Shown here piece by piece: positions 1 through 31,357 of a stretch of DNA of 31,357 nt. How positions within the stretch are numbered: position 1 is the stretch's first letter; each line of letters opens with the position of its first letter. A program made the position numbers and the translations under genes. The DNA is taken from the IMG/VR virus record IMGVR_UViG_3300024999_000282, positions 1 to 31,357 of that record. The stretch is one strand, 5' to 3'. Below the pieces are notes generated by a model. It saw nothing but the letters and a program-made list of their open reading frames with translations. It did no database searches and was not told the origin of the DNA. Origin of the DNA: a virus.

Positions 1-1
1 T

Positions 2-2929
2 GACCAGGTGCTGTTCATCAACTCCCGCGGCCGCAAGTTTTTCTACAGCCAGGTGCAGAGCGTGCCGGAGCTGTGGGCCGTGCATCGGCTGGATGAGGGC
101 GGCAAGCCGGTGAGGCGGGCGCTGCGGCTGTTTACCCGGCCGGAAAAGGCGATCGCGTTTGCCGAGGCACGGGAGTACGCCACCACCGTCAAGCACCGAC
201 CGGCCAAGGATGTGGCCGACGCCTGGGAGAAGCGCAAGCTGTATGCCCCAGCCCAGCTGGCCCAGCTCATCAACCAGGCGACCAGAAAGGACCGCCTCTT
301 TGCCGTCATTCCCGGCGCTCAGGAGCTGCTGCGGATTAATGCCTCCCTGAAGAGCTGGATTCTGCTCTCCTCCTTCTTCCATCATATCGCCGGCACCAGG
401 TCGTGGGCTTTGGGCGTTGATCATGGTTGGCGGCCGAAGTCCATTACTGATCCGGTGAGCGGAGAAACGTTCCGGACCGCCGGCCTTAATCCGGTGCGGG
501 CCTATAAGATGGGGGTGCGCAAGATCGAGAACCTGCACCCGCTCATCATGCGCGGGGTCAAGAACGGGCTCACCCTGGGGAACATGCAGGATTGGGATGA
601 GTCGGCCCTGCGGCAGGACTTGGGCTATTCCCGCAAGCTCGCCCGCCATCTTGGACTGGAAGCGGTGGATAAGGCCATGGATAAGGGGGCACGGCTGCGG
701 CAGGGCATGGCTGATTCCCTGTTCAAGCGGTATTTTGCCGGGCTCAAGGCCGAGGCCTTCGCCATGGAGTATGTGCATGAGCTGCAGCGGGCCAAGGAGC
801 GTTTTGAGCGCGGTCAGGGATCGGCTCCGGACGTGGACAAGGTTGCCGAACGGGTAGCCAGGCTGATCAATGAGGATTTCGGCGGCCTGCACCTGCAGCG
901 CATGGGCCGTCACCCGACCCTGCAGAAGATCCTGCGCTTGCTGCTGCTCGCCCCCGACTGGTGTGTCGATGCCAAGACCAGGGCCATGACCAAAGATGGC
1001 TGGCGCTTTTACCATGAGCTGTCGGACGATGATGAGATCATGGCCTTTGACCCGCAAACGCATACCCTGCGATGGTCAAGGCTGAAAGACAAGTATGTCA
1101 ACCAGCACTATGCGGGGAAGATGGTGCAGATCAGGAATGTCAACCGCCACATCATGATGACCCCGGAGCATACCTGTTATGCCCGGAATTTCACCACCGG
1201 CCAGTATGACATTGTTAAGGCGAAAGATTTACAGACGAACCACTTGATTCCGCGTTGTGCGCCGTTTCCGGCTCCAGTTGATAAAACAATTACCGATAAT
1301 CTGGTGAGAACTGTGGGATGGATGGTGACAGACGGCCACGTAAAACCAGTCAGATGGACAAGAAAGGATGGTTCGGTCGGGCACAGCGGGACAGGGAAAA
1401 TAAAGCAGGCAAAACCGCATACGGTCAAGATACTGAAGGATATGGGGTTCTCCTGCTATGTGGACAATTTTGTTTCTGACCATGGGAAATTTGTCTCGCG
1501 GCATCCTGCCTATGTTTTTTCGGTGCCGGCGAAGACCATTTCCGAGATGGAGAAGCTTGGAATCAAAGACAATAATCTGACCTGGGAGTTTTTGCGCAGG
1601 CTGACGGATGAGCAGAGGCAGATCCTTTATGACACGATGATGCTTGGCGACGGCACCGGGCAGAAAAGATTTTGCGGTAAGGAAAAAGAAGTGTTCTTAA
1701 TGACCATGCTGCAGACCATGATGGGGTTGCCGAGCACGTTCTACCAGCAGGAAAAGAACTGCTGGCGGACTAGGTGGATCACCAGGGGCAAAGACATCAG
1801 TTGCTGGGGGCATCACAATAATAAGAGAGAGGTTGATTACTCTGGCACTATATGGTGCCCATCCGTCGATACCGGGTTCTGGTTGGCCGAACGTGAAGGC
1901 CTGATGTTTATTACCGGCAATACTGAAAGCAACTTTCGCATGGTCAGCGGCCTGATACCCAAGGCCAACGAGTGGATATCGAAGATGGTGGGCGATATGC
2001 AGCCCACCCCCGGCATGCGGCCGCACTACAACCGCTTCTTCGCCAAAGTACTGCTGCGGACCGCGGCGTCTACCTTTTTGCTGCAGATTCTGCTCAACGG
2101 CTGGGACGATTCGGAAAAGTTTTGGAAGGAACAGATGAGCGGTGAGAATTTTTATAAGTTCCGCTGGCTGTATGCCGATATCAGCAAGATTTACCAGGCC
2201 CTGGGTATCGACCTGGAAGGCAAGCGCAAGGTTTTCCCATTGGCCGGCCATTTCCTGGACCCGCTCAAACTCTTTGACCCACCACGGCTGATTAAGGGCA
2301 AGGGCAGCCCGATCATGCGGGCCGGTGAGGCGCTGATGGGCGGCACGGACTGGGCGGAGCGGCCGTTTACCGGCTCCAGGGATTTTCTGGCCACCGGCAA
2401 GACGGTGAAGGATTCCCGCTATGCGGCCAAAGAGGGCCCTTACGATCGGCTGCCAGCCACCCTGGTCAACCAGGTGATAAATATGCAGCCGGTACAGGTG
2501 GGATATTTTCTTAAGTGGCTGCAGGGCGAGGAGGACACCCTGTCCGCCCTGCTGCTTTCCGCCGGCGTCGGGGTGCATAACGCCTGGCAGCCACCCATGA
2601 CCGGGCCGGTGCGGCTGGCCGATGACCCGGTCAGCGCGGAGATCGAGCGGTTGACCGCGGCCCAGCTGCTACATATGGGGCCGCCCTCTCGTACCGTGAC
2701 CATCGGCGGGCTGCCGCAGAAGATGGACCGGCCAACCTACGATGATTATGTGCAGCGCAGTTCCGAGCGGGTAAAGGCCAGGCTGCTGCCCCTGGTGCAG
2801 TCGGAGAAATGGCGGAAGTACAGTCAGGAGCAGCAGGCGGAGATCGTCCGCGATGTGATTATCAGCTCGCGCAAGAAGGTGCGGGGAACCATTAAGAGGC
2901 GGACGATCCGGGCCGCCGCAAACAAATAG
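2..2929 (+). CDS. Large phage virion protein (ejection/core-like), interrupted by an intein; 5' end outside window
   Basis: The frame is open from base 2, so the gene probably begins upstream; the first possible start here is GTG at 8 with no clear ribosome-binding site. Numbering from that GTG, 973 residues are visible. Residues 319-638 are an intein (separate entry), leaving about 653 residues of mature protein. The spliced junction would read LLLLAPDW/TESNF, and a long hydrophobic stretch (AASTFLLQILLNGW) follows it. Basic helical segments and a very basic C-terminus (KKVRGTIKRRTIR) resemble the large internal or DNA-ejection proteins of short-tailed phages, but I recognise no specific family. 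It is followed 10 bp later by a membrane-anchored coiled-coil gene and then by fibre genes, which supports a virion role. Late coding is well supported; the exact function is inferred. Confidence 0.8.
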   Translation, partial: DQVLFINSRGRKFFYSQVQSVPELWAVHRLDEGGKPVRRALRLFTRPEKAIAFAEAREYATTVKHRPAKDVADAWEKRKLYAPAQLAQLINQATRKDRLFAVIPGAQELLRINASLKSWILLSSFFHHIAGTRSWALGVDHGWRPKSITDPVSGETFRTAGLNPVRAYKMGVRKIENLHPLIMRGVKNGLTLGNMQDWDESALRQDLGYSRKLARHLGLEAVDKAMDKGARLRQGMADSLFKRYFAGLKAEAFAMEYVHELQRAKERFERGQGSAPDVDKVAERVARLINEDFGGLHLQRMGRHPTLQKILRLLLLAPDWCVDAKTRAMTKDGWRFYHELSDDDEIMAFDPQTHTLRWSRLKDKYVNQHYAGKMVQIRNVNRHIMMTPEHTCYARNFTTGQYDIVKAKDLQTNHLIPRCAPFPAPVDKTITDNLVRTVGWMVTDGHVKPVRWTRKDGSVGHSGTGKIKQAKPHTVKILKDMGFSCYVDNFVSDHGKFVSRHPAYVFSVPAKTISEMEKLGIKDNNLTWEFLRRLTDEQRQILYDTMMLGDGTGQKRFCGKEKEVFLMTMLQTMMGLPSTFYQQEKNCWRTRWITRGKDISCWGHHNNKREVDYSGTIWCPSVDTGFWLAEREGLMFITGNTESNFRMVSGLIPKANEWISKMVGDMQPTPGMRPHYNRFFAKVLLRTAASTFLLQILLNGWDDSEKFWKEQMSGENFYKFRWLYADISKIYQALGIDLEGKRKVFPLAGHFLDPLKLFDPPRLIKGKGSPIMRAGEALMGGTDWAERPFTGSRDFLATGKTVKDSRYAAKEGPYDRLPATLVNQVINMQPVQVGYFLKWLQGEEDTLSALLLSAGVGVHNAWQPPMTGPVRLADDPVSAEIERLTAAQLLHMGPPSRTVTIGGLPQKMDRPTYDDYVQRSSERVKARLLPLVQSEKWRKYSQEQQAEIVRDVIISSRKKVRGTIKRRTIRAAANK
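962..1921 (+). other. Intein with LAGLIDADG homing endonuclease domain
   Basis: A 320-residue protein-splicing element lies in frame inside the virion protein. It begins at Cys319 (block A: CVDAKTRAMTKDGW). Block B has TPEH with His388. Two dodecapeptide-type endonuclease motifs follow, VGWMVTDGH (Asp442) and DTMMLGDGTG (Asp548), so both acidic metal ligands are present. The C-terminal blocks read WCPSVDTGFWLA and then FITGN, ending at Asn638, with Thr639 as the +1 nucleophile. The residue before the terminal Asn is Gly rather than the usual His; as I recall, a group of phage inteins ends this way. The insert, especially about 1200-1860, looks more AT-rich than its flanks. Splicing and homing are inferred from the intact motifs. 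Confidence 0.93.
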
Positions 2930-2939
2930 GGAGGACCCT

Positions 2940-3434
2940 TTGGAGCCAGGTATATGGTCGAAAATCGTGGAGGCTGCTCTGCTGGTGGCGGTCACCGGCG
3001 GCGGATTCGGGCTCAGTGTCAGCATGATCAAGGATCATCTGACGGCCACGGAAAAACGGATGAAAGAGGATAGCGGCCTAACGGAACAGCGCCTGCAGGA
3101 AAAGATCGGCATGATCAAGGATCATCTGACGGCCACGGAAAAACGGATGAAAGAGGAGGTTGGCAGCACGGAAAAGTGCCTGAAAGAGGAGGTTGGCAGC
3201 ACGGAAAAGCGCCTGAAAGAGGAGGTTGGCAAGCTGCAACAAGAAAGTGGGGCGGCGGTGAAGGAGTTAAACGAGTATGTGGCGGACCTGTACGAGAAGC
3301 ATCACGGCTGTCGGGCCGAGCTGCCCAATGTGTTTGCCAAGGTGCACGCAGTGGAGAGACTGGAGGCCTCCCATGATGATCTGGAGAGGAAGGTATCATA
3401 TATGCAGGGCCGGCAGAACGGCAGCCTGCAGTGA
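2940..3434 (+). CDS. Membrane-anchored coiled-coil phage protein with internal repeats
   Basis: The product has 164 residues. TTG at 2940 is chosen because GGGAGG ends six bases upstream and the previous stop is just before it. Residues about 9-28 (VEAALLVAVTGGGFGLSV) form one hydrophobic segment. The rest, to about residue 100, is charged coiled coil built from repeats. A 29-residue unit beginning MIKDHLTATEKRMKE occurs twice, followed by an 11-residue unit (EEVGSTEKRLK type) in tandem, which is a hendecad pattern. Cys residues occur in the repeat and in the C-terminal part (HHGCRAEL). It sits between a large virion protein and fibre genes, so it may be a virion-associated or lysis-related protein. 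The family is not recognised. Confidence 0.75.
   Translation: MEPGIWSKIVEAALLVAVTGGGFGLSVSMIKDHLTATEKRMKEDSGLTEQRLQEKIGMIKDHLTATEKRMKEEVGSTEKCLKEEVGSTEKRLKEEVGKLQQESGAAVKELNEYVADLYEKHHGCRAELPNVFAKVHAVERLEASHDDLERKVSYMQGRQNGSLQ
3023..3230 (+). repeat. Nested direct repeats encoding coiled coil
   Basis: A 48-bp sequence at 3023-3070 recurs exactly at 3110-3157, an offset of 87 bp or 29 codons. Immediately after, a 33-bp (11-codon) unit starting GAGGAGGTTGGCAGC begins at 3153 and 3186 and partly again at 3219. Both periods are multiples of three, so the repeats stay in frame and change the length of the coiled coil. Confidence 0.95.
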
Positions 3435-3461
3435 GTATAATTTCAAGTAAGGAGATAGGTT

Positions 3462-3908
3462 ATGCCGACGTATCACAACGATTCAACGAAGATCTACACC
3501 CTGAACACCGGTCTGCTGGAGGCAGGCAGCGAGTTTTTCCGGCCGGGCAACACGGTGCAAACCAGGGAGCTGCTGGACAGCCTGCCGGATGTGGTGCGTA
3601 CGGCGGATACACCCTATGCCCATGAGTCAAGAACGATTAGCACCGATGACACCATGACTCCATGGGTGTGGACGCCGAAAGGGGAACATGTGCTGATTCT
3701 GGGCGGCGACTGGCAGGGAGTGGTGACCGTGCAGCGCGCCATCGCTTCTGACGGCAGCGACGCGGTATTGGCAGGGGAGTTCACTTCTGATGAGCCCAGT
3801 CAGGTGCACGCCCTGGCAGAAAATATTGGTGCCTATTATCGATATGGTTTTCTGGCCACTGGGTTGTCAAGCGGTAGCCTGAATGGCAATATGCAGGTAG
3901 GTGAATAA
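3462..3908 (+). CDS. Small phage virion-region protein, unknown function
   Basis: The product has 148 residues. ATG at 3462 is preceded by AAGGAGATAGGTT, a strong ribosome-binding site. The sequence looks beta-rich and globular (TPKGEHVLILGGDW, VVTVQRAIASDGSDAVLAG) with no signal peptide or membrane segment. Its TAA overlaps the ATG of the tail-fibre gene (TAATG), so the two are probably translationally coupled. A small protein just ahead of the fibre may be a fibre adaptor, a head-tail joining protein or a head decoration protein; I cannot choose between these from sequence. Confidence 0.8.
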   Translation: MPTYHNDSTKIYTLNTGLLEAGSEFFRPGNTVQTRELLDSLPDVVRTADTPYAHESRTISTDDTMTPWVWTPKGEHVLILGGDWQGVVTVQRAIASDGSDAVLAGEFTSDEPSQVHALAENIGAYYRYGFLATGLSSGSLNGNMQVGE

Positions 3909-6900
3909 TGAAAATTCTGGTATGGGAAGATCCTGCAAATGTAGTTGGTCACGGCGGCTCATTACGTACCATCATCCTGAATATGTGCCCACATCTGGCG
4001 GATGAGGATGTGATTGTCTGTTATGCCGGAGAAACAAATCCGGCATTCCCATCCTGGACCGCCTCTTTTACTGACGCTGGGTATGCGACAGTGGCAAGTT
4101 ATGCAGCTGCTGAAGGTTTCGCTATCGTCAATCGATCGTACACATCCAGTAGCCGTATGCTTGATTTCGAAGACGCCGGTGTGCCCATTGTCCATGCCTG
4201 TACCGGCGAGGTGGGCAACGGACCCGGCTGGTGCTGTTTTGTTGGTCGTGATTATTTTGACCTGAGCACCACCAGTGCAGCGTCGAATGCCTTGGATTTC
4301 AAAATCCAGTATGACGGTACCCTGTCGGCTGGGACAGCCACAGTAACTGGCCACCTTGCCAATCTGTTGTATAATCACTCGACCTGGAATTTCTCCGATG
4401 CTCGCCAGGCTTTGCGACAAACAGCCAGTGACTATGACACCAGTTGGACCAACGCCAAGGGGTACGGCTATATCGATTACGTCGCAGCCAATGCTTTAGC
4501 TGATGTGGCCTTGGTTATCCCCACTCCCGGCGATCTGCGTGTGACGGTCAACAATGTGCTGCCCGCAGTATATGCATCCTGGTCAAATCTGCCGGCATCA
4601 GTAGCCACATATACTGCCACGAAACTCGTACTGTTTGCCGCGTTGCCTGATAATTCCACCTCTATCGCCAGTGGCACCCTGCTGTACGAGGGGCCGTTGC
4701 TTGATTACACCTGGGACAGTTCGTCAGTCGTACCGCCCACGGTAGGCACGCATTTCCTGGCGGTCTATGCGGTAGATGATCAGGCCGGCACATCACGACT
4801 GGAGACATATGGACCGCTCTCCCTGGAAACCGTATTGGTCGAGTCGCGCAACTGGTTTGTGGACAATGAGTTGGTGGCCGCGGTGCAAGACGGCCTATCC
4901 TGGGAAACGGCATACACCAGTTATGAGGCAGTCAAAGCGGTGTCTGCTGTTCAGGATAGCATTTATGTCAAAGCAACCGACACGCCTTATTTCATGTCTA
5001 CTGCAATGGCCACTGCAGCATTTACGTATGGGGACGCCACAGGTTCTGGCACGGAACGCGGTAAGAAACGGGCTGTTGTCTTGAGTGCGGCCACTGGGTT
5101 GATGAGTGTGGCATCCCTGGTGCCCGCTACTGAATACCCATCTTTGTACAATTTTGCTGGAGCATCCTCAGTGCTGCTTGCTGGATTGCACGATGGGAAA
5201 AAACTGGTCAGACTGCTGACTAAAGCCACCAGTGTAGAGGATTGCTTGGCCACACCAGGATCATGGCTATATGATGGGGTAACACATAAAAATTTCCTTA
5301 ACCCTGCCGGACTCGGCCCGCAGTATTTTGTGGTTTGCAGCGATGGAGGGTTTTATGCCAGGTCAAATGGTGGCATCATGGTCGGGATTGACTTCATGTT
5401 CCATTTTCCCGGAGCCTCCTATACCGATTTGGCCAGTCCCGTTCTCTGGGAGGACGTGACTGTCTCCTACTGCCGTTCCGGTCCATACGCCTATGCCAAT
5501 TCGTCGCCCCATGGAATTACTCTGCGGCGAGTGACATCTCGGCAGGTGGGCGGCAGTTCCGGTAGTAAGGCATTTGATTTCACCAGCCGAGCCACAACAC
5601 CTGGTGCCAGGATCAGGGCGGAATATTGCCTGGCTGAAAATTGCGGGGTTTCTGACACGCAGGATGGTCTTGGTAGCAGCCCTGTTTCGGGCTTTACCGT
5701 GGCGCACAATGAGTTGGCGGTATACGCTCATTATGGGGTAGAGCTGGTGAACAGCACTGCACGTAACTGCAGCGGCGACCGTTTTAAACAAACAGGTATA
5801 AACGGCAAGCTGTTTGTGGAAAATTGCCATGGCACCGGCGTTATTAACTATGGTTCTGCAGATTTTAATCAAGCAGTCAGTACAGCCACAGTGACCTGTG
5901 TGAATAACCGGGCTGGTAGTATTATTCCCTATGCTGGCACCTGGGAGGCCAACAAAGGCACAGGGGCGGCAGAGAACAATGAAGTGGAACTGGCAGCCTC
6001 TGCAGTGGCCGGAATTCATGATCAGGCCACACCGGCGTTGGATATTCACGGTAAAAGTGTTTACACCCTGCCTGATGTTGGCGCCGTGCAGATCAGCGGG
6101 CCGCTGTATTTCCATGGTAGCGCACCGGCCGGTGGTAACGGAACCATGTCGCGGCCGTTCAATGCCCTGACTGACTACGCGCTTACCGGATTGCGTGCCG
6201 GTGCTGAACTGATGTTTGCCGGTGCACTTGGTGTGCTGGACCTGTCTGGCTGTGCCGATACTGGGAGCAAATCCGTTACTCCCTGGCCGAATAAGACGGG
6301 ATCATTGGCCGGATTTATTGGCGGAGTAAACGATACATTTCTCTTCTCCAGCCGGCAAGGTGCAGATCGCGGTATGTTTAAATCAATCTGGAGAAAAAAG
6401 ACTATGGGTGACGATGGGTTGTGGCGGAGTGTGGTCAATGAGGCGGTGGATTTTACGGCTCTGCCGGTTGCCGCCGTGAATAGTGGTCGGGTGATGCGGT
6501 GCAATCCACTGGTCGCCGGGCAACCCTATTTCTGGGTCTGTTCTGACGGGCAGTTCTGGCGACCGTTCAACGGCAGTGTCGTGCTGTACACCCAGGCTGA
6601 TGATATTGTATTCACCACGGCAGCCGGGGAGCAGATCGGCATCACGATACCGATTCCGGCTGGTATGCTGGCAGACAATCGTTCGGCATTACGCTGCTGG
6701 TGGGGTATGCAACATGAAGGCGGGGCAACTGACACAGTAACAACCAGAATGCGATTTGGATTAAATAATGACATAACCGACACTGCACTTTTTCAATTAG
6801 CTTTAGTAACTACTGGTCTTTCTGGTGGGGTGCAGAATCAGGCCAGCCGCGTGTCTCCGACCTCTATCCGTAAAATAGGTGCTGCCGGCGTTGCTTCTGC

Positions 6901-7069
6901 TGTTTCTTTATCTGTTGCGTCGGCCATAGGCCGGCAAGCTGCTATTACCATCGGTGATACTAATAATCCGACCGTGACAAATTATGTTAATGTGACCTGT
7001 CAGCTTACTGCAGGTGGTAGCACTGAGTACGGCATAATTAATGGCTATACCCTGAAGTGGATGGGGTGA
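3908..7069 (+). CDS. Beta-helix tail fibre / tailspike protein with a subtilase-like N-terminal domain
   Basis: The product has 1053 residues and starts at the ATG overlapping the upstream stop. Residues about 1-200 resemble a subtilisin-like fold without an obvious catalytic triad: the segment at about 138-198 (VTGHLANLLYNHSTW... GYGYIDYVAANAL) matches the C-terminal helices of S8 peptidases, but there is no GTSMAxPH motif. A fibronectin-III-like part follows at about 200-310. Near 314 a segment of the type NWFVDN...DGLSWETAY marks the start of a right-handed parallel beta-helix. A second such start (GSAPAGGNGTMSRPF) lies near 735. Two related modules carry PQYFVVCSDGGFYAR and PYFWVCSDGQFWRPF. 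The last about 170 residues are probably a receptor-binding head. This is the host-recognition protein; enzymatic cleavage of surface glycans is possible but no active site is identified. Confidence 0.85.
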   Translation: MKILVWEDPANVVGHGGSLRTIILNMCPHLADEDVIVCYAGETNPAFPSWTASFTDAGYATVASYAAAEGFAIVNRSYTSSSRMLDFEDAGVPIVHACTGEVGNGPGWCCFVGRDYFDLSTTSAASNALDFKIQYDGTLSAGTATVTGHLANLLYNHSTWNFSDARQALRQTASDYDTSWTNAKGYGYIDYVAANALADVALVIPTPGDLRVTVNNVLPAVYASWSNLPASVATYTATKLVLFAALPDNSTSIASGTLLYEGPLLDYTWDSSSVVPPTVGTHFLAVYAVDDQAGTSRLETYGPLSLETVLVESRNWFVDNELVAAVQDGLSWETAYTSYEAVKAVSAVQDSIYVKATDTPYFMSTAMATAAFTYGDATGSGTERGKKRAVVLSAATGLMSVASLVPATEYPSLYNFAGASSVLLAGLHDGKKLVRLLTKATSVEDCLATPGSWLYDGVTHKNFLNPAGLGPQYFVVCSDGGFYARSNGGIMVGIDFMFHFPGASYTDLASPVLWEDVTVSYCRSGPYAYANSSPHGITLRRVTSRQVGGSSGSKAFDFTSRATTPGARIRAEYCLAENCGVSDTQDGLGSSPVSGFTVAHNELAVYAHYGVELVNSTARNCSGDRFKQTGINGKLFVENCHGTGVINYGSADFNQAVSTATVTCVNNRAGSIIPYAGTWEANKGTGAAENNEVELAASAVAGIHDQATPALDIHGKSVYTLPDVGAVQISGPLYFHGSAPAGGNGTMSRPFNALTDYALTGLRAGAELMFAGALGVLDLSGCADTGSKSVTPWPNKTGSLAGFIGGVNDTFLFSSRQGADRGMFKSIWRKKTMGDDGLWRSVVNEAVDFTALPVAAVNSGRVMRCNPLVAGQPYFWVCSDGQFWRPFNGSVVLYTQADDIVFTTAAGEQIGITIPIPAGMLADNRSALRCWWGMQHEGGATDTVTTRMRFGLNNDITDTALFQLALVTTGLSGGVQNQASRVSPTSIRKIGAAGVASAVSLSVASAIGRQAAITIGDTNNPTVTNYVNVTCQLTAGGSTEYGIINGYTLKWMG

Positions 7070-7103
7070 TGTGTGGTTGTTTCAGGTCAGGCTGGAAATG
7101 ACA

Positions 7104-7122
7104 TGCGAATTTGTGCGAATTT
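7104..7122 (+). other. Putative integrase arm-type sites (left arm of attP)
   Basis: TGCGAATTT occurs at 7104-7112 and again at 7114-7122, start to start 10 bp or about one helical turn. A third copy lies inverted on the other side of the att core. Placement and spacing are as expected for arm sites bound by a tyrosine integrase N-terminal domain; binding itself is inferred. Confidence 0.6.
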
Positions 7123-7171
7123 TCTTGTTAAAATTTTTCTTAGATTTACGGTGTAACTTGTTGATTTTATG

Positions 7172-7217
7172 TGGTGCCCCCGGCAGGAATCGGACCTGCG
7201 GCACCAGGATTAGGAAA
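7172..7217 (-). other. attP: attP core: 3' part of a tRNA-Arg(CCU) gene
   Basis: Read on the minus strand, this 46-bp segment is the 3' part of a tRNA. It has the anticodon-loop remnant CCTAA, the anticodon-stem 3' side, a T-arm with perfect stem GCAGG/CCTGC, the acceptor 3' strand CGGGGGC, discriminator A and encoded CCA. It resembles tRNA-Arg(CCU), a common phage attachment target. No matching 5' half (GCCCCCG) exists upstream on that strand, so this is not a full tRNA gene. The integrase gene begins 62 bp away and phage genes lie on both sides, so it is attP, not a host-phage junction. Confidence 0.85.
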
Positions 7218-7265
7218 TAGGTTTGCGGTTGTATCTTGTTGTTGTTGCGTAATTTGTTGCATGTA

Positions 7266-7274
7266 AAATTCGCA
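7266..7274 (-). other. Putative integrase arm-type site (right arm of attP)
   Basis: AAATTCGCA is the exact reverse complement of the 9-bp unit found twice at 7104-7122. It lies between the att core and the 3' end of the integrase gene. The symmetric layout supports a role in integrase binding. Confidence 0.5.
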
Positions 7275-7279
7275 GGCTG

Positions 7280-8302
7280 CTAATCGCGCAGCTTCTCTAC
7301 CTCCTGGCGGACGAAGTCCTGCCGGATGTGGGTGTAGATTTTGTTGGTCGTTTCGATGCTGGCGTGGCCAGCCAGTTGCTGCAGGGCGTGGGCGTTGACG
7401 CCGCGTTCCGCGGCCAGGGACAGAAAGGTGTGGCGCAGCAGGTGGTGGTGGACATTGCGCTCGATCCCCGCCGCCTGCGCCGCCCTGGCCAAAGCCTTCC
7501 TGATGCGGTAGAACGGTTTGCCTGTTTTGCCGTTAATGCTGAGGAAGCCGGATGGTCTGTGCTCCAGGGCGGCCAGCAGTTCCCTTTCCAGCCGGTCCGT
7601 GGTCCACGGGATGATCCGGTATTTCGAGCCCTTGCCCAGGATGGTGATGGTCCGCAGGTGCTCGTTGATGTTCTCGGCCCGCAGCTGCAGGGCCTCGCTG
7701 ATCCGCAGGCCGGCGTCTACCATGAGCAGGTAGATAAGCCGATATGCCGGCTCGATGGCCTGGTAGATGGCGGTGGCCTGCCGGCTGGTGAGCGGGTGTT
7801 TCGGCTCGGCCTGGGTGCGTTTCTGCGGGAAGAGAGGGAATGAGAAGGCGAGGGGTTGACAGTGGCCAGCCCTGACCGCCCATTTAATCAGGCTGTTCAG
7901 GATGGACAGCTCTTTGTTGATGGTTCTCGGCTTGACGCCTTCGTCCAGCCGTTTTTTTTTGTATTGATTGACCAGGGTTATGGACAGGGCCTGCGGCTGA
8001 TGCAGGCCGAAGAAGGCAACAAGCTGGGCGCTGAAAACCGATCTGGTGTCCAGCATGGTGGTTTCGGCCACTTCGTTCTCATAAAATTTATAGAAGTCAA
8101 GAACCAGATCCTTGATGCGCGGCGCGGAGTGGATCACCTCAGTTTTGCCTGACGTTTGCCGCACCGTTCTTTCGTATTCGGCGGCGGCGTCGAAGGAGCC
8201 GGTGAACGGGATGTAGGTGCGGTTTTTGCCGTAGCCGATGACGACATACCAATGCCGGCCAGGTTCTTTTTTACTTTTGGTCGGGTGGGGGATGACACTC
8301 AT
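7280..8302 (-). CDS. int: Phage tyrosine integrase
   Basis: A site-specific recombinase of 340 residues that would insert the phage at the tRNA-Arg site next to its 3' end. An N-terminal arm-binding domain (about 1-60) is followed by a SAM-like core-binding domain (about 62-145). The catalytic domain has Arg200 (GLRISEALQL), Lys224/Lys227 in a beta-hairpin (GKGSKYR), H287-x-x-R290 (HLLRHTF), His313 (LAGHAS) and the nucleophile Tyr323 (NKIYTH), a complete set. The start ATG overlaps the stop of the upstream secreted-protein gene by four bases, so translation is probably coupled. It is the last gene of the operon headed by the cI repressor. Confidence 0.97.
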   Translation of the reverse strand: MSVIPHPTKSKKEPGRHWYVVIGYGKNRTYIPFTGSFDAAAEYERTVRQTSGKTEVIHSAPRIKDLVLDFYKFYENEVAETTMLDTRSVFSAQLVAFFGLHQPQALSITLVNQYKKKRLDEGVKPRTINKELSILNSLIKWAVRAGHCQPLAFSFPLFPQKRTQAEPKHPLTSRQATAIYQAIEPAYRLIYLLMVDAGLRISEALQLRAENINEHLRTITILGKGSKYRIIPWTTDRLERELLAALEHRPSGFLSINGKTGKPFYRIRKALARAAQAAGIERNVHHHLLRHTFLSLAAERGVNAHALQQLAGHASIETTNKIYTHIRQDFVRQEVEKLRD

Positions 8303-8655
8303 GGGGTCACTGTCCAGGTATCAATCGGCAGGTGGTAGTGGTCAATGACGCTGTTCAGCCGGATAAAGAATTTTCTGTCTTGCGGCTTTTCCAGGATTAA
8401 AACCACGCCGGCCCGCTTGCCGGTCTGGAATGAGTAGTAGAGTGATTGCCCGATGGCCTCGGCCCATTTTTTGCCGAAGTCAAACTCAACGGCGTGGCTG
8501 TCGGTCAGGCAATCCACGCGGGTCTTGTCCGGCAGCACCACCTCGGCTTTGCCCTTATGCTCCGTGCACCATTTGTCCTGGTAGTGCGATTCCGGCAGGG
8601 CGTGGGCCGAAGTGGCCATGGACAAAAGCAGGATGGCAACGATGGGAAGCTTCAT
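8299..8655 (-). CDS. Secreted protein with PD-(D/E)XK-like sequence pattern
   Basis: The product has 118 residues. The frame is open further upstream, but ATG at 8655 is chosen because it starts a clean signal peptide (MKLPIVAILLLSMATSAHA) and lies 11 bp after the previous gene's stop; the ribosome-binding site is weak. The mature part has two cysteines (Cys30, Cys49) that could form a disulfide. The stretch RVDCLTDSHAVEFDF... KWAEAIGQSLYY resembles a PD-(D/E)XK fold: Asp48, Glu57, Asp59 in place of the usual Lys, and a QxxxY-like motif at Gln70-Tyr74. As I recall, similar small exported proteins occur in many proteobacteria and phages. It acts in the periplasm or outside the cell; nuclease activity is doubtful without the canonical Lys. 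Confidence 0.8.
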   Translation of the reverse strand: MKLPIVAILLLSMATSAHALPESHYQDKWCTEHKGKAEVVLPDKTRVDCLTDSHAVEFDFGKKWAEAIGQSLYYSFQTGKRAGVVLILEKPQDRKFFIRLNSVIDHYHLPIDTWTVTP

Positions 8656-8666
8656 GCGATGGTAAA

Positions 8667-8927
8667 TTAATCGCAGCCGCAAGTCGGGCTCAATGATCCG
8701 TCGCAGCACAGGGCGCGGCCGTCTGAACAGCCGCACACGCCGCCATGATGCGAACAACAGCCGCGGCGCTCCACTTCAAGAAGGGTCTGCAGCTGGCCCG
8801 GGCACAATTTCTGTTCGATCATGTTGGGCGGGGTGGTTTTGACCTCTTCCGTGTCAAGCGAGGTGGCGAAGGTGTTGCCGGCTGTGGCAAGGAAAAGGAT
8901 GGTTATTGCCAGAATTGTTTTCTTCAT
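8667..8927 (-). CDS. Small secreted cysteine-rich protein
   Basis: The product has 86 residues, with ATG preceded by GAGGAG eight bases upstream. A signal peptide covers about residues 1-22 (MKKTILAITILFLATAGNTFA). The C-terminal 30 residues hold eight cysteines in the pattern CCSHHGGVCGC then ALCCDGS then CGC, a small disulfide-rich or metal-binding motif that I recall from many exported bacterial and phage proteins of unknown function. It lies between two other secreted-protein genes in the cI-int operon, so it is probably expressed in lysogens. A role in the envelope, such as superinfection exclusion or lysogenic conversion, is inference. Confidence 0.85.
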   Translation of the reverse strand: MKKTILAITILFLATAGNTFATSLDTEEVKTTPPNMIEQKLCPGQLQTLLEVERRGCCSHHGGVCGCSDGRALCCDGSLSPTCGCD

Positions 8928-8951
8928 TATTTTCTCCTCATTTTGGTAGTC

Positions 8952-9227
8952 CTACTTGTCGTATTGCCATTGGCCGCCGTATGACTTGTTGTACGCGGGC
9001 GGGGAGCTGAACTCGTTGCGCTGGTAGCCTTGTTCTCCGGTATATGGGTTGGAATTGCCCTGGCTGGAATAGTTGTCGGATTTGTACTGGTTGGGGCTGC
9101 TGCGATAATGCGGCTGGACGTATGTGCCGTCGCTCCGAGAGTATCCCCGGACATATTCATCGGCGAGGGCTGCTGTTGAGAAGAGGGTTATGGCTGATAC
9201 GGCGCATGCGATGATTGTTCTTTTCAT
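8952..9227 (-). CDS. Small secreted Tyr/Ser/Asn-rich protein
   Basis: The product has 91 residues and a ribosome-binding site GGGAGAAC before the ATG. Residues 1-22 (MKRTIIACAVSAITLFSTAALA) are a typical signal peptide. The mature chain starts with YVRGYSRSDGTYVQPHYRS, which I recall as a motif of a widespread small exported protein family, followed by a low-complexity tail rich in Tyr, Ser, Asn, Gln and Gly. It has no cysteine. It lies 29 bp downstream of the repressor gene on the same strand, so it is likely co-transcribed with it in the lysogen. Function unknown; a surface or periplasmic role is inferred from export. Confidence 0.82.
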   Translation of the reverse strand: MKRTIIACAVSAITLFSTAALADEYVRGYSRSDGTYVQPHYRSSPNQYKSDNYSSQGNSNPYTGEQGYQRNEFSSPPAYNKSYGGQWQYDK

Positions 9228-9256
9228 TTCAGTTCTCCCGTTGCGTTTTTTTTTGG

Positions 9257-9937
9257 TCAGTAATTCTTCACCTTCTGCACCACCACCCCGATGATGCGGA
9301 ATTCGATGCCGGTCATGTCCTTGATCGGGTACCGGCTATTTAATGGTTTGAGAAAAACGTTGTCCCCGTCCATGACGAGCTGCTTGAAGGTGGCCTCGTT
9401 GCTGCCGTTTTTCGCCACGATGAAGCTGCCGTTGCGGTGCTGCACGGCGGGATCAACGACAATAATGTCCCCCTCCCGGAATTCCGGCTCCATGGAATCA
9501 CCGTGGATGGTCAGGGCGAAGGTATGGGGGCCGCACGGTCGGGTGGCATAGACGAACTGGGCCACTTCCTGGTATTCCACGGCCTCGGCCCAGTCGCCGG
9601 CCTGCACCCACGAGATCAACGGCGCACGGCACAGGGGCGGGGCGGAGGTGGTGTTCCTCGGTAATCGTGTATCGTCCATTTCTGCCACTACGCCGCCGGA
9701 CAACAGTATGCGTCCCATATTGAGCATATCCTCGTAATCGTAATTAAAATAGCTGGCTATCTTACGGCGTGTCGTTTCATCTCCTTCGCGTTTGCCTTTA
9801 GCATAGTTGTTCAGAGTGCTTGTCGCCATATTGCAAGCTGCCGCTATCTCATGCTGCGGAGCCCTGCTCCTTTTTAAAAGACAGGCTAACGCCGTGCTGA
9901 ACATTTCTCCTACTGTATAGTTTTTTTTCTCTATCAT
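9257..9937 (-). CDS. cI: CI-type lysogeny repressor (HTH plus S24 self-cleaving domain)
   Basis: The product has 226 residues. The ATG at 9937 is chosen over one 19 codons upstream because GGGAG precedes it and the upstream codons overlap the operators. The helix-turn-helix spans about residues 18-60 (HEIAAACNMATSTLNNYAKG). A LexA-like S24 peptidase domain follows with cleavage site Ala113-Gly114 (WVQAGDW), nucleophile Ser148 (HGDSMEPEF) and Lys185 (ATFKQL). It would bind the three operators at 9963-10033, silence the rightward early promoter and be inactivated by RecA-stimulated self-cleavage after DNA damage. It heads the leftward operon that ends with the integrase. Confidence 0.95.
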   Translation of the reverse strand: MIEKKNYTVGEMFSTALACLLKRSRAPQHEIAAACNMATSTLNNYAKGKREGDETTRRKIASYFNYDYEDMLNMGRILLSGGVVAEMDDTRLPRNTTSAPPLCRAPLISWVQAGDWAEAVEYQEVAQFVYATRPCGPHTFALTIHGDSMEPEFREGDIIVVDPAVQHRNGSFIVAKNGSNEATFKQLVMDGDNVFLKPLNSRYPIKDMTGIEFRIIGVVVQKVKNY

Positions 9938-9962
9938 TTTTCTCCCTTTCCAGTCCGCACTA

Positions 9963-10033
9963 TTCACTTTTTGTGAAAAAAAATAAATTGACAATGTGTG
10001 AAAATTCTTGACACATAATTCACAAAGTGTGTA
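9963..10033. promoter_or_regulatory. Repressor operator array (three 15-bp sites)
   Basis: Three copies of an inverted repeat TTCAC-N5-GTGAA lie between cI and cro. The site at 9963-9977 is perfect (TTCACTTTTTGTGAA). The site at 9988-10002 is TTGAC-N5-GTGAA and that at 10019-10033 is TTCAC-N5-GTGTA, each with one half imperfect. The third overlaps the -35 to -10 spacer of the rightward promoter. The graded match to consensus suggests ordered binding by CI and Cro, as in lambda-type switches. Confidence 0.8.
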
Positions 10034-10037
10034 TTTA
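10008..10037 (+). promoter_or_regulatory. Rightward early promoter (PR-like)
   Basis: TTGACA at 10008-10013 and TATTTA at 10032-10037 are separated by 18 bp. The third operator lies within this span, so repressor binding would block polymerase. The first gene, the Cro-like protein, starts 36 bp after the -10 element. Confidence 0.7.
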
Positions 10038-10073
10038 TATTTTCAATCTGAAAATAAGTGAGGAGTGTGATCA

Positions 10074-10280
10074 ATGAAGCAAAAAAAAATGGCAAACATC
10101 ATCGGCGTTTCCCCGGCGTTGATAACTGATATCAAGAAGGGAAGGAAGACGGTGTCGCGGAAGCTGGCTCTAAGGCTCCATGAGCTGACCGGGATCGGGT
10201 TAGATCTGCTGCTGACGTTGCCACCCGCAGAAGTTATCGAGGCTGTCCGTGAAAAACTGGAGAATGATTTAGTTGGGTAA
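10074..10280 (+). CDS. cro: Cro-like small helix-turn-helix protein
   Basis: The product has 68 residues and ATG follows GAGGAGTGTGATCA. It is almost entirely an HTH fold: KKMANIIGVSPALITDIKKGRKTVSRKLALRLHELTG, with the recognition helix around residues 13-22. It is divergent from cI and the first gene read from the rightward promoter, the usual position of Cro. It would bind the same operators and turn down cI transcription during lytic growth. The name is by position and fold only; it is not specifically similar to lambda Cro. Confidence 0.85.
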   Translation: MKQKKMANIIGVSPALITDIKKGRKTVSRKLALRLHELTGIGLDLLLTLPPAEVIEAVREKLENDLVG

Positions 10281-10358
10281 GAAATTCACATGATGGCCTT
10301 TTTTGACAAATCACAAAAACAACTTAAACCTTAATTGACAGTAAAAGGGAGGGGTAAC

Positions 10359-11114
10359 ATGAATGATGTAGTTCCGTTTTATTACAGTGAAAACGAGATA
10401 CGTATCATTACCGACAGTCAGGGTGAACCTTGGTTTGTCGCCAAGGATGTGTGCGATGTGCTGGGGCTTGACAATATCACATGGGCTTTAAATGGTTTGG
10501 ATGAAGATGAGCTGACTTTAGAAAAACTAAACTCAGGTGGTCAGACCCGTGAAATGAAACTAATCTCCGAATCCGGCCTCTACACCCTGATCATCCGATC
10601 CAACAAACCGCAAGCCAAAGCATTCCGGCGCTGGGTGACCCACGAGGTTCTCCCCGCCATCCGCAAGACCGGCGGCTACTCCGCTGCCGGCTTCAACTCC
10701 AGCTGCAAAGAAAGAAACCAGGCGGCCAAACGTATCCTGTTGGCGCACAAGGTCATCGAAAACGAACTGCGCGTCTGCAAGCGGATCGGCGTGGACGTGC
10801 TCACGGCGCGGAAGCTGGCCGTGGAAAACGCCCGCGAGGCCACGGGCATTGACTATGCCCCGCTGCTGCCCGCCGCCCCTCGCCAATGCCATGATTTCCT
10901 GGTGGAATGTTGCGAGCTTGATCCGTTCTTCTTCGTCCCCACCCTGGAGCTGTATCGGTCATACCGGGATTGGGCAGCGGAACGGCCTTCGTCGTTGAGT
11001 GAAAGGATGTTCGTTGAAAATCTTCTGGCCGTGCCGGGCATCAGGAAAGAACGGCCGCGGGTGCAAGGCAGCCGGATTTCTATTTTCCGCGGGGTCCGGA
11101 TGAAAAAAACGTAA
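10359..11114 (+). CDS. BRO-N antirepressor fused to a D5-type C-terminal winged-helix module
   Basis: The product has 251 residues. The ATG at 10359 follows AGGGAGGGG. Residues about 8-105 are a BRO-N (phage antirepressor) domain (PWFVAKDVCDVLGL, SGLYTLIIRSNKPQAKAFRRW, VLPAIRKTGGY). A helical linker at about 115-165 precedes a C-terminal module (about 178-250) that matches the C-terminus of this phage's own primase-helicase: RSYRDWA compared with ADYKEWA, and IRKERPRVQGSRISIFRGVRMKK compared with KKERPRIGGARPTVFRGIGLRK in the primase. That module is the Pox_D5-type winged helix, expected to bind DNA. It probably acts in early gene control. Confidence 0.88.
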   Translation: MNDVVPFYYSENEIRIITDSQGEPWFVAKDVCDVLGLDNITWALNGLDEDELTLEKLNSGGQTREMKLISESGLYTLIIRSNKPQAKAFRRWVTHEVLPAIRKTGGYSAAGFNSSCKERNQAAKRILLAHKVIENELRVCKRIGVDVLTARKLAVENAREATGIDYAPLLPAAPRQCHDFLVECCELDPFFFVPTLELYRSYRDWAAERPSSLSERMFVENLLAVPGIRKERPRVQGSRISIFRGVRMKKT

Positions 11115-11150
11115 GCGTCGGGCCGGTTATGGGCTGGTCTGGCGCTTTTT
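11113..11150 (+). terminator. Possible intrinsic terminator after the antirepressor gene
   Basis: The arms AAGCGTC (11113-11119) and GGCGCTT (11141-11147) pair with one G-U wobble and run into five T residues. The loop is long (21 nt) and can form its own weak stem. Efficiency is uncertain. Confidence 0.45.
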
Positions 11151-11214
11151 ATGGGTCATATGTGTTAGGTGTTGCTTAGTTTATTAGTGTCTCCATAACT
11201 TATTAGGTTTTCCA

Positions 11215-11406
11215 TTGAACCAAACAGAAGCGGAAATACTTGCAGAGCTGCGGGAGATCAAGGTCCTGCTTGGTCGGTTGCTTAACCCGGCGGCGAGTCT
11301 GTCGGCGGAGGAGAAGGGCCGGGAAATGGGGGCGTGTATCCGGCGCTATGGGCCACGGTCGGCGGAGGTCAAGGCGTTGGCGAGAAAACATAATGGGGGA
11401 AAATGA
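11215..11406 (+). CDS. Small helical early protein, unknown function
   Basis: The product has 63 residues. The only upstream start in frame is TTG at 11215, and its ribosome-binding site is poor, so the start is uncertain. The sequence looks like real protein: an amphipathic helix (EAEILAELREIKVLLGRLL) followed by a charged region (SAEEKGREMGACIRRYGPRSAEVKALARKHNGGK). It opens the long early operon after a possible terminator. No family recognised. The first helix could dimerise as a short coiled coil. Confidence 0.6.
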   Translation: MNQTEAEILAELREIKVLLGRLLNPAASLSAEEKGREMGACIRRYGPRSAEVKALARKHNGGK

Positions 11407-11407
11407 A

Positions 11408-11539
11408 ATGGGTAGTCGGCGGTGCAGGTACTCTTTTGTGGATGAATTTGCGATTCCATACCTGGCCCTGGTCGGGTTTGTGGTTGTCATGGCGCTGGCT
11501 ATTGATTGCCTGGTCTGGTTCGGCCGGTTGATTTTCTGA
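11408..11539 (+). CDS. Small single-pass membrane protein
   Basis: The product has 43 residues and begins at the ATG at 11408, which has GGGGGA about seven bases upstream. A basic N-terminus (MGSRRCRYSF) precedes one membrane helix (IPYLALVGFVVVMALAIDCLVWF), predicting a cytoplasmic N-terminus. It starts two bases after the previous stop. An alternative ATG five bases upstream opens another hydrophobic frame (42 residues, Trp-rich) but lies too close to the ribosome-binding site. Function unknown. Confidence 0.55.
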   Translation: MGSRRCRYSFVDEFAIPYLALVGFVVVMALAIDCLVWFGRLIF

Positions 11540-11563
11540 TTAAAACGTTCATGGAGGAAGGTA

Positions 11564-12115
11564 ATGCCAAAGGTAAGGATTAACGCGGTTATCGAAGGGG
11601 AAATAAGCCAGCAGGATCTGGCCAGCACGTTAATGCGGGAGGCGGTGCGGCGTTTGCCTGCCTTTGACGATGCCGGCATTGACTGGTGCACCGATCATCA
11701 CGGCTGCACCTATGTGGGCGGTCCGGAGTGGCGGGTGAGCAGCGACCCGCGGGTGGCGGCGCTGGTGGATGCCAGCCATATCATGGCCGGCGATGAGGAT
11801 CTGTTCAAGTTTTCCGATCAGGACCTGGTCAATCCGGTTGGGGTTGTTGTCGGGGACGGTGACTCCCCCCTGATCAGCATCAACCGGCTGAAAGAGATCT
11901 TTGATCAGGAGTTTAATGCACCGTTTCTGGCAGCCAAGACCGTGCGGACCTCCTGGAGGAGGGCTAACCATGCCGGCCGCAAGGTGCTGCATCTCAAGAT
12001 TGGCCGGCGGGCTGTCGATATTGATGCGGCGGGCGAGGTGGTGTTTACCGGCACGGATTTGCGCGAGGACGGCAGGCAACCCGTGCCGGAGGTTGACGAT
12101 GACACCAAAGGTTAA
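11564..12115 (+). CDS. Phage early protein of unknown function
   Basis: The product has 183 residues and a strong ribosome-binding site GGAGGAAGGTA. The N-terminal part reads KVRINAVIEGEISQQDLASTLMREAVRRL, a beta strand and helix, then a Cys/His segment (WCTDHHGCTY), then mixed alpha/beta. The C-terminal part is basic (SWRRANHAGRKVLHLKIGRRAVDI), which could contact nucleic acid. There is no membrane segment. The 3' end overlaps the next small zinc-ribbon gene by 17 bases. No family recognised; the position suggests an accessory replication or regulatory role. Confidence 0.75.
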   Translation: MPKVRINAVIEGEISQQDLASTLMREAVRRLPAFDDAGIDWCTDHHGCTYVGGPEWRVSSDPRVAALVDASHIMAGDEDLFKFSDQDLVNPVGVVVGDGDSPLISINRLKEIFDQEFNAPFLAAKTVRTSWRRANHAGRKVLHLKIGRRAVDIDAAGEVVFTGTDLREDGRQPVPEVDDDTKG

Positions 12116-12320
12116 AATAACCGCGGTGTGCGGGAAATGCGGAGAATTCCAGGTGCTGCGGGCCAGGAAGAAGAGGGAGAGCACCAATGGCCATACGTAT
12201 GACCTTCCCGCTTCCGTGGTCTGCCCGGGTTGCCGGATGTGGTCCATCGCGATCATTAAGGTGGTGGACATCATTGCCGGCGGAGAAGATGGAAATGGCG
12301 GAGAAGAGGGCCATGGCTGA
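12099..12320 (+). CDS. Small zinc-ribbon protein
   Basis: The product has 73 residues, starting at the ATG inside the last codons of the preceding gene. Two CxxC knuckles (CGKCGE near residue 11 and CPGC near residue 42) would bind one zinc ion. The C-terminal tail is acidic and Gly-rich. Its end overlaps the start of the next HTH gene by eight bases. The start lacks a clear ribosome-binding site and probably relies on coupling. The role is unknown. Confidence 0.65.
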   Translation: MTPKVKITAVCGKCGEFQVLRARKKRESTNGHTYDLPASVVCPGCRMWSIAIIKVVDIIAGGEDGNGGEEGHG

Positions 12321-12561
12321 TCTGGTCCCGGTGACGCCGGAACGGGTGCTGCAAGTGCGGCTGCAGCACGATCTGACCCAGGCGGAGCTGGCGGAATGGG
12401 TCGGGGTGAATGGCAGCACGGTGTCCCGCTGGGAAAGCGGGGAGAGCAGCCCCAGGGGAAAGACTTTGGCCAGGTTCAACGAAATATTCAGGGGGGAACA
12501 TGAAAACAATGCAGATGGGCAAGGGTGTCGAGATCAGGACGCCGTGGTTGGGAATCAATGA
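12313..12561 (+). CDS. XRE-family helix-turn-helix regulator
   Basis: The product has 82 residues. ATG at 12313 follows GGAGAAGAGGG; an in-frame ATG at 12289 is also possible. The HTH is classic: RLQHDLTQAELAEWVGVNGSTVSRWESGESSPRG, with recognition helix NGSTVSRWE at about residues 34-42. The C-terminal tail is acidic and low in structure. It overlaps the next gene by 62 bases in a different frame, so the last residues may be dispensable. Probably an early-operon regulator. Confidence 0.8.
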   Translation: MADLVPVTPERVLQVRLQHDLTQAELAEWVGVNGSTVSRWESGESSPRGKTLARFNEIFRGEHENNADGQGCRDQDAVVGNQ

Positions 12562-12751
12562 GGCGGCGGCCTACTGCAGCATGAGCCGGGAAAAGTTTCT
12601 GCGGGTGTCGGAAAAGTTCGACGTTTCCCATGGCGGCGGGGTGGGCAATGACCGCTGTTACCATGTGCAAGCCCTGGACCGCCTGCTGCGCCAGTCCGGC
12701 TATTATCCGCCGGAAACCATGATTGTGACGGAGGAGACGGAATTATGCTGA
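12500..12751 (+). CDS. Small winged-helix DNA-binding protein (excisionase/AlpA-like)
   Basis: The product has 83 residues, with ATG after GGGGGGAAC. The sequence WLGINEAAAYCSMSREKFLRVSEKF is a MerR/excisionase-type HTH: helix, turn and an entry into the recognition helix at SREKFLR. A wing-like region and YHVQALDRLLRQSG follow. In phages such proteins serve as excisionases or transcription regulators; this is the best Xis candidate in the window, although it lies 5 kb from attP. The reading frame overlaps both neighbours, typical of phage early operons. Confidence 0.72.
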   Translation: MKTMQMGKGVEIRTPWLGINEAAAYCSMSREKFLRVSEKFDVSHGGGVGNDRCYHVQALDRLLRQSGYYPPETMIVTEETELC

Positions 12752-13122
12752 GTCTGCCTGTCTGCCCTGTCGATGTCTGCCCGTTTGCCAGGAAGATCAG
12801 CCGGTTGGATGGGGCCGTCGGCTGGCTGTCGCACCAGCTGTGCGGCCGGCAGGAGTTTGATCCGCCCTGTCCGGTCACGAAACAGCAGGCCATGGTGTTG
12901 GAACGGGCGTATGGCTGCATCGAAGATTTGCCGGTTATCTCCTATGCCGGCACCGCCGTTCTGACCGCGGCGCCGGCCAGGCGGCTGAGATTCCTGGATC
13001 CGCCGATCGGCCCGGAGGAATTGTGGATCCTGTGTAACTGGGCGCGGCATTTTTCCCAACGCAATGTCAGCTGGGCGGTGATCGGGGTTGGTAAGCGTTT
13101 TTCCCTCATTCGCGTGCTGTAG
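12745..13122 (+). CDS. Phage early protein of unknown function
   Basis: The product has 125 residues, starting at the ATG that overlaps the previous stop by seven bases. The N-terminus carries cysteines (PVCPVDVCPFARKI) and another pair lies at CGRQEFDPPCP; they could form a metal site. The C-terminus is a basic helix-turn-helix-like segment (WARHFSQRNVSWAVIGVGKRFSLI). It immediately precedes the primase-helicase (3 bp gap), so an accessory replication role is plausible. No family recognised. Confidence 0.7.
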   Translation: MLSLPVCPVDVCPFARKISRLDGAVGWLSHQLCGRQEFDPPCPVTKQQAMVLERAYGCIEDLPVISYAGTAVLTAAPARRLRFLDPPIGPEELWILCNWARHFSQRNVSWAVIGVGKRFSLIRVL

Positions 13123-13125
13123 CCC

Positions 13126-15735
13126 ATGGCGGATAATGGAGTGAGCCGGGTTTACCCGCTGTTTTTCCGGCCGGGCGAGGTCGTCGAAGTTCGGGCGCTC
13201 GGGGTGCGCGGGAATTCCCCCGCCTGGGAGGGCTGGACAAACGGCCCGGTGCGCGGCTATTTCGATAATGCGGCGGATTTCGCCCGGGCCGCGGCCGCCG
13301 TGGACAAGGCCGGCGGCAAGGGTGTCTATTTTACGGCCAACCCGGTCAATCCCGACCTGCTGGCCCGGGCGGCCAACCGCCTGCTGCCGACGGACAGTCC
13401 GTCTTCATCAACATCCGACAAGGATATCGTCTGTAGCCGTTGGCTGCTGGTTGACGTGGACCCCGTCCGGCCCGCCGGTATTTCATCCAGCCAGTACGAG
13501 CTGGAGCAGGCCGCCCAGGTGGGCGAGGAGCTGACTGCCTGGCTGGAAAAGGAATGCGGCTGGCCGGCCGGCATCAGGGCCTTGAGCGGCAATGGCTATC
13601 ACATCAATTACCGCCTGCCGGACCTGGAGCCGTGCCCGGAGATCAGCGGATCCGGCGGTCTGCTACACAAGGCGCTGCAGGCGCTGCAGGGCAGGTTTGG
13701 CCGGGATGGGATCAAGATTGACCAGGTCAATTATAACCTGTCCAGGATCTGGAAGCTGTACGGCACCATGGCCCGCAAAGGGGATTCCACCGCGGCCCGG
13801 CCGCACCGCCGGGCCGCGGTGGCCGCTACTGCTCCGGAGCTGCTGGAGCAGGTGGGGCTGGTCAGCCGGCTGCAGTTGGAAGAACTGGCGGCCCTGGCGC
13901 CGGAGCCGGAGAAGAAGCAGGCCCCTCCCCCTTCCCCCCGAAAAGAAAATCAACCGGTGGTCGGCCAGGATGGCGGTAAGAAGTATGATAAGCAGCTGGG
14001 CAAGATCAAGCTGGACGAGTACCTGGCGCACTACAATATCACCGTTACCGCCACCAAAACAGTGGGGACCGGCGGCACCCTGTACGCCTTTGACCAGTGC
14101 GTGTTCAACGAGGAGCACCGGGGGCATAAGTGCTGCGGCCTGGTCTACTCGGACACGCCGCCGCATCTTACCTACCAGTGTTTCCACGACACCTGCAAGG
14201 GCAGGACCTGGAAAGAGGCGCGGCAGATCATTTCCGGGGACGCCAAGCTGGCCCAGTTCTGCGAGGGGTACGATGCGACATGGCGGCCGCCGGCCAAACC
14301 AGCCGCCTTTTACCGCGATCCCACCGAAGATGAAAAGGCGGCCATGGTTGGGGTGGTGGCGGGAGCGGACGGCGTGCCGAGCCCCCTGGAAATAGGGTGG
14401 GATGAGTTTTTCGATAATCTGGACGGCAAGCGGCCCAGTTTCCGGCAGCAGAAATTGGTGGAATATCTGCGCCGGTACCTGGCGCCTATTGTCCATACCA
14501 GCGGCGAATACTGGCGGTACGGCACCGGGAGGTGGCGGGAAATCAGCGCAGCCGAGGTGGGGAAGGTGGCCGCCGTGGCCCTGGGGGAGCAGATGCAGAC
14601 ATCCAGGATCGAAAACGCCGTCAAAGGCCTCAGTTTTTTTAACAACATGGAAGAGACGGGCTGGACTGCGGGGGTGGAGAGTATCGGCAACCTGGTCAAT
14701 GTGGCCAACGGTATGCTGGATATCGAGCAATTCCAGCTGGTGCCGCACCGGGCGGACTTTTACCTGCGCACCCAGGTGTCCACGGCCTTTGACCCTTATG
14801 CCGAGTGTCCGCTGTGGGTCAAGGCTGTGCAGGAGATTTTCGAGGGAGTGGCGGCAAAGATCCTGGTGCTGCAGGAGTTTATGGGCTATCTGCTGATGCC
14901 CACTTGCCGCTATGAAAAATGTGCTTTTTTTTTCGGCACCGGCTCCAACGGCAAGTCCACGGTCCTGGATATTATGACCTGGTTGCTGGGTGAAGATAAC
15001 GTCAGCGCCCTGTCGCTGGAGTCCATGTCCCGGCAGTTCCCCCTGGTCAGTTTGCGGGGCAAAATGCTGAACAGCGCCACCGAGGTGGACACCAAGGACA
15101 AGGCCGGCACTGAGAACCTGAAAAAGATCATTTCCGGGGACCTGCTCAGTTCTGACACAAAATTCGGCAAGGAGATCACGTTTCGCACGTTCTGCAAGTG
15201 TATTTTTGCCATGAATACGCCGCCCACCATCACGGACAAGGCCTATGGGTTTATCCGTAAGATCCTGGTGCTGAATTTCAACCGCCGTTTTGCCGAGCAT
15301 GAGCGGGACAAGTATCTGAAGGACAAGCTGCGGGAGCAGGAGCTGCCCGGGATCCTGAACTGGGCGGTGGAGGGCGCCCGGCGGCTGATCAAGCAGGGCC
15401 GGTTCACCGATGACCAGGTGCTGCGGGATGATGCGGCGGATTTCATGGCCAAGATGAACAACATTCTGGCGTTTGTCATGGATCGCTGCATCCTGCACCC
15501 CAAGGTGCATCAAGAGTCCAATGAGCTGTTTGCCGACTACAAGGAATGGGCTGACGCCAAGCTTTACCGCAAGGTGGGACAGGGGAAATTCGGCGATCAG
15601 CTGGAGAGTCTGGACGGGGTAAAGAAGGAGCGGCCCAGGATCGGGGGAGCCCGTCCCACTGTATTTCGCGGCATCGGGCTGCGGAAGGTGTGGCAGGATG
15701 TGGTCGGCGACGAAGAAAGGGGGTTGAACCTATGA
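13126..15735 (+). CDS. AEP primase / SF3 (D5-type) replicative helicase
   Basis: An 869-residue primase-helicase that would unwind and prime phage DNA. The N-terminal third is an archaeo-eukaryotic-type primase with DVD at Asp110/Asp112 (LLVDVDPVR) and His159 (GNGYHINYR). Residues about 325-357 hold a Cys/His zinc-binding segment (CVFN... CCGLVY... CFHDTCKG). The helicase core begins with Walker A GTGSNGKST at 604-612, followed by the sensor region CIFAMNTPPTITD and Arg-rich RKILVLNFNRRF. The last about 80 residues are the D5-type winged helix, shared with the BRO antirepressor. It begins 3 bp after the upstream stop with no strong ribosome-binding site, so coupling is likely. Confidence 0.95.
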   Translation: MADNGVSRVYPLFFRPGEVVEVRALGVRGNSPAWEGWTNGPVRGYFDNAADFARAAAAVDKAGGKGVYFTANPVNPDLLARAANRLLPTDSPSSSTSDKDIVCSRWLLVDVDPVRPAGISSSQYELEQAAQVGEELTAWLEKECGWPAGIRALSGNGYHINYRLPDLEPCPEISGSGGLLHKALQALQGRFGRDGIKIDQVNYNLSRIWKLYGTMARKGDSTAARPHRRAAVAATAPELLEQVGLVSRLQLEELAALAPEPEKKQAPPPSPRKENQPVVGQDGGKKYDKQLGKIKLDEYLAHYNITVTATKTVGTGGTLYAFDQCVFNEEHRGHKCCGLVYSDTPPHLTYQCFHDTCKGRTWKEARQIISGDAKLAQFCEGYDATWRPPAKPAAFYRDPTEDEKAAMVGVVAGADGVPSPLEIGWDEFFDNLDGKRPSFRQQKLVEYLRRYLAPIVHTSGEYWRYGTGRWREISAAEVGKVAAVALGEQMQTSRIENAVKGLSFFNNMEETGWTAGVESIGNLVNVANGMLDIEQFQLVPHRADFYLRTQVSTAFDPYAECPLWVKAVQEIFEGVAAKILVLQEFMGYLLMPTCRYEKCAFFFGTGSNGKSTVLDIMTWLLGEDNVSALSLESMSRQFPLVSLRGKMLNSATEVDTKDKAGTENLKKIISGDLLSSDTKFGKEITFRTFCKCIFAMNTPPTITDKAYGFIRKILVLNFNRRFAEHERDKYLKDKLREQELPGILNWAVEGARRLIKQGRFTDDQVLRDDAADFMAKMNNILAFVMDRCILHPKVHQESNELFADYKEWADAKLYRKVGQGKFGDQLESLDGVKKERPRIGGARPTVFRGIGLRKVWQDVVGDEERGLNL

Positions 15736-15932
15736 GAGACGTGGTGTGGTTTGGGCTGGTGGCGGTCGGGGCGCTGGCTGCGGTGATTTTTGCGCTGCGG
15801 TTCCACGACTGGGCTACCTATGGTGAGGGGGAACGGCGTTGGGACGCGGAACGCGGGTACCAGCGCGTTTTTGATCTGCCGTGGCCGGCGGCGGTGGCTG
15901 TGTTTGCCCTGCTGGCGGCCTGGCTGATGTGA
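15732..15932 (+). CDS. Small two-pass membrane protein
   Basis: The product has 66 residues. Its ATG overlaps the primase stop (ATGA) and GGGGG lies upstream. Two membrane helices, about residues 4-22 (VVWFGLVAVGALAAVIFAL) and 49-65 (PWPAAVAVFALLAAWLM), are joined by a charged loop (HDWATYGEGERRWDAERGY). It is too isolated from lysis genes to call a holin with confidence. Function unknown. Confidence 0.65.
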   Translation: MRDVVWFGLVAVGALAAVIFALRFHDWATYGEGERRWDAERGYQRVFDLPWPAAVAVFALLAAWLM

Positions 15933-15961
15933 TTAAAATCTGACAAGGAAGGGAGTGGGTC

Positions 15962-16225
15962 ATGACTGGTGATGATGGTGAGGATGAGGCATTGTTGCAA
16001 CGGGATGTATCCGGGCTGCAATCTGTGGAAGTCAGGCGGGTGACGGATCAGGGTCCCTTTATGCTGTCGCTGCAGCTGGCGGATTTTACCGTCGGGACGA
16101 TTATCTGTCGTCATGCGACGTTTGACAGTGTGGCGCGGGATCTGGAAAAGCTGGCCGCCTCCCTGCGCCGCAAGGGTGAAATGTGCCGGCAAGCGCCGCG
16201 GGTGGCTGTGCCGGCCAGCCACTAA
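15962..16225 (+). CDS. Small early protein, unknown function
   Basis: The product has 87 residues, ATG preceded by AAGGAAGGGAGTGGGTC. The centre is beta-rich (VEVRRVTDQGPFMLSLQLADFTVGTIICRH) and is followed by an amphipathic basic helix (FDSVARDLEKLAASLRRKGEM). No membrane segment, zinc motif or known domain. It belongs to the early operon between the primase and the exonuclease. Confidence 0.7.
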   Translation: MTGDDGEDEALLQRDVSGLQSVEVRRVTDQGPFMLSLQLADFTVGTIICRHATFDSVARDLEKLAASLRRKGEMCRQAPRVAVPASH

Positions 16226-16261
16226 GGGCTGGTCCGGAGAAAAAAATAAAGGAGGATGTGA

Positions 16262-16657
16262 GTGGAAAAGACAGCAGAGGTAGAAAAAGCAATTCATGGT
16301 TCCAACACCCAGTGGGCAGGGGCGGCGCAGGCGGCGCCGCAGGCCGATGCGGACCGGTGGCGGGAAATCAGAGTGTCGCCCGGTTATGATTCCCTCTATC
16401 TGGTCCTGCAGGAAGCACTGGATCAGGCGCAGATTGGCAAGGGGGTGGAGCGGCACGCCGAGGATGGGGAGCCGTTCGACCAGCAGTTGATCTGCGCCAT
16501 TACCAGGAGAGTTGGGTTGGGATTCCCCTTGGGGCAGGCGATCAAAAAAGCGATAGAGAGCACGCGGCTGGGCGGCGAGGCCGGGGCGCAGGAGCTGCTC
16601 GGGGCCATCAACTATTTAAGCGCCGCAGTGATCTGTGGCCGGGAAGGGATATCATGA
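16262..16657 (+). CDS. Early protein of unknown function
   Basis: The product has 131 residues. GTG at 16262 is chosen because an excellent ribosome-binding site (AAGGAGGATGTGA) precedes it. The first about 45 residues are Ala/Gln-rich; the rest is helical (SLYLVLQEALDQAQIGKGVERHAEDGEPFDQQLICAITRRVG...). Its stop overlaps the start of the exonuclease gene by four bases, suggesting coupled expression and perhaps a partner role. No known family. Confidence 0.72.
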   Translation: MEKTAEVEKAIHGSNTQWAGAAQAAPQADADRWREIRVSPGYDSLYLVLQEALDQAQIGKGVERHAEDGEPFDQQLICAITRRVGLGFPLGQAIKKAIESTRLGGEAGAQELLGAINYLSAAVICGREGIS

Positions 16658-17280
16658 CGGATGGGGTGGTGGTTTATGACTGCGAGATCAAGCGGCTGGT
16701 GTTGCCGGCCGGGGAGGAGCGGCAGGACGGGGTGGAATACTGCGCCGGCTGGGAGGACTTCACCGGCATGGGTATTTCCTGTATCTGTGCCCTGGATGTG
16801 CTGCAGGGCCGGCCGCGGGTGTTTTTTGAGGATAATTTCGCTGATTTTCAAGAGCTGGTGGCCAGCAGCCGGGTGGTGGTGGGGTTTAATAACCATCGGT
16901 TTGACGATCGGTTGTGCGCGGCCCATGGGATTTGGATTCGTCCCGAACAATCCCAAGACCTGATGCAGATAATCTGGCAGGCCGCCGGCCTGGGGCCTGC
17001 TTACCAGCGCGATTCGCATGGAGATTTCACCCTCGACAAGCTGTGCCGGGCGAATTTCGGCGACGGCAAGGTCGTGTCCGGCGCCATGGCTCCCCTGTGG
17101 TGGCAGGCCGGGCAGTATGGTCGGGTGGCGGATTATTGCCTGCGTGACGTCATGCTCACCGTCCAGCTGCTGGACATAATCAGTACCAACGGCAGGGTGG
17201 TGGATCCACGGGACACAACGAAACATATCATAATTGACCCGGACGCAGCGGCCGCGTTGGCGTGGTTTAGTCGGGGCTGA
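16654..17280 (+). CDS. DEDDy-type 3'-5' exonuclease (RNase H fold)
   Basis: The product has 208 residues and resembles the proofreading-exonuclease superfamily. Exo I is VVYDCEIK (Asp9, Glu11). Exo II is VVGFNNHRFDDRL (Asp84 after Phe83). Exo III is DYCLRDVMLTVQLL, with Tyr161 and Asp165 spaced as in the DEDDy group. All four metal ligands are therefore visible. It is a stand-alone exonuclease with no polymerase domain, which suggests work in phage replication, recombination or end processing with the host polymerase. The preceding gene ends inside its first codon. Confidence 0.83.
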   Translation: MTDGVVVYDCEIKRLVLPAGEERQDGVEYCAGWEDFTGMGISCICALDVLQGRPRVFFEDNFADFQELVASSRVVVGFNNHRFDDRLCAAHGIWIRPEQSQDLMQIIWQAAGLGPAYQRDSHGDFTLDKLCRANFGDGKVVSGAMAPLWWQAGQYGRVADYCLRDVMLTVQLLDIISTNGRVVDPRDTTKHIIIDPDAAAALAWFSRG

Positions 17281-17308
17281 ATTCATTCATCAAACAGGAG
17301 GCGGGAAA

Positions 17309-17809
17309 ATGGCGAAAACAACATTTGAGGAATTTGCCGCGGAGCGCGGCATTTTACTGCAGGACTGGCAGGTGAAGGCGGGGAATGCCCTGCTGGCTGT
17401 GATACAGGAACAGCAGACCAGCGGGACCGGCAAGACTTTTCTGCTTGATCTGCTGCGTGCTTTCATCAATGTGTGCGGCAACGACTTTGCGGTGGTTCAA
17501 CCGGCTGAGGCGGAAAATGAGGTTGTGCGGCCGCTTTTGATCGGCGAGTTAACCACCTGGGCGATAGATCAGGTAATTGAGGAGCTGCGCAAGGCCGAGG
17601 AGAAGCACCCGAGTTGGCCGGTGGACCAGGTGCATGCGGTCTCCATCATGTCCGAGGAGGTGGGCAAGGCGGTGCGGGCCGCCAATGATTACGAGTTCTT
17701 CGACCATGGCCAGGGTCAGATTAACGAGCTGGCCAATAAGCTGGCCCGGAGCGGGGCCATGGTGGTGCGGTGCCTGGAAAATCTCAAAGCCTTTGTAAGG
17801 GGGCTGTGA
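17309..17809 (+). CDS. Phage NTP-pyrophosphatase-like protein with an N-terminal P-loop fragment
   Basis: The product has 166 residues, ATG after CAGGAGGCGGGAAA. The C-terminal half (about 98-160) resembles phage all-alpha NTP-pyrophosphatases of the MazG type: HPSWPVDQVHAVSIMSEEVGKAVRAAND, with Glu116/Glu117, then INELANKLARSGAMVVRCLENL, where the expected second acidic pair is replaced by Glu140 and Asn143. The N-terminal half reads ILLQDWQVKAGNALL then QQTSGTGKTFLLDLLRAF, a helicase motif I-like Walker A (GTGKT at 39-43), but no Walker B follows. It may be a fusion of a helicase remnant with an NTPase, or use the P-loop as a nucleotide site. Confidence 0.75.
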   Translation: MAKTTFEEFAAERGILLQDWQVKAGNALLAVIQEQQTSGTGKTFLLDLLRAFINVCGNDFAVVQPAEAENEVVRPLLIGELTTWAIDQVIEELRKAEEKHPSWPVDQVHAVSIMSEEVGKAVRAANDYEFFDHGQGQINELANKLARSGAMVVRCLENLKAFVRGL

Positions 17810-17967
17810 TGCAGTGCCCGGTTTGCAAGGCGGAAAACGATCCGCGCACGTTTGCCGTGGAGACTTCCGCGGAGGAGGACGGGGTGGAAGTGAGTTTCAC
17901 CTGTGGTGGATGCGGCGCTGATCTGTATGTGGTGCTGCAGCCGGAGGTTTTTGAGGAGGTTGATTAG
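17809..17967 (+). CDS. Small zinc-ribbon protein
   Basis: The product has 52 residues, and its ATG overlaps the previous stop (TGATG). CPVC at residues 3-6 and CGGC near residues 32-35 form a zinc ribbon; the rest is acidic (TSAEEDGVEVSF, PEVFEEVD). Such proteins are common in phage early regions and may modify host transcription, but no partner can be named. Confidence 0.72.
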   Translation: MQCPVCKAENDPRTFAVETSAEEDGVEVSFTCGGCGADLYVVLQPEVFEEVD

Positions 17968-18125
17968 GTTTGATTTTGCAGGCTGGTGCGGGACAGAAGG
18001 GGGCAGCATTGGATAACTCAACGGTCAGAGTTTGGCGGTTAGTGTGCTTGGTTCAACTCCATAGCTGGCTGTTTCCCGAAACCGCCGCCGTGCCGGCCTG
18101 CATTTTTGACAAAGGAGCAAGGGCT

Positions 18126-18470
18126 ATGTCTGGAAGCGGGAAAAGGAAGAGACCGGCTGTGGGTGACCGGGTGGGTGCCATTCTCTGTACGGTGAAGGAA
18201 GAGGCAAAGTTTTTAGGATATGGGGTCTATGTCGGCGATTTTGTGCCGCAGGAGGCCAAGGGCTGGTTCGCCCAGGGCATTAAAGCCGCCGGGCAGGTGA
18301 ACCCCCGGCTCGATCTGGATAACGGCCAGCGGGTGTATGGCTGCGAATGCTGGTGGGGTTCGGAAGAGGAGATCCGCGAGTTGCTGACCGGCTACCAGGT
18401 GACCATGGTGGATATTGACCAGGTGCGGGCCGCCCAGGGGGTTAATAAGTCTGCCGAGGCCTTGGCGTGA
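18126..18470 (+). CDS. Conserved-looking phage protein, unknown function
   Basis: The product has 114 residues. ATG at 18126 follows AAGGAGCAAGGGCT; the frame is open further upstream, but no better start exists. The body reads AVGDRVGAILCTVKEEAKFLGYGVYVGDFVP then LDLDNGQRVYGCECWWGSEEEIRELL, a pattern I recall from small proteins in other phages and prophages without a function. The basic start (SGSGKRKRP) could bind nucleic acid. The next gene overlaps its stop. Confidence 0.75.
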   Translation: MSGSGKRKRPAVGDRVGAILCTVKEEAKFLGYGVYVGDFVPQEAKGWFAQGIKAAGQVNPRLDLDNGQRVYGCECWWGSEEEIRELLTGYQVTMVDIDQVRAAQGVNKSAEALA

Positions 18471-18685
18471 TTGTGGCGCCAGGCCGGCCGCCGGCGGCCG
18501 CGGAGAAAAAGCCGGCGATTCATGTCGGTTGCCCGGCCTGGCCGGAGAAGATCAGGGATAAGCCGGCCGGGCCGGATGAGGCGTGGTGTTTGGAGGCCAG
18601 GACCAGGGCCTCACTGGATCCGGTCGGCGGCTGGTGTCGGCGGGCCAGGTGTTCCTATCATTTCCCAGCGTTGAAAAAGGAGTAG
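18467..18685 (+). CDS. Small Cys-containing early protein
   Basis: The product has 72 residues and a GTG start at 18467 overlapping the upstream stop by four bases. There is no independent ribosome-binding site, so it relies on coupling. The N-terminus is Pro/Ala-rich (APGRPPAAAEKKP) and four cysteines are scattered (VGCPAW, AWCLEA, GWCRRARCSYHF). The C-terminal CRRARCSYHF could bind a metal. It is less certain than its neighbours because composition alone could keep this GC-rich frame open. Confidence 0.5.
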   Translation: MIVAPGRPPAAAEKKPAIHVGCPAWPEKIRDKPAGPDEAWCLEARTRASLDPVGGWCRRARCSYHFPALKKE

Positions 18686-18690
18686 GGTGG

Positions 18691-19119
18691 ATGAACTACA
18701 GACAAAGGCGAATGGTTGAGAAGATAGCGTGGGAGTTATTGCACAAAAAAAAGATAGGGAGGCGTATTCCGTGTTCCCATCATATCTTTGACGGTTCCGG
18801 TGTTTGCGTGAGATGCGGGTGCGGAAAAGTTTATGCTATCCAACACCCGCATGAGTGTGAAGGGTCCGCCATGGTGTGGTTCCCCTTTCCCCAGGTCAAG
18901 CCTGATCATGGGCAGGTTTGCATTGTCGCCGCCGGTCCTGAGCGGCAGGCCCAACACCTTGGTTTGGTGTGGGATGGTGATGATTTCGTATGGGCGCAGG
19001 ATATCGGTCTGGATCAGTTCCCGACTGAACTGGCAACGGCCTGGATGCCCTGGCCTGCGGATCCGCCGGCATGTCTAAAGCGGTCGTCATTAAAACAAGG
19101 AGGGGGCAATGAATACTGA
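18691..19119 (+). CDS. Zinc-binding protein with a DUF551-like C-terminal domain
   Basis: The product has 142 residues, ATG after AAAGGAGTAGGGTGG. Residues about 28-56 carry a Cys/His cluster (Cys28, His30, His31, Cys39, Cys42, Cys44, Cys56) likely to bind zinc. The C-terminal half matches the DUF551 pattern known from many phage accessory proteins: MVWFPFPQVKPDHGQVCIVA near the start and ATAWMPWP near the end. DUF551 has no known biochemical function. The gene overlaps the next by 11 bases. Confidence 0.75.
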   Translation: MNYRQRRMVEKIAWELLHKKKIGRRIPCSHHIFDGSGVCVRCGCGKVYAIQHPHECEGSAMVWFPFPQVKPDHGQVCIVAAGPERQAQHLGLVWDGDDFVWAQDIGLDQFPTELATAWMPWPADPPACLKRSSLKQGGGNEY

Positions 19120-19513
19120 TAATGGTGGGGAAAATCACGGCATGCCGACGGACGAGGAGATGGAGCTTTTCCGGCGGGATTTTGTCCGGCTGATTGAGGA
19201 AATGGGGGCCATGGCTAACCATCGGTTCCTGATTGGGCCGTCCGGGGAGTCGGTCAAGGGACTGCTGCGATTGGTGGTAAATACCATGCTGATCCTCGAG
19301 AACGGGGGCGGGCAGCCGCAGATGCTGGCTGTGGTTCATAATCCGGCGCCGGCGGCCGGCCAGGGGGACCAGGTGTCCATATTGGTGGCCGGCACGTCCA
19401 GTAATGATCTGCATGCCGCCATGGGACTACTGAAGCTGGCCAATGTGTTTTTGCTGAAAACTGTGGAAGCAATTGCCGCCGGCGGGGATATGCCGGCCAT
19501 GCAGGTGCATTGA
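19109..19513 (+). CDS. Phage protein of unknown function, mostly helical
   Basis: The product has 134 residues. AAGGAGGGGGCA precedes the ATG. The N-terminal half is charged and helical (EEMELFRRDFVRLIEEMGAMANHRFLIG); the central LRLVVNTMLILENGG and C-terminal AAMGLLKLANVFLLKTVEAIA segments are amphipathic. No catalytic motif, zinc site or signal peptide. It is part of the accessory end of the early operon. Confidence 0.7.
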   Translation: MNTDNGGENHGMPTDEEMELFRRDFVRLIEEMGAMANHRFLIGPSGESVKGLLRLVVNTMLILENGGGQPQMLAVVHNPAPAAGQGDQVSILVAGTSSNDLHAAMGLLKLANVFLLKTVEAIAAGGDMPAMQVH

Positions 19514-19526
19514 GGAGAGGGGTGAA

Positions 19527-19964
19527 ATGGGGAAAAAAACAGCCAAAACCATCCGCTACTCAGGATTCCTGTATGACCGGTTGGCCATGTGGGAATGTTT
19601 TATGTTTCTCTTCCGCAAGGCCCCTAAGTTGTCCGCTGCTCCCGTGGAGTTGGGAGACGGGTCGTTGATGGTCCCGGGGGACCGTTTTGTGGAAATCGGC
19701 GGCAAAAAGACCTCGGCCGGGTTTACCAGGTTCAAGATGTTGCCGGGCCATGCCCTGGAGTATGCCGGCAGCTTCTCCGACCTGACCGGCACGGCGCTCT
19801 GTTTCCATCAGGTAACGGACGGGAAAAGGGATGAGCGGCCGGTGGAGGGATATGCGTCCACGTTTTACGGCTGGATGGCTACCAGCATTGACGGATGTTG
19901 GGTGCATGGCACGCCGGCTGTGGCTGGCAGGGTGGTCGAGACAAATAAGATCGTGCGGGCTTGA
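19527..19964 (+). CDS. Phage protein of unknown function
   Basis: The product has 145 residues with ATG after GAGGAGAGGGGTGAA. A basic start (MGKKTAKTIRYSG) leads into an aromatic helix (YDRLAMWECFMFLFRKAP) and a beta-rich remainder (LMVPGDRFVEIGGKKTSAGFTRFKML, YASTFYGWMATSIDGCWVHG). No recognised domain. It is the last of the tightly packed early genes; a gap and a change in base composition follow. Confidence 0.68.
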   Translation: MGKKTAKTIRYSGFLYDRLAMWECFMFLFRKAPKLSAAPVELGDGSLMVPGDRFVEIGGKKTSAGFTRFKMLPGHALEYAGSFSDLTGTALCFHQVTDGKRDERPVEGYASTFYGWMATSIDGCWVHGTPAVAGRVVETNKIVRA

Positions 19965-20021
19965 TCGTGGCCCATAATCTGGGTCTGCCAGCACAAAATT
20001 CATAACTCGAAGGAGGTTGCT

Positions 20022-20570
20022 ATGAGAGGAAAAGTCCCTGATTTGATTATTAACAAGGCTGTAGATATTTGGTGCAAAAAATTATTCACCCCTGTTTTCG
20101 ATAACGGGGACAACTCTTTAGCGGGGGCCATGACGCAAATGTTGGCGCTGATGAATATCCAAAACGACAAGGAAAAAATACCAAACATAGCCGCCAGAGT
20201 TGAAACATTCAGGCAGGTGCTCACCGCCGAACTCATTCGTTTGCGCGATGAACCCCAGAGCGGAGAACTTTTTCCGCCATGGCTTGGTGTCGATTATGGC
20301 CCATGTAAAGTTTTGGGCAATGCGGCTGACAAAGCAGGGATTCCTCGCTCGCAATTTTCCTGTAAATCGTCGGTTTCAATGCGAGCGGGTAGCCTTGCCG
20401 TTAGTTTTGGTTATGGAGCCCCCCTTACAAATTATTACCCACTTCCTGACGGGCGATGGCTTTTGACCAGTATTACAGCCAATGATGCCGAAATGGTCAA
20501 GGTCATCAGTTCAGTTATGGGGGGCAACCCCCTCGGGTTGTCGGTAGAATGCCCGGCAGACAGCGTTTAA
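20022..20570 (+). CDS. Orphan protein in a lower-GC accessory patch
   Basis: The product has 182 residues; AAGGAGGTTGCT precedes the ATG. The sequence looks soluble: helical first half (PDLIINKAVDIWCKKLF, MLALMNIQNDKEK, RVETFRQVLTAELIRL) and a beta-rich second half (GSLAVSFGYGAPLTNYYPLPDGRWLL). No family recognised. Codon use looks more AT-rich than its neighbours, suggesting recent acquisition. The first copy of a 24-bp direct repeat lies within its last codons. Confidence 0.7.
   Translation: MRGKVPDLIINKAVDIWCKKLFTPVFDNGDNSLAGAMTQMLALMNIQNDKEKIPNIAARVETFRQVLTAELIRLRDEPQSGELFPPWLGVDYGPCKVLGNAADKAGIPRSQFSCKSSVSMRAGSLAVSFGYGAPLTNYYPLPDGRWLLTSITANDAEMVKVISSVMGGNPLGLSVECPADSV
20525..20548 (+). 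repeat. 24-bp direct repeat, copy 1
   Basis: A 24-bp sequence identical to 21381-21404. It starts with CAACCCCCTCGGGTTG, which can form a six-base-pair hairpin (CAACCC/GGGTTG) with a four-base loop. Here it ends exactly before the ATG of a small gene, inside the 3' end of the preceding gene. Confidence 0.95.
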
Positions 20571-20725
20571 ACACTGAATTTACTGGTTGTATTTCCATCC
20601 AGAGTACAGACGAGTTGCGGGTGCTCGTTGAATTGCTTTGTCATTCAAATGGCGCGCCATGTTTTGACATACGGATTGCGAGACTTCGCAAAGAAGCGAC
20701 AATGTTGTGGGATGACAGGAAATAG
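20549..20725 (+). CDS. Small protein of unknown function (58 residues)
   Basis: ATG at 20549 begins directly after the 24-bp repeat and overlaps the previous gene by 22 bases in another frame. The product starts MPGRQRLNTEFTGCISIQ, has a helical acidic middle (TDELRVLVELLCH), and ends with a basic helix (RIARLRKEATMLWDDRK). The amino-acid make-up is protein-like, but there is no strong ribosome-binding site, so the call is tentative. No family recognised. Confidence 0.5.
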   Translation: MPGRQRLNTEFTGCISIQSTDELRVLVELLCHSNGAPCFDIRIARLRKEATMLWDDRK

Positions 20726-20808
20726 AACGGTTTTAGCTGTGCTGCAAGCGCAGCGCAGACAGTCACCAGCGTTTTGTTATGATGAGCTGGTGCCACGGAG
20801 GAACACTG

Positions 20809-21315
20809 ATGGCAACAACACTTTTCTACTGGTATGGCTGGATATTTGTTCGTCCTCGGCGCTGGTTCTTCGGCAGGATGCTAGGACGTGGTTCGTTTGG
20901 GCTGCGGCTGCTTCCGAAACGTGAGGAGTATTGGGGCTGGCGCTGGCCGAATCTTCACTGGTGGCTGCTGTATAAAACCATCTTTAATTTCTGTTCTTGG
21001 CTGTCATGGGACGGCTGGCGTCCATTCTGTGATTGGACTGGCGGTTATCGCCGCACATTCCCTTGGATAGCAAGGATGATAAAACGCCTCGGTGAAACCA
21101 CTGCCGGTGTTCACTGCCACGGATGCGAGTGCTGGCATTGCGGGGCCGAAGATTGCGACCAGTGTACCCTTTCCGACGATGAAACCGGGACGACCTTTAT
21201 TCTGGAGGAAACGTGGACGGAGGGGACTCAGGAAGGAACAGACCACCGATTCAGAGGTATCACCATCTGCCCGAAATGTGGATATCGTGCCGAATATCAG
21301 GACGGATCACTGTAA
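20809..21315 (+). CDS. Trp-rich protein with C-terminal zinc-binding clusters
   Basis: The product has 168 residues. ATG at 20809 follows GGAGGAACACTG. The first 95 residues are strikingly rich in Trp, Phe, Tyr and Arg (FYWYGWIFVRPRRWFFGRML, EYWGWRWPNLHWWLL) and may be membrane-surface associated. Then come two cysteine clusters: C103, C106, C108, C111, C116 and C119 (HGCECWHCG...DCDQC), and CPKC at 154-157. It lies between the two copies of the 24-bp repeat, suggesting a mobile cargo gene. Function unknown. Confidence 0.72.
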   Translation: MATTLFYWYGWIFVRPRRWFFGRMLGRGSFGLRLLPKREEYWGWRWPNLHWWLLYKTIFNFCSWLSWDGWRPFCDWTGGYRRTFPWIARMIKRLGETTAGVHCHGCECWHCGAEDCDQCTLSDDETGTTFILEETWTEGTQEGTDHRFRGITICPKCGYRAEYQDGSL

Positions 21316-21380
21316 GCATCATAACGACCAGCATAACCAGCGGCGGCCCAATGAGCCCAGCTAAAACCACCGCGCATCCC

Positions 21381-21404
21381 CAACCCCCTCGGGTTGTCGG
21401 TAGA
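21381..21404 (+). repeat. 24-bp direct repeat, copy 2
   Basis: Identical to 20525-20548, offset 856 bp. This copy ends 60 bases before the start of the radical SAM gene. The two copies bracket the 58-residue and Trp-rich genes. Confidence 0.95.
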
Positions 21405-21464
21405 GGTTTAACGGCTACCGTGTTGATTGTTTTCTGGTTGGAAAGCCGGGGGAATTTGGGAACG

Positions 21465-22265
21465 ATGAAAATAGCCCTACACGATAGCGACAGCACGGGA
21501 TACCCGAACTTGGCTCTGATGAAACTGGCAGCCCACTACCGTGCAGCCGGTGACACGGTAGAATGGTTTAATCCCCTGGTCGGAGGTTATGGCCGGGTTT
21601 ATGCCGCCAAGGTTTTTACCTGGAGCCGCCGCGATCCGTACTTGCCGCCCGATGCGATTTGCGGGGGGACAGGCCACGATATTACCGCCACACTTCCGGA
21701 AGAGATAGAGCACACATGCCCGGATTACTCGCTTTACGGCTGTAATGAGAGTTACGGCTTCCTGACGAGGGGCTGCATTCGGGCCTGTGAGTGGTGTTTT
21801 GTGCCCAGTAAGGAAGGGAAGATCCGAGCCCATGCCGACATTGAGGAGTTTGCCCGCCATCCAGATGTGGTGCTGATGGACAACAACGTGCTGGCGCACC
21901 ACCACGGCCTGGACCAGATCGAGAAGATGGCCCGGCTTGGCCTGCGGGTGGACTTTAACCAGGGCCTGGACGCCCGCCTGATTGATGACGGGGCCGCCCG
22001 CCGCCTGAGCAAGCTGAAATGGATACGGCATATCCGGCTGGCCTGTGCCCAGATCTTTTGTTATGTGCTGGTGCGGGATATTGAGGACGCCTTGGAGCGG
22101 GTGCGATTTTTGAAGGGCATGTATGTGGTGCCGTTCGCGCAGCCGTACCGGGCACCAGATGGGGCGGAACCGACCGCCGACCAGAAGGCGTTTGCCCGCT
22201 GGTGTAACCACCGGGCGATTTACAAAACTTGCACATGGGAAGATTACCGGCACAAGGCCGCGTAG
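21465..22265 (+). CDS. Radical SAM enzyme, apparently with an internal deletion
   Basis: The product has 266 residues; ATG at 21465 follows GGGGGAATTTGGG and fits the family start MKIALHDSDSTGYPNLALMK, although the frame is open upstream. The CxxxCxxC signature for the 4Fe-4S cluster is at Cys104, Cys108 and Cys111 (TRGCIRACEWCFVP). Other conserved-looking segments are VLMDNNVLAHHHG, VDFNQGLDARL, KWIRHIRLAC and PFAQPYRAPDG. As I recall this family, about 20-30 residues normally separate RLAC from IFCYVLV; here they adjoin at 192-200, so one beta/alpha unit of the barrel seems lost. The substrate is unknown. Confidence 0.85.
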   Translation: MKIALHDSDSTGYPNLALMKLAAHYRAAGDTVEWFNPLVGGYGRVYAAKVFTWSRRDPYLPPDAICGGTGHDITATLPEEIEHTCPDYSLYGCNESYGFLTRGCIRACEWCFVPSKEGKIRAHADIEEFARHPDVVLMDNNVLAHHHGLDQIEKMARLGLRVDFNQGLDARLIDDGAARRLSKLKWIRHIRLACAQIFCYVLVRDIEDALERVRFLKGMYVVPFAQPYRAPDGAEPTADQKAFARWCNHRAIYKTCTWEDYRHKAA

Positions 22266-22328
22266 GCTTTCCAACGACTGAGGCCACCTGCGGCGGCCTT
22301 GAACTTGGATTGAAATTCGGAGGACAAA

Positions 22329-22367
22329 ATGAGGCAGAAACTCCGATTTTCGTATCACCACAAATAA
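22329..22367 (+). CDS. Possible 12-residue leader peptide
   Basis: A very short frame (MRQKLRFSYHHK, then TAA) has a good ribosome-binding site, TTCGGAGGACAAA, and lies just upstream of the next gene. It may be a translated leader, or simply the remnant of a lost gene start. Confidence 0.3.
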   Translation: MRQKLRFSYHHK

Positions 22368-22398
22368 TACAGATACAAAGCGAAAGAGGCGACTGACA

Positions 22399-23076
22399 AT
22401 GGGAGTGACGGTTATGACCGGAATTGAGATAATTGCCGCTGAAAGGCAGCGACAGATTGATATGGAGGGCTGGAGTGCAGAGCGAGACGCCCAGGTTCAT
22501 CCTAATGGGCAACTCGCTCGTGCTGCTGAAAATTATGTCCGGTTTGCAGCAGAATCAGACACAGCAAGAGACTACCAGCGAGAGAATGGGCATACCCCAG
22601 GCGGTTGGCCATGGCACTATAGCTGGTGGAAACCAAGCAATGGTAATCGAGTGGCTGACCGCATCCGTGATCTTGCCAAAGCCGGAGCGCTGATAGCGGC
22701 AGAGATAGATAGGTTGCAGAAGGGAGGGATGAGTAAGATGGATGACAAACAAAACGAAAACGAAGCCGCTGATGGCCGGTCTATCTCTGCCGCCGGGTTG
22801 GGAGACCTGCCGCCAGTCCTCGATGCTAGCGTGAAGTATCGCCGCTGGAACTTCGACACCGATGACGAAGGCCTGCTTGTGTGCCGAGGGCTTCACGATG
22901 GGAACGAGCATTGTGAAGCGCACATGGAGCGCCTTTCCCCGTCCGAAGCGTTGGTGATCATCAACGCGCTTCGGTCTGAGTGTCTTAAGCGGGCCGCCAA
23001 GGATGGCATCTTCTACGTTGATTTTGCCCCTGCCGGTAATCATTGCCGAACGATTGACGCTACCGGGCGGTTGTAG
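22399..23076 (+). CDS. Two-part phage protein: AERQRQI-type family domain plus a C-terminal extension
   Basis: The product has 225 residues; ATG at 22399 has GAGGCG upstream, and a second ATG at 22414 with GGGAG is equally possible. Residues 1-110 match a small phage family I recall: IIAAERQRQIDMEGW, GQLARAAENY, WPWHYSWWKPS and RDLAKAGALIAAEIDRL. Its function is unknown. After a charged linker (KMDDKQNENEAADG) a second globular part follows (YRRWNFDTDDEGLLVCRG, LSPSEALVIINALRSECL). GGAGGGATGAGTAAG upstream of an internal ATG near 22738 could allow the C-terminal part to be made separately. Confidence 0.75.
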   Translation: MGVTVMTGIEIIAAERQRQIDMEGWSAERDAQVHPNGQLARAAENYVRFAAESDTARDYQRENGHTPGGWPWHYSWWKPSNGNRVADRIRDLAKAGALIAAEIDRLQKGGMSKMDDKQNENEAADGRSISAAGLGDLPPVLDASVKYRRWNFDTDDEGLLVCRGLHDGNEHCEAHMERLSPSEALVIINALRSECLKRAAKDGIFYVDFAPAGNHCRTIDATGRL

Positions 23077-23140
23077 ACTACGCCCCCCAACGGCGTAATA
23101 AGCGGAAATGATTACACACAGTAACAGGGGGACAGGTGAC

Positions 23141-23653
23141 ATGAAAAAACTATTGGCAGCGTTGCTGCTGTTGTTGAGTGCGGCCGGCAGCCTGCCGGCA
23201 GTCGCCGCTGATCAGAGTGGCGTGCTGGTGTTTGCTGGCCGGACCGTCGGTGCCCGCCTGCAGGTCCTGGATACCGGCGGCCTGCCAGCGCCGGGGGAGA
23301 TCCTCACGGCCCAACAGTTGCTGCTCCTGGCCAGGGAGGACGGCGGCCAGCCTGATATTGTCTCCCGGCTGGAGCAGGAGCTGCCGGCCAAGCGGTTTGT
23401 ATCTGACGGCTGCAGCGGCGGCTGTCCGAACGTCTGGCGCGGGGTGAGTATTTACGGGGCCTGTTTCTGGCATGACGCGCGGTATTATTTGGGGGGCGGC
23501 CTGGTTGATAAGCTGCAGGCTGATGCGCGGCTGATGCTGGATGTCTGTGTCTTGACCCAGGATCCGCACTGGGCTGTGGCTATGTTCAATGGTGTCTGGT
23601 TGGGGGGGGATCTGCCGGCGTCCTGGCGGTGGGGTAAGGTTGGGGTGCCGTAG
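23141..23653 (+). CDS. Secreted phospholipase-A2-like protein
   Basis: The product has 170 residues. ATG at 23141 is chosen because it begins a signal peptide (MKKLLAALLLLLSAAGSLPAVAA); GGGGGACAGGTGAC precedes it. The mature domain has the pattern of bacterial PLA2-like proteins: SDGCSGGCPN, then ACFWHDARYYLGG with the catalytic His111-Asp112 pair, then LQADARLML with Asp128, and a conserved-looking end (MFNGVWLGG, SWRWG). It would act in the periplasm on phospholipids or another ester substrate. At the end of the accessory cluster and just before a terminator, it could aid lysis or be a lysogenic conversion factor. Confidence 0.72.
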   Translation: MKKLLAALLLLLSAAGSLPAVAADQSGVLVFAGRTVGARLQVLDTGGLPAPGEILTAQQLLLLAREDGGQPDIVSRLEQELPAKRFVSDGCSGGCPNVWRGVSIYGACFWHDARYYLGGGLVDKLQADARLMLDVCVLTQDPHWAVAMFNGVWLGGDLPASWRWGKVGVP

Positions 23654-23693
23654 ATTCTTGTCGGCGCTGTAGATTATGGCTGTTGTGTGTGCT

Positions 23694-23733
23694 GGCCCGG
23701 TCCCTGTTCCAATGGGGGTCGGGCCTTTTTTTT
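23694..23733 (+). terminator. Intrinsic terminator of the early/accessory operon
   Basis: GGCCCGGTCCC at 23694-23704 pairs with GGGGGTCGGGCC at 23714-23725, followed by eight T residues. The next gene is on the opposite strand and its T-poor side makes it mainly a rightward terminator. Confidence 0.88.
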
Positions 23734-23764
23734 GCGTTAAGATTCTGGAGATTGGGTTGTTTTT

Positions 23765-24211
23765 TTATGGCTCCTCCTCGGCATCCAGCATCCGCTGGAT
23801 GTATTCCTGCAGCTGCTGGCCGGTGGCGCCGCGTTTAGCGAGGTGGTGGTAGCCTCCTGCCCACCACTGCAGGACGGCGCCCTGGTAGGTTGTCAGCCTC
23901 CGGATGCGGCTGCAGAATCCGGACAGGTCCGGCAGCGGGGGCAGGGAGCCCATGACTTGGTATTGCTTGATGAGTTGGATCAGCCCCTGCCCGGTAGTGT
24001 CATCCTCTTGGATGCGTGGGCTGAGGTCCAGGATAAGCTGTAACTCTTCTAGCCCGAAGCGGCCGCGGATCTCGTACAATGTCATGATGTACAGATTTGG
24101 GGCGGTGTTGAGAATGACACGGGCAGCCATGTGCCGGGTTACGAAAATCCCGGCATTGAGCCAGGTTCTGGTGTTTTCTGGCAATCTGATACTGGTCGGG
24201 TAAAGGGCCAT
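23765..24211 (-). CDS. Unknown protein, possible ribbon-helix-helix-type regulator
   Basis: The product has 148 residues. ATG at 24211 is chosen because the leader CGGAGAAAACAACC before it is nearly the same as the leader of the upstream gene; ATG at 24253, which overlaps that gene's stop, is the alternative. The N-terminus (ALYPTSIRLPENTRTWLNAG) resembles the strand-helix start of ribbon-helix-helix proteins. The rest is helical (LEELQLILDLSPRI, GQGLIQLIKQYQVMG, GQQLQEYIQRMLDAEEEP). Autoregulation through the GTAGTACAT sites nearby is inference. Confidence 0.65.
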   Translation of the reverse strand: MALYPTSIRLPENTRTWLNAGIFVTRHMAARVILNTAPNLYIMTLYEIRGRFGLEELQLILDLSPRIQEDDTTGQGLIQLIKQYQVMGSLPPLPDLSGFCSRIRRLTTYQGAVLQWWAGGYHHLAKRGATGQQLQEYIQRMLDAEEEP

Positions 24212-24246
24212 GGTTGTTTTCTCCGTAGTACATAGGGCTGGGGTAA

Positions 24247-24423
24247 TCAACATTCAAATTTCTTGGCAATTTTCAGGTGGATCCTCGGGCAACATCCTAT
24301 ATGACATTCCGGAGTAATGTTTCGAGGATGACAACAGGTCCCATCCTCTTCGTCTTTCCAGCTACAGTCATTTATAGGGGTCCAGACATCATCAGTGGTT
24401 TCCATTTTCGCCTCTGTGTTCAT
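24247..24423 (-). CDS. Small cysteine-rich protein (58 residues)
   Basis: ATG at 24423 has the leader ACGGAGAAACAACC, almost identical to that of the next gene. The product has seven cysteines: NDCSWKDEEDGTCCHPRN, then PECHIGCCPRI, and a final Cys residue just before the stop (KKFEC). There is no signal peptide, so it is probably a cytoplasmic zinc-binding protein. Its stop overlaps an in-frame alternative start of the downstream gene. It is short but the repeated leader and promoter layout support it. Function unknown. Confidence 0.65.
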   Translation of the reverse strand: MNTEAKMETTDDVWTPINDCSWKDEEDGTCCHPRNITPECHIGCCPRIHLKIAKKFEC

Positions 24424-24477
24424 GGTTGTTTCTCCGTAGTTTGGCTACATACCGGTGTAATCGAAAAGTTTACATAA

Positions 24478-24535
24478 CTGTAGTACACATGTGTAATTTT
24501 TCTGTCAACAAAAAAAATGCGCATATGTACTACAG
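24478..24535 (-). promoter_or_regulatory. Promoter with flanking 14-bp inverted operator sites
   Basis: On the minus strand TTGACA (24503-24508) is followed after 17 bp by TACTAC, a plausible promoter for the two-gene leftward operon. CTGTAGTACACATG (24478-24491) and CATATGTACTACAG (24522-24535) are inverted copies with 13 of 14 matches, placed on either side of the -35 element, and one overlaps the -10. A related half-site GTAGTACATA is at 24225-24234 in the leader of the second gene. This is typical of an autoregulated operon. Confidence 0.65.
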
Positions 24536-24548
24536 TATCCTCACCACA

Positions 24549-25051
24549 CGCGCCCCCCAACGGCCAGCAAAACGCCAGCAGAGCGGCGCTTGGGGAAGGG
24601 CGCGGCCCTCCCGCCCCCCTCTTCCTAAATAATGGTGGACAAGGGGGGACAGCTTGTCCATAAATTGGAAGATGTGTATCTATTTGTAATTGTGTATTTT
24701 TTTTGACTGGACAGGCTGGACAGGCTTTTCTCTATATTCCAGCTAGAATTTGAAAGGAAGATATGAAATATGTAAGAGGACCGGGAAAAAGGCTGTCCAG
24801 CCGGTTCATGTGAGTAAACTGTTATCCACCAAGCGTTTTGGATGCCGAAGACGTTTGCAAAGTGCTTGTCCATCCACCTGTCCACTGCCGAAATGCGGCA
24901 AAACAATGCATAGGGTGCGAGGGCTGGTGGTTTTTGCGGGTGAAAACGTGGACGGGGAGACCAGGCAAGTCATCCGCGTGGCCAGGTTAATAAGGAGAGG
25001 GGGGAGGGGGAAAGCCTGGAAAAGTTGAGTGATTTCTGATGATTATGTAAA
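24549..25051. other. Gene-poor region with TGGACA repeats and a DnaA-box-like site; possible origin or control region
   Basis: No convincing gene is seen. A GC-rich structured stretch lies at about 24549-24620. TGGACAAG and CTTGTCCA form an inverted pair at 24636-24660. TGGACAGGC is repeated in tandem at 24708-24716 and 24717-24725. GGCTGTCCAGCC is at 24791-24802 and TGTCCA recurs at 24867-24872 and 24879-24884. TTATCCACC at 24822-24830 is one base off the DnaA box consensus TTATCCACA. Between the pairs is an AT-rich part (24661-24707). Repeats, an AT-rich stretch and a DnaA-like box suggest a replication origin or an operator cluster; no function is proven. A 16-residue frame at 24763-24813 with a good ribosome-binding site may be a leader peptide. 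Confidence 0.5.
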
Positions 25052-25118
25052 AGCGAGTTGCGGCCGGCAAAATGATTGCCGGCCGGCTTGGGGGGATTTT
25101 TTGCTTGTAACTCGCTTC
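25052..25118. terminator. Large double-stem hairpin after the recombinase gene, probable terminator
   Basis: GCCGGCAA (25064-25071) and TTGCCGGC (25077-25084) form a perfect inner stem. AAGCGAGTT (25052-25060) and AACTCGCTT (25110-25118) form an outer stem. On the + strand six T residues (GGATTTTTTG) follow the inner stem. It lies 14 bp beyond the stop of the leftward recombinase gene, so it may stop transcription from both sides. Confidence 0.6.
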
Positions 25119-25132
25119 GTGATGGTTGTCAA

Positions 25133-25723
25133 TCAAACTCTTTTCGCCGCCACCGGCGCCGTGGTGGCGTAGACGCCGTTGCGGATGTTGTAGATGGTCT
25201 GCCGGCTGACGCCGTACTCAGCGGCCAGGGCGCTGGCCCTGTCGGTTGCCCTGGCCGTGATCTCGGTCACCTGGTCGTCGGAGAGCTGCCGGGGTGCGCC
25301 CAGGTGTCGCCCTTTCTTTTGGGCGGCGGCGATCCCTTCGCGCTGCCGTTCGCGGATCATACTGCGCTCAAATTCAGCAAAGGCCCCCAACATTTGCAGC
25401 ATGAGCCGCTGCATGGGGTTGCCGGTGGCGCCGTCGAATACCAGTTGTTCCTTTTCGAAGCGGACGGCTACACCGCGGCCGGTGAGGGTGTCGATGATCT
25501 GCTGCAGATCCATGAGGTTGCGGGCCAGGCGATCGATGGAGTGGACATGCAGGGTGTCTCCCTGGCGCAGGTAGGCCAGGCATTCGGTGAGCAGGGGACG
25601 CTGCCGGTCTTTGCCGCTGATCTGCTCCGTGAAGGTGCGGTCCAGGGTGATGCCGTCCAGCTGCCGGTCGGTGTGCTGATCGGTGCTGCTGACTCTGATG
25701 TATCCTACGCTGTGGCCGGTCAT
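25133..25723 (-). CDS. Serine recombinase (resolvase/invertase family)
   Basis: The product has 196 residues. ATG at 25723 is chosen because AGGAG precedes it and a strong promoter lies 55 bp upstream, although the same frame stays open for 115 further codons. The catalytic domain starts VGYIRVSSTDQ with nucleophile Ser12. It has the SIDRLARN arginine motif and RLMLQMLGAFAEFERSMIRERQREGI, the typical long helix E. The C-terminal HTH is AAEYGVSRQTIYNIRNG. Size and order match the Pin/Tn3 resolvase group. It could invert a phage segment, resolve multimers or belong to a separate mobile element; no crossover site pair is evident in the window. Confidence 0.93.
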   Translation of the reverse strand: MTGHSVGYIRVSSTDQHTDRQLDGITLDRTFTEQISGKDRQRPLLTECLAYLRQGDTLHVHSIDRLARNLMDLQQIIDTLTGRGVAVRFEKEQLVFDGATGNPMQRLMLQMLGAFAEFERSMIRERQREGIAAAQKKGRHLGAPRQLSDDQVTEITARATDRASALAAEYGVSRQTIYNIRNGVYATTAPVAAKRV

Positions 25724-25777
25724 GGTGTTTGCTCCTGTTGTCGTTTGTTGTCGTTTGTTAAACATTTGCCTATAAAG

Positions 25778-25806
25778 GTTATAGGCCTTTTTGGTTGATG
25801 TGTCAA
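25778..25806 (-). promoter_or_regulatory. Sigma70-type promoter of the serine recombinase with overlapping palindrome
   Basis: On the minus strand TTGACA (25801-25806) and TATAAC (25778-25783) are separated by 17 bp, near consensus. CCTATAAAGGTTATAGG at 25769-25785 is a 7-bp inverted repeat over the -10, a likely operator. A tandem 10-bp repeat GTTGTCGTTT (25737-25756) lies in the untranslated leader. Confidence 0.75.
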
Positions 25807-26196
25807 TTAAATAGTTGCCACCTTTTTTGACAACGGTTGCCGTGGTGTCGGGTATTGTAAAATAAGGTACACCTTTTTTGACAGCAGCTAACCGGGGAAA
25901 CCGCGGGATCCGCTTTCCTTTTCTTTTCTTCGGGCCGGCGCCGTGGTCGGCTGCCGGATCGGATGCGGCGCCGGTACCGGACATGCCTGCCGTGGGTGGC
26001 TGCAGCTGGGCAGGGCTTGGCGGCATGGGGGGGGGTAGGTATGGCATGGGTACAGGGGGAGAAGGCAACGGCCAGATGGAAAGGCGGGATCAGGGACTCC
26101 TCCCCCCCTATCAATATGCACCGTCTGGGATATTCCAAACTTTTTCAACCATCCATGACCCCCTGTCCAAAAAATATGGTAGGGGGAGGGGGAAGT
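25807..26196. other. Region without a confirmed gene; minus-strand in-frame extension of the recombinase
   Basis: The recombinase frame stays open here on the minus strand and encodes a protein-like stretch with two 17-residue units starting VKKG (VKKGVPYFTIPDT and VKKGGNYLIDTST), underlain by the direct repeat ACCTTTTTTGACA at 25820-25832 and 25871-25883. No good start codon with a ribosome-binding site was found for it. The remainder (25900-26190) is GC-rich with G runs. It may be a decayed gene, an alternative N-terminus or non-coding. Confidence 0.35.
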
Positions 26197-26493
26197 ATGA
26201 TAAGGTGGGCATGTGGGGGTGGCGTGGATCGAACAGACAAATTAACCGAATACCAACGTATAGGCGGGGCGGTTGGGGCGGTCAGTGTTCTGACCGTGCT
26301 GGCTTCGCTCTGTCGTCTGTGGAATCCGCCCTCCTCCTTGTTTTTTCTTTCCCTGCTGGCCGGATTTATTCTCAGCCGACTTGCTGACCAGCATGGCCCG
26401 GAACTCCTATTCAGTCTGCTGGCTTATACCCTGCTGGTTTTGCTTCTCTCCTGCGTGCCGTTGGCCGTGTATGCCCTGGCCGTCTTTTCCTGA
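26197..26493 (+). CDS. Holin candidate: small three-helix membrane protein
   Basis: The product has 98 residues. ATG at 26197 follows a purine-rich GGAGGGGGAAGT. Three hydrophobic segments are predicted: about 23-41 (IGGAVGAVSVLTVLASLCRL), 46-62 (SSLFFLSLLAGFILSRL) and 70-97 (LLFSLLAYTLLVLLLSCVPLA). The short charged N-terminus (RTDKLTEYQR), size and place just before the terminase genes fit a class I holin. No endolysin is visible in the window to confirm a lysis cassette, so the call is by topology only. Confidence 0.6.
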   Translation: MIRWACGGGVDRTDKLTEYQRIGGAVGAVSVLTVLASLCRLWNPPSSLFFLSLLAGFILSRLADQHGPELLFSLLAYTLLVLLLSCVPLAVYALAVFS

Positions 26494-26636
26494 AACCTGT
26501 CAACCTCTTTTTTTGCAAGAAACGCAAGCTCTCCCCTGTAATCTGCCAGGATTCTGGCGGTTTCACCGCTCGTCATTCTGCATTTTTATCTCTCTCTCCT
26601 ATCGTCTGTAAATCATAAGGTACACTGGCCATTGAA

Positions 26637-26719
26637 GGCGGCCGGGGTGGCCTTTCCCATTTTTTTATTTTCCTCTTTTCTTGTTTCCCTCACGCCCACC
26701 CCAACCCACCCCGGCCGCC
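26637..26719. repeat. 14-bp inverted repeat with pyrimidine-rich loop upstream of terminase
   Basis: GGCGGCCGGGGTGG (26637-26650) and CCACCCCGGCCGCC (26706-26719) are perfect complements, separated by 55 bases rich in C and T. TTGAA and TTCAA flank the outer ends. It lies 19 bp upstream of the small terminase start. It could be an mRNA structure in the late leader, a packaging recognition site, or a boundary element. Confidence 0.85.
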
Positions 26720-26738
26720 GTTTTCAAAGCGGGGACCA

Positions 26739-27419
26739 ATGGCAAACGAAATTTCAAAAATAGAGAGACTCGGCAAGGCCGGCCTGGTCCGTGATTTGTA
26801 TTTGGCGCAAAATATCCGCACCGCCAAGGGCATTGCGGAACAACTACGGGCGGACGGGGTGCAGATCTCCGATGCCTCAGTGGCCCGTTACCTGGCCAGG
26901 GTGAAGGATGACTATCGGGCCGCGGCCCGACAGGTGGTTTATGACCACGTCAACAAGGAACTGCCCAAGGATTTGGACGCCCTGGAGGAGATGGAATCAA
27001 CCTGTCTGGAGTGGTCGCGCATGGATATGCCGGTGCTTATCGAGCGCACGGCAGACGCCGCCGTGGCCATCGCCGGCGAGGTGGATGCCTGGGTTATGGA
27101 GTTGACCAACTATCATCTGGAGCTGCACAAGAACCCCACAGCCAAAGCCTCTATGGTCAAGGGTTTCATCAAACAGTGCCTGACCTATATCTCTATCGCC
27201 GACGAGAAGCTGGAAAACCGGCTCAAGGCCATTAAGGCAGCTGCCGGCATCATCGAACTGAAACTGCGGCACGCCACCGGCCTGGACGCGGACAGCAGGG
27301 GGAATATCATTATTCTGGATCGCTCCACGGATGGCCCTGTGCATGAGGTAAAGTCTGCGGACCGGGGCAAGGAACAGGGCCGAGTGATGTTCTCCATCGG
27401 TGGGGGGGATCGTGGGTAA
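26739..27419 (+). CDS. terS: Terminase small subunit
   Basis: The product has 226 residues, ATG after GCGGGGACCA. It directly precedes the large terminase, whose start lies inside its last codons. The N-terminal part is an HTH-like DNA-binding segment (RDLYLAQNIRTAKGIAEQLRADGVQISDASVARYLARVKDDY). Long helices follow (RQVVYDHVNKELPKDLDALEEME, WVMELTNYHLELH, ADEKLENRLKAIKAAAGIIELKLRHATG) that would form the oligomerisation core. It recognises phage DNA for packaging. Identification rests on position, HTH and helical architecture rather than strong motif identity. Confidence 0.8.
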   Translation: MANEISKIERLGKAGLVRDLYLAQNIRTAKGIAEQLRADGVQISDASVARYLARVKDDYRAAARQVVYDHVNKELPKDLDALEEMESTCLEWSRMDMPVLIERTADAAVAIAGEVDAWVMELTNYHLELHKNPTAKASMVKGFIKQCLTYISIADEKLENRLKAIKAAAGIIELKLRHATGLDADSRGNIIILDRSTDGPVHEVKSADRGKEQGRVMFSIGGGDRG

Positions 27420-28842
27420 AGATCTGACATTTGACCTGTCCCCTACGCAGTCGGCCTTTGTCCATTCCGAGGCCGAGATTGTGCAGATCTGCGGACCCAT
27501 GGGGGAGGGGAAAACAACAGCCGGCATTGTCGCCATTCTGGCCCACGCGGCCCGCTGTGGCCGCGATATCCGCGGCGCCATTATCCGCGATACCCACATC
27601 AATATAAAAAACACCACCGTGCCGGATTTCGTTGAATTGCTGGGGGACTATGTCTCCGTGCATGACGACAGTAAGAAGCTGGTGATTCACACCCAGCCGA
27701 AAGTAGAACTTTTTCTGTTCGGCGCCGGCGATGAGGGTGCCCTGTCGAAATTCCAATCGCTGATAGTGTCCTTCATCATGCTGGAGGAGCCGGCCCCGGT
27801 GCTGGAAAAAAACAACGCCGGCCTGTCCCGTGACGTGTTTGACATGGCCGTGGCCAGGGCCTCCCGCCAGACCGGCACCAAAATGAGGGTGCAGATTACA
27901 CAGAATCCGGCGGATGAGGAGCATTGGACAGAGGACCTCTTCTGGGAGCCGGAGATTTTTGCCAAAGACCCGGACACCGGGGTGGAGATCCGTAAGCAAT
28001 GCTTTCGTATTCCCTACGGTGACAACAAATTTCTGAACCCCCACACCAGGGCGGCCAACCGAGCCGCCTTCCAGCGTGATCCCGGCAAGTTCGCCCGGTA
28101 CGTGGAAGGCCGGGCCGCCCCTATCCAGCGCGGCATCAAGGTGGTGACGGGATATAACGCCAAGTCTCATTTCGCCGATAAAGAGCTGCCGGTGATTCCC
28201 GGCGGTCTTGGCATCCGGCTGTGGGACGGCTGGCATAATCCGGTGTGCGTGGTGGGTCAGTTTCTGCCGCCTGGCCGGATATGGTTCCACGATGTGCTGG
28301 TGGGCCAGGGATGCGGGGTGGATGTGCTGATTGAGAACATGGTGATTCCGCTGATGAAGAGCGAGAAATATAAGGGAAAAATCGACCAGTGGCGTGATAT
28401 CGGCGATCCAACCATGGCCACCCCGGACCAGTCCACCAGGACCAGGAGCGGGGCAAAGTTGATCGAGAAGATGTTGCATACCAGGTTCGAGCCTGGTCCG
28501 AGCCGTTGGCCGCAACGAATCGGACCGCTGCAGAAGGCCGTGCTGACCAAGTGTGTCAACGGCGATGAAAAAATTCAGGTATCCAGTACTGCCCATGTCC
28601 TGCACAAGGCGCTGAATGGCGGCTGGCACTGGAAAAAGGACAACAATAATAAACCCATCGGCACCGGGCCGGTGAAGGACGAATTTTCCCATATCGGCGA
28701 TCCTCTGAGCCATGGCGTCCCATTGTTGTTGCCGCAGCTGGATGACAGCGGCCGGGGAAAGACGAGTGCGGCCCAGCGCCGGGCGCAGCAGGATGAAAGT
28801 TTGCGCATTGCCATGAGTTATGCACCAGGCGGCCAGGGGTAG
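27412..28842 (+). CDS. terL: Terminase large subunit (packaging ATPase-nuclease)
   Basis: The product has 476 residues from GTG at 27412, which has GGGGGGG four bases upstream and overlaps the terS stop; GTG at 27400 is the alternative. Walker A is GPMGEGKT at residues 28-35. The Walker B strand is LIVSFIMLEEP with the acidic pair at Glu125/Glu126. The C-terminal RNase H-like nuclease has IRLWDGWHNP (first Asp), DIGDPTMATPD (second) and DEFSHIGDPLSHG (third). The protein moves DNA into the prohead through the portal and cuts it. The order terS-terL-portal is standard. Confidence 0.95.
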   Translation: MGKDLTFDLSPTQSAFVHSEAEIVQICGPMGEGKTTAGIVAILAHAARCGRDIRGAIIRDTHINIKNTTVPDFVELLGDYVSVHDDSKKLVIHTQPKVELFLFGAGDEGALSKFQSLIVSFIMLEEPAPVLEKNNAGLSRDVFDMAVARASRQTGTKMRVQITQNPADEEHWTEDLFWEPEIFAKDPDTGVEIRKQCFRIPYGDNKFLNPHTRAANRAAFQRDPGKFARYVEGRAAPIQRGIKVVTGYNAKSHFADKELPVIPGGLGIRLWDGWHNPVCVVGQFLPPGRIWFHDVLVGQGCGVDVLIENMVIPLMKSEKYKGKIDQWRDIGDPTMATPDQSTRTRSGAKLIEKMLHTRFEPGPSRWPQRIGPLQKAVLTKCVNGDEKIQVSSTAHVLHKALNGGWHWKKDNNNKPIGTGPVKDEFSHIGDPLSHGVPLLLPQLDDSGRGKTSAAQRRAQQDESLRIAMSYAPGGQG

Positions 28843-28856
28843 GAAAAGGAGAAGCT

Positions 28857-29120
28857 ATGTCGCAGATAAAACCAAAAGGAAAATATGACGGCTACTGGGA
28901 GATGCGGGAGGGAGGGCCTTATGACGCAGGGGACCCGGTCTTTAAGTGCACCGGCTGTAACACTGTGACCGAGATGGATAAGGACTGGAACGGCGAGCCC
29001 AAGCCAGGCAGGTGCAAGAAGGGGTGTCCCAACCATGAGCATGCCACCACCGACTGGCGGCCCGGCGCGGTAAGCAAAAAGTATGCGATAAATTATGCAG
29101 CGGTATTCGGGCATGATTAA
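28857..29120 (+). CDS. Small zinc-binding protein between terminase and portal
   Basis: The product has 87 residues, ATG after AAAAGGAGAAGCT. Basic N-terminus (SQIKPKGKYDGYWEMREGG), then a Cys cluster: FKCTGC, GRCKKGCPNHEH, resembling a zinc ribbon with added His residues. The C-terminus overlaps the portal start. It is in the packaging operon, so it may assist terminase or the connector, but no family is recognised. Confidence 0.72.
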   Translation: MSQIKPKGKYDGYWEMREGGPYDAGDPVFKCTGCNTVTEMDKDWNGEPKPGRCKKGCPNHEHATTDWRPGAVSKKYAINYAAVFGHD

Positions 29121-30954
29121 TCTGAGCGCCGTGCGGCAAAACGCCATGTATCCGCTGCTTGACAGTTTCCGGCGAATCATGCGTAACGGGAAAAGCGTCC
29201 CTGACCAAAAGGAGCAGGCGGAAAGGGAGCAGGCGGCCCGGCGCTACTCCATGGAGGACGAACAGCATCTGGTGGATTACTGCATGGATTGTGTCAAGAC
29301 GGATGCAAGTTCACGTCGGGAGGTGCGGCAGGCGCAGGCGGAATGTTACCGGGTGTACAAAGAAAAGGAACCTGCCTCTTTTGCCCGTAAGGCGGCATGG
29401 CAGAGCAGGATTGTGGTGCCCAGACCATACGCCACGGTGCAGTTCGCCGCCGCCGCTATCCGTAAAAGTTTTTCCCCTGATTTTCTCAGTATCGAGGACC
29501 CTGTGGTGCAGGCGGCGGCGGATTTCTGGAAGAAGGTAATGTCTGTCCAGTTGGACAGCCGACACGCCAACTTCGTTATCCGCTTTGTCGATTCCACCAC
29601 CATGGGACTGGCGGTGGGGGAATCGATGGACATGAAGCCGCGCTGGATACCGGGCAAGGGCCTGTATTATGAGCTGATCGAGCCGTGGAAGATCAGCCGG
29701 GATCCGGACGCCGTGCCAAGGGACCCCCAGTCCGGAGTTTTCTGGATCCACCAGGAGTGGAAGGATTTCTATCAGCTCAAGCTGCTGGCTGACAAGAAGC
29801 TGCTGCAGAACATTGATGAGGGTTTTAATGTCAACGACGAAGACCCGGACAATCCTTTTATGACCAAGGAGGCCCTGGCGGCCCGCAAGGATCAGATCTG
29901 GACCAGGTCAAAATTCAGGAAAATGGGTCGGGTCTATGAGTTTTTTGGCACGGTGCTGTCCCCCCGCGGTGAATCGCTGCTGCCAAGGGCGACATACAGT
30001 GTCATGGGCGGACGGTTGATCAAGTCCCCCATGGGGCTACGCTACCGCACCCTGCGCTGGCCGAGCGTCATGTTTTCCCCGCAGCCAGACCTGCTGCAGC
30101 TTGGCGGCCGCGGCCTGCTGGAGGGGGTCCGCTCCATCTGGGAAGCCATGTGTAATCTGATGTGTCTGCATGAGGATGCCATGAAATGGCTGGTCAATCC
30201 CATGACCGAAATTAATGTCGATGCCCTGGTTGATCCGGAGGATGTCAAAACAGCCCCCGGCCGCACCTATCTGACCCACGACAGTCTGAATGGCCAGCAG
30301 GCTGTTCGTCCGGTGTCCCGCCGCGATGTGACGAATTCCACCCTGGCCAACATGCAGTATCACGACCAGAACTATCAGCGCGGGACGTCTGTGTCAGACA
30401 GCGTACAAGGCCTGCCCGGTTACCGACAGGATATCACCTGGCGGGAAAGCGAGCAGAACCTCGGACAGGCCATGGAAGTGTTTAACCTGATGGGCACCAA
30501 CGTGGAGTTGGGCGCCATCCAGGGACTCAGCGCCGGGCAGGAGGTGGTCGAGGCATTTGCCGGCTGGAAGGATTACCAGGAGATGCTGGGCGATGAGGGG
30601 GTAAGCAAATTCGGCTTGCGGTTAGGGCAGGATGGGGTCATCGATGGCCTGCCAAGGATGAGCGGGGCTTTTCATGTGTCGGGTATTCAGAAGCTGATGA
30701 AAGACGCCGAGACGGTATCCACCCTGATCCGCACCATTATCCCCCTGGCCGGCAACCCGAGGTTCGCCCCGTTTATTATGCCCTATTCGGTGCTGAAAGC
30801 CATGGAGCGGCGCACCGGCCTGCAGGATGAAAACATTTTTATTCCCAAGGAAGTTGGAGAGAAATTACAGCAGCTGCAGCTGCAGCAGATGCTTGCCGGA
30901 TCTCCGCCCCCCCCTGATTCCGGCGGCGGAGACCAATCAGGAGGGCAGCCATGA
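29095..30954 (+). CDS. Portal protein
   Basis: The product has up to 619 residues. ATG at 29095 lies inside the previous gene; ATG at 29113, also overlapping its stop, is an equally possible start and neither has a strong ribosome-binding site. Size, position after terL and motifs agree with podovirus-type portals: FARKAAWQSRIVVPRPYATVQ near 115, LYYELIEPWKISRDPDA, the GLLEGVRSIWEAMCNLMCL helix, and a domain with RGTSVSDSVQGLPGYRQDITW. The C-terminus is Gln-rich and Pro/Gly-rich (QLQLQQMLAG, PPPPDSGGG). It forms the dodecameric ring through which DNA passes. Confidence 0.9.
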   Translation: MQRYSGMINLSAVRQNAMYPLLDSFRRIMRNGKSVPDQKEQAEREQAARRYSMEDEQHLVDYCMDCVKTDASSRREVRQAQAECYRVYKEKEPASFARKAAWQSRIVVPRPYATVQFAAAAIRKSFSPDFLSIEDPVVQAAADFWKKVMSVQLDSRHANFVIRFVDSTTMGLAVGESMDMKPRWIPGKGLYYELIEPWKISRDPDAVPRDPQSGVFWIHQEWKDFYQLKLLADKKLLQNIDEGFNVNDEDPDNPFMTKEALAARKDQIWTRSKFRKMGRVYEFFGTVLSPRGESLLPRATYSVMGGRLIKSPMGLRYRTLRWPSVMFSPQPDLLQLGGRGLLEGVRSIWEAMCNLMCLHEDAMKWLVNPMTEINVDALVDPEDVKTAPGRTYLTHDSLNGQQAVRPVSRRDVTNSTLANMQYHDQNYQRGTSVSDSVQGLPGYRQDITWRESEQNLGQAMEVFNLMGTNVELGAIQGLSAGQEVVEAFAGWKDYQEMLGDEGVSKFGLRLGQDGVIDGLPRMSGAFHVSGIQKLMKDAETVSTLIRTIIPLAGNPRFAPFIMPYSVLKAMERRTGLQDENIFIPKEVGEKLQQLQLQQMLAGSPPPPDSGGGDQSGGQP

Positions 30955-31265
30955 GCGGCACAGAGGTCGATATTGTCACCGGCTTACCCTTAGAACTGGT
31001 GGAGCGGGAGCGGCAGCAGGCGGCTGAGGCCGAGGATAAAGGCACCATGCTGCGTCAGGCTGGGTTCATGGGGGTGGCGGAAAGCGAGGCGGCAGCTGTG
31101 CTGCTGGGGCTGATCGAGGAGCGTCTGACCGCCAGGGTTCATACCCTGGTCAGTCTTGATGCTGAGGCCAAGGCCTTCATCGAACTGCTGAAGAAATTCG
31201 GAGAGCGGAAGTTTTCCGCCCAGCTGGCCGCCAAGGAGCTGGTGCGGAAGTACGGGAAATCATAG
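30951..31265 (+). CDS. Small late protein, possibly scaffold- or head-related
   Basis: The product has 104 residues. ATG overlaps the portal stop (ATGA), with AGGAGGGCAGCC upstream. It is highly helical and charged: LELVERERQQAAEAEDKGTML, EAAAVLLGLIEERLTARVHTL, AKAFIELLKKFGERKF, AAKELVRKYGKS. Genes just after the portal often encode head assembly or scaffold proteins; function otherwise unknown. Confidence 0.7.
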   Translation: MSGTEVDIVTGLPLELVERERQQAAEAEDKGTMLRQAGFMGVAESEAAAVLLGLIEERLTARVHTLVSLDAEAKAFIELLKKFGERKFSAQLAAKELVRKYGKS

Positions 31266-31270
31266 CAATC

Positions 31271-31357
31271 AGTCCGGCCCCTTAAAAAAGGACCACGCCG
31301 GACTTTATAAACAGCGGCCCCTCACAGAGGACCACGCCGCACCAAACAGTGGCCCCT
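31271..31357. repeat. Hairpin repeats at the window edge, first one terminator-like
   Basis: AGTCCGGC (31271-31278) pairs with GCCGGACT (31297-31304), then TTATAA, giving a terminator-like hairpin after the late gene. A unit beginning GGCCCCT and containing AGGACCACGCCG starts at 31276 and 31316, and GGCCCCT begins again at 31351 where the window ends. Spacings are 40 and 35 bp. Confidence 0.7.

Follow-up and report, generated by a model that had tools for sequence, protein, structure and literature searches.

Giant DarB-like polyvalent proteins of phages have been described as carrying a set of ParB-like, helicase and methylase domains, and DarB of phage P1 is packaged in the virion (Iyer 2017, PMC5512222). 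In mycobacteriophage inteins, Gly, Lys or Ser can stand in place of the penultimate His; the intein of the phage Bethlehem recombination directionality factor (RDF), which has Gly, splices completely, and a Gly-to-His change slows its splicing (Kelley 2016, PMC5050341). Here, we describe an intein whose type is well known and whose host protein and insertion site both appear to be new for inteins. Indeed, we found no open-access paper that reports an intein hosted by a DarB-like or polyvalent protein. The first-pass annotation of this DNA had considered virion proteins to be uncommon intein hosts. This view is weakened by portal proteins, which belong to the virion and are known to carry inteins.

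The DNA analysed, hereafter the window, has 31,357 bases and is an entire IMG/VR virus record. Its first ORF (2-2929, 975 aa) runs off the 5' edge of this record, and positions 962-1921 of this ORF make up exactly 320 codons, in frame and free of stops. The segment starts with CVDAKTRAMTKDGW and ends with MFITGN; its borders are exact, with LLLLAPDW before and TESNF after (W/C1...N320/T). The features of the region are as follows.

2..961, + strand: N-extein portion of the giant polyvalent protein, ending with LLLLAPDW and running off the start of the record.
962..1921, + strand: predicted intein of 320 aa, a splicing domain with an inserted LAGLIDADG endonuclease.
962..964, + strand: Cys1, the first splicing nucleophile, conserved without exception among the same-site copies aligned.
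1160..1171, + strand: block B TPEH, residues 67-70; T67, P68 and H70 are invariant in the aligned same-site copies.
1301..1336, + strand: first LAGLIDADG helix, LVRTVGWMVTDG, holding Asp124.
1625..1660, + strand: second LAGLIDADG helix, LYDTMMLGDGTG, holding Asp230; the L171 copy has a Cys at the equivalent position.
1838..1921, + strand: blocks F and G, YSGTIWCPSVDTGFWLAEREGLMFITGN, a stretch without His that ends with Gly319-Asn320.
1922..2929, + strand: C-extein, from its first residues TESNF (+1 Thr) up to the stop codon that ends the giant protein.
950..2064, + strand: tract around the intein that is near-identical to a related virus record (G001), with mismatches only at 1085 and 1388 and none in 1389-2064.

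The first-pass annotation had claimed a full-length LAGLIDADG intein with Cys1, TPEH, a terminal Asn, a +1 Thr and both endonuclease aspartates. All these residues were found in the window ORF, and the claim itself is borne out by the intact blocks, the exact borders and the end-to-end match to phage inteins. The residue set is that of a class 1 intein, namely Cys1, the block B TxxH in the form TPEH, Asn320 and Thr+1. The GC content is about 0.50 in the intein and about 0.63 upstream of it. Class 3 inteins have no nucleophile at position 1 and carry a Trp-Cys-Thr triplet across blocks B, F and G. We rejected this class for the window intein, in which Cys1 is present and Cys72, not Trp, stands two positions past the His of block B; Cys299 and Thr318 occupy the class 3 places of Cys and Thr, block positions being assigned by eye. 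Altogether, we hold with high confidence that 962-1921 encodes a class 1 intein that is mobile, has a LAGLIDADG endonuclease of intact appearance and is specific to a single site of large phage polyvalent (DarB-like) proteins, within their C-terminal domain.

Residues 1-320 aligned end to end with inteins in phage records (tblastn, E down to 2e-22). The matched genes include the portal gene of Gordonia phage Woes, whose record is annotated 'contains intein', and a gene of Turj99 annotated 'intein-containing topoisomerase primase'. Because these matches run end to end, and because five more virus records carry a relative of it at the same position, the likeness is not a chance resemblance. In Pfam, NCBIfam and PHROGs the intein was not recognised above the cut-offs (TIGR01445, E 0.11). 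An AlphaFold model of the intein, built from four same-site copies, was weak overall (mean pLDDT 54) and poor in its splicing-domain part; the middle, from about residue 100 to 270, is predicted to take up a LAGLIDADG endonuclease fold. The eight best structural matches were all intein endonucleases, among them 2cw7 (Z 11.2) and PI-SceI (1jva, Z 10.1), over residues 101-317, and Foldseek matched the model to LAGLIDADG endonucleases with an E of 2.6e-4. The two helices with Asp124 and Asp230 are thus found together with the matching predicted fold of a LAGLIDADG endonuclease.

The distribution of the insert among homologues was surveyed with an alignment that covers the stretch preceding the site, which yielded 60 viral and 13 genome homologues. 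Both viral search patterns were located upstream of the insertion site; one pattern of the genome search ended with LAPDW, which makes this search less neutral than the viral one. The protein ran uninterrupted across LAPDW-TESN in 56 of the 60 viral homologues and in all 13 from genomes, and the intein was at the same place in four viral homologues (G001, L166, L171 and L190). The check proposed in the first-pass annotation, whether most homologues lack the insert and continue directly from APDW to TESN, therefore gave a clear answer, since 69 of 73 do so. A reading of the segment as a normal domain, ever-present and unspliced, is compatible with an insert that is in frame and has no stops, but it is refuted by these empty-site homologues, in which the segment is simply missing; together with the end-to-end match to inteins, they make it hardly conceivable. 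The empty sites are also strongly conserved: a motif scan covered 67 empty homologues, and every one of them reads L[AG]xDWTxSN. A separate survey used a pattern demanding an empty site; its counts are biased and were left out of the filled/empty ratio, and the conservation ranking is biased alike. A pattern of LAPDW followed by Cys was also discarded, as it gave 20 off-frame chance matches and missed the real copies, partly since Leu was fixed as CTN. A search based on the intein itself found a further copy (L229:3001-3951) at YPDW/TTS of a very remote polyvalent-type protein. BLAST gives no link between its extein and the others; hhalign aligns them over 446 columns with a probability of 97, the site being in register. 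The same-site copies are thus six in total: the window, G001, L166, L171, L190 and L229.

Comparison of these copies points to an element that moves. The inteins of the window and G001 are identical at 958 of 960 bases (99.8%), with two differences, neither of them synonymous, whereas the N-exteins have 86 mismatches in 960 bases (about 91% identical) and the C-exteins 106 in 1008 (about 89%); the upstream extein shows 34 synonymous changes across 319 codons. Likewise, L171 and L190 are 70% identical in the intein and 38% in the N-extein, and the intein was closer than the N-extein in every pair compared. On the N-extein tree, the presence of the intein requires four changes, each of them imposed by branches with good support. 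Inteins closer than their exteins, together with the near-identical tract in the window and G001, make up the pattern that a homing element leaves when it moves sideways. One may object that this pair owes its near-identity to the usual mosaicism of phages or to an artefact of metagenome assembly rather than to endonuclease-driven homing, and that the element may be immobile now. Indeed, both records are metagenomic, phages recombine often, and low divergence reaches past the intein on both sides, over about 450 bases upstream and in parts of the C-extein, so that a shared metagenome or a mosaic assembly could account for part of it. We nevertheless consider this explanation unlikely: the tract of lowest divergence takes in the intein from end to end, and the remaining copies give independent cases of the same site and of inteins closer than exteins, with separate placements on the extein tree.

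A homing cycle also predicts decaying copies, and two copies look degraded. In L171 (L171:4376-5332) a Cys (TGC) replaces Asp230, the second LAGLIDADG aspartate; going by its residues, this intein probably splices and cannot home. In L190 (L190:4340-5230) the end of the intein and the start of the C-extein are lost, out of frame, and the C-extein resumes in another frame (NVRTMVKAF), a truncation that may be real decay or an assembly error. This pattern of gain, decay and loss would be the one expected for a homing element, and it bears apparent signs of spread between distant phages. At the DNA level, we propose that the endonuclease cuts the empty APDW-TES codon run in a co-infecting phage, and that repair of the cut would copy the intein and flanking DNA into the empty allele. 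Such a mechanism should leave the same site, a patchy presence, inteins closer than the proteins that host them and, in the closest pair, a tract of near-identity, all of which were seen. The same-site set of intact, endonuclease-mutated, truncated and empty forms in metagenomic phages illustrates the homing cycle cleanly in a natural setting.

At the protein level, Cys1, TPEH, Asn320 and Thr+1 would excise the segment, join APDW to TESN and restore the domain, as we infer from the intact blocks. The residue that had drawn attention in the first-pass annotation is the penultimate Gly, in place of the His that is usual though not required in class 1 and shows poor conservation among phage inteins. 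The residue is indeed Gly319, but it is not unusual: all six phage inteins aligned from the library end with TGN, and the five intact copies of the window element family all end with GN. Block F of the window intein has no His, and the same is true of the B23 intein in the aligned stretch. Since the library inteins and the intact copies end with GN, and since the Gly intein studied by Kelley 2016 splices, the Gly-Asn ending is typical of the lineage and not anomalous. These residues are also what could suggest a splicing-dead intein that leaves the giant protein interrupted or merely cleaved; with the penultimate Gly and a block F without His, one could add that the related L190 copy is truncated, so that inactivation does occur. 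However, the known splicing residues are all intact, the TGN ending is common to known phage inteins, a phage intein ending with Gly-Asn splices fully in a published test (PMC5050341), and the extein motif is invariant in empty homologues, so that a permanent interruption should be costly. A dead intein is thus very unlikely. One could also imagine slow or conditional splicing by which the intein acts as a gate on a giant anti-defence protein that is injected, the unspliced protein being packaged and maturing in the next host, or splicing being tuned by the Gly-Asn end; we regard this idea as highly improbable. The window intein is a real homing intein of a known kind, and probably an active one.

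The host gene is complete in G001, a record of 55,761 bases, where it encodes 4524 aa (L005:1229-14803:-), or 4204 aa after splicing by arithmetic subtraction of the intein. The G001 protein matches PF18763 (DdrB-like ParB), ResIII (SNF2-type helicase) and DarB-like PHROGs; a match to the MTS methyltransferase is weak, just below the cut-off. On the same strand, this record also has genes for tail, portal and terminase proteins. The traits of a polyvalent protein are thus found in G001: a multidomain giant with ParB-like, helicase and methylase domains and with virion genes nearby. The window copy is cut off at the start of the record, and its N-terminal domains are inferred from G001. The host is a giant DarB-like polyvalent protein, of which the window holds the C-terminal part. 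The first-pass annotation had called it a large virion protein: large it is, while its place in the virion is a matter of analogy with P1 DarB, by which it is probably packaged.

The C-terminal domain that bears the intein has about 690 aa and belongs to no Pfam family; LPD38, considered as its identity, had no Pfam match in its support. An intein-free homologue (L169) gave a confident model (pLDDT 86), which is similar to phage proteins labelled 'large polyvalent protein associated' (E about 1e-9) and in which the splice site is predicted to lie where a helix begins (residues 348-359). Foldseek found no match for the extein domain in the PDB. In searches with the extein sequences, G001 was the only match of the C-extein in a single-protein search, an alignment of the two extein rows found nothing in genome contigs and G001 alone in viral contigs, and a search of the phage library with the spliced extein gave no match. 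As an observation in its own right, the A4 alignment (L149-L219) delineates a widespread phage domain of about 690 aa with the motif LAPDWTESN, a confident model and no Pfam entry. Desulfobacterales, Desulfosarcina, Desulfovibrio and Pseudodesulfovibrio MAGs contain extein relatives, which are near the window on the tree; this suggests, as a lead only, phages of sulphate reducers.

Elsewhere in the window, tandem repeats of 87 and 33 bases (3022-3231, within ORF 2940-3434) encode a charged coiled-coil-like repeat, and an ORF of 1053 aa (3908-7069), without a match in Pfam or PHROGs, is placed like a tail-spike-like gene. The stretch 7170-7230 resembles part of a tRNA gene and adjoins an integrase gene (7280-8302, - strand); ARAGORN found no tRNA, and the stretch is a candidate attachment site. 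Genes of a temperate phage, for an S24-type repressor, a BRO-N antirepressor-like protein and a P4-type primase, are located at 9257-11114 and 13126-15735.

To the known hosts of inteins our results add a giant phage protein, probably injected against host defences, that is interrupted in its most conserved motif; this position marks the unannotated domain as functionally important. The host shares with polyvalent proteins such as P1 DarB the set of DdrB-like ParB, SNF2-type helicase and methyltransferase domains (PMC5512222), whereas the intein sits in a C-terminal domain outside the Pfam families. In Streptococcus phage phi-SgaBSJ31_rum, a DarB-like gene carries a group II intron, likewise a mobile self-splicing element (PMC12350094). 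The two elements are unrelated, the intron splicing RNA and the window intein protein, and they are likened at the level of the gene. As regards the element itself, the compared phage class 1 LAGLIDADG inteins are those of two Mycobacterium phage enzymes, the Turj99 primase and the Dorothy DNA methylase, and of the Woes and GX15bay portals, the gp55-like protein of Synechococcus phage B23 and the DNA polymerase of phage DP SC_2. All six align with the window intein end to end and have in common with it Cys1, the block B region, the LAGLIDADG region and the Gly-Asn end, and most of them also share its WC in block F; they differ in sequence (about 23-26% identity), host protein and insertion site. 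PI-SceI and the archaeal intein endonucleases (1jva, 2cw7) share the LAGLIDADG endonuclease fold, with only 10-14% identity over the aligned part, and come from longer inteins. Finally, the Bethlehem gp51 RDF intein is, like that of the window, a phage class 1 intein with a penultimate Gly that adjoins an invariant motif (PMC5050341). Its host is a recombination directionality factor, it is there that the effect of the Gly was tested (PMC5050341), and the likeness is one of description.
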